Positions 1 to 64,000 of a stretch of 64,000 nt of DNA are shown piece by piece. Numbering within the stretch: position 1 is the first letter of the stretch; each line of letters begins with the position of its first letter. The DNA comes from Candidatus Gastranaerophilales bacterium (lineage in GTDB: Bacteria > Cyanobacteriota > Vampirovibrionia > Gastranaerophilales > Gastranaerophilaceae). The DNA lies in assembly GCA_944324315.1 (NCBI GenBank), contig CALUVW010000001.1, positions 1-64,000 on the forward strand. Direction: 5' to 3'. The notes below the pieces were generated by a model, which was given only the letters and a program-made list of their open reading frames with translations, was not told the DNA's origin and made no database searches. The position numbers and the translations under genes are program-made.

Positions 1-278
1 ATTTCTTTAGGGAGTTCTGCTTTCCCTTTTGTTTTTCCTAACAAATCATACATTGCATTCTTTAACATATCCAATATAGGCCGTTCCTCTTCTTTTACTC
101 CTTTAACGGATATTTTATTTATTCTATCCAGATACGTTTTATTAGTTCGTGAAATTACTTGTGAAACAGTTTGTGCTGAATGCAAAATAGTATTACTTGC
201 ATTGCTATTTTGGGTTACAGATGATAAATGTTTAACAACAGTTTTCCCAACATTTAATATAGAATCTATTCTTACCAT
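1..278 (-). CDS. Unrecognised protein, 5' part only (runs off left edge)
   Basis: An open frame reads leftward from an ATG at 276-278 to the window edge without a stop, giving at least 92 residues that begin MVRIDSILNVGK. Purine-rich SD-like GGGG runs lie just upstream of the ATG. The visible part is hydrophilic, rich in Ser, Thr, Asn and Lys, probably helical, with no signal peptide or domain I recognise. The C-terminal part is outside the window, so no function is offered. Confidence 0.6.
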   Translation of the reverse strand, partial: MVRIDSILNVGKTVVKHLSSVTQNSNASNTILHSAQTVSQVISRTNKTYLDRINKISVKGVKEEERPILDMLKNAMYDLLGKTKGKAELPKE

Positions 279-419
279 AAATCTATTTCCCCTATTTTCC
301 CCTGATATTTATATAAAGTAAGTTATTAGAAATAAATTGACTATTTGTTACAAAAAATTAAAGATGGCGAAAAAAATCAAAATATATGTAAAATAAAATC
401 AAACCATGTGTCTTTTTAC

Positions 420-535
420 AGCCTTGTCCGGTTCGAGCGCGAACGAGCTGAGGGCGAAGGTTTGACGTCAAAATGCACAGGCATAGCTGACGTCAACCGT
501 AGACCCGTTAAATGCGAGTTCCCACCCTCTACGAA
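420..535. other. GC-richer patch with inverted repeats, possible structured RNA; no convincing gene
   Basis: The gap 279-617 holds no gene I accept. Inside it, about 420-535 is distinctly more GC-rich than its surroundings. It has a small hairpin (GTTCG-AGCG-CGAAC at 431-444) and two copies of the palindrome TGACGTCA (463-470 and 488-495) separated by 17 bases. A 71-codon plus-strand frame (345-560) crosses it, but it has no ribosome binding site and an odd Arg/Glu-rich composition, so I treat it as a by-product of the patch. A non-coding RNA or a mobile-element remnant are both possible. Confidence 0.3.
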
Positions 536-539
536 TTAT

Positions 540-568
540 AAATGGGATTACAAAAAGTAATCCCATTT
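540..568. terminator. Bidirectional hairpin terminator
   Basis: A perfect 12-bp stem (AAATGGGATTAC / GTAATCCCATTT) closes a 5-base A loop. It lies downstream of the minus-strand NifX-like gene ending at 618 and probably ends that transcript. Confidence 0.6.
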
Positions 569-617
569 ATATTATTGAGCCAAATTCAATTTATTTAAAA
601 ATATAATAGACTACGAA

Positions 618-1013
618 TTATTTTCCGTGGTGGCAGTGATGATGTTCATGATTATGCCCATGACAATGACTATGTTCACCGCCACAAGAATTTTCTCCTG
701 TTGTCAATGTTGAATCCAGATATGATTTTATTACTTCTGTTACCGGAAGCTCTGGACAACCGGTTACAACCTTCACTCCGTTTTGATTAAATATCGCAAG
801 AGGACGTCCGCCCATACCTCCTGCAAGAATAATATTTGCCCCCTGTTCTGATAGCCAGCTCGCACTCTGACAGCTTATACCATCATCTGGTATTCTACTT
901 TCCATATTTAAAATTTCTTTCGTTTCAGGGTTTACTTCTGCAAATGTAAATGATTCACAATGTCCAAAGTGCGAACATAATTTTCCGGCTTCCGTTGGAA
1001 CAGCTATTTTCAT
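618..1013 (-). CDS. NifX/NifB-type dinitrogenase iron-molybdenum cofactor family protein, His-rich tail
   Basis: This 131-residue protein begins MKIAVPTEAGKLCSHFGHC, the usual opening of the NifX/NifB C-terminal (DiNase) fold, which binds Fe-S or metal clusters. The later GCPELPVTEVI stretch also fits. The last ~20 residues are almost entirely His, Cys and Gly, a likely metal-binding tail. The start was chosen because AAAGGAGG sits 8 bases before the ATG. The same frame stays open another 83 codons upstream to an ATG at 1260-1262, described separately. No nif genes are nearby; stand-alone family members are common in anaerobes and are probably general Fe/Mo or redox proteins. It lies in the same direction as the cupin and hcp genes but has its own promoter. 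Confidence 0.75.
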   Translation of the reverse strand: MKIAVPTEAGKLCSHFGHCESFTFAEVNPETKEILNMESRIPDDGISCQSASWLSEQGANIILAGGMGGRPLAIFNQNGVKVVTGCPELPVTEVIKSYLDSTLTTGENSCGGEHSHCHGHNHEHHHCHHGK

Positions 1014-1262
1014 AATTTTTCCTCCTTTAAATTTATCAATATTTGATTGTAATAAAATTGCACTTTCTAACGCCTCGGTTTCAGTTATATTGTGAGAACT
1101 TGCATAATTTCTTAAAATATTTAATATATTCTCATTAATTCTGCGATTATACGGCACTTTTTTAATACAGGTACGTTTGCGGCCTGCATTACACCGTTTA
1201 CCGCCCCAATTACGACTTTGACAACCATTATGCAAATTCTTTTCAAAAAAATTATCAGGCAT
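1014..1262 (-). other. In-frame upstream extension of the NifX-like gene (83 codons), possible leaderless start
   Basis: The NifX frame continues without a stop to an ATG at 1260-1262. The extra residues are basic and Cys-containing (segment CQSRNWGGKRCNAGRKRTC), followed by a helical stretch ending in DKFKGGKI. The strong SD of the internal start lies within this reading frame. A promoter places the predicted transcription start at about the upstream ATG, so the choices are a longer leaderless protein, a 5' leader, or both products. The helical part vaguely recalls small ribbon-helix-helix regulators, but I cannot support that assignment. Confidence 0.35.
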
Positions 1263-1268
1263 ATTTAA

Positions 1269-1297
1269 AGTATAAATATTATTCTTGATTTTGTCAA
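1269..1297 (-). promoter_or_regulatory. Sigma70 promoter of the NifX-like gene
   Basis: On the minus strand TTGACA (1297-1292) and TATACT (1274-1269) are separated by exactly 17 bases. The -10 box ends 6 bases before the ATG at 1262, so transcription would begin at or next to that ATG. Confidence 0.65.
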
Positions 1298-1313
1298 TAC
1301 ATTTTCAAAATAT

Positions 1314-1619
1314 TTATATTTTTATTATGAAAAATTTGCTGTCTTTTAAAGCCAAAACCTTGTGTTCCGTATCTTTTTTAAACATCAAAATTTCACCCTT
1401 ATCAACTTTGAATTTTTCTGCATCAAAGTGGAGTTCAATTTCTCCGTCAAGAACATATACAGCTGCATCGCAGATTGATGTGTGTGTATCAATAATTTCA
1501 TTTTTTTTGATTGCAATAACTGATAAATTACTGTCATTATTTTGCATCAAAATTTCACGTTTAAATTTTTCATCACCTAAATCAACAATATCTTTTGCTT
1601 TCAATACATTATAAAACAT
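1314..1619 (-). CDS. Small cupin-domain protein
   Basis: A 101-residue single-domain cupin: the segments DTHTSICDAAVYVLDGEIEL and KVDKGEILMFKKDTEHKV give the two cupin motifs, although the usual metal His in motif 1 is only partly represented. AAAAGGAGG precedes the ATG closely. It follows hcp by 14 bases and is probably co-transcribed with it, which suggests a sensor or small-molecule-binding role alongside nitrosative or redox stress. Cupins of this size are functionally diverse and no substrate can be named. Confidence 0.7.
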   Translation of the reverse strand: MFYNVLKAKDIVDLGDEKFKREILMQNNDSNLSVIAIKKNEIIDTHTSICDAAVYVLDGEIELHFDAEKFKVDKGEILMFKKDTEHKVLALKDSKFFIIKI

Positions 1620-1633
1620 TTTTCCTCCTTTTA

Positions 1634-3166
1634 TTATTTACAAATTTCTTTTAAATCTTGTTCGGGTGTCGTGATTGGTTTAATTTTGAATTTTTCAACA
1701 AGAAAATTTAGAATATTGGGCGATACAAATGCCGGTAATGTTGGTCCTAATCTGATATTTTCAATTCCAAGATATAATAGTGTCAACAAAATACACACTG
1801 CTTTTTGTTCATACCATGATAAAACAAGTGTCAAAGGCAATTCATTAACACTACAATTAAATACTTTTGAAAGTTCAACCGCTACTTTTATAGCTGAGTA
1901 GGTATCATTACACTGCCCCATATCTAAAAGTCTTGGGATACCGTCTATTTCGCCTAAATCCATGTCGTTAAAACGAAATTTCCCGCAAGCGAGAGTCAAA
2001 ATAAGTGTATCAGATGGTGTTTTTTCGACAAACTCAGTATAATAATTTCTTCCTGGCCTAGCACCATCGCAACCTCCAACAAGAAATATATGTTTTACTT
2101 TTCCTGACTTAACTGCATCGACAATTTTATCGGCAACAGATAATACCGTATGATGTCCGTAACCTGTAGTTAAAACATCTCCACCGTTAATTCCCGTCAT
2201 TTGATGTAATTCTGTATAGCCTCCAAGTTCTAATGCTTTATTTATTACCGGAGTAAAATCTTTGTTTTTGTCTATATGAACAATATCAGGATACTGAACA
2301 ACAGAAGTGGTAAATATTCTATCAGCATAGTTCTCCTTTACAGGCATTATACAATTTGTGGTAAATAATACAGGTGCCGGAATATTTTCAAATTCTTTCT
2401 GTTGATTTTGCCATGCGGTTCCAAAATTTCCTTTAAGATGCGAATATTTTTTCAATTCCGGATAGGCATGGCATGGAAGCATTTCACCATGAGTATAAAT
2501 ATTTATGCCTTTGTCCTTAGTTTGCTCCAACAATAATTCCAAATCATACAAATCATGTCCTGACACTACAATGAAAGGTCCTGCTTCAATATTTGTACTC
2601 ACTTTTGTCGGAACAGGATTTCCGTAAGTTTCAGTATTAGCCGTGTCCAGAAGCTCCATACATTTTAAATTTATTTCTCCGGTTTTCAGAACAAGAGCTG
2701 TAAGTTCTTCGGTAGACAAGTTCATTGAAATTTTTTGCAATACTTCATAAAAGAAATTATCAACATCTTTATCTTTGTAACCCAAAACTCTTGCATGATG
2801 AGCGTAAGCTGCCATACCTTTTAAGCCAAAAAGAATTAAAGATTTTAGACTTCTTATATCTTCATTTTCATTCCAAATAGTTTGAACATCAAACTCATTA
2901 CTACAATTCACTGAATTATTAACCTCTTCTATTAAAAGTTCTATAGAGGCATTATCAAAATTTACATTTGTCACTGTTGTAAAAAGTCCGTCTATCAATA
3001 ATTCAGTATATCTATCATTGCTCTCTCCACAATTTGCCAATTTTATAAGTGAATTTATCAATTCATCTTGAAGATTGGCGGTATCTTCCTTTTTGCCACA
3101 CACCCCATGGCTTGTACAACCTTTACCTAGTGAGGTTTGTTCACACTGAAAACAAAACATTGTCAT
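1634..3166 (-). CDS. hcp: Hybrid cluster protein (hydroxylamine reductase)
   Basis: The 510-residue protein starts with cysteines at 5, 8, 17 and 23 (CX2CX8CX5C), the spacing of the Hcp form found in strict anaerobes. It has the conserved C-terminal segments ACGKFRFND and DMGQCNDTYSA that supply hybrid-cluster ligands. The family reduces hydroxylamine and nitric oxide in the cytoplasm and is linked to protein S-nitrosylation; the physiological reaction here is inferred. GGAG lies before the ATG. It leads a minus-strand group with the cupin gene. A symmetrical site at 3185-3203 just upstream of the start is a candidate operator. Length is close to the family norm. Confidence 0.93.
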   Translation of the reverse strand: MTMFCFQCEQTSLGKGCTSHGVCGKKEDTANLQDELINSLIKLANCGESNDRYTELLIDGLFTTVTNVNFDNASIELLIEEVNNSVNCSNEFDVQTIWNENEDIRSLKSLILFGLKGMAAYAHHARVLGYKDKDVDNFFYEVLQKISMNLSTEELTALVLKTGEINLKCMELLDTANTETYGNPVPTKVSTNIEAGPFIVVSGHDLYDLELLLEQTKDKGINIYTHGEMLPCHAYPELKKYSHLKGNFGTAWQNQQKEFENIPAPVLFTTNCIMPVKENYADRIFTTSVVQYPDIVHIDKNKDFTPVINKALELGGYTELHQMTGINGGDVLTTGYGHHTVLSVADKIVDAVKSGKVKHIFLVGGCDGARPGRNYYTEFVEKTPSDTLILTLACGKFRFNDMDLGEIDGIPRLLDMGQCNDTYSAIKVAVELSKVFNCSVNELPLTLVLSWYEQKAVCILLTLLYLGIENIRLGPTLPAFVSPNILNFLVEKFKIKPITTPEQDLKEICK

Positions 3167-3184
3167 AATAATATTTTCTCCATA

Positions 3185-3203
3185 TTAACTTCTTTTAAGT
3201 TAA
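3185..3203. promoter_or_regulatory. Candidate operator upstream of hcp
   Basis: The inverted repeat TTAACTT-N5-AAGTTAA is perfect over 7 bp and lies 18-37 bases upstream of the hcp start codon. Crp/Fnr-type regulators of hcp genes bind symmetrical sites in this position in other bacteria, but this sequence does not match a canonical FNR box and no regulator gene is adjacent. Confidence 0.4.
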
Positions 3204-3289
3204 TACAGAAAAAACAAAATAACATTATTCTTTAAGTCGTTAAAAGCATAATTTATTAATTTTAAACTAAGACTTTAAATTTTTATAAT

Positions 3290-3361
3290 CGGCGGCAACG
3301 GGAATTGAACCCGTGTCAACAGAATGAGAATCTGCTATCCTAACCCCTAGACGATGCCGCT
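3290..3361 (-). tRNA. tRNA-Glu (anticodon CTC)
   Basis: The minus strand folds as a tRNA: the D-arm begins GTCTAGGGGTTAGG, the anticodon arm is GCAGA-TTCTCAT-TCTGT with CTC at positions 34-36, and the T-arm is ACGGG-TTCAATT-CCCGT. The acceptor stem pairs from position 2 to 7, but position 1 is A opposite C72. CCA is not encoded, consistent with the CCA-adding enzyme at 17.1-18.3 kb. Confidence 0.9.
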
Positions 3362-3414
3362 AAGTAACTTTATTCTAGCACCGAATATTTTTTTGTTCAA
3401 GTACGCTTAATAAG

Positions 3415-4131
3415 TTATCGTTCGCAATTTTTCGGCAACTCTAAATCTTCGCACAATATAAGTGTAACAACTTCTCCTGCTTTTGCATGGTATTTTAGAC
3501 CGGGTGTAATTAAACCTGTTATCAAACCTACAGTTGTACCGACAGGGATACCTATTGCATACCCTACACCAAGCTTTGCAGGATTTGGGATGAATGCAAA
3601 GCCGGTACCTGCACCGGCACCTACTATCCCGAGGCCTAATGTATAAGCTGTCAATTTCCCCGCAGTATTCCATGGACCTTCTTTTAAAGAACCGTCCTTT
3701 GTCAAAGGTTTAGCTGACATTTTAAACGCAGATCCGTCAGGAAAAACAAGACATTCAAAATTCAAATAAACACGGGCATTTTTATTGGGCACCCGCTGCT
3801 TATCTATTCGGATAACCGTTGCAACAACTTTTGAGCCTGCAGGGATTAGTAAAGTTCCCTCCTGTGTGTAAATCGCATCGGGGACATCAAAATTCACTCT
3901 GTCGCCCGCTTTGGCACAATCTGACCAGAATTTACACGAAAATGCTACCTTAAAGGCGTTTCCTTTACATATTATATTTCTCAAATTTGTAATCGTAACC
4001 ATATTTGATAGTGCTCCTTTTTCACAGAACATGTGTTCACGTCCAACAACCTGCTCATCACAAACACAATCCTGTGCACCACAAGATATTCCAAACATTA
4101 TTACAAATAACAAAATAAGTAATTTTCTCAT
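3415..4131 (-). CDS. Secreted or membrane-anchored protein of unknown function
   Basis: Taken from the ATG at 4129-4131 the product has 238 residues, with an N-terminal signal-like segment (MRKLLILLFVIMFGIS) followed by a Cys-rich stretch (CGAQDCVCDEQ). A lipoprotein is possible but the lipobox is weak. The middle has beta-rich character (LLIPAGSKVVATVIRID), and a long Gly-rich hydrophobic segment follows at about residues 170-220. The frame extends 31 codons further upstream, but that adds sequence before an obvious signal peptide. TATATA sits 6 bases before the ATG and no SD is visible, so the message may be leaderless. I recognise no named family. Confidence 0.65.
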   Translation of the reverse strand: MRKLLILLFVIMFGISCGAQDCVCDEQVVGREHMFCEKGALSNMVTITNLRNIICKGNAFKVAFSCKFWSDCAKAGDRVNFDVPDAIYTQEGTLLIPAGSKVVATVIRIDKQRVPNKNARVYLNFECLVFPDGSAFKMSAKPLTKDGSLKEGPWNTAGKLTAYTLGLGIVGAGAGTGFAFIPNPAKLGVGYAIGIPVGTTVGLITGLITPGLKYHAKAGEVVTLILCEDLELPKNCER

Positions 4132-4264
4132 AACAAATATATAATTTGATAATTTATAAAAAATTTCTATTACCTTACATGACAGAAATCTGCTTTGTAA
4201 AAGTATCCCGATAGGCAATTTCAAAATTAATATTTTATCAGATTATTACAAAAAAGGAGGAATT

Positions 4265-5224
4265 ATGACCAAACCAAATTTAGATAATATTACACAGGCT
4301 TTTATAGACGAAATTGAAAACAGAGGCGGCAAACCGTTATATGATATTACACCTGATGAAGCCAGACATTTTTTATACAATTTACAACAGGAATTTCATT
4401 CAAATATTGAGGCTTATACAGAAAATATCACTATTTTCAGTACAACAGCAGGTGATATAAGTGTAAGATTAATACGCCCTGAAAATCATATAGACGAAAA
4501 GCTGCCTGTAATAATTTACTGCCATGGCGGCGGATGGGTTATGGGAGATGCTGACACCTATGATATGACAATCAGAACAATAGCAAACCATACAAAATCA
4601 GTTGTTGCATTTATAAATTATCCACGTTCTCCGGAATTTCAATATCCTGATGCATTAAATCAGATTTCGGCAACAATAAAACATTTCGCAGAAAATGGCA
4701 GTGATTATAATATTGATACACAACGAATTGCAATTGCCGGAGACAGTGCAGGCGGTAATATGGCAGCTGCTGCAGCAATTAAAAGTCAAAAAGAAGGTGG
4801 TATAAAATTATGTTTTCAGGCATTGATATATCCCGTAACCGATTCTGATATGAATACCGATTCTTATAAGGAGTATAAAGATGGACCGTGGCTTAGTAAA
4901 AAAGCTATGGAATATTTTTGGAATTCTTATATACCTGACAAAAATAAACGAAAAGATATTTTGGCATCGCCTTTAAAAGCAGAAATTGAAGATTTATGCG
5001 GCCTTCCTCCGACTTTAATCATCACTGCTGAAAATGATGTCTTGAGAGATGAGGGAGAAGCTTATGCAAGAAAACTGATAGAAGCAGGCGTTGATACTGC
5101 ATGTGTAAGAGTTAATAATACATGTCATGATTTTATATTATTAAATGCATTGAGAGAAAGTATGGCAACAAAAGCAGGATATAAAATCCTTTGTAAGTTT
5201 CTAAAACATGCTCTATATAAATAA
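4265..5224 (+). CDS. Alpha/beta-hydrolase, hormone-sensitive-lipase-like acetyl esterase
   Basis: The 319-residue protein has the HSL-family oxyanion motif HGGGW near residue 90 and the nucleophile motif GDSAGGN near 160. The acid follows in AENDVLRDEGE and the His in CHDFIL. It should hydrolyse short acyl esters in the cytoplasm (no signal peptide); the substrate is unknown. AAAAAGGAGG precedes the ATG. It faces the minus-strand genes on both sides, so it is probably monocistronic, and a hairpin directly after its stop serves as terminator. Confidence 0.88.
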   Translation: MTKPNLDNITQAFIDEIENRGGKPLYDITPDEARHFLYNLQQEFHSNIEAYTENITIFSTTAGDISVRLIRPENHIDEKLPVIIYCHGGGWVMGDADTYDMTIRTIANHTKSVVAFINYPRSPEFQYPDALNQISATIKHFAENGSDYNIDTQRIAIAGDSAGGNMAAAAAIKSQKEGGIKLCFQALIYPVTDSDMNTDSYKEYKDGPWLSKKAMEYFWNSYIPDKNKRKDILASPLKAEIEDLCGLPPTLIITAENDVLRDEGEAYARKLIEAGVDTACVRVNNTCHDFILLNALRESMATKAGYKILCKFLKHALYK

Positions 5225-5245
5225 AAGAGGGATTTTATCCCTCTT
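5225..5245. terminator. Bidirectional hairpin between convergent genes
   Basis: AAGAGGGAT-TTT-ATCCCTCTT is a perfect 9-bp stem between the stop of the esterase and the end of the alcohol dehydrogenase gene, so it can serve both transcripts. Confidence 0.75.
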
Positions 5246-6293
5246 ATTTATATGTTATTGCTACTTTTAAACAGTCATCAGTTTTTTTCTTAAAAACATC
5301 ATAAGCATCCTTAATATATTCAAAAGGAAATTTATGCGTTATAAGGAAATTTGTGGAAATTTTACCATCACTGATTAATTGTACAAGTTCTTTACAGTGA
5401 TTTGCATCAACACCGCCTGTTTTGAAAATCAGATTTTTTCCATACATTTCAGGCAAAGGAAGGATTTGATTTTTTTCATACATTGCAACAATTGCAACTA
5501 TTGCATTAGGACGTGCAATTTTATATGCAAGTTCAAATGTATTTTCACCTCCGGCTGCTTCTATTACGGAATCTGCTCCACGGCCTTTGGTATATTGTTT
5601 GATTTCTTCTTCCAAATTAATCTTATCCGGATTTAAAAACACATCTGCTATATTTTCCTTTTTTGCAATCCCAAGTCTTTTATCATCAACATCTATTGCT
5701 ATAACTTTTGAAGCACCCAATAGTTTTGCACTCATCATAGCACAAAGCCCAACAGGACCTGCACCAATCACTGCAACAACATCACCTGCCTTAATCTGGC
5801 AAAGTTCAGCGCCCCAATATCCGCTTGACAGAATATCACCTACAAATAATGCGTCCTCATAACTCACGTTGTCAGGGAGTTTTGTTAAACCGTTATCTGC
5901 ATAAGGGACTCTTACATATTCTGCCTGACAACCATCTATCGTACAGCCGATTTTCCACCCGCCTTTTTCACAGTTATTTACAAAACCGCGTCTGCAAAAA
6001 AAACATTCTCCGCAAAAAGTTTCGACATTAACAGATACCCTGTCGCCTTTTTTAAAATTCTTTACACTTTTTCCGACTTCAGCAACCTCGCCTGTAAATT
6101 CATGCCCCAAAATAGTTCCAGGCACAGCTTTGGGAACAAAACCACTTATTATATGCAAATCACTTGTACATATTGACGACATTTTCACTTTAATAATTGC
6201 ATCTTTGTCATCTTTAATCACAGGGATTTCTTTTTTAAGAAACGACGTACTTCCATCTTTATGCCATATAAAACCTTTCATTAAATCACTCAT
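5244..6293 (-). CDS. Zinc-dependent medium-chain alcohol dehydrogenase
   Basis: This 349-residue MDR-family enzyme has the catalytic-zinc residues in CTSDLHI and GHEFTGE. The four-cysteine structural zinc loop (CGECFFCRRGFVNNC) and the NAD(P) motif GAGPVGLCA are present. It should oxidise or reduce a small alcohol/ketone or a sugar alcohol; the closest relatives are threonine- or sorbitol-dehydrogenase-like, but specificity cannot be read. AGGAGGG lies 7-8 bases before the ATG. It is alone between two hairpin terminators. Confidence 0.88.
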   Translation of the reverse strand: MSDLMKGFIWHKDGSTSFLKKEIPVIKDDKDAIIKVKMSSICTSDLHIISGFVPKAVPGTILGHEFTGEVAEVGKSVKNFKKGDRVSVNVETFCGECFFCRRGFVNNCEKGGWKIGCTIDGCQAEYVRVPYADNGLTKLPDNVSYEDALFVGDILSSGYWGAELCQIKAGDVVAVIGAGPVGLCAMMSAKLLGASKVIAIDVDDKRLGIAKKENIADVFLNPDKINLEEEIKQYTKGRGADSVIEAAGGENTFELAYKIARPNAIVAIVAMYEKNQILPLPEMYGKNLIFKTGGVDANHCKELVQLISDGKISTNFLITHKFPFEYIKDAYDVFKKKTDDCLKVAITYK

Positions 6294-6325
6294 ACATAAC
6301 CCTCCTGCTGACTTTTATTATACAA

Positions 6326-6352
6326 TAAAAAAGCTCCTTTAAAGGAGCTTTT
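6326..6352. terminator. Intrinsic terminator after the YvlD-like gene
   Basis: AAAAAGCTCCTTT-AAAGGAGCTTTTT forms a near-perfect stem with A and T runs on either side, just past the stop at 6354 in the minus direction. Confidence 0.8.
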
Positions 6353-6353
6353 T

Positions 6354-6701
6354 TTAATCAGGGTTATTCAGTGTAACCATATTTATAATCAAGCCAAGGA
6401 ATGAGAGAACAACTGATCCTAAAAATGCGGCAATAAAACCGTCAACTTCTATACCTGGAGCTAAATATCCCGCAAGCATAAACAGCAAAGCATTAATTAT
6501 AAGCCCGAAAATACCGAGAGTTAAAATATTTATAGGCAATGTAATAAATACAATAAGCGGTCGTATAAAAATATTTATAAGTGCTATAATCACCGTTACA
6601 AGCATTGCACTTTGAAAATTTTGTACCTCAATACCCGGTACAAGCCATGCTACAAATATTATTGCTATTGCAAACAATATCCATCTTAATAATAAAATCA
6701 T
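6354..6701 (-). CDS. YvlD/DUF360-type membrane protein (phage holin 4 superfamily)
   Basis: The 115-residue protein has four hydrophobic helices in the arrangement of the YvlD (Phage_holin_4_2) family, including the typical PLIVFITLPINILTLG turn and paired PGIEV motifs after helices 1 and 3. It is an inner-membrane protein of unknown role; the family name does not imply lysis. The start at 6701 was chosen because AAGGAA lies upstream; the frame extends 18 residues further but without an RBS. Confidence 0.8.
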   Translation of the reverse strand: MILLLRWILFAIAIIFVAWLVPGIEVQNFQSAMLVTVIIALINIFIRPLIVFITLPINILTLGIFGLIINALLFMLAGYLAPGIEVDGFIAAFLGSVVLSFLGLIINMVTLNNPD

Positions 6702-6778
6702 ATATAAGTTCCTTTCTTTTTTATATATTCTAAAATTTTCTGTAAAACTTTTCATTACCGTATCGTCTTAGATTTCAC

Positions 6779-6807
6779 TTGCGAATATAACACTTTAGTT
6801 GTATAAT
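6779..6807 (+). promoter_or_regulatory. Sigma70-type promoter of the 114-residue ORF
   Basis: TTGCGA (6779-6784), a 17-base spacer and TATAAT (6802-6807) precede the gene at 6842 and give a short leader containing its SD. Confidence 0.6.
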
Positions 6808-6841
6808 ACTCTGGTAATAAAAAATAAAAAGGAGATTTTTA

Positions 6842-7186
6842 ATGAGAGACAATATTTTAATTGTTCTGGCAGTTTTGATACTAGCAACAATGTGGTTCCA
6901 AATATCAACTCAAAATACCAAATACAGATATGACGTTATTACAGGAAGTAACATGTTAACTATTTTAGTTGATAAAAAAACAGGGAATACATGGAGAAAT
7001 TGTATATGCGGAGACAAAACTCCTATACCTGGATGCTGGGAAAAAATGACTACTTTAAATGCGGAAGAATTTAACAAGCCAATCGGGGAAGTTAAAACCA
7101 GCAGAAAAATGGCTGCACTTCAAAAGAAAATGCAGAATAATGTTCAACAAATACCGCAGCAACAGGCTCCGCAAGAAACAAAATAA
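6842..7186 (+). CDS. Small membrane-anchored protein of unknown function
   Basis: The 114-residue product has one N-terminal transmembrane helix (about residues 4-20) and then a soluble domain. That domain contains VDKKTGNTWRNCICGDK and ends in a Gln/Pro-rich tail. AAAAAGGAG precedes the ATG. The KTGNTWR core recalls small periplasmic domains displayed by a single anchor, but I cannot name the family. It is monocistronic, with its own promoter and terminator. Confidence 0.65.
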   Translation: MRDNILIVLAVLILATMWFQISTQNTKYRYDVITGSNMLTILVDKKTGNTWRNCICGDKTPIPGCWEKMTTLNAEEFNKPIGEVKTSRKMAALQKKMQNNVQQIPQQQAPQETK

Positions 7187-7187
7187 A

Positions 7188-7222
7188 TAAAAAAGGAAGA
7201 TTTCAAAATCTTCCTTTTTTTT
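7188..7222. terminator. Bidirectional intrinsic terminator
   Basis: AAAAAAGGAAGATTT-CAA-AATCTTCCTTTTTT is a long stem with a T run, shared by the plus-strand ORF ending at 7186 and the parvulin gene ending at 7227. Confidence 0.8.
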
Positions 7223-7226
7223 ATTT

Positions 7227-7574
7227 CTATTTTTTATCAATCACTTTTATTAAATGCCACCCGAATTGTGTATAAACAGGATTTGACACTTCCCCAACAG
7301 GAGTATTAAATGCGGCTTTTTCAAATTCTCTGACCATCTGCCCGTGTCCGAAATATCCTAAATCTCCGCCATTTTTACCAGACGGACATAGAGAATACAT
7401 CCTTGCATAATCTTCAAAACTTCCGCCGTCGTCAATTGCTTTTTTAATCTGCTGAGCCTCTGCCGCCGTTTTAACAAGTATATGTTCGGCATGAACTGTT
7501 TCATATTCCTCGGCAAAAACTATACCTGTCAACATTACAACCATAATTAATAGTTTACAAATATTTTTAATCAT
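7227..7574 (-). CDS. Exported parvulin-type peptidyl-prolyl isomerase
   Basis: After a signal peptide (MIKNICKLLIMVVMLTGIVFA), about 94 residues form one rotamase domain. It has the family hallmarks HAEHILVKT, SLCPSGKNGGDLGYFG and FGWHLIKV. PpiC/PrsA/SurA-type domains catalyse cis-trans proline isomerisation and assist folding of exported proteins. The domain stands alone without a chaperone N-domain, like E. coli PpiC but exported. Confidence 0.9.
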   Translation of the reverse strand: MIKNICKLLIMVVMLTGIVFAEEYETVHAEHILVKTAAEAQQIKKAIDDGGSFEDYARMYSLCPSGKNGGDLGYFGHGQMVREFEKAAFNTPVGEVSNPVYTQFGWHLIKVIDKK

Positions 7575-7607
7575 AATTTAATCCTACCTCAACTTTATTA
7601 TTTTAAT

Positions 7608-8282
7608 CTATTGCACAGCCTTCTTAATCCTGTTGCGTCCGCAATTTTTAGCTTCATAAAGAGCTTTATCCGCATCATCGAACATTTGCTGCGGAGTTTC
7701 AAAAGAAGTGTTAGAGCTTACGCCGATACTCACGGTTATATGCAAATTTTGCCCTCTAAATATAAATTCATGAGATTCAATTGCAAAACGGATTCTTTCA
7801 AGAGGTACTCCAGCATTTTCATAACCCGTTTCGGTTAACAGAATAACAAATTCCTCTCCGCCGTAACGAAATATTAAATCTGTTCCCCTCAAAGATTCAT
7901 GCATTATATAAGCAATTTCTCTTAAAATGTAGTCCCCGCAAGAATGTCCGTATGTGTCATTAATCTTTTTAAAATAGTCAATATCAACAACGGCCAAACT
8001 TAATTCGCTATTATATCGTCTTGCTCTTGCAAATTCTCTCGAAAAATTATTTTCAAAATGCCTTCTGTTATAAAGCCTTGTTAACGGATCTGTTTCAGAC
8101 ATAACTTTTGTCTGGGTATACATAAAATTAATTTTATTTATAACATCAGTTTTATTATCATCCGGTATATCAAAACTTTCAATAATCTCCTGAATATTTT
8201 TCTGAATTTCATCTAAAACATCAGAAGGAATATTAAAATCCGAATTTGTAATATCTGTTTTTTCCATAACCTCTTTTATCAT
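7608..8282 (-). CDS. Diguanylate cyclase (GGDEF domain)
   Basis: The 224-residue protein has a short helical N-terminus and a GGDEF domain with active-site RYGGEEF. The inhibitory I-site RGTD lies five residues before it, so product feedback is expected. There is no transmembrane segment or recognisable sensory domain. It would make cyclic di-GMP from two GTP. It is divergent from the HD-domain gene at 8333. Confidence 0.92.
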   Translation of the reverse strand: MIKEVMEKTDITNSDFNIPSDVLDEIQKNIQEIIESFDIPDDNKTDVINKINFMYTQTKVMSETDPLTRLYNRRHFENNFSREFARARRYNSELSLAVVDIDYFKKINDTYGHSCGDYILREIAYIMHESLRGTDLIFRYGGEEFVILLTETGYENAGVPLERIRFAIESHEFIFRGQNLHITVSIGVSSNTSFETPQQMFDDADKALYEAKNCGRNRIKKAVQ

Positions 8283-8292
8283 AACAAAAATA

Positions 8293-8321
8293 TTGTAACC
8301 TTTCCATATTTTTGATAAAAT
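8293..8321 (+). promoter_or_regulatory. Promoter of the HD-domain gene
   Basis: TTGTAA (8293-8298), a 17-base spacer and TAAAAT (8316-8321) predict a start only about 5 bases before the ATG at 8333, giving an almost leaderless message. Confidence 0.5.
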
Positions 8322-8332
8322 ACTTGATAAGT

Positions 8333-8920
8333 ATGAAATTAACTGTAGAACAACTTCTTAACAAATATTCAAAAGATACATTTCACGCATCAGAAGTGAA
8401 AAGATTAGCACTGATGATTTTTGATGAAACCAATAAAAAAATTCATGAACTGAAACCTGAATACAGAGAATATCTTGCAGCTGCAGCATTACTTCATGAT
8501 ATAGGCTACTATATAGAATCAGACGGTCATAATAAACACAGCATGAGAATGATTATAGAACAAGGTCTGGAAGGATTTAGCGTGCAAGAAACAAAAATTA
8601 TCGGGTGTATATGCAGGTATCATAGAGGTGGACTTCCTGATAAAGAAAAACACGAAGTTTATAACTGCTTTGAAAAAAAAGAGAGAAAAATTGTTAAACG
8701 ACTCGGAGGTATATTAAAAATAGCCGACGGATTTGATAAAAGACATCCGAATTTAATAAAAGAAATTAATTTAAACTATGATTCAAGAAATAATATCGCA
8801 GAGTTTATATTAACACCCGACGGCAAAAGTAACAAACCTGATATCACAGCAGCTATAAGAAAACGCGACCTTTATGAAATAGGCTTCAAATGCCAGAGTA
8901 TAATAAAAATAGCGATTTAA
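8333..8920 (+). CDS. HD-domain phosphohydrolase
   Basis: The 195-residue protein carries an HD domain with the metal motif LLHDIG near residue 57 and downstream His residues in DGHNKHS and YHRGG. The arrangement matches the HD region that follows the phosphatase domain in Ppx/GppA exopolyphosphatases, here as a free protein. It may hydrolyse a phosphate ester or nucleotide; the substrate is unknown. The start at 8333 was preferred to the TTG 21 bases upstream because the latter falls within the promoter. No SD is visible. Confidence 0.75.
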   Translation: MKLTVEQLLNKYSKDTFHASEVKRLALMIFDETNKKIHELKPEYREYLAAAALLHDIGYYIESDGHNKHSMRMIIEQGLEGFSVQETKIIGCICRYHRGGLPDKEKHEVYNCFEKKERKIVKRLGGILKIADGFDKRHPNLIKEINLNYDSRNNIAEFILTPDGKSNKPDITAAIRKRDLYEIGFKCQSIIKIAI

Positions 8921-8936
8921 CATATTGTAAATTTTT

Positions 8937-8963
8937 TGTTACAATTTCCTATTTTTTGTAACA
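8937..8963. promoter_or_regulatory. Inverted repeat upstream of the 92-residue ORF
   Basis: TGTTACAA-N11-TTGTAACA is a perfect 8-bp inverted repeat between the HD gene and the ORF at 9020. It could be an operator; there is no T run to make it a terminator. Confidence 0.35.
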
Positions 8964-9019
8964 TTTCTTCATGAAAATTACTTTATATATATAAGGGAAA
9001 AATACGAAAGGGTCGAAAA

Positions 9020-9298
9020 ATGAGTTTTGATGTTAACGTTTTGAGTACAAAGCCTGTTATCAAAGCAGCAGCATCTATGCAAAATGACGGAGGTGCCGGA
9101 AACTTAGGTTACATGGCTCAAGGTCAAAAAGAAGAAAGAAAAGAAAAAAAATATCTGGAAGAAAGTATTTTTGAATCAAAGCCTCAGGAAGATATATTCG
9201 GCTTTGATAACGAACCTGAAATGCCCGAAGAAAAATTTTCACTTGCAAAATTAATAGCTGAAGTTATTTATAATATTAAAAAATTATTCACTAAATAA
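9020..9298 (+). CDS. Small acidic/basic protein of unknown function
   Basis: The 92-residue product starts after AAAGGGTCG. It has a Gly/Asn-rich N-terminus, a charged middle (EERKEKKYLEES, then DIFGFDNEPEMPEEKF) and an amphipathic C-terminal helix ending KKLFTK. No signal peptide or domain is recognised. It stands alone. Confidence 0.55.
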   Translation: MSFDVNVLSTKPVIKAAASMQNDGGAGNLGYMAQGQKEERKEKKYLEESIFESKPQEDIFGFDNEPEMPEEKFSLAKLIAEVIYNIKKLFTK

Positions 9299-9390
9299 TT
9301 TTGAAATTATATATTTACAATTCATCTTTTTAATACTATTATGTAATTTGCATTAGCCGAATTTAGAAAGATAAAATGAAAGGATGAATT

Positions 9391-9768
9391 ATGAAAATCA
9401 GTTTTAAACCCCCAAAACTAATGAATAATCTTGTTATTGAAAAATATTTGGAAAGCGGAAATTCATTAAGACGTGTTATAGAAATACCTACAAAACCCGC
9501 AAAAGTTCTTGATATAATTTACACAAAAACAGATTTTCTTCCGACGGAATGGTACGTTTCAAACTACAATGTTAGAAGAAGAGACCCAAATAGCACTATT
9601 GAAAAATCTTTAACATCTGTTAAAACATTCCCGAACGAAAAACATACAGTAGTTCAACGAATCAATACTTCAAACGGTAGTTTTGAACAAGTAACAATTG
9701 ATAAATCTAATGACGCTATTTCAAAAAAAGTTAGCAAGATAAAAAAAATCACAAGATCTGATTTTTAA
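9391..9768 (+). CDS. Protein of unknown function
   Basis: The 125-residue, basic, beta-rich protein starts after AAAGGATG. Segments such as TEWYVSNYNVRRRDPNS and FEQVTIDKSNDA show no family I know. It has no signal peptide. A hairpin with a T run after its stop is its probable terminator. Confidence 0.55.
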   Translation: MKISFKPPKLMNNLVIEKYLESGNSLRRVIEIPTKPAKVLDIIYTKTDFLPTEWYVSNYNVRRRDPNSTIEKSLTSVKTFPNEKHTVVQRINTSNGSFEQVTIDKSNDAISKKVSKIKKITRSDF

Positions 9769-9798
9769 TTTATCAATTGAAGATAACAAATATTTTTT

Positions 9799-9835
9799 AA
9801 TACCATAAATTTAGTATTTATGGTATTATTTTTTT
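9799..9835 (+). terminator. Hairpin plus T run directly before the hom start codon
   Basis: AATACCATAAAT-TTAGT-ATTTATGGTATT (9799-9827) is followed by T bases up to 9835. It looks like the terminator of the ORF ending at 9768, yet its 3' arm overlaps a TATTAT (9824-9829) placed 6 bases before the hom ATG. Confidence 0.65.
9824..9829 (+). promoter_or_regulatory. Candidate extended -10 box of hom (leaderless)
   Basis: TGG-TATTAT ends 6 bases before the ATG at 9836. There is no SD, so a leaderless transcript is the simplest reading. Confidence 0.4.
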
Positions 9836-11110
9836 ATGGAAAATAAGAAGAAAATTAAAGTAGGATTGATAGGGCTTGGAACAGTAGGCTCAGGAGTTTT
9901 CAAAACTCTGAAAAATTTTGACGACATAGAAGTTACAAAAATTGCAGTAAGGAATATCAACAAAAAACGCGACATTGATGGATTAGATAATTCAATAGTT
10001 ACCGATGATGCGTATTCTGTTGTAAATGACCCTGAAATTGATATTGTTGCGGAACTTATCGGTGGGTTAGAACCTGCATTTGATTTAATCGTTACTGCAA
10101 TAAAAAACGGAAAACATATAGTAACTGCAAATAAAGAGCTGCTTGCAAAACGCGGGCAGGAACTGTTTAAAATATCTGAACAGTATAATAAAGTTATACT
10201 TTATGAAGCAGCAATTGCAGGCGGTATTCCAATTATCATGCCTGTAAAAACGATCCTTGCAGGCAACAAAATTAACCATATTGAAGCAATCGTAAACGGT
10301 ACAACAAATTATATTTTAACCAAAATGGATGTTCAGGGAGCTTCTTATGAAGATGTCTTGAAAGAAGCCCAGCAATTAGGCTATGCAGAAGCTGATCCCA
10401 CAGGAGATGTGGAGGGCTTTGATGCAGCATATAAAATTGCCACACTTGCATCCATAACCTTCCAAAAACGTATAGATATCAATAAAGTCTACAGAGAAGG
10501 TATAACAAAAATCCGTGCAAATGATATGGAAGCTGCAAATGATTTAGGATATAAAATTAAACTTATTGCATCTGCTAATATGTACGATAACGGCGATATA
10601 GATGTGCGTGTTCATCCTATGCTGGTTTCCAAAAAATCAACTCTTGCCCACATTGACTATGTAACAAATGCTGTTATGCTCAAAGGTCATCCTGTAGGAA
10701 GTATAACTCTTTCAGGTCCCGGAGCCGGAGAATTTCCAACAGCAAGTTCCGTTGTAGGAGATATTCTGGCAGTAGCAGCAGAATTAGGCAAATCAGAGTA
10801 TATACTTCCGATGATGAGATGCAAACACAGTGAAGATGCAAATATGATTGATATAGCAGACACTACAAACAAATATTATATCTCAATTAATGCAAAAAAC
10901 AACAAAGGTGTAATAGGAAAAATCGGAACAATATGTGCAGATAATGATATAAGTCTTGAAAGTATTGTACAAAGATGTGTTTCTGATGACAACACTGCAA
11001 ATATAACAGTTATTACCGAACTTGTGAAAGAAAAAAATATGCAAAGAGCAATAAAGCTTTTTGAACAAGACGGCAATAAGGTAAACAGTTTGATAAGAGT
11101 TCAGGTATAA
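9836..11110 (+). CDS. hom: Homoserine dehydrogenase
   Basis: The 424-residue enzyme has an N-terminal Rossmann domain (GLIGLGTVGSGVF) and catalytic-domain segments TANKELLAKRG, VNGTTNYILTKM and GDVEGFDAAYK. A C-terminal ACT domain (from about residue 345, SINAKNNKGVIGKIG) suggests feedback control, typically by threonine. It reduces aspartate semialdehyde to homoserine. thrC follows 208 bases later on the same strand; thrB and aspartokinase are not in the window. No SD precedes the ATG. Confidence 0.95.
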   Translation: MENKKKIKVGLIGLGTVGSGVFKTLKNFDDIEVTKIAVRNINKKRDIDGLDNSIVTDDAYSVVNDPEIDIVAELIGGLEPAFDLIVTAIKNGKHIVTANKELLAKRGQELFKISEQYNKVILYEAAIAGGIPIIMPVKTILAGNKINHIEAIVNGTTNYILTKMDVQGASYEDVLKEAQQLGYAEADPTGDVEGFDAAYKIATLASITFQKRIDINKVYREGITKIRANDMEAANDLGYKIKLIASANMYDNGDIDVRVHPMLVSKKSTLAHIDYVTNAVMLKGHPVGSITLSGPGAGEFPTASSVVGDILAVAAELGKSEYILPMMRCKHSEDANMIDIADTTNKYYISINAKNNKGVIGKIGTICADNDISLESIVQRCVSDDNTANITVITELVKEKNMQRAIKLFEQDGNKVNSLIRVQV

Positions 11111-11318
11111 AAACGAGACTTTTATATATAAGTTTATGCCAGATTAATTAAAATTGTCATGCTCTTGTTTTAGCATCTCTCAAAAGATTATACTCTAAAA
11201 CTAGTTCAAATTGACATTGGCTAAGCTATTTTTAGTTTAAACTTGTATCTTATCATAATTGCGTTTACATAACTTTTGTATTAAAATTTAATTTATATAA
11301 AATAGAGAAGGGGAAATT
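11111..11318. other. Intergenic region between hom and thrC, weak structure only
   Basis: The 208 bases hold a GTTTTAG...CTAAAAC inverted repeat near 11167-11205 and AT-rich promoter-like sequence. I see no T-box, leader peptide or clear terminator, so control of thrC by threonine at this site is not supported. Confidence 0.3.
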
Positions 11319-12371
11319 ATGTATTATCAGGGATTAATAAACACATTCAAAGAATACCTGCCGGTATCTGACAAAACTCCAGTTATCACATTAAATGAAG
11401 GAAATACTCCATTAATCAAAGCTGAAAATCTGGCAAAAAAAATAGGTATTGATGCAGAGATCTATCTTAAATTTGAAGGATGTAATCCCACAGGAAGTTT
11501 TAAAGACCGTGGAATGACAATGGCTGTTTCTAAAGCAAAAGAAGCCGGTTCCGGAGCAATAATTTGCGCATCTACAGGTAATACATCAGCATCCGCTGCG
11601 GCATACGGTGCAAAAGCCGGAATGCGGACATTTGTTTTAATTCCTGACGGCTACATAGCCCTTGGCAAACTTTCTCAGGCAATGATGTACGGTGCAGAAA
11701 TTATTGCAATCCAGGGAAATTTTGATGAAGCTCTTGAAATGGTAAGAAAAATTTCTGATAATTATCCGATTACTCTTGTAAATTCTGTTAATCCCTATAG
11801 GATTGAAGGTCAAAAAACCGGCGCATTTGAAATCTGCAACGCTCTGGGACAGGCTCCGGATTATCATTTCATCCCTGTTGGCAACGCTGGTAATATAACC
11901 GCGTACTGGAAAGGTTACAAAGAATGGCATGAACTCGGTAAAACTCCTGCATTACCCAAAATGATGGGATTTGAAGCAGAAGGCGCTGCAGCAATTGTAA
12001 AAGGCGAAAGAATTATGCACCCTGAGACACTTGCAACAGCAATACGTATAGGAAATCCCGCAAGCTGGAAACAGGCAGAAGCTGCAAGAGATGAAAGCAA
12101 CGGTATGATTAACTTCGTAACAGATGAAGAAATTGTAAAAGCATACAAACTTATCGCCTCAACAGAAGGCGTACTTGCAGAACCCGCAAGTGCTGCATCT
12201 GTTGCAGGTTTGATAAAAGTAAAAGACAGAGTAAAAGAAGGTTCAAAAATAGTTTGTATTTTAACAGGAAACGGGCTGAAAGATCCTGATAATGCAATTA
12301 AATATTCAAATTCAAATGTCAAAAAGACATCTGCCGATATGACAGAAATTCTGCGTGCAATGAAAATTTAG
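11319..12371 (+). CDS. thrC: Threonine synthase
   Basis: This 350-residue PLP enzyme has the lysine motif GSFKDRGM near residue 60, the Asn/Ser loop [11 protein letters not shown] and the phosphate-binding region [17 protein letters not shown]. It converts O-phosphohomoserine to threonine. The length fits the short class of the family. GAGAAGGGG precedes the ATG. With hom it supplies the ends of the homoserine-to-threonine branch; homoserine kinase must lie elsewhere. Confidence 0.94.
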
Positions 12372-12411
12372 ATGAAAAAAGATTAAATTTGTTTACTACG
12401 CAAAGAATGAT

Positions 12412-12462
12412 GATATTCTGAAACAAGTTCCCAATGACATTATTGCTGCTTTTCAGAATATC
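12412..12462. repeat. Inverted repeat after thrC
   Basis: GATATTCTGAAA (12412-12423) and TTTCAGAATATC (12451-12462) are a perfect 12-bp inverted repeat with a 27-base loop between thrC and the convergent ORF. There is no T run, so it may be a weak terminator or a repeat remnant. Confidence 0.45.
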
Positions 12463-12510
12463 TGGTATAAATCCCAGCGTAAACGACTATACATCTTTGC
12501 ATCTAACTGC

Positions 12511-13047
12511 TTACTGCTTTTTTCTTAAATCTTCAGTAATTACTATTCCTGAACCTCTGTCAGTTTCACGCTTAATCGGTTTATCATTTGCGTCAAACCA
12601 GACTTTGACAGTACCGCGTTCTTCTATTTTTTCAATTCTTTTCCCGTTTTCATCATACTGCATATATGTAGTTACATTGTTCGGGTAAGAAGTTACAACT
12701 TCCAGTTTCTTTTTACCGCTGTCATAATATTCGATATCATACTCATTTTTTATGGCAAGTTTGTTGTTTTCATCATATACGGAATCATATTTATAAATAA
12801 TTTTGCCTAAATCATCATATTGATGACCGACTTCAAAATTTTTATCACGCGCAAAATCCATTATCATCTTGCCGTTATTATTATAACTTCTGAATAACAA
12901 GGCGCCGTCAGGACATTTTTCATAAACTATCATCCCGTTTTCCTGCTTCTGTTCAATGACCTGAGTGCCGTCGGGTTTTATATAAGAAGGCGCCATTGGA
13001 TCTTTGTTTTGTTTTTTATCAAAAGGGTTTACAAACAAATTTTTCAT
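12511..13047 (-). CDS. Protein with RHS/MORN-like short repeats
   Basis: The 178-residue protein has repeated Tyr/Asp/Gly strands (YNNNGKMIMDF, YDDLGKIIYKY, YYDSGKKKLEVV, YDENGKRIEKI). They resemble YD (RHS) or YwqK-type antiparallel repeats. It has no signal peptide and no toxin domain. Similar DGK strands occur in the broken gene at the right edge of the window. Its role is unknown. Confidence 0.6.
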   Translation of the reverse strand: MKNLFVNPFDKKQNKDPMAPSYIKPDGTQVIEQKQENGMIVYEKCPDGALLFRSYNNNGKMIMDFARDKNFEVGHQYDDLGKIIYKYDSVYDENNKLAIKNEYDIEYYDSGKKKLEVVTSYPNNVTTYMQYDENGKRIEKIEERGTVKVWFDANDKPIKRETDRGSGIVITEDLRKKQ

Positions 13048-13111
13048 AATAAATAAACTTACGGCAACATCTCTTTAATCTTTAATTTTATCATTCATTT
13101 GTATTAAATTA

Positions 13112-13120
13112 TGATATAAT
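13112..13120 (+). promoter_or_regulatory. Extended -10 promoter, leaderless spacing
   Basis: TGA-TATAAT (TATAAT at 13115-13120) ends exactly 6 bases before the ATG at 13127, and no SD is present. Confidence 0.6.
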
Positions 13121-13126
13121 TTTGTT

Positions 13127-14011
13127 ATGAAAAAGATAATTCTTTTATGTTTAATTTTTCCTTGCATCATGGTTAATGCCAGTGAAATTACAGAGGACTA
13201 TTTTGATATTGCATCAAATTACTGTACTTACGGGAATTATAAAGATGCACTGACTTATATAGAAAAAATAATTAGTATTGAACCTGCAAATACCAATGCT
13301 ATAGAAATGAAAAATACTATTCTCCGTATCACAAATCCAAATTCAAAATCATATCTTGAAAACACAAATAAAACTATTCAACAGGCTGAAATTTACAAAA
13401 AACAAGGGGATAATTCAAAAGAACTTGAAACACTTATAAATTCTCCAAACGATTTCTGGGCAAATTACTTTATAGGTAATTACTATTTGCAAAATGACCA
13501 TCCAGTTGATGCAATTACATATTATAAAAAAGCAATAACTTTAAAACCAAATTTTGCTCAAAGTTATCTTAAAATATCTCAGGCTTATTTTATGAACAAT
13601 GATTATACTAATACTATAAATTCTTTGGACAAATATCTTACATTTAATAAAAACTCTGATATTGCATACGCATTACGTGCCAGAACAAATATTTGTGCCA
13701 ACAACATTACAGAAGCACAGAATGATATAACAAAAGCTCTTGGAATTGATGAAAATCTGCCTTACCTGTTACTTGAGGCAAAAATTCTTTATTTAAAGGG
13801 AGACTATGAAAACGCCAGAGAAAAACTAAATCTTTTATCAAAAAATATACAAAGCTCGGAAGTTTACAAATATCTTGGTTTATGCGATTATGCATTAGGT
13901 AATTACACAACAGCTTTATTAAATCTTGATAAAGCAATCATACTCTCTGATGACGACAAAACATTAAATTCAACTTATAATGAAATAAAAACAAAATTGG
14001 AAAATAAATGA
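13127..14011 (+). CDS. Exported TPR-repeat protein
   Basis: The 294-residue protein has a signal peptide (MKKIILLCLIFPCIMVNA) and several 34-residue TPR units, for example the ones around NYYLQNDHPVDAITYYKKAI and YLGLCDYALGNYTTALLNLD. TPR proteins act as assembly scaffolds; the partner is unknown. Its stop overlaps the start of the metallophosphatase gene by 4 bases (ATGA), so the two are translationally coupled. Confidence 0.8.
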   Translation: MKKIILLCLIFPCIMVNASEITEDYFDIASNYCTYGNYKDALTYIEKIISIEPANTNAIEMKNTILRITNPNSKSYLENTNKTIQQAEIYKKQGDNSKELETLINSPNDFWANYFIGNYYLQNDHPVDAITYYKKAITLKPNFAQSYLKISQAYFMNNDYTNTINSLDKYLTFNKNSDIAYALRARTNICANNITEAQNDITKALGIDENLPYLLLEAKILYLKGDYENAREKLNLLSKNIQSSEVYKYLGLCDYALGNYTTALLNLDKAIILSDDDKTLNSTYNEIKTKLENK

Positions 14012-14997
14012 CTAAAAGACATAAAAAGCATGTTATAAAAAAAGAATCAGTTATGGCAAAAATCAAAAACTGGACAATATCAATACTTCTTGCTGGATTA
14101 ATGCTTCTCGGGCTTCAATGCTACAGTACAAGTGCTACAGGTTTAAAATTTGCCCAGGTAAGCGATGTTCATTATTATACAGGCACTAATAACACAACTT
14201 ACAAAATGATAGCCGAATCCCCGAGACTTCTTGATGATGCTATTGAACAAATAAATGCAACCCCGAATGTCTCTTTCGTAATGTTTACGGGAGATTTAAT
14301 TGACAAACCGTTTGAAAAAGAATTGAGCGCATTTTTACCACATACACAAAAACTTAATGCACCATGGTATTTTGCATTTGGTAACCACGATACAATGATG
14401 GGAGGTTATTTAACCCCATCTGTTTATATGCAGCTTGTCAATAAATATAATAAAAATTACAAATTTGAAAAAAGCTATTATTCTTTCATCCCGCAAAAAG
14501 GCTTTAAAGTTATAGTACTTGATACAATAATCCGTGACAGACTGACATCTAACGGACGACTTGGTGATAAACAGCTTGAATGGCTGGATAATGAACTTAA
14601 AAATTCTAAAAAGGATACCATTTTGATATTTATGCATGTACCTGTTTTAGAACCCTATGTAAGCCCGAATCACAGACTGCTTGACGCGGATAAAATGGAA
14701 GATATTCTGTCAAAATATAAAAATCCTATAGGCATTTTTCAAGGACATTATCATGGAGCAAAAATTACGCAGAAAGGCAATATCTTATATGTAAGCTGCC
14801 CTGCACTGGTTTCATATCCTAATGCATTCAGAATGGTTACTGTAACCAACTACAGAAACAAAGTCGTTTTTAATATTGAAAATAAAGAAACAGGATTAAA
14901 AAACATTCAAAAGCTTGCCAAACTGCTCGTTTTTGGAACAAGCGTATATACAGGAACAGAAAATGATCAAAATGCAACAATTACCATAAAAAAATAG
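14008..14997 (+). CDS. Membrane-anchored or exported metallophosphoesterase
   Basis: The calcineurin-like core is complete: SDVHYYTG, FTGDLID, FGNHD, MHVPV and GHYHG supply the two-metal site. A basic N-terminus and a hydrophobic segment at about residues 23-45 indicate export or membrane anchoring. The start is either the coupled ATG at 14008 or ATG 14053 (MAKIKNW), which gives a tidier signal peptide. It should hydrolyse phosphomono- or diesters outside the cytoplasm. Tandem repeats begin immediately after its stop. Confidence 0.85.
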   Translation: MTKRHKKHVIKKESVMAKIKNWTISILLAGLMLLGLQCYSTSATGLKFAQVSDVHYYTGTNNTTYKMIAESPRLLDDAIEQINATPNVSFVMFTGDLIDKPFEKELSAFLPHTQKLNAPWYFAFGNHDTMMGGYLTPSVYMQLVNKYNKNYKFEKSYYSFIPQKGFKVIVLDTIIRDRLTSNGRLGDKQLEWLDNELKNSKKDTILIFMHVPVLEPYVSPNHRLLDADKMEDILSKYKNPIGIFQGHYHGAKITQKGNILYVSCPALVSYPNAFRMVTVTNYRNKVVFNIENKETGLKNIQKLAKLLVFGTSVYTGTENDQNATITIKK

Positions 14998-15200
14998 GAG
15001 CGTGCCGCTCCACCCATAACACAGGCTTTGCATAAAACTTATAAAGTCTAAACTAAAGAAGAGCGTGCCGCTCCACCCATAACACAGGCTTTGCATAAAA
15101 CTTATAAAGTCTAAACTAAAGAAGAGCGTACCGTTCCATCCATAACTCAGACTTTGTATAAAACCAATAAAGCCCAAACTAAAGAAGAGCGTGCCGCTCC
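14998..15200 (+). repeat. 63-bp direct tandem repeat, three copies plus a 14-bp start of a fourth
   Basis: Units start at 14998, 15061, 15124 and 15187. Copies 1 and 2 are essentially identical, copy 3 is diverged. Each begins with a small hairpin GAGCG-TGC-CGCTC; in copy 3 it is GAGCG-TAC-CGTTC, which still pairs as RNA on the plus strand through a G-U pair. There are no spacers, so this is not CRISPR. A 102-codon repetitive minus-strand frame (14896-15204) is a by-product of the 63-bp period. Confidence 0.85.
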
Positions 15201-15266
15201 ACAAACTTACAAAGAGCTAATGCTAAATAAAATCTGTATAATAAAAATTAAAGAAGGATAAAAAAC

Positions 15267-16199
15267 ATGAGCGAATTTAACGTAAAATTTAGAGGTGTAA
15301 GAGGAAGCTATCCGATAGCAAACAAAGATTTTTTGCAGTACGGCGGAAATACTTCCTGCGTAGAGGTTAATGTTAACGGACATCTTATAATCCTTGATGC
15401 CGGAACAGGTTTGATAGAAGTCGGCAACAGACTTATGAAAGATTATATTTCCTCAGGACTTAATGCTTCAGAAAGAACTCCAATAAGAGCAACTGTTCTT
15501 ATTTCGCATATACATCAGGATCACCTTCAAGGTTTTACGTTCTTTAGACCTCTGCATATCCCGTCATCTTGTATAAATGTATTCGGTAATGTAAATTACA
15601 ATGAAAGTTTGTCTGATGAACTCGCAGAACTTCTGTTCGGCAAATCATTCCCCCTTGATTTAGGCGATATTGCAGGAAATTTGAATATCAGAGATATTTC
15701 TGAAACCGAAGGAATTATCCTCCGGCACGGAGAAGATCCGATTATTAAAAGAATAGAAAATGAAAATGACGCAAAAGTAGAAAATGACGATGTATTAATC
15801 ACCTGCTACCGCTCTTATGCACACCCGCAGGAAGGAGTTCTTGTTTATAAAATTTCTTATAAAGATAAAACTCTTGTTTATGCAACAGACAAAGAAAGCT
15901 ATGCAGGCGGAGATAAAAAATTAGTTAATTTTGCACGCGGCTGTAATCTTTTAATCCACGATTCGCAGTATACTACAGAAGACTATATGGACTCTTTCAA
16001 TCCAAAACAGGGTTACGGGCATTCAACATTTGATATGGCAGTTGAGGCAAAAAACCAATCAGGTGCGGAAAAACTTGTATTTTTCCACTATGATCCGGGT
16101 TATGATGATAACAAACTCAACAGTATAAAAGAACAATTTAATCAGACTAAAGAAAATACTATTCTTGCATACGAAGGTTTGGAAATTGATTTATTATAA
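15267..16199 (+). CDS. MBL-fold metallo-hydrolase
   Basis: The 310-residue protein has the metallo-beta-lactamase signature HIHQDH near residue 83 with later metal ligands HDSQY and GHST. It opens with FRGVRGSYP, as in the PhnP/class III phosphodiesterase-like group. It is cytoplasmic and probably a phosphodiesterase or hydrolase; the substrate is unknown. GAAGGA precedes the ATG. The TPR lipoprotein-like gene follows 13 bases later. Confidence 0.85.
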   Translation: MSEFNVKFRGVRGSYPIANKDFLQYGGNTSCVEVNVNGHLIILDAGTGLIEVGNRLMKDYISSGLNASERTPIRATVLISHIHQDHLQGFTFFRPLHIPSSCINVFGNVNYNESLSDELAELLFGKSFPLDLGDIAGNLNIRDISETEGIILRHGEDPIIKRIENENDAKVENDDVLITCYRSYAHPQEGVLVYKISYKDKTLVYATDKESYAGGDKKLVNFARGCNLLIHDSQYTTEDYMDSFNPKQGYGHSTFDMAVEAKNQSGAEKLVFFHYDPGYDDNKLNSIKEQFNQTKENTILAYEGLEIDLL

Positions 16200-16212
16200 T
16201 TAAATAATAAGT

Positions 16213-16773
16213 ATGAAAAAATTCTTATTAATATCATTATTATTTGTAAGCTTCATAACATCAGGCTACAGAAAACCTGATGTATATGTGATTGATGCAA
16301 CAAAAAATGCCTATATTCACAACAACATGGGGCTTCGTTATATGGATGAACGCTGCTACTATGCAGCAATTCAGGAATTCAAAATCGCAATAAGTTTAAG
16401 TCCTTCCGCGCAGGCAACAGCCGTTTATTACAAAAATCTCGGGGACGCCTATATGAAAATCGGCTACCCTGATATGGCACGTCAGCCTTATGAAGATGCG
16501 GTTAAACAATTCAGTCTTAATTTCCAGTATTATAAAGACCTTGCAAAATGTTACAAGGCACTCGGGCTTGTTTCTTCCAAAATTACAGAATACCGCAATG
16601 GAGATAACCCTTTGAATAAAGTTATGCTAGGAATTTTATATGTCGAAAGCGGAAATCCAAAGCGCGGCGTAACCGTACTTGATGAATTTGCAATGTCTGA
16701 GCCGGATTTGTTGATAACACCTGCCGTTAAACAATACATAAAAGAAACTGTCAAAAATATAGATAACTTATAA
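16213..16773 (+). CDS. Exported TPR-like protein
   Basis: The 186-residue product has an N-terminal signal segment (MKKFLLISLLFVSFITSG) and TPR-like helix pairs (YMDERCYYAAIQEFKIAI, YKNLGDAYMKIGYPDMA). It follows the MBL-fold gene closely and is probably co-transcribed. It is one of several exported TPR proteins in this window, and its partner is unknown. Confidence 0.75.
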   Translation: MKKFLLISLLFVSFITSGYRKPDVYVIDATKNAYIHNNMGLRYMDERCYYAAIQEFKIAISLSPSAQATAVYYKNLGDAYMKIGYPDMARQPYEDAVKQFSLNFQYYKDLAKCYKALGLVSSKITEYRNGDNPLNKVMLGILYVESGNPKRGVTVLDEFAMSEPDLLITPAVKQYIKETVKNIDNL

Positions 16774-16960
16774 ACTGCGTTTATATATTCCATAATTAAC
16801 TCGTTTTTAAAAATATTGCATTAAAGAATAAATTGTTATAAAATTTATTCCAGAATATTGAAAATATTAAGGGGCTAAGCCTGTATCTTTAAACAGAAAC
16901 ATCAGCACAACAAAATATTCAGTCTGAGGGCTGATAGTTTTTGCGAAAGGAGGGCTAATT

Positions 16961-17041
16961 ATGGAAAATATCAATTTAACATTAATTTTGCTTTTATTGA
17001 TTATGTACATAATAAGAAATGGCACTTACCTAAAAAGATAA
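16961..17041 (+). CDS. 26-residue hydrophobic micropeptide, type I toxin-like
   Basis: A strong SD (GAAAGGAGGG) lies 5-7 bases before an ATG opening a 26-residue peptide. It has a single hydrophobic helix (LTLILLLLIMYII) and a basic end (YLKR), the profile of type I toxins such as Fst/TxpA/Ldr peptides. The gap 16774-17105 otherwise has no gene. A CGGTAG-TTGGAG-CTACCG hairpin follows at 17067-17084. The 15 bases at 17095-17109 are identical to those after the second micropeptide at 21.6 kb. No antisense RNA can be proven from sequence alone. Confidence 0.55.
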   Translation: MENINLTLILLLLIMYIIRNGTYLKR

Positions 17042-17105
17042 GCACCATTCAGTCATTTACAGGTTACGGTAGTTGGAGCTACCGCCCCGATATTTTTATT
17101 ATAAC

Positions 17106-18344
17106 TTATATTCTCAAATATTTCAAGTGGTTGATTTCATCATCTTTTGTCATATTCGGATTTTTAAGTTTTTGTTTCAGAACTTCATCAAAGATTTCCT
17201 GATATTTCGGGGACGGATTTATACCGAGTTTTTGAAGATCATCACCATTTATTGAAATTTTTATTTTTCTCAAATCGTCAAGATAATGCCTTGCCCCCTG
17301 CTCGTCTTTTAAAATTCCGTAAAGCAAAACTGTTTCAATGCGGGCATTTTCAAAAGCTTTATATAATTCAAAATCGTCGTTTAATTTTTCTTCCGGCACA
17401 TCATCAAGAATTTTTTGTTCGATTTTTGTCAGAGGCATACGCGACAAATCCCTGAGAACTCCAACATAAATCAGCCAAATATTTTCAGGTTCATATTTAT
17501 TAATTAACTTTTCAATATTAACAGAAGGCAGCTCAACCTCATTTGGAGTTACCAGTTTATAAATTTTTTCATTTATAAATTTTTCAAAGGCAAGCTGATA
17601 CCTATCCCCTCTCTCTTTGGGAGAGGGTAGAATTTCGCCTTTGTCAGAATGAGAAAGGCTGAAATTCGGGTGAGGGTTAAACGTTTCAATAAGTTCTTTT
17701 TTAACCCTTTTATAGCTCATATCATAGTTAATATTTGCAAGGTAATCTTCCTGAAGTTTCCTTGTATGTTCATCAAGGTCAAATCCAAAACGTACCGAAA
17801 ATTTAAGCGCTCTGATAATTCTTGTCGGGTCGTCAATAAAACTTTCGTCGTGCAAAACACGGAGTTTTTTAGTTTTCAAATCTTCAAGACCGCCTGTGTA
17901 ATCAACAATTTCACCGGTTGTAACAGATTTTGCCAGTGCATTTATTGTAAAATCGCGCCTCATGACATCTTCTTTTAAGGTACATCCGATTTTTTCAACA
18001 ACAGGTAAATGTCCTTTGCGCGGATAGCTTTCCGAACGCGTTGATGCAAAATCAACAATAAACTCCTCCCTCTCCAATGGAGAGGGTTGAATTTCGTCTT
18101 TATCAGAATGAGAAAGACTGAAATTCGGGAGAGGGTCAATACCGTACTCTTTAATCTTAACCCTTACCGTCCCAAAATCAGGGTTTACCTGAATAACTTC
18201 GCCAAACTTTGAGCAGTATTCTATTGCATTGCCGACATAAGTAATATCAATATCAAAAGACTCACGCCCCAAAAGTTCATCGCGGACAACTCCGCCTATG
18301 AAAAACAGTTTGTTTGAAGTATCCTTTATATTGATGATGTTCAT
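17106..18344 (-). CDS. CCA-adding tRNA nucleotidyltransferase / poly(A) polymerase family, with two in-frame repeat insertions
   Basis: The nucleotidyltransferase head is clear: FFIGGVVRDELLGRESFDIDI gives the GG and DxD motifs, and then DVMRRDFTINALA, DYTGGLEDL and DPTRIIRALKF follow. It adds CCA to tRNA 3' ends, needed here because the tRNA lacks encoded CCA. Two related peptides interrupt the family sequence at about residues 70-92 and 223-246, both containing PNFSLSHSDK and PSP-ER. They are translations of palindromic repeats at 18068-18136 and 17606-17677. TAAAAT lies 7 bases before the chosen ATG with no SD; an ATG at 18353 and a longer upstream frame are less likely. No HD domain is seen. 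Confidence 0.88.
   Translation of the reverse strand: MNIINIKDTSNKLFFIGGVVRDELLGRESFDIDITYVGNAIEYCSKFGEVIQVNPDFGTVRVKIKEYGIDPLPNFSLSHSDKDEIQPSPLEREEFIVDFASTRSESYPRKGHLPVVEKIGCTLKEDVMRRDFTINALAKSVTTGEIVDYTGGLEDLKTKKLRVLHDESFIDDPTRIIRALKFSVRFGFDLDEHTRKLQEDYLANINYDMSYKRVKKELIETFNPHPNFSLSHSDKGEILPSPKERGDRYQLAFEKFINEKIYKLVTPNEVELPSVNIEKLINKYEPENIWLIYVGVLRDLSRMPLTKIEQKILDDVPEEKLNDDFELYKAFENARIETVLLYGILKDEQGARHYLDDLRKIKISINGDDLQKLGINPSPKYQEIFDEVLKQKLKNPNMTKDDEINHLKYLRI
17606..17677 (-). repeat. Palindromic element A, in frame inside the CCA enzyme gene
   Basis: The 72-bp element has an outer hairpin (CCCTCTC...GAGAGGG) and a second stem in which GAATTTC pairs with GAAATTC and GCCTTT with AAAGGC. 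Its end is GGGTGAGGGT. The length is a multiple of three and the host frame stays open. Confidence 0.8.
18068..18136 (-). repeat. Palindromic element B, in frame inside the CCA enzyme gene
   Basis: This 69-bp relative of element A has CCCTCTCC-AAT-GGAGAGGG and a second stem pairing GTCTTT with AAAGAC, a compensatory change from GCCTTT/AAAGGC. It is in the same orientation and the same translation frame as element A. Confidence 0.8.
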
Positions 18345-18351
18345 GTAAAGC

Positions 18352-18357
18352 ATTTTA
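18352..18357 (-). promoter_or_regulatory. -10 box of the CCA enzyme gene, leaderless spacing
   Basis: TAAAAT on the minus strand ends 7 bases before the ATG at 18344; a 4/6 match to TTGACA (TTTACT) lies 17 bases further upstream. Confidence 0.45.
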
Positions 18358-18381
18358 GCGTAAAATGTAAGAATAGTAAAT

Positions 18382-18441
18382 AAGTGAAGTGTGAAGCTTG
18401 AAGAGTGAGACACTTCACTGTTCACATTTCACTCTTCACTT
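18382..18441. repeat. Dispersed GAAGTGTGAAG-type palindromic repeat, copy 1
   Basis: AAGTGAAGTGTGAAG runs into a loop and then CACATTTCACTCTTCACTT, an imperfect palindrome between the divergent CCA enzyme and helicase genes. A second copy lies at 23798-23860. Confidence 0.65.
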
Positions 18442-18451
18442 AGAGGTTACT

Positions 18452-21400
18452 ATGCTACAGGAAGCTTCACGAGCAATAAATTCAGCATTCAATAACAGTT
18501 TTATAAAAAAATTAAGCCAGTATCTGCACGACTGTGTCAGAGAAGAAGTTAAAAGCTCAACTTTCAGAAACCTGAAAGGCGACAGAGATAACAAATGGAT
18601 TTTCCTCAAAGGAGATGAGCAGCTTTTCTCAACAGGTGCTGAATATATTTCTCTTGACGGGAGCGATCCGAAACTTACTGAATTAATGATCCAAAGTGAC
18701 TTGGGTCAAAAAGATAAATATCTTATCTACGGCTACCTTTTTCTTGTTGGTAAAAGCTCTAAATCAAAAAAGAAAAATGAATTTTTGACCCCGCTTTTAT
18801 ATATGCCATGCAAACTTGAGCGAAACGGCGTGAATATAAACTGCCTTCCGCTTGATGAAGTTTTATCTCTGAATACAGGTGCTCTCGCAGCTCTTATGCG
18901 AAAAAATGACGATGAAGATGAAGTTGATCTTCTTCTTGAAGGAATTCTTGATGTTGTCCCTGATCTTCCTATAACAAAAGAAAAACTTGATATCTTTTTA
19001 ACTACTCTGAAATCTCTTGTCCCTGAAATAGAAATTGTTGAGAACCTTGGCGATTACAGAGAAGATGACAATATAACAAAAGCAAAAGATTTTTATAAAG
19101 AAAAAATTGACGGCGAAAATTTAGACGAAATTCTTGAAGAAGAAACCGAACAGGAAAAGCAAAAAGTCAAACTCGAAACTATTGCCGTGACTTATCAAAG
19201 CGCAATAATTTTGACCAAACGCCCCTCTGTAACCGCAGGTGTTTTACATGAATTAACACAGATTTCTGAAAAACCGTCAGGAATTTATAGAGAAACTGCA
19301 CTGAGCATAATTAATGAAGAATACGCTCAGAGCAGGGAAAAATCCGTTCCGCTCAAAGATATGAATAAAATTACGGATTTTTACCCCATAACACCTCTGT
19401 CATTAAGCGACAGCCAATTACAGGTAATCAAAAATATTGACAACAGCAAATTTGTCGCAGTTCAAGGGCCTCCGGGAACAGGGAAATCCCAGACAATAGT
19501 AAACCTTGTTGCGCACCTTGTTGCTAACGGAAAAACAGTTCTTGTAGCTTCCCGTATGGACAAGGCTGTCGATGTTGTCGCAGAACGTTTGAATGAGCTC
19601 GGTGCATCTCACATGGCGCTCAGAGCAGGACGTTTGAATTATCAAAGACAGTTGAGCGAAGAATTAAACAATCTTCTCTCTCAAAACAGCGATTTGGATG
19701 AAGGTGTTGAAGATATTCTTCTTGTAGACACAAAGGATATGAAAGACCACCTTGACATGCTAAAAAACATGGAGGTTAAATCAGAAACCATAATAAAACT
19801 TGAAAAAGATTGGCATGACAAGTTATTGGAAGTTGAAGAACAGGAAAAACTTCTGGGCACAAAAGAATTTATCAAAAAAAGCCTCAAAAAAGGTGAAATT
19901 GATATTATTTCAGGGATTATAAAAGTTCTTGAACATAATATGGAAAAAGCAGGCTTTATCTCAAAAATCGCAAACTTTACAAGCCTAGGTCAACTCAAAA
20001 AAATACTTAACCTCAAAGATTTTGAAGTAAATTATGAAAATCTCGGGAGATTAAAACAGGAGTTAGACTTTGCCAATATGGAATGGTCTTTGAGAAAAAT
20101 TGAAGCAGATATTCAGAAAACAGGCAATCTCCACATGCTCTCAGAACAAATCAGAACAATGAAACGCAAGCAAAAAACTCTTGCAACAAACATTCTGAAA
20201 AACAAACGCCGTGAAGCTTTGAAAGGACTTTTGCGCGACGAAAACAAACGCAGAAGGCTGAAAGTCCATGCAAAATCCCTCGTTACAAACAGAAAACGCC
20301 TGCAGACCAATATTCTGGAAGAAGAAGATTTCAAACCCTTACTTGAAGCCTTCCCCTGCTGGTGCGTAACAACTTATGCAGTTTCGGATTCGCTGCCATT
20401 GAAACCCGGTATGTTTGATGTTGCAATTATTGATGAAGCATCACAATGCGATATCGCAAGCTGTTTCCCGATATTATTCAGAGCAAAACGCGCCGTAATC
20501 GTAGGCGACGACAAACAGCTTCCGCATTTGTCCTTCCTTGAAAAGGCAAAAGAACAATCTTTCTTAAGCCAGTATGGAATTCCTGATAAATATCAGCTTA
20601 TGTGGCGTTTCAGAACGAATTCAATGTTTGACCTTGCTGATTATTACTCCATGAATTCAGTTATGCTTGATGAGCATTTCAGAAGCCTTCCGCCAATAAT
20701 CAACTTCTCAAACCACGAATTTTATAACGACAGAATTCGAGTCATGAGAAAAGACAAACCTGATGAAAAGGTTCTTGAGCTTGTTGAAGTTCTCGACGGC
20801 AAAGTTGACTGTGATGCTACAAGAAACCTCCCGGAAATCGAAGCACTTGTAAAAAGATTACACGAAATAATAATAGAAGATGAACGTGAAAACCCTGACA
20901 ATCCTGTATCAGTCGGTATAATATCACCTTTCAGGGCGCAGGTTGAACAATTGAAAATATCTGTTTCAAAAGTTCTTTCTGATTACATGATTAAAAAACA
21001 CCAGATAGAAATCGGTACAGCTCATACGTTCCAGGGAGATGAACGCGATATTATGCTGATTTCATGGGCAATTGCAGATAACAGTTATAACCAGAGTTTG
21101 ATTTTCTTACAAAAACCGAACCTCTTTAACGTTGCAATCACACGCGGCCGCAACAAAGTTATAAACTTTATTTCGCGCAACCCGAGAGAATTACCCGAAG
21201 GTCATTTCAGAAATTACGTGTCATATATGCAGCTTTATCAAGACCGCAAACAGGCCATGCTCTCAGGCGACATAGACGAAAATATCTACAAAAATCCGCT
21301 TGAGCGTGAAGTTGCCGAAAAAATGAGAGAACTCGGGCACAGGGTTGTTGCAGGCGCTGAAATTGCAGGCTTGAGTGCTGATTTACTCGTTGATGACAAA

Positions 21401-21568
21401 TTCGTAGTAGAAATTGACGGGCTTGAAGACAAAAACGGCGATAAAATTTCTAACATGAAAAAACAGGCAATAATTGAACGCTCAGGCTTTAAAGTCAAAC
21501 GCATAACATACCGCGAATGGCAGTATTCGCCAAAAGCATGCCTTGACAGGGTTCTGATTGAAGAATAA
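18452..21568 (+). CDS. Superfamily 1 helicase with C-terminal PD-(D/E)XK/Vsr-like nuclease domain
   Basis: The 1038-residue protein has Walker A GPPGTGKSQ near residue 340, then a coiled-coil insertion of roughly 220 residues. Next come DEASQCD near 660, GDDKQLP near 685, HTFQGDE near 856 and AITRGRNK near 894, the AAA_11/AAA_12 (UPF1/DNA2-like) layout. The last ~75 residues (GLSADLLVDD, then FVVEIDG) match the MTES_1575/Vsr-like nuclease appended to such helicases. Combined helicase-nuclease proteins are frequent in phage defence (for example DUF4011-helicase-Vsr, Hhe), but I do not recognise DUF4011 here. The start at 18452 follows AGAGG; the longer frame runs into a repeat. Confidence 0.88.
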   Translation: MLQEASRAINSAFNNSFIKKLSQYLHDCVREEVKSSTFRNLKGDRDNKWIFLKGDEQLFSTGAEYISLDGSDPKLTELMIQSDLGQKDKYLIYGYLFLVGKSSKSKKKNEFLTPLLYMPCKLERNGVNINCLPLDEVLSLNTGALAALMRKNDDEDEVDLLLEGILDVVPDLPITKEKLDIFLTTLKSLVPEIEIVENLGDYREDDNITKAKDFYKEKIDGENLDEILEEETEQEKQKVKLETIAVTYQSAIILTKRPSVTAGVLHELTQISEKPSGIYRETALSIINEEYAQSREKSVPLKDMNKITDFYPITPLSLSDSQLQVIKNIDNSKFVAVQGPPGTGKSQTIVNLVAHLVANGKTVLVASRMDKAVDVVAERLNELGASHMALRAGRLNYQRQLSEELNNLLSQNSDLDEGVEDILLVDTKDMKDHLDMLKNMEVKSETIIKLEKDWHDKLLEVEEQEKLLGTKEFIKKSLKKGEIDIISGIIKVLEHNMEKAGFISKIANFTSLGQLKKILNLKDFEVNYENLGRLKQELDFANMEWSLRKIEADIQKTGNLHMLSEQIRTMKRKQKTLATNILKNKRREALKGLLRDENKRRRLKVHAKSLVTNRKRLQTNILEEEDFKPLLEAFPCWCVTTYAVSDSLPLKPGMFDVAIIDEASQCDIASCFPILFRAKRAVIVGDDKQLPHLSFLEKAKEQSFLSQYGIPDKYQLMWRFRTNSMFDLADYYSMNSVMLDEHFRSLPPIINFSNHEFYNDRIRVMRKDKPDEKVLELVEVLDGKVDCDATRNLPEIEALVKRLHEIIIEDERENPDNPVSVGIISPFRAQVEQLKISVSKVLSDYMIKKHQIEIGTAHTFQGDERDIMLISWAIADNSYNQSLIFLQKPNLFNVAITRGRNKVINFISRNPRELPEGHFRNYVSYMQLYQDRKQAMLSGDIDENIYKNPLEREVAEKMRELGHRVVAGAEIAGLSADLLVDDKFVVEIDGLEDKNGDKISNMKKQAIIERSGFKVKRITYREWQYSPKACLDRVLIEE

Positions 21569-21645
21569 ATATTATAGGGAAACGCCCGAACCTCCAAAGC
21601 GCACACGAACTATACAGCGACAATAGGGCGAGAGAGGAGGTTGTA

Positions 21646-21720
21646 ATGAAATTAGAGTTAATTAAAAAAGCTCTAGAATGGCTAGAGCTCATAATAAAAT
21701 TGATTTTGATTTTATTATAG
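21646..21720 (+). CDS. 24-residue hydrophobic micropeptide, type I toxin-like (second locus)
   Basis: GAGAGGAGG precedes an ATG for a 24-residue peptide with a charged N-half (MKLELIKKALEWLE) and a hydrophobic C-half (LIIKLILILL). The coding region contains a GCTCTAG-AATGG-CTAGAGC hairpin. Upstream AACCTCC (about 21590) can pair with the SD GGAGGTT and hide it, as in type I toxin mRNAs. A perfect 11-bp stem follows the gene, then the same 15-base 3' flank as the locus at 16961. Function is inferred from architecture only. Confidence 0.55.
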   Translation: MKLELIKKALEWLELIIKLILILL

Positions 21721-21728
21721 GTGCGACC

Positions 21729-21761
21729 GAGCAGTTAAGTTGTACAAGAGCTTAACTGCTC
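21729..21761 (+). terminator. Strong hairpin after the second micropeptide
   Basis: GAGCAGTTAAG (21729-21739) and CTTAACTGCTC (21751-21761) form a perfect 11-bp stem, followed by an AT-rich run. It is a likely terminator or stabilising 3' structure. Confidence 0.65.
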
Positions 21762-22021
21762 TTCCCTATATATTTATTATAACTTATTTTTTATAAATTT
21801 CAAGTCTTTTAATAAGTGACTTATATCGCAGTTGCAACTAGATATTGTGAAACACGTCATACTAAACGGCTAATTGGACTCTGTGTTTGAACATATCAAT
21901 TAGATCCAGCCCGCATTGGGACATTTTGCACGAAATCATAGATTTCGGCAAAAGCAGTCAAACAAAGTTCGGGATGACATTTAATGTAAACTGCAATATT
22001 GGTTGAGCAAGAACATTACAA
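21762..22021. other. Non-coding gap with a small hairpin; no gene seen
   Basis: The gap between the micropeptide locus and the fab terminator has no credible ORF. CGAAATC-ATA-GATTTCG (21931-21947) is a perfect 7-bp hairpin within sequence that looks like decayed repeat DNA. Confidence 0.35.
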
Positions 22022-22060
22022 AAAATACAGCTGTCAAATAATTTAAGACAGCTGTATTTT
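22022..22060 (-). terminator. Terminator of the fatty-acid operon
   Basis: On the minus strand AAAATACAGCTGTC and GACAGCTGTATTTT form a long stem followed by T bases, just after the fabF stop at 22078. Confidence 0.8.
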
Positions 22061-22077
22061 AAAGTTATTAACCAAAT

Positions 22078-23331
22078 TTATTTAACTTCTTTAATTACTA
22101 TAGAAGCATTCTGTCCGCCAAAACCGAATGAATTTGACAGAGCAACATGAATATCGGCTTTTCTTGCTTTATGCGGTACATAATCAAGGTTTCCGACTTT
22201 TTCATCCTGATTGTCAAGGTTAATTGTCGGAGGAACAAGATGTTCATTAATAGTTTTTACACAGGCAATACATTCAACAGCACCTGTAGCGCCAAGCAAG
22301 TGGCCGTGCATTGATTTTGTTGAACTTACAAGAAGATTTTTATTTTCTTCTTTACTGCCGAACAAACCTTCAATTGCTTTAGATTCTGCAATATCGCCTA
22401 ATCCTGTGCTTGTACCGTGTGCATTAATGTAATCAACATCTGTTGGCTTAAGCCCTGCATCTTCAAGAGCAAATTTCATAGAATGAGTAGCGCCTTTTCC
22501 TTCAGGATCAGGTGCAACAACATCATAGGCGTCAGCAGTCTGACCGTAGCCTACAACTTCCGCATAAATTTTTGCTCCGCGCTTTTTAGCATGTTCATAT
22601 TCTTCAAGAATAAGAACACCGGCACCTTCAGACATTACAAAACCATCTCTGTCAACATCCCACGGACGAGAAGCTTTAGTTGGTTCGTCATTACGTTTTG
22701 ATAACGTTCTTGCACTTGAGAATGCTCCAATACCTACATCACAAATTGTTGCTTCACATCCGCCTGCAACCATAATATCAGCATCTCCGTATTGAATTGA
22801 TCGGAATGCATCGCCTATTGTATGAGTTCCTGTTGCGCAAGCTGAAACTACGACTTTATTTAAACCTTTAAAACCGTATTTCATAGAAATTCTGCCTGAT
22901 GCCATATTTACAATCATCATAGGAATTGTAAACGGGGAACATTTATTAGGGCCTTTTTCAAGAATTCTAACATGGTTATCTTCGAAAGTTCTGAAACCGC
23001 CCGCTGCAGAACTAACCATTACACCGATTTTATAAGGATCTACATCTGTAACTTCTTCCAGTTTAGCATCTTTTACGGCTTCATCAGCCGCAATCATTGC
23101 AAACTGAATAAATCTATCCATTTTTTTAGCTTCTTTAGGATCCAGATATTCTTCAGGGTTAAAGTTTTTAACTTCACCTGAAATTTTAACAACATGTTTT
23201 GAAACATCAATAAGTTCGGAAGTACTAATTCCGCTTTTTCCTTCTACAAGACTATTCCAAAATTTATCTACACCGACACCAAAAGGAGTAACGGCACCAA
23301 GTCCTGTGATAACTACTCTTCTCTTTGTCAT
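22078..23331 (-). CDS. fabF: 3-oxoacyl-[acyl-carrier-protein] synthase II
   Basis: The 417-residue condensing enzyme has the Cys-His-His triad in VVSACATGTH, INAHGTST and MHGHLLGATG. It extends acyl-ACP with malonyl-ACP during fatty-acid elongation. It is the last gene of the plsX-fabH-fabD-fabG-acpP-fabF run, 108 bases after acpP. The GFGGQNAS C-terminal motif is intact and the length is normal. Confidence 0.97.
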   Translation of the reverse strand: MTKRRVVITGLGAVTPFGVGVDKFWNSLVEGKSGISTSELIDVSKHVVKISGEVKNFNPEEYLDPKEAKKMDRFIQFAMIAADEAVKDAKLEEVTDVDPYKIGVMVSSAAGGFRTFEDNHVRILEKGPNKCSPFTIPMMIVNMASGRISMKYGFKGLNKVVVSACATGTHTIGDAFRSIQYGDADIMVAGGCEATICDVGIGAFSSARTLSKRNDEPTKASRPWDVDRDGFVMSEGAGVLILEEYEHAKKRGAKIYAEVVGYGQTADAYDVVAPDPEGKGATHSMKFALEDAGLKPTDVDYINAHGTSTGLGDIAESKAIEGLFGSKEENKNLLVSSTKSMHGHLLGATGAVECIACVKTINEHLVPPTINLDNQDEKVGNLDYVPHKARKADIHVALSNSFGFGGQNASIVIKEVK

Positions 23332-23439
23332 CTCTTTACCTTTTTAAAACTATCTTTTAAATATACGAGGGGAAAATTAATATTAAATTTTCGCCCCCGC
23401 ATAAAATTATTTAGTCAGCGTTAAAACGCTAATTGCTGC

Positions 23440-23673
23440 TTATTTGCTGTGAGCATCAATATAGTTTACAGCATCTTGAACTGTTTGAATTTTTTCAGCT
23501 TCTTCATCAGGAATTTCGCAGCCGAATTCTTCTTCAAAAGCCATAACCAATTCAACTGTATCTAATGAATCAGCACCCAAATCAGCTGTAAAGCTAGCTT
23601 CTGGAGTAACTAAAGCTTCATCAACGCTTAATTGATCTACTACAACTTTTTTTACTTTTTCAAATGTACTCAT
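23440..23673 (-). CDS. acpP: Acyl carrier protein
   Basis: The 77-residue acidic protein has the phosphopantetheine site [10 protein letters not shown]. The start MSTFEKVKK was chosen because GAGGAAA lies 6-7 bases upstream; the frame is open 5 codons further. It carries acyl chains for the neighbouring Fab enzymes. Confidence 0.97.
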
Positions 23674-23797
23674 TTCTAATTTCCTCATAATTAAATTACT
23701 ATACTATTTGTTCTCTAATATTATACTTAGAGCAAGATTTTTTTGCAAGGAATTTACAATCCTCTCATCATTTTGTTAAAAATCTTTACTTTTTTAG

Positions 23798-23860
23798 AAG
23801 TGAAGTGTGAAGAGTGAAAAAGTGAAATGCTCGCTTCACCCTTCACGTTTCACTTTTCAC
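23798..23860. repeat. Dispersed GAAGTGTGAAG-type palindromic repeat, copy 2
   Basis: AAGTGAAGTGTGAAGAGTG is mirrored by CACGTTTCACTTTTCAC. It sits between fabG and acpP and resembles the copy at 18382-18441. Confidence 0.65.
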
Positions 23861-23861
23861 A

Positions 23862-24593
23862 TTATATAATTAACGCACCTGCAACTTCAATTGCCTGACC
23901 TGAAACGTAATCAGCATCAAGTGCAAGGTACTTAACAGTTTTTGCAATATCTTCCGGAGTTCCGAGTCTTTTCATCGGAATAGCTTTCATATATTCTTCG
24001 ATATTAGGAAGATTAGCTGTCATTGCAGTCTGGATAAAGCCCGGGCATACTGCGTTGACTCTGATATTTCTTGAACCGAATTCTTTAGCAAGAGTTTTTG
24101 TCAAACCGACCAAACCTGCTTTAGAAGCTGAATAGTTTGCCTGACCGGGGTTTCCGTGCAAGCCTACAACACTTGACATATTGATAATTGAACCCTGACG
24201 AGCTTTCATCATGTGTTTGATAACAGCATGAGTTACGCAATATGCGCTTGTAAGGTTAATTTTGATAACTCTTTCCCACTGTTCCATATCCATTCTGATG
24301 AACAAACCATCTTTTGTAATACCTGCATTGTTTAACAAGACATCAATTCTGCCGTGTTCAGCAATCATTTTATCAACGTTAGCCTGAACTTCTTCATCGT
24401 TTGAAACATCAAATCTGTAAAAATAAGCATTTACACCTAATACCTTAATTTCATCAAGAGCCGGCTGAGCTTTTTCAGCTTCACAAATGTCGTTGATAAT
24501 AATGTCGCATCCTGCTTTAGCAAGTTCAAGCGCGCAAGCAAGACCTATACCGCGAGAACCGCCTGTAATCAATGCAATTTTTCTTTCTGTCAT
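23862..24593 (-). CDS. fabG: 3-oxoacyl-[acyl-carrier-protein] reductase
   Basis: The 243-residue short-chain dehydrogenase has TGGSRGIG for NADP binding, NNAG, catalytic Ser in NMSSVVG and YSASK. It reduces 3-oxoacyl-ACP in each elongation cycle. It sits between fabD and acpP in the conserved fab gene order. Confidence 0.96.
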   Translation of the reverse strand: MTERKIALITGGSRGIGLACALELAKAGCDIIINDICEAEKAQPALDEIKVLGVNAYFYRFDVSNDEEVQANVDKMIAEHGRIDVLLNNAGITKDGLFIRMDMEQWERVIKINLTSAYCVTHAVIKHMMKARQGSIINMSSVVGLHGNPGQANYSASKAGLVGLTKTLAKEFGSRNIRVNAVCPGFIQTAMTANLPNIEEYMKAIPMKRLGTPEDIAKTVKYLALDADYVSGQAIEVAGALII

Positions 24594-24629
24594 TAATCTT
24601 TCTCCTTATCTTTATCGGACAAGTCCGAA

Positions 24630-25625
24630 CTATACACACATTAGTTCTTCTTTTAAAGAAGTTATTGTTGAATTTAGTGATTCTTTATCAAAAATATTAA
24701 ATACTTTAGCATCAGGTACAATTTTCTTATTCAAACCTGCTAATACTTTGCCTGGCCCGATTTCAACAAATATTTCAACGCCATCAGCAGCCATTTTTTG
24801 AATTGTTTGAGTCCAGTGAACTGATGAATATATCTGTTTTGGCATTTTTACTCTGAAATCAGCGCTTTCTACTGTTGCAGAAGCGTCAACATTTGTAATT
24901 ACAGGGATTGAGGCATTGTTTAAATCTAGTGAAGCAACAAAACCTTCAAACTCATGACCTGCATTTTCCATAAATTTAGAGTGAAAAGCACCGGAAACTG
25001 CAAGAGGTACAACACGTCTTACACCGTTTGCAATCATATAATCAGATGCAGCTTTTACTGCATTTTCATCGCCTGTAATTACAACTTGAGCCGGAGAGTT
25101 GTAGTTTGCTACATCAACATAGCCGACTTTTGAACCTTCTGCAAGACCTGCTTTCAACTGGTCTTCAGTAGCATTCAAAACCGCTGCCATAGCACCGCCA
25201 TTTTTTTGCCCTGCCGGACAGTCTTTTTCAGACTTATTCTTCCCACATGAAGCCTCATTCATCAAATCAGCGCGTTTTTGAATAGCTTTTAAAGTTGTTT
25301 CTAAAGACATAACGCCTGCTTCATACATAGCGCAGTATTCACCTAGCGAATGCCCCGCAACATAGTCTGGAGTAATATCCAGTTGAGATTTCAAAGCTTC
25401 CAAAGCTGCAATAGACATAGTAACAATACAGGGCTGGGTATTAACAGTTTGTTTGAGGGCATCTTCCGGCCCTTCAAAACACAAGGTTGTAATACTTTTC
25501 CCTAAAACTTTATCAGCTGTATCAAATACTGATTTTGAACTTTCAAAACTGTCATACAAATCTTTTCCCATGCCGACAGATTGAGAGCCCTGTCCCGGAA
25601 AAAGAAACGCAATTTTCTTTGTCAT
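24630..25625 (-). CDS. fabD: Malonyl-CoA:ACP transacylase
   Basis: The 331-residue acyltransferase has PGQGSQ, the nucleophile motif GHSLGEY and the catalytic His in SGAFHSKFM. It loads malonyl groups on ACP. A roughly 15-residue Lys/Cys-containing loop (around KNKSEKDCPAGQ) interrupts the usual sequence near residue 130 and looks like a lineage-specific insertion; the catalytic motifs on both sides are intact. Confidence 0.95.
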   Translation of the reverse strand: MTKKIAFLFPGQGSQSVGMGKDLYDSFESSKSVFDTADKVLGKSITTLCFEGPEDALKQTVNTQPCIVTMSIAALEALKSQLDITPDYVAGHSLGEYCAMYEAGVMSLETTLKAIQKRADLMNEASCGKNKSEKDCPAGQKNGGAMAAVLNATEDQLKAGLAEGSKVGYVDVANYNSPAQVVITGDENAVKAASDYMIANGVRRVVPLAVSGAFHSKFMENAGHEFEGFVASLDLNNASIPVITNVDASATVESADFRVKMPKQIYSSVHWTQTIQKMAADGVEIFVEIGPGKVLAGLNKKIVPDAKVFNIFDKESLNSTITSLKEELMCV

Positions 25626-25651
25626 AAATTATACTCCTTAAAAATTAAATT

Positions 25652-26662
25652 CTAGCAAATACCTTCACGAAGCCTGATAATCGCACCGCCCCAGGTCATA
25701 CCTGCGCCAAAGCCGCAAAGAACTGCCGTTGTTCCAAGTTTCACATTGCCTTTTTCAACGCTTTCTGCTAAAGCTATAGGAATTGAAGCAGCCGATGTGT
25801 TTCCGTAATATTTGATATTTGTAACTACTTTTTCATCAGGATATCCGAGTCTTTCCTGAACAGCTTGAATAATTCTGATATTTGCCTGATGAGGAATTAA
25901 ATAATCAATATCTTCAGGCTTCAAACCAGCGCCTGTTATAAGATTTTCAACATAATGCGGAAGAACTTTTGCTACAAATGTATAGACCCCGCGTCCGTTC
26001 ATTCTTATACCCTTTGGTTTTTCTTCATACTGCTCGACAAGCGGGCAATTCTTTCCGTCGAATGAAAGTTCGATTAGGTTGCCGTAATTCCCGTCAGCTT
26101 TGATATCAATTGCAATAACATCATCAATTCCGTCTTCTGCCTGAGTAACAACCATTGCACCTGCACCGTCGCCAAAAAGAATAGATGTACCTCTGTCAGC
26201 CCAGTTTACAAGACGTGAATTATTATCTGTTGCAACTAGAAGAATATTCTTATACATGCCTGAAGCAATATAAGCTCTTGCAATACTTAAAGCATAAACT
26301 AACCCTGTACACGCTGCAGTAATATCAAATGCAGGAATAGGTTTAGTAATTCCGAGTCTTGCCTGAATATGGCAGGCAATTGCAGGATACAAATCAGGCG
26401 GAGCAGATGAAGCAGCAAGAATTAAATCAATTTCCTCTGCCTTCATATTAGCTTTTTCTAAAGCTTTTTGCGCAGCTTCAAAACCCAAATCAATAGCATT
26501 TTGCTCACCTGAAACAACTCGTCTTTCTTTAATCCCTGTACGGGTATAAATCCACTCATCAGATGTTTCGTACAATTGCGTTAAATCATCATTTGTAATA
26601 ACTGTTTCAGGTAAACTATACCCCACACCTGCAATTCTTAACGGAATTAATTTATCTGTCAT
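25652..26662 (-). CDS. fabH: 3-oxoacyl-[acyl-carrier-protein] synthase III
   Basis: The 336-residue initiating condensing enzyme has the Cys in ITAACTGLVYAL, the His in LIPHQANIRI and the Asn in YYGNTSAASIP. It joins acetyl-CoA with malonyl-ACP to start fatty-acid synthesis. It begins 2 bases after the plsX stop, so the two are almost certainly co-transcribed. Confidence 0.96.
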   Translation of the reverse strand: MTDKLIPLRIAGVGYSLPETVITNDDLTQLYETSDEWIYTRTGIKERRVVSGEQNAIDLGFEAAQKALEKANMKAEEIDLILAASSAPPDLYPAIACHIQARLGITKPIPAFDITAACTGLVYALSIARAYIASGMYKNILLVATDNNSRLVNWADRGTSILFGDGAGAMVVTQAEDGIDDVIAIDIKADGNYGNLIELSFDGKNCPLVEQYEEKPKGIRMNGRGVYTFVAKVLPHYVENLITGAGLKPEDIDYLIPHQANIRIIQAVQERLGYPDEKVVTNIKYYGNTSAASIPIALAESVEKGNVKLGTTAVLCGFGAGMTWGGAIIRLREGIC

Positions 26663-26664
26663 TT

Positions 26665-27723
26665 CTATTCCTCATAATATTTAGCTATTTTTTCATTTAT
26701 ACCGGTTTCGACTGCATATTTTGCAACTCTTACGGCATTTTTTATCGCATAAGCTTTGCTTCTGCCATGAGATATTACAGTAATCCCTTTAACCCCTAAA
26801 AGCAGTGCTCCGCCAAATTCTTCATAGTTAATTTTTGTATAAATTCTTTTCATAAACGGTTTTGCAAGCAAACCAATAATTTTACCCAGCAAGTCCGCCT
26901 TAAATTCTTGTTTAAGCATTCTGAAAAGCATTTGAGATGTTCCTTCAGTAACTTTTAAAGCAACGTTTCCGACAAAGCCGTCGCAGACAACCACATCACA
27001 AACACTTAAGAAAATTTCTTTACCTTCAATATTTCCGACAAAATTTAATTTATCCTGCTGTTCTTCAAGCAGTTTGTACGTTGCCTGAGCAAGTTCGTTG
27101 CCTTTTCCTGCTTCTTCGCCGATATTCAAAACACCAACTCTCGGATGCTCAATTCCCAAAACATTTTTAGAGAAAGTTGCGCCCATAATTGCAAACTGGT
27201 GGAGCATTTCCGGAGTACAATTACTGTTTGCGCCGCCGTCAATAACAACAATAGGCTTTTTTACGGTTGGTAATGTAACAGCTATAGCGGGTCTGTCAAT
27301 GCCGGGGATTCTGCCGAGTCCGAATAAACTTGATGCCATAGCAGCGCCTGTTGAACCTGCGGCAACTACTGCATCGGAACTTCCTTGAGCAACAGCATCA
27401 ACAGCCAAAACGATAGATGACTTTTTCTTTTTACGAATAGCCTGCCCGGGGGCTTCACCCATTTCAATAACTTCTGAAGCATGGGTAATTTTAATATCGA
27501 GTTTGGAAGGATCAATCTTAACACGATATTTAGCTGCACCGCCTTTACCCAGATCGGTCATGAAACCTTCCTGACTTATTTTGTCAAGTTCTTGTTCTAT
27601 TCTATCTTGTTTTCCAACAAGCTCAATTGCAACACCGTATTCTTTAGCTGCCCAAACAGCTCCTGCGACGATTTCGTGCGGAGCGTGGTCACCACCCATT
27701 GCATCTATTGCTATTCTTGTCAT
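26665..27723 (-). CDS. plsX: Phosphate acyltransferase PlsX
   Basis: The 352-residue protein opens RIAIDAMGGDHAP, the PlsX signature, and has AAGSTGAAMA and VIDGGAN. It makes acyl-phosphate from acyl-ACP for phospholipid synthesis. The rpmF-plsX-fabH order is widely conserved. Confidence 0.96.
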   Translation of the reverse strand: MTRIAIDAMGGDHAPHEIVAGAVWAAKEYGVAIELVGKQDRIEQELDKISQEGFMTDLGKGGAAKYRVKIDPSKLDIKITHASEVIEMGEAPGQAIRKKKKSSIVLAVDAVAQGSSDAVVAAGSTGAAMASSLFGLGRIPGIDRPAIAVTLPTVKKPIVVIDGGANSNCTPEMLHQFAIMGATFSKNVLGIEHPRVGVLNIGEEAGKGNELAQATYKLLEEQQDKLNFVGNIEGKEIFLSVCDVVVCDGFVGNVALKVTEGTSQMLFRMLKQEFKADLLGKIIGLLAKPFMKRIYTKINYEEFGGALLLGVKGITVISHGRSKAYAIKNAVRVAKYAVETGINEKIAKYYEE

Positions 27724-27801
27724 CTTATCCCTCTCAAATCTAGTTTAACGGTTGAACAGGTGAATGGTTTGAAAAAGTTTTCAACCATTCACCGTCAATT
27801 A

Positions 27802-28128
27802 TTATTTTTCTTCAGTTTCAGAAGTTTCTTCAACAGGAGCTTCTTCTTTAACTTCTTCTGTTTCAGTTTTTACTTCTTCAACTTTAGTTTCTTCAGCTTT
27901 TTTAGTTGATTTTTTTGCAGGTTTCTTTTCTTCTTTAACTGCTTCTTCAACTCTGTCTTTTATGCTTACGGGTTTTCCTTTGTAAGTTCCGCAAGCTGTG
28001 CATACTGTGTGTGTTAATACTGTTGCTCCGCAATTAGGGCACTTTGTAGTTTCCGGTTTAGTTGCCTTCCAGTTGCTTCTTCTGTGTCCTTGTGCTGAGT
28101 GTCCTGTTCTTTTCTTAGGTACTGCCAT
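27802..28128 (-). CDS. rpmF: Ribosomal protein bL32 with a long Lys/Glu-rich C-terminal extension
   Basis: The first ~55 residues are bL32: VPKKRTGHSAQGHRRSNWKA then CPNCGA...CTACGTYKGKPV with the zinc cysteines. A further ~50 residues of low-complexity Lys/Glu/Thr sequence (EEVKTETEEVKEEAPVEE) roughly double the usual length. The extension is acidic overall and probably disordered. Position between yceD and plsX is the standard one. Confidence 0.94.
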   Translation of the reverse strand: MAVPKKRTGHSAQGHRRSNWKATKPETTKCPNCGATVLTHTVCTACGTYKGKPVSIKDRVEEAVKEEKKPAKKSTKKAEETKVEEVKTETEEVKEEAPVEETSETEEK

Positions 28129-28169
28129 TTTTCTTTTTCCTTTTTATTTTCTTATACTACTTATATTTC

Positions 28170-28658
28170 TTATTTTCCTTCGATTTTGATGTTTTTGAAA
28201 ACTTCTAATCTCGGATCGGATAAATTTTCTTCTTTTAAAAATTTATCCCCATTACAATTTATACCACAAACTTTCTTATTTGGTAAATTTAATATTACAG
28301 ATTGATACAATAAGTCATAAATATCAATTTCATCTGCTCCGTTAAGATCTGTAACAAATTGTCCGTCTTTCAATTCAAACTCCTGTCCGTAATCATCCAG
28401 GAGAGTGTGTTTTGCAAACATTTCATCAATGTCAAAATCAAATTTGTAATCAAATTCATTAAGACACAAATCACATTCTAGTTTAACTGTGCCTTTAGCA
28501 TTACCTCTAACTTCAATAAATTCTCCTAGAGATTTTATCTCCAAATCAGAGGTTACCGGAGTAAGACAATTTAATCCCTCAATTTTATCTTCAAAATGAA
28601 AATTAAGTGATTTTGACGGTGTATTTTCAAGATCTTCTATTGAAATTTTGTAATCCAT
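28170..28658 (-). CDS. yceD: YceD/DUF177 family protein
   Basis: The 162-residue protein has the DUF177 core, including LECDLCLNEFDYKFDFDIDE and DLNGADEIDIYDLLYQSVIL. The family is usually encoded directly before rpmF, as here, and has been linked to 23S rRNA biogenesis; that role is inferred from family knowledge. It overlaps closely with the upstream 83-residue gene (1 base gap). Confidence 0.88.
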   Translation of the reverse strand: MDYKISIEDLENTPSKSLNFHFEDKIEGLNCLTPVTSDLEIKSLGEFIEVRGNAKGTVKLECDLCLNEFDYKFDFDIDEMFAKHTLLDDYGQEFELKDGQFVTDLNGADEIDIYDLLYQSVILNLPNKKVCGINCNGDKFLKEENLSDPRLEVFKNIKIEGK

Positions 28659-28659
28659 T

Positions 28660-28911
28660 CTATCCTACGTATTGTTCTTCCTGAATTGCAACTGCTGCTA
28701 TTTGATTTGAAACAAAACAGACTTTTTTCAACGGTCCTAATGTTTCCTTTTCAATCAAAGTTGCAGCAGCGCTCTTTATTGACTGCTGTAACTCAGCATA
28801 AAGTTCTTCCGGTTTTTCAACATACAGAACTAAAGGCGCTGTAGAACCCTTCAAAAAAACTAATACTGAAATTCTTTTTTTAATATTTTGTGCGTTAAAT
28901 TGTTGTGCCAT
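28660..28911 (-). CDS. Small protein of unknown function, first gene of the fab operon
   Basis: The 83-residue protein starts at the ATG after AAGGAGTGTGAAA. A GTG two codons upstream is less well placed. It contains RISVLVFLKGSTAPLVLYVE and a C-terminal VCFVSNQIAAVAIQEEQ. These strands alternate like a small alpha/beta domain that I cannot name. A good promoter lies immediately upstream, so it leads the yceD-rpmF-plsX-fab transcript. Confidence 0.7.
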   Translation of the reverse strand: MAQQFNAQNIKKRISVLVFLKGSTAPLVLYVEKPEELYAELQQSIKSAAATLIEKETLGPLKKVCFVSNQIAAVAIQEEQYVG

Positions 28912-28943
28912 TTTCACACTCCTTCTATTATCCGAGTATAAAA

Positions 28944-28973
28944 ATTATAAAATAAAAAGAGAAGTATTGTCAA
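28944..28973 (-). promoter_or_regulatory. Promoter of the fab operon
   Basis: On the minus strand TTGACA (28973-28968), an 18-base spacer and TATAAT (28949-28944) precede the first gene. The -35 box is only 3 bases from the terminal repeat of the element at 28977. Confidence 0.8.
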
Positions 28974-28976
28974 TTT

Positions 28977-29487
28977 CATAAACAATGTTATTGGAAGTAA
29001 AACAATCTACTAAAGATACCTTGTATGTACTTTCTTGTACCGACAAGAAAGTACCACAAAGAAACTCTCGGCTTACACTCCGTTCACTAATCAACTGTAA
29101 TTGCTCAACTAAAGCCGGCTAAACTCACTCAACTATCGCTGTAAATCAGTTTTCAAATCCTATAATTTTACGTTCAAACAATAGCCGGCCTGTTATTGTT
29201 TCGCAAACATTGATTGTTCACTACGCTAATAGCCGACTTATTTGTTTTGTAGCGACGATAGCGATAACGAACAATAATTGCCGGCGAAGCATATTTCAAA
29301 GGTGTGTATTGTTTGAGCGTAAGCGAGTTTACACACCTTCTAGCTGAGCTGTTGCAAATTATTAGAGAGTGAAGCGTGTCGCTGGTTTTGAGGCACTTTT
29401 GCCATCAAAAGTGCCCCTGTCTGGAAGACCCGCCGGAGGCAAATAAACTATGATTAGATTGTTTTACTTCCAATAACATTGTTTATG
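28977..29487. mobile_element. 511-bp MITE-like element with perfect 33-bp terminal inverted repeats
   Basis: The ends 28977-29009 and 29455-29487 are exact reverse complements over 33 bases (CATAAACAATGTTATTGG... inward). The interior has no plausible gene but is highly structured. GTACTTTCTTGT-ACCG-ACAAGAAAGTAC (29027-29054) has a 12-bp stem, GGCACTTTTG-CCAT-CAAAAGTGCC (29392-29415) a 10-bp stem, and AAGGTGTGTA...TACACACCTT encloses another. No clear target-site duplication is visible. It lies exactly between the tpiA terminator and the fab promoter. Confidence 0.8.
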
Positions 29488-29488
29488 T

Positions 29489-29519
29489 AAAAAGGCAGGT
29501 ATAAAACCTGCCCTTTTTA
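29489..29519 (-). terminator. Terminator of tpiA
   Basis: AAAAAGGCAGGT-N-ACCTGCCCTTTTT forms a strong stem with A and T runs directly after the tpiA stop, abutting the mobile-element end. Confidence 0.85.
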
Positions 29520-29540
29520 CAAATTAAATTAATTTTAAAA

Positions 29541-30341
29541 TTAATGAACCAGCGAAAGTTTCATTGTTTTTTCTATAATTTCATTTAAGCTTTCAGCTTT
29601 TAACGACGCACCGCCTATTAAAGCACCGTCAATGTCTGATTTAGACATTTGTTCTTCAATTGTTGAAGGTTTAACAGAGCCGCCGTATAAAATTCTGATA
29701 GAATCAGCAGCTTCAGCACCTGCAACTTCTTTAACAACGCCTCTAATCATTGCAATAACTCTATTTGCTTCATCAGCGTCGCAAGTTTTGCCTGTTCCGA
29801 TAGCCCAGATAGGTTCATAAGCAATAACTGATTTTGCAACATCTTCTGATGAAATACCATCAAGAGCAGCTTTAATCTGTCCTGCAATCCAAGAATCTGT
29901 TACACCTGCTTCTCTTTGTTCAAGAGTTTCACCGCAGCAGATAATAGGAATTAAACCGCCAGCAAGAATTGCTTTAGCTTTTTTGTTAATCATTTCATCA
30001 GTTTCAGAAAAATATTGTCTTCTTTCAGAATGACCGATGATTACATAATCGCATCCTGCATCTTTCAACATTTCAACAGAAATTTCGCCTGTATAAGCGC
30101 CTGATTTTTCCCAGTGGCAGTTTTGTCCGGCAATAGAAATTTTGTTGCCGCCGCAGCCGCAGTCACATTTAACAGCTTCTACTGCTGATATTGATGTAAA
30201 TACCGGAGCAATAACAATTGTCGGCAATTGAACTGCTGTATAATCTTTTACAAAATTTTTAACACCTTCAAAAACTTCTTTAGCTTCATCACGAAGTAAA
30301 TTCATTTTCCAGTTTCCTGCAATAATAGGTTTTCTAGACAT
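29541..30341 (-). CDS. tpiA: Triosephosphate isomerase
   Basis: The 266-residue TIM-barrel enzyme has the active-site Lys in GNWKMN, the His in VIIGHSERR and the Glu in AYEPIWAIGTGK, plus the phosphate loop LYGGSVKPST. A ~10-residue Cys/Gly-rich insertion (CDCGCGGNK) near residue 60 is unusual and could be a lineage-specific loop. It interconverts DHAP and glyceraldehyde-3-phosphate. AAAAGGAGAG lies before the ATG. Confidence 0.96.
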   Translation of the reverse strand: MSRKPIIAGNWKMNLLRDEAKEVFEGVKNFVKDYTAVQLPTIVIAPVFTSISAVEAVKCDCGCGGNKISIAGQNCHWEKSGAYTGEISVEMLKDAGCDYVIIGHSERRQYFSETDEMINKKAKAILAGGLIPIICCGETLEQREAGVTDSWIAGQIKAALDGISSEDVAKSVIAYEPIWAIGTGKTCDADEANRVIAMIRGVVKEVAGAEAADSIRILYGGSVKPSTIEEQMSKSDIDGALIGGASLKAESLNEIIEKTMKLSLVH

Positions 30342-30501
30342 AATATTCTCTCCTTTTTATCCATTTTGTAAACACTTTTATTAACTATTTTATAATTGTT
30401 GGAGGTTCCGCCTCCTTTTTAATTATATGAAGAAAAAATTTTATTGCAATTAGACATTTTATTTTATAAATTCTTCTTTAATAAATCTCTAAAGGCTATT
30501 T

Positions 30502-31320
30502 TTATATGTTTCTTAGTTTAAGATAATCTCTTAGTGCTGTCTGCCAGTTTCTGCAAATACCGTTGTTTTCCATAACGCTGTATTTAGGGCGCTTTGCAGG
30601 ACGTGGGAATTCATCTGTAGTGCAAGGAACTAAATTTACGTTCAAGCCCGAACGGACAAAAATTTCTCTTGCAAACCCGTACCAGCTTGTCGAGCCTGAG
30701 CCGCAGACGTGGTATGTTCCGTAAGGTTTTGACAGAAGTTTTACAATACCGTTTGCTAGTTCGACTGTCCACGTCGGGCAGCCTGTCTGATCATCAACAA
30801 CCTTAATTTCTGGTTTATCCGCCAGAGAAAGCATAGTTTCGACAAAATTTTTACCGTGATGACCGTAAAGCCAGCTTGTACGTGCTATATAATATTTCGG
30901 ACAAAGACTTCTTACAGCCTCTTCTCCTTCATATTTTGTCATGCCGTAATTATTTATCGGATTTATTCTGTCATCAGGTTTGTAAGGCGAATTTTTTGTT
31001 CCGTCAAACACGTAATCCGTTGAAATATAAACAAGAGTAATTTCATTTTTCCCGCAAACTTCGGCAATATTTTCAGTACCAGTAACGTTAATCAGCTCAG
31101 CGGTTTTCAAATCTTCTTCAGCTTTATCTACATTAGTGTACGCAGCACAATGAATTACGATATCAGGTTTTTCTAAATTTAAAACTGATTTTACCTGTTC
31201 AGCATTTGTAATATCAAGGTTATTAACGTCAGTTTCTACAACTTCAAATCCGTTATCTTCCAAAATCGGACATAAATCCTGCCCGAGCATGCCATTGGCG
31301 CCTGTAACTAATATTTTCAT
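30502..31320 (-). CDS. rfbD: dTDP-4-dehydrorhamnose reductase
   Basis: The 272-residue enzyme has TGANGMLGQ for cofactor binding, STDYVFDG and the YGMTKYEGE catalytic Tyr/Lys. It performs the last step of dTDP-L-rhamnose synthesis. rfbB and rfbC lie upstream on the same strand; rfbA is not in the window. Confidence 0.94.
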   Translation of the reverse strand: MKILVTGANGMLGQDLCPILEDNGFEVVETDVNNLDITNAEQVKSVLNLEKPDIVIHCAAYTNVDKAEEDLKTAELINVTGTENIAEVCGKNEITLVYISTDYVFDGTKNSPYKPDDRINPINNYGMTKYEGEEAVRSLCPKYYIARTSWLYGHHGKNFVETMLSLADKPEIKVVDDQTGCPTWTVELANGIVKLLSKPYGTYHVCGSGSTSWYGFAREIFVRSGLNVNLVPCTTDEFPRPAKRPKYSVMENNGICRNWQTALRDYLKLRNI

Positions 31321-31343
31321 TCATTAAATCCTTTCTTTTTGAA

Positions 31344-31500
31344 AGATGCAAAGATGCCAAGAGGCATAGATGCATAGTCCATTACGTTAAAATCTTTCTT
31401 CTTAAAGCATTCAACATTCTTGATAATTCATTTATACTTGACTTTACTGCCTCATAATCACTCCTATGATACAGACTTTGCATCTTGGCATCTTTGCATC
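31344..31500 (-). repeat. Inverted repeat enclosing a decayed four-helix-bundle protein fragment
   Basis: GATGCAAAGATGCCAAG near 31345 is mirrored by CTTGGCATCTTTGCATC at about 31484-31500. Between them the minus strand reads YHRSDYEAVKSSINELSRML then NALRRKILT and a stop. It resembles the C-terminus of the S23/four-helix-bundle proteins encoded in rRNA intervening sequences and at other sites. The right arm supplies the last residues of rfbB. Confidence 0.5.
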
Positions 31501-32468
31501 TTCGCATCTATATGATGCATCCACTCTTGATTGTTCAAATACCAGTCTATCGTAAGCTTTATACCTTCTTCAAATGTCAAAGACGGTTTCCAGCCGAGTT
31601 CATTTTGAATTTTATCGTTGCAAATTGCATAACGTCTGTCATGCCCGAGTCTGTCTTTCACATATTCAATCGAGCTTTCATCTTTGCCCATAGCATCTAA
31701 AATAAGATGTGTAATTTCAAGGTTAGTTTTTTCGTTGTGGCCTCCGATATTATAAACTTCGCCGACTCTGCCTTTATGTAAAACTGTATCAATTGCTGCA
31801 CAATGGTCATACACATATAACCAGTCGCGGACATTTAATCCGTCGCCGTAAACAGGAACTTTCTCACCTCTCAAAAGTTTTGAGATAAAAAACGGTATAA
31901 GTTTTTCAGGATACTGATAAGGTCCGTAGTTATTTGAACAGCGGGTTGTCAAAACAGGCATTCCGTAAGTTTCATGGTAAGCTCTTACAAGCATATCCGC
32001 AGAAGCTTTTGAAGCAGAATAAGGACTGTTAGGAGCGAGCGGAGTAGTTTCCGTGAAATATCCTGTCTTACCTAATGTTCCGTAAACTTCATCTGTTGAA
32101 ACCTGCAAATATCTCTCTGTTTTAAAATCACGCGCCGCCTGCAATAAATTCAATGTTCCTTTGACATTTGTTTCAATAAAAATTTCAGGCCCTGTAATTG
32201 AGCGGTCAACATGTGATTCTGCTGCGAAATTCACAACCATATCAACCTGTTCAACAAGTTCGGGAACAAGTTTTTTATCGCAGATATTTCCATGTACAAA
32301 TTTGTAATTGGGATTATCTTTAACATCGTCAAGATTTTCAATATTGCCGGCATAGGTAAGCGCATCAAGATTAATAATTTTATAATCAGGATGATTTTTT
32401 AACATATATCTAACAAAACAGCTTCCGATAAATCCGGCACCGCCGGTAATTAAGATTGTTTTACCCAT
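31464..32468 (-). CDS. rfbB: dTDP-glucose 4,6-dehydratase
   Basis: The 334-residue enzyme has TGGAGFIGS, the catalytic DE pair in VSTDEVYG and YSASKASAD. Its last ~18 residues (from MHHIDAKMQRCQDAKSVS) are unlike the family and are encoded by the right arm of an inverted repeat, so the natural C-terminus has been replaced. It converts dTDP-glucose to the 4-keto-6-deoxy sugar. It overlaps rfbC by one base. Confidence 0.95.
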   Translation of the reverse strand: MGKTILITGGAGFIGSCFVRYMLKNHPDYKIINLDALTYAGNIENLDDVKDNPNYKFVHGNICDKKLVPELVEQVDMVVNFAAESHVDRSITGPEIFIETNVKGTLNLLQAARDFKTERYLQVSTDEVYGTLGKTGYFTETTPLAPNSPYSASKASADMLVRAYHETYGMPVLTTRCSNNYGPYQYPEKLIPFFISKLLRGEKVPVYGDGLNVRDWLYVYDHCAAIDTVLHKGRVGEVYNIGGHNEKTNLEITHLILDAMGKDESSIEYVKDRLGHDRRYAICNDKIQNELGWKPSLTFEEGIKLTIDWYLNNQEWMHHIDAKMQRCQDAKSVS

Positions 32469-33040
32469 TATATTTTCTCCTTGCGATTAGCAGTTTTACC
32501 AAAAATCTCATATAGAGATTTTTGAACTCTGTCCTTTTCCGACAATATAGGCTCAAAATCAATTCCCCAGTCGATATTTATATCTTTGTCGCACCACAAA
32601 ATACCTCTGTCAGCCTGCGGAGCATACTCACCGCTTGCTTTATATAGGAGTTCCGCTTCATCAGACAGTACAACAAAACCATGTGCAAAACCCTCGGGGA
32701 TAAATAACATGTGCTTGTTTTCCTCTGAAAGTTCAACCTTAACATACTGTCCGAAAGTTTCTGATTCCGGTCTTATATCAACCGCAACATCATAAATTCT
32801 CCCGCGAGAACATCTGACAAGTTTTGCCTGAGCGTATGGAACTTCCTGATAATGAAGTCCGCGTAAAACATGTGCAGTAGATTTGGAATGGTTATCCTGA
32901 TTAAATTCTACATCAATTCCGTTAGCAAAAAACTCCGATTTTTTGTAACTTTCCAGAAAAAATCCTCTGTTGTCGCCGAAAACTTTCGGCTTAACAAGTA
33001 TTACATCTTTAATCCTCTGTGGTATAAATTCAAACGGCAT
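32468..33040 (-). CDS. rfbC: dTDP-4-dehydrorhamnose 3,5-epimerase
   Basis: The 190-residue cupin-fold epimerase has RGLHYQ with the catalytic His and VRCSRGRIYDVAVDIR. It acts between RfbB and RfbD. It is the first gene of the rfbC-rfbB-rfbD run, and its stop overlaps the start of rfbB. Confidence 0.95.
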   Translation of the reverse strand: MPFEFIPQRIKDVILVKPKVFGDNRGFFLESYKKSEFFANGIDVEFNQDNHSKSTAHVLRGLHYQEVPYAQAKLVRCSRGRIYDVAVDIRPESETFGQYVKVELSEENKHMLFIPEGFAHGFVVLSDEAELLYKASGEYAPQADRGILWCDKDINIDWGIDFEPILSEKDRVQKSLYEIFGKTANRKEKI

Positions 33041-33159
33041 TTTTAACTCCCTTTTTTAATAATTATACTACAAATAAATATTTATTAACAAAACGGGTAA
33101 TAGTAATTTTTTTTTAATAACTTGATAATTATAAATGCATTCAAGAAAGAGGATATATA

Positions 33160-33702
33160 ATGAACAAAATTTTAAAAGCAGGATTAATTATTTTAAACAT
33201 TCTTACATTCACTCAAGCTGCAGTATTTGCACAAGTTGACCAAATCAAGTTTGATAAACAAACGTATAAATTATCCAACCCTGACAGCAAAACTAAAAAC
33301 TTTGATTATCTGTTAAAAGATGAAAATATAGGCAACTGGCACACAAAAATTCAACTTACAAATTTCCCGGATCTGACAAATGCAACAGAAGCCGCAGCCG
33401 AATTTGCACATAAAATTCAAGAAGAAACAAAAGGTGCATCAGTCCTTTTATATCCTGATGCTGCAATGGTTGGTTACCTTAATTATCCGGCAGACAAAGA
33501 ATATTACGAATACAACACCGCGGTTTATCAACCGGCAAAAACAAAAGGTCTTGACAGATTTTTATACGCAAAAAGATTTTATGCATCCGAACTCGGCGGA
33601 CAAGAAGAAGCAAGGAAGAAAGCAATAGATTTTGCAGAAAAAAACAATAAAAAATATATGGAAATGGTAAACAAAGAAGCTCCAAAATATAAAGTTGATT
33701 AG
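33160..33702 (+). CDS. Secreted protein of unknown function
   Basis: The 180-residue product has a signal peptide ending near VFAQVDQ. It then has a compact domain with KNFDYLLKDENIGNWHTKI, ATEAAAEFAHKIQEE and a Tyr/Lys-rich C-terminal half (YLNYPADKEYYEYNTAVYQP). AAAGAGGA precedes the ATG. It is not a family I recognise; the layout suggests a small periplasmic binding or adaptor protein. Confidence 0.7.
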   Translation: MNKILKAGLIILNILTFTQAAVFAQVDQIKFDKQTYKLSNPDSKTKNFDYLLKDENIGNWHTKIQLTNFPDLTNATEAAAEFAHKIQEETKGASVLLYPDAAMVGYLNYPADKEYYEYNTAVYQPAKTKGLDRFLYAKRFYASELGGQEEARKKAIDFAEKNNKKYMEMVNKEAPKYKVD

Positions 33703-33729
33703 ATTAAAATTAAATGATAAACTAAATAC

Positions 33730-34101
33730 ATGCTAAGAAATACTTTAACTTTTAAATTCGGAAAAACTATAGGTTTATTTTATCTAATTTGTACAGCGGC
33801 CGGTATTTTTACAATTACCGCAGAAAAAATATATTATTTAATCAGGCATACTCAAATTCCCGATTACGGACTTTCCTTTGCTGTAATTCTTCTTTTAAAT
33901 GCATTTGTAATATTTGTAGCAAATTTCTTTGCTATAGAAATTATTCTGGCAGTTATAGATTGTTTCAGAATAAAAAAAATCATTAATCAGTCAAAATCAG
34001 AAACAAACTTACCCCGACAAATTTATGAATATATTTTATTTTCAATCTCAATTATTGTACCTGCCGGTTATATATGTGCAATCTTACCAAATATAAAATA
34101 A
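33730..34101 (+). CDS. Small membrane protein of unknown function
   Basis: The 123-residue protein has three hydrophobic helices (about residues 12-32, 45-80 and 98-118) and short charged loops. It begins 27 bases after the secreted protein and may be co-expressed. No family is recognised. Confidence 0.6.
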   Translation: MLRNTLTFKFGKTIGLFYLICTAAGIFTITAEKIYYLIRHTQIPDYGLSFAVILLLNAFVIFVANFFAIEIILAVIDCFRIKKIINQSKSETNLPRQIYEYILFSISIIVPAGYICAILPNIK

Positions 34102-34151
34102 ATTCTATTATTGTAAAGATTATTTTATAATTACCAAATTACATGTGTTTG

Positions 34152-34160
34152 TGATACAAT
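34152..34160 (+). promoter_or_regulatory. Extended -10 promoter of gyrA
   Basis: TGA-TACAAT (TACAAT at 34155-34160) lies about 70 bases before the gyrA ATG and gives a leader containing the purine-rich SD region. Confidence 0.5.
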
Positions 34161-34229
34161 ATTATCAAGGAAATAAACCTTTAAATAATAGACTAATAAT
34201 ATATACCGAATAGAGGGGTAGGGAAAAGC

Positions 34230-36791
34230 ATGAGCAATCAACAAAGTATGTTTAGTGACGGGAAAATCGTTCCTGTAAATATTAGAGAAGAGATGAAACG
34301 TTCATATATAGATTATGCGATGAGTGTAATCGTAGGACGTGCGCTTCCGGATGTTAGGGACGGCTTAAAACCTGTTCATAGACGTATTTTGTATGCTATG
34401 AACGAACTTGGCATGACACCTGACAAACCGTTTAAAAAATGCGCGCGTATTGTCGGCGAAGTTCTCGGTAAATATCACCCTCACGGCGATACTGCTGTTT
34501 ATGAAGCATTAGTTCGTATGGCTCAAGACTTTTCAACCCGCTATTTAACAGTGGACGGACACGGTAACTTCGGTTCTGTTGACGGCGACGGCGCTGCTGC
34601 TATGCGTTATACAGAAGCCAGAATGCATAAAATTACACAATCCATGCTTGCCGATATCGACTGTGAAACTGTTGAATTTGAGCCGAACTTTGACGGTTCG
34701 CTGCAGGAGCCCTCTGTTTTGCCTGTAAGACTTCCAATGCTTTTATTAAACGGATGTTCAGGTATTGCAGTCGGCATGGCAACAAATATTCCGCCTCACA
34801 ATTTGTCAGAAATCGTTGACGGTACAATCGCTTTGATTGATAACCCGAATATTACAGTATCTGAACTTATGGAATATATTAAAGGGCCTGACTTCCCGAC
34901 AGCTGCAACAATTATCGGACTGAACGATATTAAGCAGGCTTACGAAACCGGAAGAGGTTCTATAAAGATGCAGGCCGTTGCAAACTTTGAAGAAATTGCA
35001 GGCGGCGGCGGACGCCAGGGACGTACGGCAATCGTCGTTACAGAAATCCCTTATCAGGTAAATAAATCAGTTTTAATAGAAAAAATTGCGGAACTTGTTA
35101 AAGATCAAAGAATTACAGGAATTTCAGATATCCGCGATGAATCCGACAGAGAAGGCATGCGTATCGTAATTGAGCTTAAACGCGACGCAAAACCTGATGT
35201 TGTTAAAAATAATTTGTTCAAATATACTCAATTGGCAACAACGTTCGGTGTGAATATGCTTGCTTTATGCGGCAAACAGCCGAGATTGATGAATTTGTAT
35301 GAGGTTCTCTCGGAATTTGTTGAACACAGGGTTGAAATCGTTACAAGAAGAACTATTTTCTTCCTGAAAAAAGCTAAAATCCGCGCACACATCTTGGCAG
35401 GTTTGATTATTGCACTGGGCTCAATTGATGAAGTTATTGAACTTATTAAAAAATCAAAAACAACTGATGATGCAAGAAACGGCTTGATGAGCAGATTCGG
35501 GCTTGACGCAGATCAGGCTAACGCAATCCTTGAAATGCAATTGAGAAGATTGACAGGCTTGGAACAAGACAAAGTTAAAGCAGAATACGATGAACTTGTT
35601 AAGAAAATCGCCGAATATGAAGACATCTTAGCAAGCCGCCAAAAAATTCTTGACATTATCAAGGGCGAACTTCTTGAGGACAAAGAAAAATACGGAGATG
35701 ACAGAAAAACTCAAATTCTGCCGGAACAGGGCGAAGTTACAATTGAAGACTTGACCCCGAATACTCCGATGGCTGTATTTATTACACATCAAGGATATTT
35801 GAAACGTATTTCATTAGACACATTTGAAAGACAAAACCGTGCAACACGCGGCAAATCAGGAATGAAAACAAAAGAAGACGACGATATTCAGCACTTCTTC
35901 ACAGCAATGATGCATGATAAAGTTCTGTTCTTCTCATCAAAAGGAACTGTTTACAGCCTGAATGTCTATGACTTCCCTGAAGGCGGACGTCAGGCAAAAG
36001 GCCTGCCTATCGTCAATGTTCTTCCGATAGATCAGGATGAAAGAATCACGGCAGTTGTTCCTGTAAGCAACTTCTCACATGATTTGAATTTGATTATGCT
36101 GACTAAAAAAGGTTACATAAAACGTATTGAACTCGATAACTTCTCAAATATCAGAAGAAACGGCATTATTGCAATAGGTCTTGAAGAAAACGACGAACTC
36201 GACTGGGTAAAACTTGCAACCGCAAGAGATGAAATAATTATCGGAACATCCTGCGGTATGGCAATCCGCTTCCCGATTGAAGATTTAAGACCTTTAGGCA
36301 GAAGCGCAAGAGGGGTTACATCAATGAAATTACGTTCAGGCGACGAAATCGTAGGATGTGACATTGTACCTAGAGATTATGATGCTGATTTACTTGTTGT
36401 AACTTCTGACGGATTTGGCAAACGAACAAAATTATCCGAATTCAGAAGCCAGAACAGAGGCGGAATAGGTCTTATCGCAACAAAATTCAAATCAACTTCA
36501 TCAAAACTTGTTGCGCTGACAATTGTTAAAGAATCCGATGACATTATGATGGTAACCGCAAACGGTGTTGTCACAAGACTGAATGCAGGTTCAATCTCAC
36601 GTCAGGGACGTCCTGCAACAGGTGTCAGAGCACAGAACCTGACAGACAACGATACTGTTGTGTCAGTAAACAAAATAGTCAACCCTGACGAAGACGAACA
36701 GGTTAAAAAAGATGTTGCGGCAATGGATGCACAGGATGCACAAAACAATGTGTCCCAGACAAGTCTTTTAGATAATAATTCAGAGGAATAA
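34230..36791 (+). CDS. gyrA: DNA gyrase subunit A
   Basis: The 853-residue protein has the WHD/tower domain with catalytic Tyr127 in [10 protein letters not shown] and six C-terminal beta-pinwheel repeats. The quinolone-contact positions equivalent to E. coli 83 and 87 are Thr88 and Glu92 ([11 protein letters not shown]), a natural variant in many bacteria. In the C-terminal domain the classical QRRGGKG box is replaced by [10 protein letters not shown], the form I associate with cyanobacterial GyrA. It introduces negative supercoils with GyrB. The fic gene begins 1 base after its stop. Confidence 0.96.
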
Positions 36792-36792
36792 T

Positions 36793-37398
36793 ATGGTTTT
36801 AGAAAATAAACTTGGTATTGCTGACTCTGCTGAACTTGCAAGACAGGAAGAAAAAATAAGCAAGAAAAAAGCCATTGAACTCTTTGAAAAAGGATTGCTT
36901 GATTCTCTTGAAGCAGGGACTTTTAAAACATTATCTAAAATTCATAAATATTTGTTTGATGAAATTTATTACTTTGCAGGTGAAATCAGAAATGTTAATA
37001 TTGCAAAGGGTAATTTCAGATTTGCACCTGTTATGTATCTAAAACCGGCTCTGGAACATATTGATACAATGCCGCAGTCAACTTATGAAGAAATTATTGA
37101 AAAATATGTTGAAATGAATGTTGCACATCCATTTAGAGAGGGTAACGGCAGATCTGCACGAATATGGTTAGACCTGATACTGAAAAAAGAAATTGGCAAG
37201 GTAATAGACTGGAATAAAATTGATAAAGAAGATTATCTGCTTGCAATGGAACGAAGTCCGATTAAAAGTGTAGAAATAAAAGAACTCTTAAAACAAGCAC
37301 TTACAGATAAAATAAACGATAGAGAAGTCTATATGAAAGGTATAGACGCAAGTTACAATTATGAGGGTTATTTTATCTATAGAACCCAGGATTTATAA
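36793..37398 (+). CDS. Fic-domain protein (probable AMP transferase)
   Basis: The 201-residue protein has the complete Fic motif HPFREGNGRSAR near residue 112 and the beta-hairpin region RNVNIAKGNFRFAP that positions targets. Such enzymes usually transfer AMP from ATP to a hydroxyl on a protein. I see no clear inhibitory (S/T)xxxE(G/N) helix within the protein and no separate antitoxin next to it. Its SD (AGAGGA) lies within the end of gyrA and the ATG follows the gyrA TAA by one base, so the two are cotranscribed and probably coupled. Confidence 0.9.
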   Translation: MVLENKLGIADSAELARQEEKISKKKAIELFEKGLLDSLEAGTFKTLSKIHKYLFDEIYYFAGEIRNVNIAKGNFRFAPVMYLKPALEHIDTMPQSTYEEIIEKYVEMNVAHPFREGNGRSARIWLDLILKKEIGKVIDWNKIDKEDYLLAMERSPIKSVEIKELLKQALTDKINDREVYMKGIDASYNYEGYFIYRTQDL

Positions 37399-37475
37399 AA
37401 TACGCTGATTAACAGGTTAACAAATGCGCTACAGCAACGAACGCACAACAATGTGGTTCAATAATCCTGAAAAAT

Positions 37476-37505
37476 AAAAAAACGGGCTTTCCAATCCGTT
37501 TTTTT
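37476..37505 (+). terminator. Terminator after fic
   Basis: AAAAAAACGG-GCTTTCCAAT-CCGTTTTTTT forms a stem with a T run, ending the gyrA-fic transcript and also serving the convergent gene at 37527. Confidence 0.75.
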
Positions 37506-37526
37506 ATTATCATTTTTATTATTGTT

Positions 37527-37862
37527 TTAAATTTTGAATTTTGGAATTTCCAATTTCGGTAATTTCGGCAAACTATCCTTAAAATGTCTCATTGCTTCAA
37601 GAGCCTGATCCCAGGTTGCATTCTGCGGTAAATTAAACTCACGAATAATTTTTGCAACTTCCTTTTGTCCTTTTTCTGTTAATTTACCGCCTTTATCAAA
37701 CATATCCTTTGTAATGCCCTTGAGAGCGTTAGGAGTAATTTCCGATCTTATACCATGCATATAAACAAGTTCTTCCGCTAATTTTTTATCTTTTACCGCC
37801 GTTCTTTTTACTGCATTAGCAAATCCTTTAATACCGGACTTTAACATTGTAACTTTTGACAT
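37527..37862 (-). CDS. Small basic protein of unknown function
   Basis: The 111-residue protein starts after AAAGGAAAA (frame open 18 codons further upstream without an RBS). It is Lys-rich and helical, with EELVYMHGIRSEITPNALKG and a C-terminal proline-spaced tail (LPKLPKLEIPKFKI). No domain is recognised. Confidence 0.6.
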   Translation of the reverse strand: MSKVTMLKSGIKGFANAVKRTAVKDKKLAEELVYMHGIRSEITPNALKGITKDMFDKGGKLTEKGQKEVAKIIREFNLPQNATWDQALEAMRHFKDSLPKLPKLEIPKFKI

Positions 37863-37975
37863 AATTAATTTTCCTTTCTTTATTTTTTTTAATTTTTCCC
37901 TATTCTTGGAAATCAATTTCCCTTTATACTTTTATAAAAACAGTTAGAGCAAAAATATTGACAAGAGCGCAATAC

Positions 37976-37997
37976 ATCCTATCCTATCCTATCCTAG
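37976..37997. repeat. Short pentamer tandem repeat (ATCCT x4)
   Basis: Four perfect ATCCT units lie about 140 bases upstream of the HepT-like gene, ending in the palindrome TCCTAGGA. It is a simple-sequence tract capable of slippage, outside any coding frame. Confidence 0.6.
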
Positions 37998-38136
37998 GAG
38001 GCATTATATTTGAATTTTAGCCTATTTTAAATCTATCTTTACATTTCGTTACATGTATATATACACATCACATATTTAAATAAAAAAAATAAATACTAAA
38101 ATTTTATGTTATAATTTTCTAAAAAAGGAGAACTAT

Positions 38137-38544
38137 ATGCAGAACATCCGTTGGGTTCAACGTTTTGAAAATTTTGAAAAAGCTTCAATAAATCTTAATG
38201 AAACAATAGAATGCATTAAACATAACGGGATTAATAAAATTTATACAATGGCATTAATTCAGGCTTATGAAATAGTTTTTGAACTGGCGTGGAAAACTAT
38301 GAAGGATTATTTGGAATTCAACGGAATTATAACTGACACTCCCCGCGAAACAATTAAAGAAGCTTTTTCAAAAAATATTATTTCTGACGGCCATATCTGG
38401 ATTGAAATGATGGAAGCCAGAAACAAAACATCTCATACATACAAGGAAGAATACGCAAAAAGCCTGTGTGACGATATTTTAAATATTTATTCTAACCAAA
38501 TAATTAATTTACTTGAATTCTTCAAAGGTAAAATAAATGGATAA
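38137..38544 (+). CDS. HepT-like HEPN protein (nucleotidyltransferase substrate-binding family)
   Basis: The 135-residue all-helical protein belongs to the HI0074/HepT group. It has the HEPN catalytic pattern R-x4-H in EARNKTSHTY, as in RNase-type toxins of HEPN/MNT pairs. AAAAAGGAG precedes the ATG and an extended -10 TGT-TATAAT lies upstream. The partner MNT gene overlaps its end by 8 bases. The toxin role is inferred from family and pairing. Confidence 0.85.
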   Translation: MQNIRWVQRFENFEKASINLNETIECIKHNGINKIYTMALIQAYEIVFELAWKTMKDYLEFNGIITDTPRETIKEAFSKNIISDGHIWIEMMEARNKTSHTYKEEYAKSLCDDILNIYSNQIINLLEFFKGKING

Positions 38545-38848
38545 ATTCGGACTTCCTGATAAAACAATTGAAGCAATTAACAATCTATTTGCATCATTCA
38601 AAGAAATTGACAAAGTTAAAATATTCGGTTCTCGCGCAAGAGGAGATTTTAAAAGAGGTTCTGATATTGATTTGGCACTGTTCGGGGAGATAAACGAAAA
38701 ATTATTGCGTCATATAACATCTGAACTTGACGAGCTTCCAACACCTTACAAATTTGATGTTGTAAATTATAATGACATAGAGAACACTGCTTTAAGGCAA
38801 AATATAGACAATGACGGAAAAATATTTTTCAAAAAAACATATAAATAA
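38537..38848 (+). CDS. MntA-like minimal nucleotidyltransferase
   Basis: The 103-residue protein has the nucleotidyltransferase motif GSRARGDFKRGSDIDLALF (GSX10DxD). In the HepT/MntA module this enzyme acts as antitoxin by AMPylating the HEPN toxin. It overlaps the upstream HEPN gene by 8 bases, typical of a coupled pair. Confidence 0.88.
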   Translation: MDKFGLPDKTIEAINNLFASFKEIDKVKIFGSRARGDFKRGSDIDLALFGEINEKLLRHITSELDELPTPYKFDVVNYNDIENTALRQNIDNDGKIFFKKTYK

Positions 38849-38951
38849 ATTCGATAAAAGTTATCTTCCTTACATAGTAAATTTTACCGACGAAAATTCT
38901 ATTGATGAAAAATTTTATAATTTAATTAAGAATGATTTGACAGAAATATAA
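38811..38951 (+). CDS. Possible 46-residue ORF overlapping mntA-like gene
   Basis: An ATG at 38811 in another frame opens 46 codons (MTEKYFSKKHINKF... ending NLIKNDLTEI) that continue 103 bases past the MNT stop. It has no SD of its own. It may be a real coupled peptide or the displaced C-terminus of an ancestral longer protein. Confidence 0.25.
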   Translation: MTEKYFSKKHINKFDKSYLPYIVNFTDENSIDEKFYNLIKNDLTEI

Positions 38952-38953
38952 AA

Positions 38954-39364
38954 TTATTTACTTACATAAAATTCAGCCGAGGCAAGAATTTTATGCGGAT
39001 TGTCTTTTGAATAAACCCTCATAAAATAAAAACCTTCCTGATTTAATACAAAATAATCCGTAAAATAATTTATTTCTTCATCCTTTAACCTAATATCTCT
39101 TGTTTGAATAAGGTTGTAGCCGAGTCTACCGTAATCGTTATCTTTTTTAATTATTTGAATATACAAATACCTCGATTCAACCTTTTCTGGCATCAAAATT
39201 ACATAATAAATTCTGCTGCCCGCCTGAAAATTGACCGAATAATCATATATATTTTTTTCGGTAATAGGATATTTATTAAACAAAATCGCGGCTTTATCCT
39301 GAGTACAGGCAGTTGTAAAAATAAGCAGCAAAAATGTTATGAAAATCAATATATATTTTTTCAT
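38954..39364 (-). CDS. Probable lipoprotein of unknown function
   Basis: The 136-residue product has a hydrophobic signal ending IFTTAC, a plausible though imperfect lipobox. A beta-rich domain with Tyr-rich strands (SRYLYIQIIKKDNDYG) follows. Its start overlaps the stop of the large TPR gene by 4 bases, so the two are coupled and probably act together in the envelope. Confidence 0.7.
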   Translation of the reverse strand: MKKYILIFITFLLLIFTTACTQDKAAILFNKYPITEKNIYDYSVNFQAGSRIYYVILMPEKVESRYLYIQIIKKDNDYGRLGYNLIQTRDIRLKDEEINYFTDYFVLNQEGFYFMRVYSKDNPHKILASAEFYVSK

Positions 39365-41406
39365 TCTTCCAGAGTCTTAATTTTTTCTTGGATTGTTTTT
39401 GCAAGTGCTGCATCCTTGTTTCGAGTTAAAAATATTTTGTAATTATTAACAGCTTCTTTCTTGTTACCGTCCTGCTCGTATGCAATACCAAGGGCGTAAT
39501 AAGCATAACCGTAATTCGGATCAAGAGTAATCACACGATGAAAACACTCTTTAGCCTTATTATTGTTATTATCGTTAGCATAACCAAGCCCTAAATTAAA
39601 CCAGCCGTCTGAATAGTTCGGGTTTACAACAATTGCTTTCTTATAAAAATTAATTGCATTTTTATTATCATCTTTCAGCTTATATATATTGCCTATTTTA
39701 AGAAGTGTAACCTCATCTGAAGGTTTAATTTTTAAAGCATCCTGATAATCTTTTATAGCCTGATCATAATTTTTATTTTTATAATTTTCATCTCCGCTCT
39801 GAATTAAATCTTTATTTTGTTTTTCCTGATTAACTTCTTCCTCTTTAGCGGAATCCATTGAAAGAGTTACTTCTTTTATTTCTGTTGTGTCAGCAGCCTC
39901 TGATGAAATTTTAATATCAGAAGGTCTGTTTGTCGCTGATATAAACTCTGCAAATTCATTACTATACTGCGTTTTTTCAGGAGCCATGGAAATTGCTTTC
40001 TCATAATATTCAGCAGCTTTGTCATTCAAACCGCATTCTCTGTATGATTTTGCAAGACCATAATATGCATAACTGTCTTTTGTACCATTTTCTATTGCTT
40101 TTTCAAATGCCGTAGTTGCAAGAGAATAGTTATGGTCAGTCAGATATTCATCACCCTGTGCAACAAACGCAGCTGCCAGATTATTTTTTACGGCAGCATC
40201 TGTATTTTTTTCTTTCAAAAGAGTTTCATAAATTGCAATTGAACCAGTATAATCTTTCATTGCATGCAATACAAGAGCTTTATTATATCTCAGATTATAG
40301 TCATCTTTTTTAACTGCAAGTACTGCATCATAATATTTCAAAGCATTATGATAATCTTTTTTCAAGTGATAGCATTCTGCCAGATCCTCTTCAAGCTCAA
40401 TATCTTTTTTATCTTTCTGAAGTTCAAGAGCCTTTTCGTAATTTGCAATTGTCTCATCAAGCTGATTTAAACGCTTATACACAATACCTATATTTTTATA
40501 AGCTCTTGCATCCTGCGGGTAATTTGCTATAAATATCTTGTAATTTTCTATCGCAGCTTCATCCTGCCCCATATCAGCAAGTAAATTTCCATAATCAAGA
40601 CGCAAAAAATGTAGCGCAGGCTGTTGTCTGAAAATTACATCATACTGAGCAAGTGCAAGATCATCTTTATTTAGCTCCTGATAAGACATCGCAAGACTGA
40701 TACGTGCAGAAATATTGTCAGTGTCAGCTTCTACAGCTTTTTCTAAAAATTGAGCAGATTTTTCATAATTTTTTACCTGATATAGAGCCAGCCCGTAATT
40801 TGCAAAGTCTTTAAATCCTGCGGGATTTTTACTGTATAAACTTTCATATTCATTTACCGCAGCCGAGTAATTGCCGCTGTTAACGTATGATGCTGCAAGA
40901 TTTTCCCTTGCCTCTCTATGCTGTGAATAAGTCGCAAGAAATTTGTTGTAATTTTCTATCGCAGATTTATAGTCTCTTAACTGGTACTGGACATTTGCAA
41001 TATTCAAATAGTTATAAAGATATTCAGGACACATTTCAAGAACTTTATTATAAGCTTTTAATGCATCAGTATATTTACCCTGATTTTCATAAATACTTCC
41101 GATACTTAAATATACATATCCGTCAGTAGGTTTAAGCTCCAAAACTTTTGTGTAAGTAGCAAGGGCTTTTTCGTATTCACCCATCTCGCTGTATACACCC
41201 GCAAGCTTTGTATAAATCATGACATCATTTGCAGAAATATTTAAAGCCTCTGTCAATTTTTGAACAGCTGTAGCATAATCTTCCTTATATTCTGCAGAAC
41301 ATGCCTGCTGATATAAAGAATTAGCTTCAGGCGTCATAGCTTGAGCCTGTACATTTCCCAATACTAAAGATAATAATACCGCTATTAATAAATTCTTGTT
41401 TATAAT
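39361..41406 (-). CDS. Exported TPR protein with probable ATT (AUU) start codon
   Basis: About 17 TPR units fill the protein, in two blocks separated by a linker around residues 490-530. Read from the only conventional start, a TTG at 41361, the product lacks a proper signal peptide. The same frame continues 15 codons upstream through INKNLLIAVLLSLVLG, a perfect signal sequence, to an ATT at 41406-41404. AGGAG lies 6 bases before it and an in-frame TAG just above. I therefore place the start at this ATT. The lipoprotein gene follows with a 4-base overlap. Confidence 0.75.
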   Translation of the reverse strand: MINKNLLIAVLLSLVLGNVQAQAMTPEANSLYQQACSAEYKEDYATAVQKLTEALNISANDVMIYTKLAGVYSEMGEYEKALATYTKVLELKPTDGYVYLSIGSIYENQGKYTDALKAYNKVLEMCPEYLYNYLNIANVQYQLRDYKSAIENYNKFLATYSQHREARENLAASYVNSGNYSAAVNEYESLYSKNPAGFKDFANYGLALYQVKNYEKSAQFLEKAVEADTDNISARISLAMSYQELNKDDLALAQYDVIFRQQPALHFLRLDYGNLLADMGQDEAAIENYKIFIANYPQDARAYKNIGIVYKRLNQLDETIANYEKALELQKDKKDIELEEDLAECYHLKKDYHNALKYYDAVLAVKKDDYNLRYNKALVLHAMKDYTGSIAIYETLLKEKNTDAAVKNNLAAAFVAQGDEYLTDHNYSLATTAFEKAIENGTKDSYAYYGLAKSYRECGLNDKAAEYYEKAISMAPEKTQYSNEFAEFISATNRPSDIKISSEAADTTEIKEVTLSMDSAKEEEVNQEKQNKDLIQSGDENYKNKNYDQAIKDYQDALKIKPSDEVTLLKIGNIYKLKDDNKNAINFYKKAIVVNPNYSDGWFNLGLGYANDNNNNKAKECFHRVITLDPNYGYAYYALGIAYEQDGNKKEAVNNYKIFLTRNKDAALAKTIQEKIKTLEE

Positions 41407-41458
41407 ACCACTCTCCTAATCTTTAAACATCATATATAACAATATTATATCAAAAAAA

Positions 41459-42373
41459 TTATATTTGTGTAAAGCTATGAGTATAAACTTCCTGATTAAG
41501 AATAATTCTTGCAGCTTTTACAATATCAATCTGCTCTTTTGAATCTTTGTTATAATCAATCTCCGAAATATCTTCAAAATTACGCACAAGTTCAACGAGC
41601 TTTATATACAATCTATCAATATCATTTTCTGGAGTATTATTTTCCAGCATTTTAAATATTCTGACAAGTTCACAATCTTTTGCATCAATTATAGCTGCAT
41701 CTAAACCGGCTCCAAAAGCTAAAGTCCCGTAAACTCTGTTAATAAGCGGTCTTATTTCAGCAGGACTCCCGTTTGAAATATTTGATAATCCTATTACTGT
41801 TTTTACCGGCGGATCAAAACTTTCTTTAATCATTTTTATTGTATTTATTGCTTCCAGTCCTTGAGATTGCTCTACACATACCGGTAAAACAAGAGGATCA
41901 AAAAACAGGTTTTCATTGTTAATTCCTTTTTCCAAACACTGTTCATAAATATTAAAAGCAATTTCCATTCTGCCATCAGAAGTTTTGGGAATTCCGGTGT
42001 CTTTTGAAAGAGTAAGAGCTATAAGATTACTGTTAAACCTGAGAGCAAGAGTAATCATTTTACTTAATCTCGGTTCATCAGCAGAAGTACTGTTTATAAA
42101 AGTATCACCTTTGAAAGACTCTAACCCTTTTTCCATTTCATCAGCATTTGTCGTATCAAAAGATATATTCAAACCTGATTCTTCTTCAACAACTCCGGCA
42201 AGCCATGTTAAAATTCCGCTGAACTCTCCTTTTGCAGGTCCTACATTCAAGTCAATATAATCCATGTTTGATTGAATTTTTATAAGTTGTGAAATAAATT
42301 TTTTATCACGATTTATAAGAGCTTCCCTAACCTGTTTTGAAATAACATGTATATTTTCGCCTATTAAAATCAT
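41459..42373 (-). CDS. Pterin-binding methyltransferase, AcsE-like
   Basis: The 304-residue TIM-barrel protein resembles methyltetrahydrofolate:corrinoid/iron-sulfur protein methyltransferases. It has IGENIHVISKQVREAL at the N-terminus, DLNVGPAKGE, INSTSADEPR and TVIGLSNISNGSP. In the Wood-Ljungdahl pathway such enzymes move the methyl group from methyl-THF to a corrinoid protein. No acs, corrinoid or folate genes are adjacent, so here it may serve another one-carbon process. Confidence 0.8.
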   Translation of the reverse strand: MILIGENIHVISKQVREALINRDKKFISQLIKIQSNMDYIDLNVGPAKGEFSGILTWLAGVVEEESGLNISFDTTNADEMEKGLESFKGDTFINSTSADEPRLSKMITLALRFNSNLIALTLSKDTGIPKTSDGRMEIAFNIYEQCLEKGINNENLFFDPLVLPVCVEQSQGLEAINTIKMIKESFDPPVKTVIGLSNISNGSPAEIRPLINRVYGTLAFGAGLDAAIIDAKDCELVRIFKMLENNTPENDIDRLYIKLVELVRNFEDISEIDYNKDSKEQIDIVKAARIILNQEVYTHSFTQI

Positions 42374-42571
42374 AAAAAAATTATAACATAAAATTTGTAA
42401 TAAAGATTACCTTACCGGGTAATTGAAAAAATGTCTTACAACATTTAATATTTATTTGTCGATACTGCATTCAAAAATATTTACAAAAATTTACATCAAT
42501 ATTTTGCCACTATGACTATATCTTGGTGATAGTCACTTTTTACGTCACTAGAAAAAGTTGTCAAGATATGT

Positions 42572-42577
42572 TATAAT
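42572..42577 (+). promoter_or_regulatory. Extended -10 promoter with leaderless spacing to a 7-codon ORF
   Basis: TGT-TATAAT ends exactly 6 bases before an ATG at 42584 that opens a 7-codon ORF (MNYIWGH, stop at 42605-42607). The 53-residue gene follows 24 bases later. Confidence 0.5.
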
Positions 42578-42631
42578 TTATACATGAATTATATATGGGG
42601 TCACTAAATCAAAACAAAAAGGAGTAGGTCT

Positions 42632-42793
42632 ATGACGGTGTTAGTTTCAGAAACAACAAAGGACAAAAGCATTAAATCAAAATTTAACGACGAATTTGAA
42701 AATTACTTGAAAAATCAATGCCTGAAAACAACTTTCAACGGAATTGAGTTGGAAACATTTTCATGGTACAAAAAAGTTTTAGGTCTGGTATAA
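42632..42793 (+). CDS. 53-residue protein of unknown function
   Basis: AAAAAGGAG lies 9 bases before the ATG. The peptide (MTVLVSETTKDKSIKSKF ... SWYKKVLGLV) is charged, with a short hydrophobic C-terminus. It has its own promoter, a preceding 7-codon ORF and a strong terminator at 42841, which together argue that it is a genuine small gene. Not recognised. Confidence 0.6.
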   Translation: MTVLVSETTKDKSIKSKFNDEFENYLKNQCLKTTFNGIELETFSWYKKVLGLV

Positions 42794-42840
42794 GAGAAAA
42801 ACAAAAAGGATTTTAAGAGTAATTATGTATTTAGTTAATT

Positions 42841-42871
42841 AAAATCGACCGCATTTTATACGGTCGATTTT
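42841..42871. terminator. Bidirectional terminator
   Basis: AAAATCGACCG-CATTTTATA-CGGTCGATTTT is a perfect 11-bp stem between the 53-residue gene and the TPR gene ending at 42883. Confidence 0.85.
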
Positions 42872-42882
42872 GAATGCCGAAT

Positions 42883-44640
42883 TTATGAAATTTCTCTTAT
42901 CATTTCCTGGGCTTCCTCACATTCAGGAAAAGCATCGACAATTTTATCAAGAGTCGCAAGGGCTTCATCTTTATTGTTCAATTTTTCATAACATCTTGCA
43001 CTGTTCAATAAAAGATTTACATTCAAAGGATTTTTTTCAAGCATATGCTTAAATATATTATTTGCCTGCTCAAAATCCCCCAGTTCGTAATAACAAAGTC
43101 CAAGTAAATTTTCACAATCATGTGTTTTTTCTAATTCGTAAGACTTTATAAGAAACATTTTTGCATCATCAAATTTCTCTTGAAGAAATCTGATTTTTCC
43201 GGCAATAAAATACATAAAGCCGTTATTTGTATCATGTTCAAGAACATGTTCTATTTGCTTGTATGCATTATCAAAATCTTTCAGCTGAGTTTTATTAAGT
43301 GCCGAAAATGCCAAAGCATTAATATCATCCGGTTTTAGTTCCAACGCTTTTTGATAATATTTATCAGCTTCATCGAAATTCGTGGTTGAATGAAGATAAT
43401 TTGCATATTCAAAAAGAATATCAAAATCATCCGGAGCAAGCTTTAATGCACAATTAAATTCATCTTGCGCATAATCAAACAATCTTTTACTCAAATACAA
43501 AACACCAAGATCCTTATGAGCAGGAGCAAATTCAGGATTAAGCTCTATAACTTTTTTTAAGATTTTCTCAGCTCTGTCCATATCTCCTGTTTTTACACAA
43601 AGATGAGCAAATTCATAATATATTTCAAAAGAAACATTTCCTTGAATAAGTATTTTTTCATAGAGATCTTTAGCGTTTACAAATTTGCCGGTTTTCATAT
43701 AAATGTTTGCAAGCCTTCTGGCCATTGAAACAGATTTAGGATTAAGCAAAACAAGATGTGCAAGAATTGCAATAGCACTTTCATAGTCACCGGCAGCATC
43801 ATAGCAGCATGCAAGATTATACCTGAAATTCGGTTTTTCAGGATTATGCATAACAAGAGTTTTATAATGCTTTATAGCTTCATCAAATTGCCCTGATTTT
43901 ACCTCGGAAAGAGCAAGAGCTATTAGATAATTATCTTCCGGTTCAATGCTATATGCTTTTATAAAAAAAGTACAAGCTTCTTTATGCTTTCCCTGAAGCT
44001 GCAATATTGAAGCAATATTAAAATATGTAATTGAATTTTCAGGATCAAACTCACTTGCTTTCAAAAAACTTTCATAAGCTTTATCAAGATTGCCGATAGT
44101 AACATAGCATGTTCCAAGGTTATTATACAACTGCGAATGTTCTGGATTAAGCTCCAGAGCTTTCTCTAAATAAACAAGTGCATCCTCAAACTTTTTCAAA
44201 GCCATATATGCAGTACCGGCAATATAATATAAAGTATAATCATCTTTGACATATTCAAATGCTTTTTCTACCGTATCAACAGCCTTTTGCGGCTCTTTAT
44301 TTTTTACGTATACCACAGCAAGATTTTTGTAAGCATCAACATAACTGCTTCGCAATCTCAAAACTTCTTCATAAGCAGCAACTGCATGCAAATAATCATC
44401 CTGGTTGTCATAACAATTTGCAAGATAAAACCAGCTTGACGCATCATCTTTATATTTAACAACCGTTTCAAAAATACCCTGCGCTTCTTTAAATTCTCCG
44501 AGGTTAATATGACAAAGTCCGAGAAGTTTTAAACCTTCTGCATCTTTTTCATCATTTTTTATTAATGCCGTTAATTCTTTTTTAGCTTCCTCAAACTTTT
44601 TTTCGTTTATAAGTTCATTTATTTTATCTAAATTTTCCAT
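42883..44640 (-). CDS. Large cytoplasmic TPR protein
   Basis: The protein consists of about 16 consecutive TPR units with the usual pattern (for example YNNLGTCYVTIGNLDKAYES and YNLACCYDAAGDYESAIAIL), with no signal peptide. The start MENLDKINEL was chosen because TATAAT lies exactly 6 bases upstream; six further codons upstream are in frame. It probably scaffolds other proteins in the cytoplasm. Confidence 0.85.
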   Translation of the reverse strand: MENLDKINELINEKKFEEAKKELTALIKNDEKDAEGLKLLGLCHINLGEFKEAQGIFETVVKYKDDASSWFYLANCYDNQDDYLHAVAAYEEVLRLRSSYVDAYKNLAVVYVKNKEPQKAVDTVEKAFEYVKDDYTLYYIAGTAYMALKKFEDALVYLEKALELNPEHSQLYNNLGTCYVTIGNLDKAYESFLKASEFDPENSITYFNIASILQLQGKHKEACTFFIKAYSIEPEDNYLIALALSEVKSGQFDEAIKHYKTLVMHNPEKPNFRYNLACCYDAAGDYESAIAILAHLVLLNPKSVSMARRLANIYMKTGKFVNAKDLYEKILIQGNVSFEIYYEFAHLCVKTGDMDRAEKILKKVIELNPEFAPAHKDLGVLYLSKRLFDYAQDEFNCALKLAPDDFDILFEYANYLHSTTNFDEADKYYQKALELKPDDINALAFSALNKTQLKDFDNAYKQIEHVLEHDTNNGFMYFIAGKIRFLQEKFDDAKMFLIKSYELEKTHDCENLLGLCYYELGDFEQANNIFKHMLEKNPLNVNLLLNSARCYEKLNNKDEALATLDKIVDAFPECEEAQEMIREIS

Positions 44641-44646
44641 ACCGAA

Positions 44647-44652
44647 ATTATA
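44647..44652 (-). promoter_or_regulatory. -10 box with leaderless spacing
   Basis: TATAAT on the minus strand ends 6 bases before the ATG at 44640; there is no SD. Confidence 0.55.
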
Positions 44653-44799
44653 CACCAAACAAACAGGACATATATAGCAGTTACAGTAAACAGACTAATA
44701 TTGTCACCAACTTACTTTACAAATTTTAACGATATATGGTATAATAATTATATCAACGCCTTTAAAATTCATTAAATTTTTGTTCGGAAAGGAACAAAA

Positions 44800-45498
44800 A
44801 TGGCAAAATCATCAAAATACCCCTCTTTTTCAAGCGGAACTATTTCGGTCAACGGTTCCGATAAAGCTTCTACATATAAACAAGGTAATAACATAATTTC
44901 AAATTACAATATGTCTGCAGATGAAAAACGTGCGTATGACTACGCTCAAAAATCTTTTGCTGATTCTCTTTCAAAAGTTAATATCTTTGATGAGGATACA
45001 CAAAAGAACTTGCAATCACAGCTTAATGCATATACTCTAAACGGTCAAAAAATGATTAACGAAATGTATACTCCCATGCTTGATAATCTTAAAACAGATA
45101 TTGCATCACGTTTTGGCAATTTTGATAATTCTATATTTATGGATAACCTGAACTCGATAGAAGAAAACCGTGCAGAATCCATGAATAACCTTGCTCAAGA
45201 CGTACTTGCTAAACGGGATGAACTGATAAATAATGAACTAAGCCAGAGATATACTTATCTCGGCTTCCTGCAAGATGTACAAAATCAGATGAATTCCAAT
45301 ATCTTAAATTATGTATCCGGTTCGCAGGCAAACAGCTCTGCCGGCAACAGCTATAATGCACAGGCTTATGCCGCTAATCAATCAAGAAGCAGTTCTTTAG
45401 GGAACTATGCAAACCTTGCATCCGGAGTTTTAAGTTCTATGGGACCATACGGAATGGCAGCTGCAGCTGCACTACAGGTTGCAAAGCAATATGTATAA
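44800..45498 (+). CDS. Protein of unknown function, helical with Ser/Asn/Ala-rich C-terminus
   Basis: GGAAAGGAAC precedes the ATG. The 232-residue product is helical from about residue 45 to 170 (DEDTQKNLQSQLNAYTLNG) and ends in a flexible Ser/Ala/Asn stretch plus an Ala-rich hydrophobic helix (MAAAAALQVAKQYV). It resembles virion-internal or scaffold-like small proteins in composition, but no phage genes are adjacent. Not recognised. Confidence 0.6.
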   Translation: MAKSSKYPSFSSGTISVNGSDKASTYKQGNNIISNYNMSADEKRAYDYAQKSFADSLSKVNIFDEDTQKNLQSQLNAYTLNGQKMINEMYTPMLDNLKTDIASRFGNFDNSIFMDNLNSIEENRAESMNNLAQDVLAKRDELINNELSQRYTYLGFLQDVQNQMNSNILNYVSGSQANSSAGNSYNAQAYAANQSRSSSLGNYANLASGVLSSMGPYGMAAAAALQVAKQYV

Positions 45499-45505
45499 AT
45501 AAATT

Positions 45506-45530
45506 ACGGGCTTTACAAAAAGCCCGTTTT
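45506..45530 (+). terminator. Terminator between convergent genes
   Basis: ACGGGCTTT-ACAA-AAAGCCCGT followed by T bases ends the plus-strand gene at 45498 and may also serve the convergent epimerase gene. Confidence 0.75.
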
Positions 45531-45558
45531 CATAAAATTAAAAAATTAAAGCGATAAA

Positions 45559-46488
45559 TCATAAAACTTTTCTGAAATATTCTATTGTTTTCATCAGTCC
45601 GTCACGAACATGAACCGTCGGTTCATAACCTAATTTTTCTTTTGCAAGAGTCAAATCAGGACGACGCTGAGCTGGATCATCAGACGGCAGAGGCTTAAAC
45701 ACAATTCTTGAATTAGAATTTGAAAGTTCGATAATCATTTTTGCAAGCTCCAAAATAGTGTATTCTCCGTCGTTACCAACATTTACAGGTCCCATAAAGT
45801 TTTCTGTGTTCATAAGAGTAACCATTCCGCGAACCAGATCATCAACATAACAGAAAGAACGTGTCTGTGAACCATCACCGTAAATTGTTATATCTTCGTT
45901 TTTAAGAGCTTGAATAATAAAGTTCGACACTACACGTCCGTCATTTTTTGCCATACGAGGACCATAAGTATTAAATATCCTTATAATCCTTATATCAACC
46001 TTATGCTGCCTGTGATAATCCATCATTAATGCTTCTGCTACACGCTTTCCTTCATCATAGCAGCTTCTCAAACCTATGGGGTTAACATTTCCCCAGTAAT
46101 CCTCTTTTTGCGGATGAACTGTCGGATCGCCATAAACTTCGCTTGTCGATGCCTGTAAAATTCTTGCATGCGTTTCATCAGCAAGATCAAGCATATTCGT
46201 AACACCGAGGACATTCGTTTTAATGGTTTTAATTGCATTATACTGGTAATGAATAGGACTTGCAGGGCACGCAAGATTATAGATCTGGTCAACTTCAAGA
46301 ATAATAGGTTCAATTATATCATGCCTGATGAGTTCAAATTCTTTATTATCAAGCAGATGTTCAATATTTTTTCTTGATCCTGTAAAAAAGTTATCAAGAC
46401 AAATAACATGATTACCCTCATCAAGCAGTTTTTCGCATAAATGCGAACCGATAAAACCTGCACCGCCTGTTACAAGAATATTTTTCAT
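45559..46488 (-). CDS. NAD-dependent sugar epimerase/dehydratase, UDP-glucuronate decarboxylase-like
   Basis: The 309-residue extended SDR enzyme has [18 protein letters not shown] and the YDEGKR catalytic Tyr/Lys, with GRVVSNFI and [15 protein letters not shown] typical of UDP-xylose synthases. It would form UDP-xylose from UDP-glucuronate for surface glycans. The start at 46488 follows CGGAGGAC; the longer frame is not supported. The palindromic repeat at 46523 lies just upstream. Confidence 0.88.
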
Positions 46489-46522
46489 GAAAGTCCTCCG
46501 TAAAATATTATAACACAAAAAT

Positions 46523-46568
46523 AACCCTCACCCACCCTTCGGGCACCCTCTCCCAAAGGGAGAGGGGC
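46523..46568 (-). repeat. Palindromic element D (ACCCTCACCC / CCCTCTCCC family)
   Basis: ACCCTCACCC, then ACCCTCTCCC-AAA-GGGAGAGGG, in the inverse orientation to element C. It belongs to the same family as the two elements inside the CCA gene but has a shorter middle. It abuts the end of the DUF559 gene. Confidence 0.75.
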
Positions 46569-46925
46569 TTACAACTCATTGTATTTTTGTAAAATAACCT
46601 CTAATACAGTATTGATATTTTTTATAACATCATTATCAAAAAATCTTATAACTGTATAGTCAATACTATTTAAGTATTTAGTGCGTTCTTCATCATAGTG
46701 AAAATTATCAATATGTTGAGAGCCATCTAATTCAATGACTAATTTTTTTTGCATATTTGCAAAATCAACAATATACTTACCAATAGGTACCTGACGTTTA
46801 AATTTGATATTATTTAACTTTCTATTGCGGATATTAAACCATAAAATATTTTCTGCATTAGTTTGATTTTTCCGCAAATCCACCGCATAATTTAGAGCTT
46901 TTCTAGTATAATGCCTATTTTTCAT
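46569..46925 (-). CDS. DUF559 (Vsr-like endonuclease fold) protein
   Basis: The 118-residue protein has the DUF559 pattern: LRKNQTNAENILWFNIRNRK, KFKRQVPIGKYIVDF, VIELDGSQH and YTVIRFFDNDV. The family has a PD-(D/E)XK/Vsr-like nuclease fold, with the acidic residues Asp, Glu and Asp in place. TATAAT lies 6 bases before the ATG with no SD. The gene lies between palindromic elements D and C, which point in opposite directions. Confidence 0.88.
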   Translation of the reverse strand: MKNRHYTRKALNYAVDLRKNQTNAENILWFNIRNRKLNNIKFKRQVPIGKYIVDFANMQKKLVIELDGSQHIDNFHYDEERTKYLNSIDYTVIRFFDNDVIKNINTVLEVILQKYNEL

Positions 46926-46931
46926 AAATTA

Positions 46932-46937
46932 ATTATA
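46932..46937 (-). promoter_or_regulatory. -10 box of the DUF559 gene, leaderless spacing
   Basis: TATAAT on the minus strand ends 6 bases before the ATG at 46925. Confidence 0.5.
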
Positions 46938-46959
46938 GAATAAAAAATCAAATAATATC

Positions 46960-47029
46960 CCCTCTCCCTATGGGAGAGGGTTGAATTTCAATACGAGCGC
47001 AGGCGAGTATTAGAAATTCGGGTGAGGGT
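46960..47029 (+). repeat. Palindromic element C
   Basis: CCCTCTCCC-TAT-GGGAGAGGG is followed by TTGAATTTC, an inner ATACGAGCG...CGAGTAT stem, and GAAATTCGGGTGAGGGT. The same ends as elements A and B, with a different inner hairpin. It lies between the DUF559 gene and the pgk terminator. Confidence 0.8.
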
Positions 47030-47032
47030 CAA

Positions 47033-47063
47033 AAAAAGACCTGTCATAAGACAGGTCTTTTTC
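47033..47063 (-). terminator. Terminator of pgk
   Basis: AAAAAGACCTGTC-N4-GACAGGTCTTTTT is a perfect stem with T run, just past the pgk stop at 47082. Confidence 0.85.
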
Positions 47064-47081
47064 TATTAAATAAATCTTAAC

Positions 47082-48284
47082 TTACTTATCATCAAGTGCT
47101 GCAACACCCGGCAATACTTTACCTTCGATAAATTCAAGAGAAGCACCGCCGCCTGTTGAAACGTGAGTGAAATCTTCTGCCTTGAAATATTTTTTAGCAG
47201 CTGATACAGAGTCGCCGCCGCCAATTACGGATACTGCACCGTTTTTAGTTGCATCAACAATTGCCTGCAATACAGCTTTTGTACCTTCTGCGAATTTTGG
47301 GTTTTCAAATGCGCCTACAGGGCCGTTCATCAAAATTGTTTTAGAATTTTTGATTACTTCAGCAAACGCTTTCTGGCTTTCTGGGCCTGCGTCTACACCT
47401 TCAAATCCGTCAGGAATTTCATTAATCGGAACAACTTTGTTTGTTCCGTTGCCTGAAAAATCGTCTGCAGCAAGAACATCTGTTGCCATAACAAGTTTTA
47501 CACCCTTTTCAGCAGCTTTTTTCTCAATAGCTTTTGCAACTTCCATCTGGTCGTCTTCGCAGATTGAATTACCGATTTTACCGCCGTTAGCTTTTACAAA
47601 TGTATAAGCCATACCGCCGCCGATAATCATGTTATCAACTTTGTCAAGTAAGTTTTCCAAAACACCGATTTTAGAAGAAACTTTAGCACCACCGACAACT
47701 GCTGTGAAAGGTCTTGTCGGATTGTCAAGAGCCTGTGACAAGCATCTGATTTCTTTTTCCATCAACAAGCCTGCAACAGCCGGTTTTAAAACGTGAGCTA
47801 ATTTTGCAGTTGAAGTGTGTTTTCTGTGAGCTGCGCCAAATGCATCGTTTACATAAAAATCACCGAGTTTTGCAAGTTCGTTTGCAAAAGTCATATCGTC
47901 ATCTTTTGCTTCTTCAGCTTTATAGAAACGAATATTTTCCAACAAAGCAACCTGACCGTCTTTTAAAGCTTCCAATTCTTTATCAGCGCCTTCGCCTACA
48001 GGTGATTTAACAAATAAAACATCTTCGCCCAAAACTTTTGACATATATTTTGCAACAGGTGCAAGGCTGAATTCCATATTCCATTCACCTTTCGGTCTGC
48101 CAAGGTGAGCCATAAGAATAATTTTAGCTCCTTTTTCCTGCAAAGCTCTTACTGTCGGAACAATTGCCTGAATTCTTGTGTCATCTGTTACATTTTTGTT
48201 TTCGTCTAAAGGCACATTAACGTCAACTCTTACAAGAGCGCGTTTTCCTTTTACGTCACCTAAATCATTAATTGATTTTTTCAT
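47082..48284 (-). CDS. pgk: Phosphoglycerate kinase
   Basis: The 400-residue kinase has [17 protein letters not shown], the substrate loop HLGRPKG, the hinge region and the nucleotide loop [11 protein letters not shown] with [10 protein letters not shown]. It transfers phosphate from 1,3-bisphosphoglycerate to ADP. Length is normal. GGAGAG lies before the ATG. Confidence 0.97.
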
Positions 48285-48453
48285 ATTTTTCTCTCCTTTT
48301 CGGCTTATATAAACGGCAACTGCCGTAAATACCCGAGTTTACATGTACTCGCAAATTTATAATACAAAAAACATGAAATTTATCCAAGTAACCAATTAAA
48401 AATTTTCTACTTAAATTTTATTTTTATAAAGAAATAAGAAAGGATTTGACATA

Positions 48454-48921
48454 ATGAAGAAAAAAATACTTGCAAGTGTACTTATTATAGGGGCAGTTGC
48501 CGCAGGATATTCAATTAATAACATTGCTGTTTCTCATACAAACCCTAATTACAGGGTTGCAATAGTTGATATTCAAAGGGTTGTTGCAAATTCAAATGAG
48601 ATTAAAACTCTAAAACTAGAACAGGAAAAACAAGTTCAAAACATGCAGACAACTATCAACAAAGCAAGGGAAGAAATCTCAAAAGAAAAAGATCCTGTAA
48701 AAATTGCAGCTCTTGAAGAAAAATACAGAAACGACATAAACAACCAGAAACTTGCACTTGATGAATCATACAACAGCAAGCTCAAAGCAATTGACAGCAA
48801 AATAAAAACTGCAGTTGTAGAAAAAGCACGTTCAATGAATTACAATATAGTACTGCCTAAAAACACCGTACTTTTTGGCGGCGATGATATTACAGATCAA
48901 GTTGCCACCATAATTAAATAA
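48454..48921 (+). CDS. OmpH/Skp-family periplasmic chaperone
   Basis: The 155-residue product has a signal segment (MKKKILASVLIIGAVAAGYS). It continues with VAIVDIQRVVANSNEIKTLK, the Skp/OmpH signature, a long charged coiled-coil (residues 70-125) and a C-terminal NIVLPKNTVLFGGDDIT. Skp holds unfolded outer-membrane proteins as a trimer, implying a diderm envelope. AAAGGA is upstream. Confidence 0.88.
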   Translation: MKKKILASVLIIGAVAAGYSINNIAVSHTNPNYRVAIVDIQRVVANSNEIKTLKLEQEKQVQNMQTTINKAREEISKEKDPVKIAALEEKYRNDINNQKLALDESYNSKLKAIDSKIKTAVVEKARSMNYNIVLPKNTVLFGGDDITDQVATIIK

Positions 48922-48925
48922 ACAA

Positions 48926-49339
48926 CTATTTCATAAATATATTTATCATAATCGGACTTGATCCTTTATCATGGATATCACGCCAAATCTGATTGCTTAT
49001 CTGTTTTTGCTGAATATCTTTGTTATATTGTTCCGTAACAAATAATTGGCGTTTACGTAATTCATCATAACAGCTGTTATTAACACCGCCCTGTATAGAA
49101 TCACATTCTGCTAAATTTTGCTCAAATTCTTCCCTTCGATCAGCCCAATAATTATAAATTGATTGTGTTGACTTTGTTCCCTCAGGCCAATACCATTGAA
49201 TTTCTTTGTATTCTGCATTTTCCAAACCCTTAGGACATAAATCTTTCCATTGAGGTCGTATACTTTCAGCATTCACACTCTGATTGAAAAAAATTGAAAA
49301 TAAAAACAACAATATAACTACGTTTAATCCAGCCTTCAT
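48926..49339 (-). CDS. Secreted protein of unknown function
   Basis: The 137-residue product has a signal peptide ending near VNAES and four cysteines in the mature part (CPKGLENAEYK, AECDSIQGGVNNSCYDE) that could pair. It is Trp/Tyr rich. TATAAT lies 7 bases before the ATG. It converges on the Skp-like gene and diverges from uvrC. Not recognised. Confidence 0.65.
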   Translation of the reverse strand: MKAGLNVVILLFLFSIFFNQSVNAESIRPQWKDLCPKGLENAEYKEIQWYWPEGTKSTQSIYNYWADRREEFEQNLAECDSIQGGVNNSCYDELRKRQLFVTEQYNKDIQQKQISNQIWRDIHDKGSSPIMINIFMK

Positions 49340-49346
49340 AAATAAT

Positions 49347-49400
49347 ATTATAAGAAAAACAGCAGTTTTTTCAACTTAGTTTAATTATATATGTTATAAT
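49347..49400. promoter_or_regulatory. Two divergent -10 boxes, both with leaderless spacing
   Basis: On the minus strand TATAAT (49352-49347) ends 7 bases before the ATG at 49339. On the plus strand TGT-TATAAT (49395-49400) ends 6 bases before the uvrC ATG at 49407. Neither gene has an SD. Confidence 0.6.
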
Positions 49401-49406
49401 GAAGTT

Positions 49407-51071
49407 ATGAATAAGGATTTAAAACAGACATTAAAACTTTTGCCGTCGCTTCCGGGGTGTTATATATATTTTAACAAAGAAGGCGAAGTTATATATGTTG
49501 GTAAGGCAAAAATTCTCAAACGCCGTGTTATGAGTTATTTTAATCGAAAGCACGACAGCGTAAAAGTTAATGTTCTTGTATCTCAGATTGAACGGTTGGA
49601 ATATATAATTACAAATACAGAAGTTGAAGCTTTAATTCTTGAAAGCCATTTAATAAAAAAATACAAACCGCGATATAACATACTTTTAAAAGACGATAAA
49701 AAATATCCTTATTTTTTAATAACAGACGAAGATTTCCCGAGAATTACAATTGTCCGCAAAAAAAATATGAATCCCGAAAAAGGTCGTTATTATGGTCCTT
49801 ATACAGATATTCGAGCAATGCATGCAACTCTTGATTTTCTGAAAAAAATATTTCCTTTAAAACAGTGTAAAACCCCGAAATTTAAAGACCGCCCCTGCCT
49901 ATACTATCACATTGGACGATGTATGGCTCCATGCCAAAATTTAGTAACATCTGATGAATACAAAGCAATAGTAAAACAGGCAGAGCTGTTTTTATCAGGC
50001 AAACAATCCGAATTAATGCGGCAAATTAAAGAGCAAATGCAAAAATATTCAGACTCCCTCCAGTTTGAAAAAGCGGCAAAACTCCGCGACAGCTACAATG
50101 ATCTTGCCAAAACCTTAGAAAAACAAAAAGTTGTATATGAAAATACAAAACTCAATGAAGATATAATTTCCCTTATGGCAGATGACGGTATTTTTGCAAT
50201 TGTAATACTTATGATTCGAGAAGGACGACTTATTGACAAAAAAGACTTTGTATATGAAGTTGAGGAAGATGACAGAACCGAATTTTTTGCAACATTTTTC
50301 AAAGAATACTACAGCACCCTAAAACTTGAATACCCAGACAAAATAGTTTCAAATGAACTTGAAGCTATAGGTGAAAAAGCACTTTATGAAGAATGGCTTG
50401 AAATACTGGCACAAAAGAAAATTAAAATAAGTTACGGAAAATCAGCTCAAGGCAAAGAACTCCAAATGCTTGCAGATAAAAATGCGAAGGTAGTGCTTGA
50501 TAATGCAAAAATTTCCAAAATGTCTAAAATCAGAGACGATTTTAATGAAATAGGCTCATATTTAGCAGAAAAATTACAGCTCAAAAACTTCCCCTACCGT
50601 ATGGAGTGTTACGATATTTCGCATATTCAGGGTACAAATACTGTTGCTTCAATGGTTACCTTTATAAACGGCGTGCCTAAAAAATCAGAATACCGGAAAT
50701 TCAAAGTAAAAATGACAGAAGGTAAACCGGATGATTTTCTATCTATGAAAGAGGTTCTAACCCGCCGGCTTTCACATCTCGGAGAAGAAAAGTGGGAAAA
50801 ACCAGATTTAATAATCATAGATGGCGGTAAAGGACAGCTTTCCAGTGTTATGGAAATTATAGAAGGACTCGGCATTACCGGAATTGATATTGTAAGCCTT
50901 GCAAAAAAACATGAAGAAGTTTTTCTTCCTAAACAATCTAAACCTGTAATTTTGCCTAGAAATTCCAGTGCACTTTTTTTATTTCAACGAATAAGAGATG
51001 AAGCCCACAGATTTGCAATAACTTATCACAGAAAACTGCGTTCAAAAAGTATGGTGAATAAAAGCAGCTAA
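49407..51071 (+). CDS. uvrC: Excinuclease ABC subunit C, lacking the C-terminal HhH domain
   Basis: The 554-residue protein has the GIY-YIG nuclease (LPSLPGCYIYFNKEGEVIYV), the cysteine segment PCLYYHIGRCMAPC and a UVR motif (LQFEKAAKLRDSYNDL). The RNase H-like 5' nuclease follows, with YDISHIQG, IIDGGKGQL and the His in YHRKLRSKS. The family normally continues ~60 residues into a tandem helix-hairpin-helix DNA-binding domain; here translation stops right after SKSMVNKSS. Its end overlaps the convergent gene by 4 bases. Confidence 0.93.
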   Translation: MNKDLKQTLKLLPSLPGCYIYFNKEGEVIYVGKAKILKRRVMSYFNRKHDSVKVNVLVSQIERLEYIITNTEVEALILESHLIKKYKPRYNILLKDDKKYPYFLITDEDFPRITIVRKKNMNPEKGRYYGPYTDIRAMHATLDFLKKIFPLKQCKTPKFKDRPCLYYHIGRCMAPCQNLVTSDEYKAIVKQAELFLSGKQSELMRQIKEQMQKYSDSLQFEKAAKLRDSYNDLAKTLEKQKVVYENTKLNEDIISLMADDGIFAIVILMIREGRLIDKKDFVYEVEEDDRTEFFATFFKEYYSTLKLEYPDKIVSNELEAIGEKALYEEWLEILAQKKIKISYGKSAQGKELQMLADKNAKVVLDNAKISKMSKIRDDFNEIGSYLAEKLQLKNFPYRMECYDISHIQGTNTVASMVTFINGVPKKSEYRKFKVKMTEGKPDDFLSMKEVLTRRLSHLGEEKWEKPDLIIIDGGKGQLSSVMEIIEGLGITGIDIVSLAKKHEEVFLPKQSKPVILPRNSSALFLFQRIRDEAHRFAITYHRKLRSKSMVNKSS

Positions 51072-51394
51072 GCTCTGCCACGTTCTCTGGCAATAGTATT
51101 CCAGCATTCCATCAGGGCAGGAATTGTATTTGTATTATTAAACCATCTCTGCACATACTTATCATCAGGTCCAAGTCCGCCTTCCATTTTTTCACCCATT
51201 TTGATATTATATTTAGCCTCAGACATGCCGACAGTAACTACAACATGCGGAGTTGAATCTTTTGCAATATCCATTGAAAGTTTTAAATTATTATACCTTT
51301 CAGGTCTCAAGTTAGCTTTGTTATGCGCATCAGATTGTTGTTCTATTATTACTGATTTTAGTTCCCCTGCAAGCTCATTTAGTGATTTTGCCAT
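51068..51394 (-). CDS. Protein of unknown function, paralogue of the next gene
   Basis: The 108-residue protein shares a pattern with the 154-residue neighbour: Q-DA-N, RYNNLK, PH-VV-V, Y-I, EK--G and a Trp-containing end. It has no signal peptide. It is the last gene of a five-gene minus-strand run, 2 bases after its paralogue. Not recognised. Confidence 0.65.
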   Translation of the reverse strand: MAKSLNELAGELKSVIIEQQSDAHNKANLRPERYNNLKLSMDIAKDSTPHVVVTVGMSEAKYNIKMGEKMEGGLGPDDKYVQRWFNNTNTIPALMECWNTIARERGRA

Positions 51395-51396
51395 TA

Positions 51397-51861
51397 TTAA
51401 CTACCCCTTCTTTGTTCAAAGGCTCTCAACTTATACCTTACACCAGAACCGGTAACGGATTCTGCCGCTTCTTTAATCTCAGATTTTGTTATTTCCAAAT
51501 TTTCTTCAACTTTTTTCTCATTTCGAACCTGCTGACTCAAAATTTCACTTGTTTGTGTAAGATATGCCCAGTGCTTTTTCAATTCTCCGCTTATATTAGT
51601 ACGACCTGCCCACATAGTAATAAATCTTTCATCATACCCCATACTTCCATGAATTTTTTCAAGAGGATCAATTTGATAACAGACGGAAGAAATATTAACT
51701 GATACCCAAAAATGCGGCACAGATATTTTTTTAGGCTCCATATATACTTTTAAATTATTATATCTGTGCTGAATTTTTGTTTGAGTATTGTAAGCGTCTG
51801 TTTGAACATTTATAAGATAATCTCTTAAGCTATTTTCAAAAACACGTATTGATTCAGTCAT
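51397..51861 (-). CDS. Protein of unknown function, paralogue of the previous gene
   Basis: The 154-residue protein contains the same core (HRYNNLKVYM, VPHFWVSVN, DERFITMWAG) plus a ~45-residue charged C-terminal extension. CGGAG precedes its ATG. It lies 30 bases after the UPF0210 gene in the same operon. The tandem pair looks like a duplication followed by divergence. Confidence 0.65.
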   Translation of the reverse strand: MTESIRVFENSLRDYLINVQTDAYNTQTKIQHRYNNLKVYMEPKKISVPHFWVSVNISSVCYQIDPLEKIHGSMGYDERFITMWAGRTNISGELKKHWAYLTQTSEILSQQVRNEKKVEENLEITKSEIKEAAESVTGSGVRYKLRAFEQRRGS

Positions 51862-51891
51862 TATTACTCCGATAAAATTCTATCTTTCAAA

Positions 51892-53253
51892 TTAATTATT
51901 CAAACTATGAATAGGAGCAGGAATTCTTCCTCCCCTGCGGACAAAATTTGCCGACGAAAGTGTATTTACAGACATAATTGGAGCTTTACCCAACAATCCT
52001 CCATATACAACTTCATCTCCTATATTCTTTCCCACAACAGGAATAATTCTAACAGCAGTTGTCTTTTTGTTAATCATACCGATAGCCATTTCATCGGCAA
52101 TTATTCCTGCGATTGTTTCAACAGGCGTATCACCCGGTATTGCAATCATATCAAGTCCGACAGAACATACAGAAGTCATTGCTTCAAGCTTATCAAAAGT
52201 TAAATATCCGTTTGCTGCCGCTTCAATCATCCCTGCATCTTCAGAAACAGGAATAAAAGCACCTGATAGTCCGCCGACATGAGAACTTGCCATTATCCCG
52301 CCTTTTTTTACGGCATCATTAAGCATTGCAAGTGCAGCGGTTGTACCATGCGCTCCTGCATGTTCAAGTCCCATTGCCTGAAAAATTCCTGCAACACTAT
52401 CGCCTTCAGCAGGTGTCGGAGCAAGTGATAAGTCAATTACACCGAACGGAATACCGAGTTTATGAGCCAGCTTTCTTCCGACAAGTTCTCCGGTGGAAGT
52501 AATTTTATATGCGATATGTTTTATTTTGTTCGCAAGTTCACTCATATCTGCATTTTTATCAAGAGCCTCAATTGCGGCTCTTACGACTCCGGGACCTGAG
52601 ACACCGACATTAAGCGCACATTCAGGCTCGCCTGTTCCGCAAAAAGCTCCTGCCATAAAAGGATTGTCGCCAGGAGAATTACAAAAGACAACAAGTTTTG
52701 CAGCAGCTAAACCGTCAGAATCTTTAGTAAGTTCTGCTGATTTTTTAATTATTTCAGCCATTTTTAAAACAGCATCCATATTTATTCCGGCTTTGGAAGA
52801 TGCAACATTTATTGAAGAGCAAAGTCTTTCGGTTTGAGAAAGAGCCTCAGGAATACTGTCTATAAGCATTTTATCCCCTTTTGTGCAACCTTTCTCAACA
52901 AGAGCAGAAAATCCGCCGATAAAATTCACTCCAACATCTTTCGCTGCTTTGTCTAGAGTTTTCGCAATTTTTACATAATCAGGATTTTTACAAGATTCTC
53001 CGATAAGAGATATCGGGGTGACTGATATTCTCTTATTCACAATCGGTATTGAATAAGCATTTTCAAATTCATTTGCATATTCAACGAGATTTTTTGCGTA
53101 ATGCAAAATTTTGTTGTATATATTTTCACACACAACATTAACATCACTATCCATACAATCCCGCAAACTCAAGGCCAATGTAACTGTTCTGATATCAAGA
53201 TTGTACAGTTTAATCATATTTATTGTTTCTAAAATTAAATTTTCATTTATCAT
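51892..53253 (-). CDS. UPF0210/DUF711 (PFL family) protein
   Basis: The 453-residue protein matches the PFL/DUF711 family throughout, including [41 protein letters not shown] and [17 protein letters not shown]. The family is widespread in anaerobes and structurally related to pyruvate formate-lyase-like barrels; its reaction is unknown. Its start overlaps the stop of the OmpA-like gene by 4 bases. Confidence 0.9.
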
Positions 53254-53948
53254 AAATGCTGTACTCCATGGAAAAATACTTCGGTAACATCCATATTTTT
53301 AACTTTCAAACGCATTTCAACGCGTCTGCTTTTGTTATAATCTTCTTTTCCGTTGACCAGTATCGGATCTGAATAGCTTTTGCCCTCTACCACCAGTATC
53401 TTTTTTAATTTTTCGTTGTACTGTTTATCATAATTTGTCTTAAATATATAATCAGCTACAGAATTTGCCCTTTGAAGGCTCAAACTCATATTTTTCATAT
53501 ACTGTTCATCGGGATTTTTAATTCCTGCGTAAGACTGACTGTCTGTATGACCTTGAATAATAATATTATCAATATCTTTTATAAGTTCTTCTTTTGAAAA
53601 AATTGTATTTATGTAAATAGGAATTAGTTTATCCAAATATTCCTTACCTTTAGGCGAAAGATTATAACTGCTGAGTTCAAAAAGTTCGAGATCGGAAATT
53701 TTTATATCACCGGTCATAGGATCAACCTGAGCATTAATGTTTGCTTTTTTCAGATTTTCAATAAGTTCTTTGTTGACTTCAATCTGCTGTTTTTTCTTTT
53801 CCAGCGTCTGCTGAGTAAATCCTGTTATCGCAAGCACAAACAAAGTCATAAAAATAATAGCCAGACCTAAAAGCAAGTCTGCCATAGTTGTCCAAAATAT
53901 ATTATTATCGCCCTCTTGAGCTGCTTGTTTTCTGGGCATCAAAGCCAT
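53250..53948 (-). CDS. ZorB/MotB-like OmpA-domain protein
   Basis: The 232-residue protein has one N-terminal transmembrane helix with the ion-pathway Asp in [19 protein letters not shown] coiled segment and an OmpA peptidoglycan-binding domain ([33 protein letters not shown]) follow. This is the layout of ZorB, the stator rod protein of Zorya defence, and of MotB. It pairs with the ZorA-like gene 15 bases upstream. Confidence 0.82.
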
Positions 53949-53963
53949 AAAACGCCTCCGGAA

Positions 53964-54872
53964 TTAAAATAAATCATCGACATCATCTTGCTTACCGCCA
54001 TTTTTAGCAACTTCTTTCATACTTTTATTAACTTGATTTAGTCCGAAAATTAAATTTTCAAGATATGGAACTAAATTGCTTGCAATACCTGAATTTAATG
54101 CTGTTTTAAATTGCTGGGGCATTGCTGCTATCAAATTTGATATTGAATTATTTTGAATTTTTGTTTCTCTCAATAATTCAAGAAGGAATTTTTCTGATGA
54201 TATATTATCAAACAACTTTCCAAGAAGCTCTTCACATTTTAATAGCTGATTTTTACACATATTCTGGAAAGAAATTCTCTCAAAAATCAAAAACACAAGC
54301 GAAGAACCAACCGCAATAACAGAAACAAGAGCAGCAACTTGCATGCTTGACATCAAATTGGCAACTGAAGCAATTGTTTTTTCCTGAGAAGAAAAGTCTA
54401 TTTTGCTGAATGCAATTGCAATATTTAAAAATGTAAATAACGGACCGAAACCGGTCAAGACAGTCGGTACACTCTGTAAGAATTTGTTGTTAAATTTTGA
54501 TGTAATAAGAGATTCTTCATTAAAAAAGTAAAGCGGGTCAACAGTTGTTTGAACATTTTGAACGGTTGAGGATATTTCTTTATAAGTCAAATCATTATTT
54601 TGTCCCTTAAGAGCAACTGATTCAGAAAACACAAGAGTATTTTTAAATTCCAGCCATGCAGCGGATACATAAGGGTTTGCACTCATCCATTCATCAATTT
54701 CTTTAAAACGGAAATTTAGATCTGTTTTTTTAAACATAGAAAGAAATTGTACAAGTATTTTCAAATTTCTGTTTACGAAAATGTAGTTTTTCATACAGTA
54801 AATTATTGAAAACAGAAAAGTAAAAAGAACTATAAGAATTGGAATATCAGTAAAAATAATTAATAAATTCAT
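53964..54872 (-). CDS. ZorA/MotA/ExbB-like channel protein
   Basis: The 302-residue protein has an N-terminal transmembrane helix, a cytoplasmic region, and two further helices. The latter include VPTVLTGFGPLFTFLNIAIAF and VAALVSVIAVGSSLVFLIFER, the channel core of MotA/TolQ/ExbB proteins, with the ZorA-like LTG-GPLFTF turn. The C-terminal tail is short (~100 residues), unlike the long tail of type I ZorA. It would form the pentameric ring around the OmpA-like partner. GGAGAG precedes the ATG. Confidence 0.8.
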   Translation of the reverse strand: MNLLIIFTDIPILIVLFTFLFSIIYCMKNYIFVNRNLKILVQFLSMFKKTDLNFRFKEIDEWMSANPYVSAAWLEFKNTLVFSESVALKGQNNDLTYKEISSTVQNVQTTVDPLYFFNEESLITSKFNNKFLQSVPTVLTGFGPLFTFLNIAIAFSKIDFSSQEKTIASVANLMSSMQVAALVSVIAVGSSLVFLIFERISFQNMCKNQLLKCEELLGKLFDNISSEKFLLELLRETKIQNNSISNLIAAMPQQFKTALNSGIASNLVPYLENLIFGLNQVNKSMKEVAKNGGKQDDVDDLF

Positions 54873-54898
54873 AATCTCTCCGCTATACTTTACTTTAG

Positions 54899-54904
54899 AT
54901 TATA
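54899..54904 (-). promoter_or_regulatory. Extended -10 promoter of the ZorA-like operon
   Basis: TGC-TATAAT on the minus strand (box at 54904-54899) lies about 26 bases before the ATG at 54872. Confidence 0.5.
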
Positions 54905-54936
54905 GCATAACATCTTTTATATGGCAAAGGGTTAAT

Positions 54937-54970
54937 AAAAAAGAAAACTCCCGTATTTAATTGACGGGAG
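54937..54970 (-). terminator. Terminator of the adhesin gene
   Basis: On the minus strand CTCCCGT and ACGGGAG form a stem followed by TTTTCTTTTTT, between the adhesin stop at 55044 and the motor operon. Confidence 0.8.
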
Positions 54971-55043
54971 AAGGAATGAAAGTTAAGCTTGCCGCAAAAT
55001 TTACGGTCTTGGCTTAAGTATGAAAATTTAATTTTCTGATTTT

Positions 55044-57389
55044 TTACTTTATTTTTGCTTCAAGTTGTTTAATGCATTTTTCAAGTTCATTAATTTTTTG
55101 CTCTTGAGCTTTATATTTTGCATCAAGTTCCTTGATTTGTTGTTCTTGCGCCATGTATTTTGCATCGAGTTCTTTGATTGCGTTTATCATGGCATAGAAC
55201 ATATCCTCAAAGCGGATTCTAAGAAAACCGTCTTTTGCTTTGCTTACTGCATCAGGGAAGATTTTTTGTAAATCTTGTGCGATTACACCGACATGAGGGG
55301 TTTTCTTTTCATCTTTTTTGAAGGTATAGTTAAAGACCTTTAGTTGACGGATTTTGTCTAAGCCTGAGGTGTTTTCCTTGCCTACATATTTCAAGCGACG
55401 GTCAGAAGCAAAACTGTTAAAACCGGGGATCCAAGCCGATACACCACCTACATCACCTTCAGGACGAAGGTTATCGTCATCACCCTTAAAATCATCACCA
55501 ACTACTATACTCATAAAATCCCTTCCAAGTGGACGCAAGAAAACTCCTGCTTGTGTAGAATCATAGCCGAGTGCAGAATGCATACCTACAACAAGATTCC
55601 CTGGGATATATACAGTAGTAGATGAATTTCCCAAATATATTATTTCCGAATCATCTGATGAATTAGATCGAGCATATGGAGGTCCTGAATTTACACCAAT
55701 ACAAACTTTATTACTCCCTTCTACATCATTACAAGCTTTATACCCAATTGATATATTATTTGTATTAACAGCTTCAGCTCCGGCTCCAATAGCAATTGAC
55801 CGTGTACCGCTTGCAACAGCACCATCCCCTATTGCTACTGAAGAAGTATTTTCTGCTCCAGAATCATTTCCTATTGCAACCGCAGAACTAAAAGCAGATG
55901 TTGCCTGACTTCCCAGAGCAATACCTGCAGAACTAGCTTTATAGCCTATAGCAATTGCTTCAACTGAACTTGTATTGGTGTCTTTACCTATTACAATACT
56001 GCCATTATTAGAAGCTTTAGCATTCATTCCAATAGCTACTGTTTCGGGTGCATTACCTTGAGCAAGATACCCTACCGCTGTCGCATAATCAGATATTGAT
56101 TTAGCCTCTGGTCCTAACGCTGTAGTATATTGTTTTTCTGCGCGACTCTGTGCACCGACCGCAACAGCAGATGTTAAAGTTGCATAAGCACTATATCCTA
56201 TTGCTGTTGACATTTGGGATCTTGCTTGTGAACCATACCCGACAGCAGTATTTCTACTTATTGATCCTGATGAATACCCTTCTGCCAAGGCATAGGCACC
56301 TATTGCAGTTCCTTCTTTTTTTAATACCTGTGCATTATAACCTACAGCAACCGAATAGTCTGCAACAGCTTTAGATATATAACCAAAGGCACTTGAATAT
56401 AATCCTGTTGCAGTGCTTTGTGCCCCGACTGCAGTTGAACCGCTATTAGTATCATCACCACCAGATGCTCCTGCTTTATAACCTATAGCAATTGAATTAT
56501 TCGATTCTACTTTAGCCTCCTGACCTATTGCTAGAGTATATTCTGCATTTGCTAAAGAACTATTACCTATTGATATTGATGCAGAATTTGTAGTTTCTGC
56601 TCCATGACCAATTGCTATAGTATTATCTACCGTTTTTTCAGCAGAATTAGCCTGATAACCCAAACCTATGTTATTACTTCCGCTTACATAACGTAGAGCA
56701 TGCACACCTATTGCAGTATTGTTACTGCCGGAATTTTCCGCAAAGGCATCTACGCCGACTACTGTATTATTATCGCCTGTGCCCAAATGATAGGCATTAG
56801 CTCCAACGGCTGTATTATTACTACCTTTATTCTGCTTCATTGACTCGGCACCTATAGCAGTATTAGCCTGGCCGGTCTCATTTTCTAACAATGTGTTATA
56901 CCCTATTGCTGTATTTACACTACCCTTTAATGAACCGTTGCTTAAAAAAGTATTGCCGCCGCTTAAATACAAACGACCTGTTATTGCATCTTCTCCTTTC
57001 TTAAACAAGATATGGGCGGCCTCATCATCATGACCCGTCACGGCATTGATTATTAAGCGCGCATAATTCCCGTCAATCTCTTTCTTTTCCTTCTGACCGA
57101 TCATTGCGGTTTGCGTATCTCCTAAACCAAAATATGTATCTGCACGGTCATCCGTCCATTTCCAAGGCGATGAATTATCTCGCATTGAATTGTCACGAGT
57201 GGTCATGACTGGAGCCATCGCTGCCAATATGATACTCATGATCAGCAATACTACCATCATTTCTGCTAAGGTAAAGGCTAAATGAGAAAAATTTCTCATT
57301 TTTTTAGAAACTGATAATTCCCCGAAACTATTGGCAGGAGTGCTTAAAACGCCCCCCCCCCCGAGTTTTTTAATAATAATTCTTTTCAT
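55044..57389 (-). CDS. Pilin-anchored YadA-head/Peptidase S74 adhesin, frame depends on a poly-G tract
   Basis: The 781-residue protein starts at the ATG at 57387-57389 after AAAGGAGTG (the frame extends 16 codons further). Residues 10-13 are GGGG, encoded by an 11-G run. Then comes a type IV prepilin segment (HLAFTLAEMMVVLLIMS, cleavage before Phe, Glu at mature position 5, Ala instead of Gly at -1). About 400 residues of YadA-type head repeats (NTAIGYNTLLENETG-like units) follow. Next is the S74 self-cleaving chaperone from about residue 660 (SDRRLKYVG, Ser-Lys pair), with a coiled-coil tail built on IKELDAKY-AQEQ repeats. This combines a pilin-like anchor with a phage-fibre-like trimeric adhesin. 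Confidence 0.85.
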   Translation of the reverse strand: MKRIIIKKLGGGGVLSTPANSFGELSVSKKMRNFSHLAFTLAEMMVVLLIMSIILAAMAPVMTTRDNSMRDNSSPWKWTDDRADTYFGLGDTQTAMIGQKEKKEIDGNYARLIINAVTGHDDEAAHILFKKGEDAITGRLYLSGGNTFLSNGSLKGSVNTAIGYNTLLENETGQANTAIGAESMKQNKGSNNTAVGANAYHLGTGDNNTVVGVDAFAENSGSNNTAIGVHALRYVSGSNNIGLGYQANSAEKTVDNTIAIGHGAETTNSASISIGNSSLANAEYTLAIGQEAKVESNNSIAIGYKAGASGGDDTNSGSTAVGAQSTATGLYSSAFGYISKAVADYSVAVGYNAQVLKKEGTAIGAYALAEGYSSGSISRNTAVGYGSQARSQMSTAIGYSAYATLTSAVAVGAQSRAEKQYTTALGPEAKSISDYATAVGYLAQGNAPETVAIGMNAKASNNGSIVIGKDTNTSSVEAIAIGYKASSAGIALGSQATSAFSSAVAIGNDSGAENTSSVAIGDGAVASGTRSIAIGAGAEAVNTNNISIGYKACNDVEGSNKVCIGVNSGPPYARSNSSDDSEIIYLGNSSTTVYIPGNLVVGMHSALGYDSTQAGVFLRPLGRDFMSIVVGDDFKGDDDNLRPEGDVGGVSAWIPGFNSFASDRRLKYVGKENTSGLDKIRQLKVFNYTFKKDEKKTPHVGVIAQDLQKIFPDAVSKAKDGFLRIRFEDMFYAMINAIKELDAKYMAQEQQIKELDAKYKAQEQKINELEKCIKQLEAKIK
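57352..57362 (-). repeat. 11-G homopolymer in the coding strand of the adhesin
   Basis: An 11-base C run on the plus strand lies 26-36 bases into the adhesin coding sequence, before the pilin segment. Gain or loss of one base would stop translation before the anchor, so the length found here corresponds to ON. Confidence 0.85.
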
Positions 57390-57502
57390 ACTTTCACTCC
57401 TTTTTTTATTTATATTTTTATTATAATACATGCTCAAATTTTTTTCAAGATTTTTTGTTTTTATATAAACCTCTAAAAAATCATGACATTAATATAAAAT
57501 TT

Positions 57503-60106
57503 TTATTTGCTGAAGTGCAAATCTTTGCCGTCAAAATCTATAGAAATCTTATCCCCTTTACAAAATTCTCCCTCAAGAATCTTCATTGACAAAGGAATTT
57601 CTACAAGCTGTCTGATAACACGTCTTAACGGTCTTGCCCCGTAAAGTGGTTCATATCCTTCATTGGCAAGATAAGATTTTGCCCCATCAGTAAGATTAAG
57701 TTCAATATCCTGATCAGCAAGCCGTTTCTTTAATGATGTTATTTGTATATCTGTTATAAGCTTCAATTCGTCAAGCGTCAAAGCTTTAAACATTATAATC
57801 TCGTCAATTCTGTTTAAAAATTCAGGTTTAAATTTTTCCTTCAAAGCCTGATGCAATTTTTCTTTTTTTTCATCATCGGGAAAATTACTGTCCAAAATAA
57901 CATCGCTTCCGAGGTTACTTGTCATGATAATTACTGTGTTTTTAAAATCAATAAGCCTACCCTGACCGTCTGTCAAACGTCCGTCATCAAACATTTGCAG
58001 CATAAGATTAAAAACATCAGGATGCGCTTTTTCAACTTCATCAAAAAGTACAACAGAATAAGGTTTGCGTCTGACAGCCTCTGTCAATTGCCCGCCTTCT
58101 TCATAGCCTACATAACCGGCAGTAGCACCAACAAGCCTCGATATTGCAGCTTTTTCCATAAATTCTGACATATCAATACGAATTAATGCATCTTCATCAT
58201 TAAATAATATATAGGCAAGAGTTTTACCGAGTTCAGTTTTGCCGACACCTGTAGGTCCTAAGAAAAGAAAGGTTCCGATAGGACGTTTAGGATCACGCAG
58301 ACCTGAACGGGAAAGCCGAATTGCATTGGATATCTTTGTAACTGCTTCGTCCTGCCCGACAACGCGCTCATGCATAACTTTTTCCATACCGATTAACTTT
58401 TTGGTTTCTTCTTCCATCAATCTGTTAACCGGAATCCCTGTCCATTTTGCAACTATAGCAGCAATGTCATCCTCGTCAACTTCTTCTTTCAAAAGACGCT
58501 TTTTACCGGCCTGTGTTTGAATAGCCTTCAATTTATTTTCCATTTCAAGCATCTGACTGTATTGAGCCTCCAGTGAAGCTGTCATTGTCGGATTTTTTTC
58601 ATTCATCTTAATTTGAGCTTTAATTTTCTCGATATTTCGTTTTACGGCTGCTGATGAGTCAATGACTTTTTTCTCTTTCAGCCACTGCTCTTTAAGAGTT
58701 CCTATTTTATTTTCAAGATCCGCAATTTTTTTTGTAATTTTTTCAAGTTTTTTGGCAGCTTCCGGACTGTTTTCTTTTTCAAGAGCTTTTTTATTCATGT
58801 CCAGCTGCAATTTTTCACGAATAAATACGTCAATTTCTTCCGGCATTGTATCAATTTCTATCCTGAGTGCCGATGCAGCTTCATCGAGTAAGTCAATGGC
58901 TTTATCCGGAAGGCATCTGTCCGCAATATATCTTTGTGAAAGTTTTACGGCCGCAACAATTGCACTGTCAGTAATTTTAATACTATGATAACCTTCATAT
59001 TTATCTTTTAATCCTCTAAGGATACTCACAGTAGTTTCAACGGACGGTTCTTCTGCTACAACTGGCTGAAAACGACGTTCCATTGCCTTATCTTTTTCAA
59101 TATATTTCCGGTACTCATCTGTAGTTGTTGCGCCCATTACTCTTATACCGCCTCTTGCAAGCATTGGTTTCAAAAGATTGCCAGCATCAGCAGAACCTTC
59201 AGATGAGCCTGCTCCCATTATTGTATGAATTTCATCTATAAAAAGTATTAAATCATCGGAATTTTTCTCAACCGCTTCAAGAACTGATTTCAAACGTTCT
59301 TCAAACTCTCCTCTGTATGACGCACCTGCAAGCAAACCGCCCAGATCAAGCGACAAAATTTTATCATTTCGCAGGCTTTCCGGAACATCTCCTGAAACAA
59401 TTCTTTGTGCTAAACCTTCAATAATTGCGGTTTTTCCGACACCGGGTTCACCTATTATAACAGGGTTATTTTTTGAACGCCTGTTTAATATTTGAATTGT
59501 CCTCCTAATTTCATCATCTCTTCCGATAACAGGATCAAGTTTATTATTCTTGGCTAGCTCTGTTAAATCAGTCGTATATTTTTTCAGAGCTTCATTCTCT
59601 TTATTATCCGAAGAACTCTTTGTATTTCCGTTCTTTAAATCCTTAGCGGAAGTTTCCCCGAGATCAACTATATTCTTCACTTCTTCGGTCATCTTTTCAT
59701 AAAGTTCAAGTCTGTTAATCCCGCACTGTTCCCACAGATGATTTAATGTTTTGTTATCAATTCTAAATAGAGCCAAAAGCAAATGTTCTATACTGACCTG
59801 TTCATCGCCATGCTTTTCTGCTTCCTCCTGTGCAACTTTCATTAAAACAAGAGTGTCAGTTGACAGTCTGACATCTGAAAATTTTCCTCTTGCAAAATAT
59901 GCACGTTTAGAAACATAATTATTTAGTCTGTCTACAACTTCCGGATTATCAATTCCTATACGTTCAAGTAATATCTGCGGTAAGTCATTTCTGTCAAGCA
60001 TTAAAGCAAGCATTAAATGCTCAGGTGCAAGCTCGGGATAGTTACGTGCAACAACTATTGATTTTGCAGATTTTATTATAGCTTGTACATGATCTGTTAA
60101 CAGCAT
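57503..60106 (-). CDS. clpB: ATP-dependent disaggregase ClpB
   Basis: The 867-residue protein has an N-terminal Clp_N domain, nucleotide-binding domain 1 with GEPGVGKT, and a coiled-coil middle domain at about 395-500. Domain 2 has GPTGVGKTE, and the C-terminal D2-small domain starts near residue 755. It rescues aggregated proteins with DnaK. The start at 60106 was chosen because AAGGA lies ~9 bases upstream and the domain begins directly; no CIRCE or heat-shock promoter was identified. Confidence 0.94.
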
Positions 60107-60219
60107 TCGTAAATTCCTTATAAGTCGATTATGTCTATTATAAATTTGAATCAAAATATAAGCAATCATTCAATTGCTTTAAATTTATTTATTAAAACAA
60201 TTTATAACTGCTAAATATG

Positions 60220-60441
60220 CTAAAATGAAAAAGTAAAAAGTTCATTAACTTCAACGTCTAATACATTCGCAATATTTTTCAATTTAGACAGAGTCGGATT
60301 AGCTTCGCCGCGTTCAATTTGTCCTAAGTAAATCACACTGATATCAATTTTTTCGGCAAATTTTTCTTGTGAATATCTTTTGCTTTTTCTTAAGTAAGCA
60401 ATTTTAGCGCCTAATTTCTTCTCTAAATCAACGTTCTTCAT
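60220..60441 (-). CDS. Small XRE-family HTH regulator
   Basis: The 73-residue protein is a single Cro/CI-type HTH (YSQEKFAEKIDISVIYLGQI then ERGEANPTLSKLKNIANVL). TATAAT ends 7 bases before the ATG with no SD. It probably regulates its own region or clpB, 114 bases downstream in the same direction; this is inference. Confidence 0.85.
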   Translation of the reverse strand: MKNVDLEKKLGAKIAYLRKSKRYSQEKFAEKIDISVIYLGQIERGEANPTLSKLKNIANVLDVEVNELFTFSF

Positions 60442-60448
60442 TTGTATT

Positions 60449-60454
60449 ATTATA
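60449..60454 (-). promoter_or_regulatory. -10 box of the XRE gene, leaderless spacing
   Basis: TATAAT on the minus strand ends 7 bases before the ATG at 60441. Confidence 0.5.
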
Positions 60455-60540
60455 AATTCTTGACTAAATAATTACTAAATGGTACTAATAAAGTTATATA
60501 TATTCACAGTATATTTTTCAATATCATAAGGAGTAAAATA

Positions 60541-60792
60541 TTGACCTCTAATACAAATTTTAAATTTAATAATATGGAAAAAGAAGTCATTGAATTTCTA
60601 AAATTTGGCTGCACCAATCCTGAAATAGCGAAAAAACTTAACGTAAGCACGCACACAGTAAAATATCATATATCATCTATTATACGAAAAACAAATGCAG
60701 TAAACAGAATCAATGCCGTATTTATACTAGGGATGAACGGTTATTTTGACAACTGTGAACAAGAGATTTTGCAACCGCAAGAGCTTCATTAA
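60541..60792 (+). CDS. Stand-alone LuxR-type HTH regulator, TTG start
   Basis: The 83-residue protein is essentially one LuxR/NarL DNA-binding domain (FGCTNPEIAKKLNVSTHTVK then YHISSIIRKTNAVNRINAV). A TTG at 60541 is the likely start because AAGGAG lies 7 bases before it; an ATG 11 codons later has no SD. Its 3' end overlaps the convergent ldpA gene by 71 bases. Confidence 0.8.
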   Translation: MTSNTNFKFNNMEKEVIEFLKFGCTNPEIAKKLNVSTHTVKYHISSIIRKTNAVNRINAVFILGMNGYFDNCEQEILQPQELH

Positions 60793-61675
60793 ATAATGGC
60801 TCGTTTTTTAAAAAGTCAGGTCTGCCAATATGCCTTGAAACTATTTTTCTGGCAAAAGAACCTACTGCAATTCCGTTGTAATTTATATTACAAAGTGATG
60901 CCAGTTCAGCCGTTTTTGAATTTGTTCCGCCCGAAAGCATTATATATACTGGTAATCTTGAATTTTGAATAATTTCTGCCGTTGCAACTGCCTGCAAAGT
61001 TGTTTTATAGTCATCCTTACCTCCGCTCATCGGGAATCCGTCAGCCTGAACTATCGTGGAATACGGTTTGCGATTTTCAAGTGTTTTTTTGATAAGTTCA
61101 AGCATTCTTTCTTCACTCAAATGCCCGCGGGCCGTACAGATACTCAGCATCCCGTCATAAACTTCATTTATATAATTCCATTTTTCAAGAGCTTCGTCAA
61201 TATTTTCGCCCATTGCATGAAGCTCTATGCAATCAATGCCTTTTTCAATCAAAGGAGGTAAAATTTCTTTCAAATCACGGGTTTCCGTTGTAAAAGAAAC
61301 AGCTCCATGTTTGCAAACTGAAAAACACCTGCCGCATCCGATACAACGAGCTGCCAGAACTTTACAATGTTTTATTGTTTTTTGCGGACAAATTTCTTCG
61401 CATTTGTGACAGCCTGAACATTTTTCATAGTCAATATGCGCTTTTCTGACATGCGGATCCCCCTTAATTCCGACACTTACACATAAATATCCCTCTTTTC
61501 CGTTAAGTCCGCGTTTTGCCGCATCAACTATTTCAGGTTTTGCTGATAAGTCAAAAAATTTACAGCCTGCCGCTGAATACAAAGAAACAAGCTTTTCAAC
61601 CTCTGCTGCATCTTCATTACCTGCACCGCACACAAGCTTAAAACAATTTCCGCTTTCAAGTATATCCTTTAGCAT
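60722..61675 (-). CDS. LdpA-like Fe-S protein
   Basis: The 317-residue protein has two ferredoxin-type Cys clusters (CSGCHKCEEICP and CIGCGRCFSVC, near residues 86-122). C-terminal segments such as VYIMLSGGTNSKTAELA and YNGIAVGSFARKIV are typical of LdpA, the light-dependent period protein that links cellular redox state to the clock in cyanobacteria. There is no sign of kaiABC or photosynthesis genes here, so it probably has a redox-sensing role. It ends inside the LuxR gene region. Confidence 0.82.
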   Translation of the reverse strand: MLKDILESGNCFKLVCGAGNEDAAEVEKLVSLYSAAGCKFFDLSAKPEIVDAAKRGLNGKEGYLCVSVGIKGDPHVRKAHIDYEKCSGCHKCEEICPQKTIKHCKVLAARCIGCGRCFSVCKHGAVSFTTETRDLKEILPPLIEKGIDCIELHAMGENIDEALEKWNYINEVYDGMLSICTARGHLSEERMLELIKKTLENRKPYSTIVQADGFPMSGGKDDYKTTLQAVATAEIIQNSRLPVYIMLSGGTNSKTAELASLCNINYNGIAVGSFARKIVSRHIGRPDFLKNEPLFNEALAVAKSLVHSCQNNRSSLV

Positions 61676-62851
61676 CTAATACACCATATTATTATAAATA
61701 ATTTCAGAAGCTTTTACTATAAACTCTTTACCAAGAGGCGAATTATGCGGACGATGTGCAAATATAACAACAATATATTTTTTGCCGTTTGGCGCATAAA
61801 CAATACCTGCATCACCGAGCATTTTCCCAATATCACCGGTTTTATGCAAAAATTCAGCGCCCGCAGGCAGACCTGCCGCAATTAAACGATTATTATGTAC
61901 ATGCCCCATATAATCAAATATTTTTTCACGGGAACTGGTGCTTAAAAATTTAGGGTTGTCTATATTATACAGAATTTCGGCCATATCTCTGGCAGTTGAA
62001 TGATTTGTACCTCCCAAATCAGGAAGCCAGGTCTGAATATAAGTATTTTTTAATCCCCAATCTCTTATAGCGGAATTTACCTGCGGCATTGCACCCAGCT
62101 TTGAAATAAGCATGTTTGTCGCAGAATTGTCAGATTCCGTAATCATCATTCGGGCAAGAGTGTCAATTGAATAACGTGAATTTGCCGCCTTGAACTGTAA
62201 ACTTCCAGAACCTTCAGTTCTGTAATATTCAGTCAAAGGCATTTCATCATAAATTGTAAGATCATTTCGTTCAAGCGAACGGAAAAGTTCAACAAGCACA
62301 GGAAGTTTAATTATACTTGCTGTCGGAAAGATTTCATTTGCGTTAATATCTGCAAAATTACCGTTCTGATAATCCCATACATAAATAGACGGATGAATAG
62401 AAGGATACAGCGCCGCAAGATTTTTCAACTGACTTTCCAGTCCTGTAAGTTCCTTACCTTCTACAGGCACATCCATCAATGGCTTTTTAGTTTCAGCACC
62501 TTCAAGAGATCTCTGTCCCAAAAACCAATGGTTAGAAAGATAATTTGAAGTCGGGAACAAAAGTTTATAATAATCAGCCCTTACTTCTTTATATGGAGTC
62601 GGATTAAACATTAGCTTTGTGACTCTGTTAAACCCGTACGGCAAAACGGTAAACCCTAAAAGTGAAACAAATGCAACAGAAATAATTCTGTGAATTAAAT
62701 TGTTACGTGCAACTTTTTTAGTATTAACAGTATGTCTCACACGAACAGGTTCATGGACTACTTTTACAGAAGCCGAATTAGTGTAAGTTGTATTATAATA
62801 ATTAATCCTGTATTGCCGCCTGTCATACTGTCGTCTTGCTAATTCCGGCAT
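61676..62851 (-). CDS. Membrane-anchored serine hydrolase, class A beta-lactamase fold
   Basis: After a ~60-residue basic N-terminus and one transmembrane helix, the domain has SIIK (SxxK), SDN and KTGD, the beta-lactamase/PBP-fold active site. The class A Glu166 element (ExxLN) is not recognisable, so antibiotic hydrolysis is unlikely; a peptidoglycan-related role is more plausible. AGGAAATTT precedes the ATG. It is followed directly by ldpA. Confidence 0.8.
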   Translation of the reverse strand: MPELARRQYDRRQYRINYYNTTYTNSASVKVVHEPVRVRHTVNTKKVARNNLIHRIISVAFVSLLGFTVLPYGFNRVTKLMFNPTPYKEVRADYYKLLFPTSNYLSNHWFLGQRSLEGAETKKPLMDVPVEGKELTGLESQLKNLAALYPSIHPSIYVWDYQNGNFADINANEIFPTASIIKLPVLVELFRSLERNDLTIYDEMPLTEYYRTEGSGSLQFKAANSRYSIDTLARMMITESDNSATNMLISKLGAMPQVNSAIRDWGLKNTYIQTWLPDLGGTNHSTARDMAEILYNIDNPKFLSTSSREKIFDYMGHVHNNRLIAAGLPAGAEFLHKTGDIGKMLGDAGIVYAPNGKKYIVVIFAHRPHNSPLGKEFIVKASEIIYNNMVY

Positions 62852-62984
62852 AAAACAAATTTCCTCCCACAGGGTTTCAAGTAATTATATTTTACTTTAC
62901 ATAAATTTAATTGGCAAGTCACTTTACATTTTTTTAAGATATAATAATGGAAGATAAGAAGGACGATAGGAGGGTAAACTGTTT

Positions 62985-63296
62985 ATGTCAGAAGATTGCA
63001 TTTTTTGTAAAATAATTAACGGGGATTTTAATACAGAATTTGTGTATGAAAACGAATATGTTGTGGTATTCAAAGATATCAACCCGAAAGCATCTGTACA
63101 TCTGCTTGTTGTTCCGAGAGTTCATGTTTCATCATTAAATGAGCTTGAGGACAAAAATCTTATGGGTGAATTGTTAGCGGCTGTCAGAGAAACAACTAAA
63201 AAAATAGGTTTAAAATCATATAAAACCTTGATTAATACAGGTAAAGAAGCAGGACAGGAAGTTTTTCACCTGCATATACATATTCTTGCAGATTAA
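62985..63296 (+). CDS. HIT-family protein (histidine triad)
   Basis: The 103-residue protein has CIFCKIINGD at the N-terminus and the catalytic HLHIHIL near the end, as in HinT nucleotide phosphoramidases. Length fits the HinT-like branch (it lacks a long C-terminal tail). AGGAGGG lies before the ATG. Confidence 0.93.
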   Translation: MSEDCIFCKIINGDFNTEFVYENEYVVVFKDINPKASVHLLVVPRVHVSSLNELEDKNLMGELLAAVRETTKKIGLKSYKTLINTGKEAGQEVFHLHIHILAD

Positions 63297-63403
63297 ATTC
63301 AATGTAACAAAATATTAAAAATTCTAATATATCTCTAAAGAAAAAATTTTTTCTGTCGTAACACCTAAATGTATGTAGCCAGAGAAATTTAAAAGGAGTA
63401 TTT

Positions 63404-64000
63404 ATGGTAAAAGACATTAAAATGTTAGGTGCAAGGTTAGACAAAGAAAATATTAAATTGAGCAAGGAGTTGCCCCCCCCCCGACTGGTCAAAAGGCTGT
63501 CCTGAACGTATTTCAAGGCAAGTTGCCAATTACAGAAGATGTTAAAGATTTTCTTTCTTTATTTGATACAAAAAAAGACGGAATTATTGACGAAAAAGAA
63601 ATTATTACACTAAACAAAGTATTAAATGATCATGCCGGTAAAGACAAAGTTCTTGATAAGAATGAACTTTTACAAATATTTGGTCTTACACCGCAGTCAA
63701 AAAATGCAGATAAAATTTTTGAACAGTTTCAAACTGTTGTCCAAAGAGCTTCAAAATATTCTTCTCAAACCACAAAAACACTTGACCAAACAGGAAAGAA
63801 CACCGTACAGTAAACACATTTGAAGCAGATGGCAAAACTATAAAAACAAGCGAAAAAAGTTATTATAAAAGAGGCGCCCTGCATAAAGATTATTACGAAG
63901 GTGCAAATCTTCAAAACAGACTTAACTATTTACCATCTGAAAGAACAGTATATGAAGATGATGGAAAAAACATTAAACAGGTTATTAAAAACCAGTTTAA
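63404..64000 (+). pseudogene. EF-hand / DGK-repeat gene broken at a poly-C tract and again at ~63810; runs off right edge
   Basis: A start with good SD (AAAAGGAG) at 63404 opens MVKDIKMLGARLDKEN... and hits a run of 10 C at 63473-63482. In this frame it stops at 63514. With 8 or 11 C bases the frame would continue as TGQKAVLNVFQGKLPITED into an EF-hand (DTKKDGIIDEKE) to 63813. A second shift near 63810 would continue it as VNTFEADGKTIKTSEKSYYK to the window edge. It may be phase-OFF, a decaying pseudogene, or contain sequence errors. Confidence 0.6.
63473..63482 (+). repeat. 10-C homopolymer inside the EF-hand gene
   Basis: The run is flanked by G before and GA after (GC10GA), the same context as the 11-C run in the adhesin gene (GC11GA). 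Confidence 0.85.

Follow-up and report, generated by a model that had tools for sequence, protein, structure and literature searches.

The two palindromic repeats that interrupt a tRNA nucleotidyltransferase gene in a Gastranaerophilales genome are probably solo terminal units of a small selfish element. The autonomous form of this element is a DUF559 nuclease gene placed between two such palindromes, and the nuclease is the probable mobilizer of the units. The interrupted gene and one whole copy of the element lie in the same 64,000-nucleotide stretch of DNA, which we refer to as the window. The genome from which this DNA comes (G000) measures 1.88 Mb in 49 contigs, and the relatives with which it was compared are Gastranaerophilales MAGs.

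Two palindromic units lie in frame in a tRNA nucleotidyltransferase gene

The host gene is listed as an open reading frame at 17106-18425 on the minus strand, and its probable start is the ATG at 18344 (MNIINIK; Table 1). In a profile search its product matched PF01743 (PolyA_pol) with E = 1.8e-24, while its best solved relatives are the Aquifex structures 4wbz and 1vfg (E <= 1.4e-36). We found 69 homologous loci for this enzyme. The genome also contains a second, distant and weaker tRNA nucleotidyltransferase-like frame (466 aa; G000:C2:17497-17841). Since the best solved match is Aquifex 1vfg/4wbz and a second, weaker homologue is present in the genome, sequence comparison suggests that the window enzyme, labeled CCA-adding in the initial annotation, may be A-adding instead. 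The tRNA-Glu gene within the window encodes no CCA and the enzyme is therefore presumably needed by the cell.

Two in-frame palindromic inserts of 69-72 bp, encoding near-identical peptides, had been described in this gene from the sequence alone. An unprompted repeat search paired 17605-17680 with 18064-18139 (84% identity over 76 nt), and folding and covariation bore out the description; the covariance model placed the unit lengths at 69 bp (site 1) and 71 bp (site 2). The encoded peptides, PNFSLSHSDKGEILPSPKERG and PNFSLSHSDKDEIQPSPLER, are both part of one minus-strand ORF. Site 1 (residues ~70-92, between VRVKI and VDFASTR) falls in the head domain, at a turn that joins two strands, and site 2 is a linker between two helices (residues ~224-246, between IETFN and AFEKF). 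In an AlphaFold model of the enzyme, pLDDT was below 50 only at residues 67-90 and 227-242, which correspond to the two inserts. The inserts are accordingly predicted by this model to be disordered.

Read on the coding strand, a unit has an outer arm (CCCTCACCC or CCCTCTCCC), an inner hairpin (GAATTTC-A-GCCTTT..AAAGGC-GAAATTC) and a second hairpin (CCCTCTCCC-loop-GGGAGAGGG). Single-strand folding of the two units gave z = -6.4 and -5.2, and none of 200 shuffles folded as well. The compensatory change that had been pointed out in the stems, GCCTTT/AAAGGC versus GTCTTT/AAAGAC, is present. Across eight copies, changes on both sides were seen in 5 of the 13 pairs of the inner helix while 96.3% of cells were paired, which 0 of 500 shuffles matched.

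Table 1. Positions of the host gene, its two inserts and the DUF559 element in the window
Feature	Position	Strand	Basis
Class-II tRNA nucleotidyltransferase (CCA- or A-adding) gene, holds both inserts	17106..18344	-	PF01743, Aquifex matches
Family-1 palindromic unit, site 2 insert	17607..17677	-	Covariance model R1, 97 bits; empty site in relatives IETFNLNSQ
Family-1 palindromic unit, site 1 insert	18068..18136	-	Covariance model R1, 80.9 bits; site empty in most homologues
Whole DUF559 element, 506 bp, between pgk terminator and NAD-dependent epimerase gene	46524..47029	.	Sequence
End unit A, shorter, inverted relative to unit B	46524..46566	+	Covariance model R1, 35 bits
DUF559 (PF04480) Vsr/EDxHD-type endonuclease gene, 118 aa	46569..46925	-	PF04480, E 4.7e-38; ORF
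End unit B, family-1 type as in tRNA enzyme	46960..47029	-	Covariance model R1, 81.5 bits

In relatives the two sites are empty or hold the same or other repeats

We aligned the window protein with 61 other Gastranaerophilales homologues. Both sites were empty in about 50 of the 61, where the consensus reads VRVNVGGREVDFASTR at site 1 and IETFNLNSQ.AFEKF at site 2, so the check for clean insertion that the initial annotation had proposed came out in its favor. Family-1 units occupy these sites in the near relatives L020, L021, L022, L023, L024, L028, and L077. Several repeat families have entered the same loops: SPLIRPSGTFSRIGEK is found at site 1 in L021, L024, and L027; PSSAFQAPSPTIGEKG at site 2 in L022, L025, L051, and L061; and a third family, CHSEALAEESHDCKILRSAQDD, at site 2 in L028. 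In other relatives, two or three further sites within the gene are occupied by repeats, and in L072 a DUF559 gene precedes the tRNA enzyme as an in-frame fusion. No target-site duplication was evident at the inserts in the tRNA-enzyme gene.

In a gene tree built from the tRNA-enzyme gene minus its inserts, the empty genes L026 and L027 were nested within filled clades, and L022, which carries a different family at site 2, was the sister of the window gene. L022 is also a mosaic, with 94-98% identity to L020 around site 1 and 100% identity to the window gene after site 2. This mosaic may be taken as a sign of recombination between species with filled alleles. On the basis of the nested empty genes, the exchanged family in L022, and its mosaic sequence, these repeats have probably been inserted as well as replaced, and filled alleles have probably recombined.

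Related units interrupt other genes and lie between genes

Searching the source genome with the covariance model returned 15 matches at E <= 0.1, nine of which had E < 2e-5. Two of these nine are the inserts in the tRNA enzyme, two are the ends of the DUF559 element, three are intergenic, and one each is found in a dihydrolipoamide dehydrogenase-like (Lpd) gene and in QueA. The Lpd and QueA copies are in frame; both genes were identified via solved relatives. The initial annotation had also called for a search for further copies and had set the insertion reading against one of ancient conserved segments with no related intergenic copies. Our observations do not agree with the latter.

At the QueA site, eight genomes have a unit of this family in one orientation and four (G006, G009, G027, and G031) have it in the reverse one. 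The unit is always in frame in the loci L324/L347-L361, its orientation being one or the other by species. About half of the genus is without these repeats at this site, and several such genes have short extensions of other kinds. Another repeat family occupies the site in G002, and an eroded copy is found in G013, a genome without DUF559.

PriA provides a further site, directly before Walker A, which is uninterrupted in about a dozen genomes and holds assorted other inserts in further ones. PriA of the source genome (L211, G000:C3) has a short in-frame scar here, CTCTCACCATACCCCTCT (GLNLSPYPS), and this scar matches the left end of the DUF559 element present in PriA of G017 and G029.

More than 100 matches to the element model were found in G031. 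Many of them fall in prepilin-like ORFs, within long N-terminal extensions (FTLAEVLITLGIIGVVAALT; L239-L248) that are built from several repeat families. The prepilin-like copies, whose coding status is uncertain, were left out of the evidence.

The same palindromes cap a DUF559 nuclease gene

In relatives, several strong covariance matches occur as inverted pairs about 0.5 kb apart, and such pairs enclose an ORF of about 120 aa that belongs to DUF559 (PF04480). The source genome has an element of the same form in the window, 29 kb from the tRNA-enzyme inserts, and its nuclease gene is the single DUF559 gene found genome-wide. The element ends in perfect 10-bp terminal inverted repeats (TIRs), ACCCTCACCC and GGGTGAGGGT; end unit A reads CCCTCACCC-ACCCTTCGGGC-ACCCTCTCCCAAAGGGAGAGGG.

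We compared the pgk-epimerase spacer among genomes. It is empty in G008, G012, G013, and G025, and nuclease-filled in G000, G005, and G019, as well as in G007, where the right end is different. In G009 and G006 the nuclease gene has been deleted and the left and right ends are fused at the common CCCTCTCCC-AAA-GGGAGAGGG hairpin, leaving a compact form of the element. TTTTTTTG, a poly-T, low-complexity sequence, flanks the element on both sides at this locus, compared to one copy in the empty loci. The spacers L297 and L302 (from G029 and G016) contain a different widespread repeat, GTCATCCTGAACTTGTTTCAGGATCT.., within the loop of the pgk rho-independent terminator, the stem of which is intact.

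Whole palindrome-DUF559-palindrome units also reside in frame within protein genes. We found them in PriA of G029, G017, G025, and G004 and of three genomes from other genera, in each case just before Walker A, and also within an M14 peptidase, with another one fused to the beginning of IspE. As for inteins, the PriA, M14, and IspE fusions have no Hint domain and consist of just DUF559 and the host domains. Rfam searches at gathering scores detected no group I or group II introns in the window or in nine loci.

Nuclease and palindromes occur together across genomes

We scored 33 genomes of the genus for strong DUF559 matches (E < 1e-20) and for repeat richness (at least three model matches). 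Strong DUF559 was present in 17 of the 33, and these are exactly the genomes with at least three model matches; the other 16 have 0-2. On the tree, DUF559 and repeat richness shift together. There are three (strongly supported) to five independent contrasts and 3/3 agree (p = 0.25), so the co-occurrence is a strong agreement without being a significant test, because the contrasts number just three to five.

The flanks of DUF559 genes were then scored for repeats, with a score of at least 40 as the threshold and shifted positions as controls. Among 27 DUF559 loci of the genus, 14 had inverted and 12 had direct flanking units, compared to 0 of 206 shifted controls. In a phylum-wide sample the flanks were inverted at 13 of 22 loci and direct at 8 of 22 (controls, 1 of 328). 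For other phyla the sample consisted of named plasmid records. Paired flanks were also found at the DUF559 genes of Deinococcus proteolyticus, Sphingomonas parapaucimobilis, Pseudanabaena, Picosynechococcus, and Azospirillum lipoferum. The DUF559 loci of Shinella, A. brasilense, and E. coli have one-sided units, and paired flanks were not found there by score. A CACCCTCACCCCAACCCTCTCCCTGAAAGGGCGAGGG unit adjoins the E. coli gene (L318).

The DUF559 tree groups the nucleases that have family-1 flanks in one clade (SH-aLRT 89) and the PriA-resident nucleases, from four genera, in another (SH-aLRT 97). No DUF559 partner was identified for the F2/F3 repeats or the CHSE..QDD repeats, which also entered the tRNA-enzyme gene.

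DUF559 resembles a homing endonuclease

Residues E25, D54, E65, D67, and H71 of DUF559 were invariant in an alignment of 20 members. The DUF559 profile matched the homing endonuclease I-Bth0305I (3r3p) with E = 4.3e-5, and a structural model compared by Foldseek matched the same protein (E = 3.8e-4, TM 0.64-0.75). In both fold and profile the protein also resembles 3hrl, which is a DUF559 protein of Neisseria. A PADLOC search returned no defense-system match for the window nuclease.

EDxHD is a recognized family of homing endonucleases (PMC3943268), and a DUF559 gene of Thermosynechococcus is assigned to it in another report (PMC9403480). With regard to EDxHD homing, we observed residence at the same site and a mosaic allele. 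We did not find a link between DUF559 and palindromic repeats in the literature searched, a partial selection that covered few subscription journals.

A model for the spread of the units, and its alternatives

Each unit is composed of the outer arm CCCTCACCC, an inner hairpin that varies, and the second hairpin CCCTCTCCC-loop-GGGAGAGGG. We infer that the DUF559 nuclease moves such units by cutting DNA at or near the target, or at the hairpin ends; repair of the break would then copy the whole element, or a lone end unit, into the cut. Copies that are in frame, stop-free, and within a surface loop would be translated as floppy peptides and tolerated, and would therefore persist inside essential genes. 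Internal deletion generates compact forms, as in the fused ends of G009 and G006. Once the nuclease is lost, solo units would decay, as the eroded QueA copy of G013 may illustrate.

Another possibility is that the palindromes moved by other means, such as hairpin-driven template switching or a different enzyme, and that the DUF559 genes are passengers that use palindromes as landing pads. The units on either side of the nuclease gene are direct copies at many DUF559 loci, an arrangement that a simple TIR transposon does not predict; palindrome families without a known DUF559 link sit in the same loops (the CHSE..QDD type, at site 2 of L028); and IS elements are described as inserting into REP sequences (PMC1525189). 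However, a nuclease gene landing in a unit should split it, and instead complete units cap both sides of the gene with the TIRs outermost. The nuclease clade tracks the palindrome family, and the presence of both agrees genome by genome, which is likewise at odds with a passenger. We consider this explanation unlikely, and it is the direct flanks at many loci and the families without a known nuclease that keep us from placing it lower.

The remaining alternatives fare worse. It could be speculated that the inserts have been co-opted and that their peptides or mRNA hairpins regulate the tRNA enzyme, given their persistence in an enzyme on which this genome presumably depends (the window tRNA-Glu gene being without CCA). 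This is improbable, as the insert varies freely in family and sequence among near relatives, some of which have none, and the inserts are predicted to be disordered. REP-like elements of the kind that a RAYT/Y1 tyrosine transposase moves in enterobacteria and pseudomonads would also be short, with solo or paired copies and no clear target duplication. Y1_Tnp (PF01797), however, is present in just 6 of the 33 genomes and absent from the copy-rich G031, G025, G004, and G002; its absence from G000 as well largely refutes mobilization by RAYT, which we exclude as very improbable. Finally, the two inserts of the window are more alike mutually than either is to most other copies, as would be expected if they were lineage-specific loops that arose by local duplication within the tRNA enzyme, their similarity to repeats being a by-product. 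This account has the least to recommend it and is refuted by the unit copies found elsewhere: related units lie outside the gene and in other genes, and relatives have unrelated repeat families in these loops.

Movement of the units by the DUF559 nuclease therefore remains our preferred explanation. We offer a wider proposal more tentatively, and we do not lean towards it as we do towards the reading of the two inserts: palindrome-capped DUF559 genes may constitute an unrecognized class of mobile elements that crosses phyla, the solo ends of which could be the source of many bacterial CCCTC..GAGGG repeats. Such elements would reside in frame in essential genes with or without the nuclease and would turn over at the same loops as copies are inserted, internally deleted, and replaced.

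Relation to known elements

The best-known coding palindromic repeats are those of Rickettsia and Wolbachia. We know of no identified mover of the Rickettsia coding palindromes. In the literature searched, no mobilizing enzyme was named for those of either genus. Rickettsial palindromic elements (RPEs) are in frame, belong to several families, and differ in family at one site by species (PMC10969869, PMC3767692). The tRNA ribosyltransferase-isomerase QueA is among the host genes listed in the RPE table (PMC3767692).

The initial annotation had cited RPEs as the precedent and had regarded the window repeats as an independent case, and the resemblance holds in detail. Like RPEs and the related Wolbachia elements, the Gastranaerophilales repeats are short palindromes of several families that lie in frame within housekeeping genes and also between genes. 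Different families occupy one site in different species, and QueA is a host gene in both groups. On the other hand, they occur in another phylum (Cyanobacteriota, Gastranaerophilales), their units measure 69-71 bp compared to 100-150 bp for RPEs, and they share their ends with a nuclease gene. By analogy, they are an independent case that is RPE-like in behavior, and we claim no descent from RPEs. Because a nuclease gene is capped by the same palindromes, the analogy with RPEs becomes a testable mechanism. The palindromes cap a small nuclease gene both here in the window and throughout the phylum, which reduces their mode of movement to a question about a single protein. If the wider proposal is true, a similar enzyme may lie behind the coding palindromes of Rickettsia.

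REP/REPIN sequences and RAYTs offer a second parallel, in that the solo units are akin to the ends of a small element carrying a gene and decay after loss of the enzyme. Here, in contrast, the enzyme is a DUF559 nuclease of the PD-(D/E)XK type and not a tyrosine transposase, and many copies are intragenic. The likeness to MITEs lies in short non-autonomous elements with TIRs and an autonomous relative: the DUF559 element has 10-bp TIRs, fused forms occur in G009 and G006, and the solo units share end unit B. The differences from MITEs are that there is no clear target-site duplication and that the relative encodes a nuclease instead of a DDE transposase.

The nuclease fold is shared with I-Bth0305I and the EDxHD family. 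As with EDxHD elements and ShiLan, essential genes are occupied at conserved sites and no splicing is involved; ShiLan itself sets a precedent for an in-frame homing insert that does not splice (PMC11855218). Unlike these, the elements described here are bounded by palindromic units that also spread alone. The HNH frame of ShiLan is out of frame, whereas here the nuclease is in frame with the host gene. Through the proposed element, selfish DNA could extend essential proteins by peptides or by an entire nuclease domain, with no splicing involved. The element also suggests a likely biological role for DUF559, a widespread nuclease family of 'unknown function'.

A further set of repeats lies elsewhere in the window. 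At 14992-15202 a 63-bp repeat occurs three times in tandem, every copy containing an inverted motif like GAGCGTGCCGCTC, and the array is located upstream of a metallo-hydrolase-like gene at 15267.

Follow-up and report, generated by a model that had tools for sequence, protein, structure and literature searches.

The gene at positions 55044..57389 (minus strand) of the window, that is, of the whole 64,000-nucleotide stretch of Candidatus Gastranaerophilales DNA that was analysed, probably encodes an adhesin that is phase-variable by replication slippage in a G tract, and would be one member of a genome-wide set of prepilin genes whose tracts leave them OFF by default. A sequence-only reading had already proposed a trimeric adhesin displayed through a pilin-like leader and switched by slippage. 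Its architecture, frame logic and length variation were supported by our analysis, whereas the genome-wide set, the conserved flank and the polarity of the tracts had escaped it.

The open reading frame spans 781 amino acids plus the stop and starts at an ATG (57389) preceded, 7 bases upstream, by a clear Shine-Dalgarno sequence, AAGGAG (57397..57402, minus strand), although it could be extended to an upstream TTG. The first nine codons are followed by the G11 tract, the presumed ON/OFF switch (57352..57362, minus strand, beginning at codon 10), and then by LSTPANSFGELSVSKK-MRNFSHLA/FTLAEMMVVLLIMSII, where the slash marks the predicted cleavage. In the same frame and on the same strand, we found a prepilin leader of 38 residues with a predicted cut between Ala38 and Phe39 (57276..57389), a hydrophobic prepilin helix (residues 39-63, 57201..57275), YadA-type head repeats (about residues 150-570, 55680..56942), an S74 domain in which the SDRRLK motif (Ser662 and Lys667) is followed by GVIAQD (55245..55406), and a C-terminal coiled coil (residues 727-780, 55050..55211). 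The head was recognized by the Pfam family YadA_head (PF05658, 3.2e-25, 8 stretches) and the S74 domain by Peptidase_S74 (PF13884, 7.3e-16) as well as by phage tail fibre PHROGs. The prepilin region scored under the Pfam gathering threshold for N_methyl (7.3e-4, 19.5 bits for 21.2 required) and passed the NCBIfam cut-off for TIGR02532 (18.0 for 16.3). Leader, Phe after the cut, Glu5 and hydrophobic helix are those of a type IV prepilin or pseudopilin. Among 18 adhesin relatives, F39 and E43 of the prepilin region and S662 and K667 of the S74 domain are invariant, and we take the Ser-Lys pair of SDRRLK to be the functional one of S74 proteins. The AlphaFold monomer (mean pLDDT 67) presents a confident beta roll at residues 284-570 (mostly above 85) and a long C-terminal helix that corresponds to the coiled coil, while the S74 domain and the prepilin anchor (helix at 41-57 and 59-63) were modeled with low confidence. 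Foldseek matched the model to the heads of BpaC, BoaA and YadA. The succession of prepilin, YadA head, S74 and coiled coil in one frame, as first read from the DNA, was thus borne out by the ORF, Pfam, NCBIfam and the model. The Ala preceding the cleavage Phe, singled out in the same reading, is the usual residue in this genome (Ala 63 vs Gly 15), and the prepilin peptidase it called for was found (PF01478, C20:19510-19896, 39.6 bits). This peptidase gene lies about 1.5 kb from dnaA (G000:C20:17491-19896).

YadA heads are normally carried by an autotransporter anchor, and S74 domains trim phage fibres and form trimers. The adhesin shares head repeats and fold with YadA-type trimeric autotransporters (YadA, 1p9h; BpaC, 7o23), but a C-terminal YadA beta-barrel anchor gave no Pfam family match in the protein, which has instead an N-terminal prepilin helix and ends with the S74 domain and the coiled coil. 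With the S74 intramolecular chaperones of phage tail fibres and MYRF (7dc3) it shares the SDxRLK and GxIAQD motifs and their C-terminal position; unlike in phage fibres, its S74 domain is joined to a pilin-type membrane anchor. From these families we infer that the prepilin helix would insert the ON protein into the inner membrane, that the prepilin peptidase would cleave it behind Ala38, and that the S74/coiled-coil chaperone would direct its trimerization and then probably cleave itself off ahead of Ser662. What would remain is a pilin-type stem bearing a YadA-type head.

The position of the tract suggests how such a protein could be switched, since slippage in G11 during replication would change the frame in which the coding sequence is read after its nine initial codons. 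As assembled, with G11, the adhesin is ON. Its frame is open at computed lengths of G8 or G11, and at G9, G10, G12 and G13 a stop is reached after 14-20 codons, in agreement with the earlier proposal that OFF variants would make only a short peptide. A long tract early in the ORF, with lengths giving both ON and OFF, is one of the features of a slippage contingency locus. Such tracts are exceptional in the window, where no G/C run of 6-9 bases exists besides one of 10 and one of 11, and where G9 is expected 0.01 times from dinucleotide shuffles and was matched 5 times (overlapping matches, in two tracts). We considered whether the tract could be incidental, with the adhesin starting at Met31. 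The resulting MRNFSHLA would be of normal leader length and tract-free relatives with short leaders exist, but Met31, the sole in-frame start near the cleavage site, has no Shine-Dalgarno sequence while Met1 has a perfect one, leader residues and tract are retained in many relatives, and a start with a Shine-Dalgarno no more than 15 codons away from the cut was found at only 7 of the 70 tract-bearing prepilin-type genes readable in this genome. We therefore regard an incidental tract as highly improbable and keep the upstream start, as the sequence-only reading did.

The second tract of the window, a G10 on the minus strand (63473..63482), reads as C10 at codon 24 of a plus-strand gene (63404..63813, ATG at 63404) that appears EF-hand-like by eye. 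This gene is OFF at 10, one base out of frame, and 11 bases would open it to 136 codons. The adhesin itself adjoins a minus-strand gene pair (53250..54872) encoding a 302-amino-acid protein, which has no family match in Pfam, and an OmpA-domain protein. At the corresponding junction of genome G011 (L045), a G10 stands just ahead of the OmpA-type start, where the window has CCGGAGG (53945-53965), and could at that position influence the ribosome site. At this junction, the only one compared, the tract takes the place of CCGGAGG and is no clean insert, so that we do not propose that it arose by simple insertion.

Fusions like that of the adhesin form a multi-copy family in this genus of Gastranaerophilales. 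The nine matches in its own genome are accounted for by the adhesin together with three or more paralogues (on contigs C4, C6 and C14), of which the C6 paralogue shares 77% identity over the first part of the protein. Short leaders devoid of tract are found in this paralogue and in some other relatives. Matches occur in 31 of the 39 genomes searched, own genome included, with several in nearly all genomes of the same genus, and the best-matching named records are Candidatus Gastranaerophilales MAGs. The viral contigs scanned with the adhesin leader and with a common tract flank gave no match. Among the relatives whose leader was read, eight loci are ON with G10 or G11 (L051, L063, L070, L074, L075, L084, which is the adhesin, L174 and L189), seven are OFF with G9 or G10 (L064, L175, L176, L179, L181, L182, L183), and three keep the homologous leader in frame with an interrupted or lost run (L052, L180, L184). 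Lengths of 9, 10 and 11 at the same leader position, in both frames, match the prediction of phase variation; with this variation among relatives, and with Met31 lacking a Shine-Dalgarno, neither of the outcomes that the sequence-only reading had named as refuting its switch was seen.

The adhesin tract has many counterparts in the genome, which contains 116 G runs of at least nine bases against about 0.7 expected from a first-order Markov model, 97 of them being exactly G10. About 96 of the 116 tracts could be read through the stretches around them, and 82 of these 96 have a length of exactly 10, on the assumption that the consensus of a metagenome assembly shows the length most frequent in the population. 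Prepilin genes of the FTLAEVLIT type number 122. Of the 105 that lie on contigs 1-27, 78 have a tract at most 750 bases upstream, and 77 of the 97 mapped tracts lie just upstream of prepilin genes. Metagenome assemblies are prone to homopolymer errors, but we give practically no credence to an assembly or sequencing artefact: the tracts recur in independent genomes of the genus and are nearly absent from other families, real sequence continues on both sides, lengths of 9, 11 and 12 occur too, and polarity is strict. In long leaders of prepilin loci of this genome (for example L104, L111 and L121), recurring segments stand between tract and cut, NVILNLFQDLVIRC, FLPLLGKDKRMG and YPPLPSLIREG, which resemble in-frame insertions of dispersed repeats.

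The frames of the 70 readable prepilin-type genes point to a common wiring, although their counts overstate independence because the loci are partly paralogues of shared ancestry. A tract of 10 bases, one short of ON, is present in 61 of them; four have 9 bases and need two, and another four have 9 or 11 bases in another phase, all eight being OFF. The only gene of the 70 that is ON is the G11 adhesin. In 66 of the 70 genes the ON length equals 2 modulo 3, whether the tract is read in the G sense (47) or in the C sense (19) and whatever its codon phase. The ON frame continues for a median of 299 codons past the tract and results in leaders of 19-181 residues, whereas the frame that results from one base fewer meets a stop within 8 codons in 66/70 cases, compared with 48% in shuffles; the third frame does so in 35/70, the null level. 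In genomes G007 and G018, +1 is required by each of the 21 prepilin loci whose tract has 10 bases, and three with 11 bases are ON. The 5'-terminal G/C tracts of prepilin genes would thus be switches for which the usual 10 is OFF and 11 is ON, and each cell would express a small, random portion of a large pilin/adhesin repertoire.

Tracts are also carried by genes of other kinds, among which L113, L148 and L279 are open at 10, and 11 bases are required in L085, L165, L270 and one glycosyltransferase of L168. The tract stands at the same place in the orthologues L165 (own genome) and L270 (G041), both OFF at 10, and likewise in L148 and L279, from two species, both ON at 10. L117 first seemed to be ON at G10, but this came from the choice of its start.

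The same regularity could be expected if G10/C10 were fixed and the frame restored during expression, by a -1 shift of the ribosome or an extra base from RNA polymerase, so that genes that look OFF are expressed at a fixed rate. The dominance of length 10, the +1 needed at essentially all length-10 prepilin loci and the intact ON frames suit such programmed slippage, as does the stop placed directly after the tract in exactly the frame where known frameshift sites have it; the uniform +1 requirement together with the adjacent stop keeps this explanation alive. It would, however, have to work alike for G-sense and C-sense genes, whose codons and RNA:DNA hybrids are quite different, and to supply other shifts at several loci with 9, 11 or 12 bases. 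Moreover, lengths of 10 and of 11 are both in frame among adhesin relatives, others of which have lost the run, tract lengths vary widely in two genomes of the genus (G002 and G006), and the strand rule described below tracks replication rather than transcription. On balance, we consider programmed slippage unlikely.

The orientation of the tracts bears directly on the choice between these readings. The G strand is uniform within contigs for 92 of 94 tracts, despite mixed gene directions. It switches from plus to minus between 758 and 823 kb of G018:C11, where the GC skew changes sign near 770 kb, and from minus to plus between 176 and 349 kb of G007:C1, where the skew changes sign near 320 kb. 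Since the strand switches match the changes of skew, the G run lies on the G-rich, presumably leading, strand, and its orientation follows replication direction, not gene direction. The gene dnaA was rejected as an origin marker, as it is not at the skew switch, and GC skew was used in its place. A G strand set by replication and not by transcription fits a process at the DNA level, which is favoured over programmed frameshifting when the equal behaviour of G-sense and C-sense genes is also taken into account. Replication slippage is thus our preferred explanation for the switch. Two observations count against it: the peak at exactly 10 is narrower than expected of a freely slipping tract, and MutS is present in the genome, which also rules out its loss as the cause of the tracts.

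The tracts share their flanks, with T at -2, C at -1, C at +0 and R at +1 (TC-G10-CR), at prepilin genes and at unrelated genes alike. This conservation is unexplained by simple slippage, and a sequence-specific step or a strong effect of context on stability may account for it. The flank, kept even at unrelated genes, its fixed polarity and the 5' segments common to many genes would also suit a silent archive, in which most tract-bearing prepilin genes serve as recombination donors and the tract is a signal for recombination or quadruplex formation, not a translational switch. We find this improbable, as every gene has its own ribosome-binding site, ATG and intact long ORF in one specific frame, and no expression loci distinct from donors were seen. 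As a tentative extension, which we hold as possible although doubtful, TC-G10-CR could be a replication-polar DNA element, present where most prepilin genes and a few others begin, whose length of 10 is generated or maintained by a process that is dedicated or sequence-specific; nearly all of the repertoire would then stay one base out of frame and rare +1 events would show single members, as in a lottery-type display.

Counts of runs of at least nine G range from 0 to 176 within the genus, mostly 25-100, and from 0 to 6 in other families of the order: the trait is common to most of the genus, and the other families are without it. In G041, 169 of 176 tracts are exactly G10, and no run of 7 or 9 was found in 400 kb of G007 and G018. 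Five genomes of the same genus (G013, G021, G023, G042 and G044) have 7 or fewer long G tracts, which we interpret as apparent losses. G002 and G006, also of this genus (L268-L296), have lengths of 9-15 and other flanks, with mixed strands as well in G002; theirs is a looser, classical regime, in which prepilin leaders are again among the tract carriers.

Phase variation is best known from pathogens. In Campylobacter jejuni NCTC11168, 29 poly-G/C loci of seven or more bases have been described (PMC4965091). As here, these G/C tracts lie within reading frames of surface-related genes and switch them by frame shift; unlike there, long tracts are about four times as numerous in the present genome and lie mostly at prepilin genes, with a sharp peak at 10, a default OFF state, a conserved flank and replication polarity. 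Bifidobacterium breve, a gut commensal too, has G-tract switches in two sortase pilus clusters, for which deep sequencing revealed an in-frame minority in culture (PMC9187656). The tract, of G10/G11 type, likewise occupies the first gene of its pilus cluster, but only two loci are concerned, the pili are of the sortase type and there is no genome-wide array. Neisseria meningitidis, with 115 genes for which length variants were observed (PMC5084427), offers a slippage repertoire of genome scale that includes surface proteins, but mixes repeat types and gene classes and does not tie a single tract type to a gene family. Our literature search, in which few subscription papers were covered, returned no report of phase variation in Gastranaerophilales, nor of one type of tract that is linked to a particular gene family and has replication polarity. 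The mechanism is therefore of a known kind, while its scale, default-OFF wiring and polarity appear new.

If this reading is correct, an uncultured lineage of gut cyanobacteria phase-varies about a hundred genes, mostly of one family, with a common default of OFF. It would then lead to predictions on tract lengths, on the share of 11-base alleles and on differences between hosts at about 100 loci per genome, testable in existing metagenome reads. The link between tract orientation and replication, together with the shared flanks, leads one to ask how the length of a slipping tract is determined. The combination of a pilin anchor, a YadA head and an S74 domain would be a way to display a trimeric head in the absence of an autotransporter barrel. 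The cell appears to keep a large set of surface proteins silent and to wear very few of them at once.
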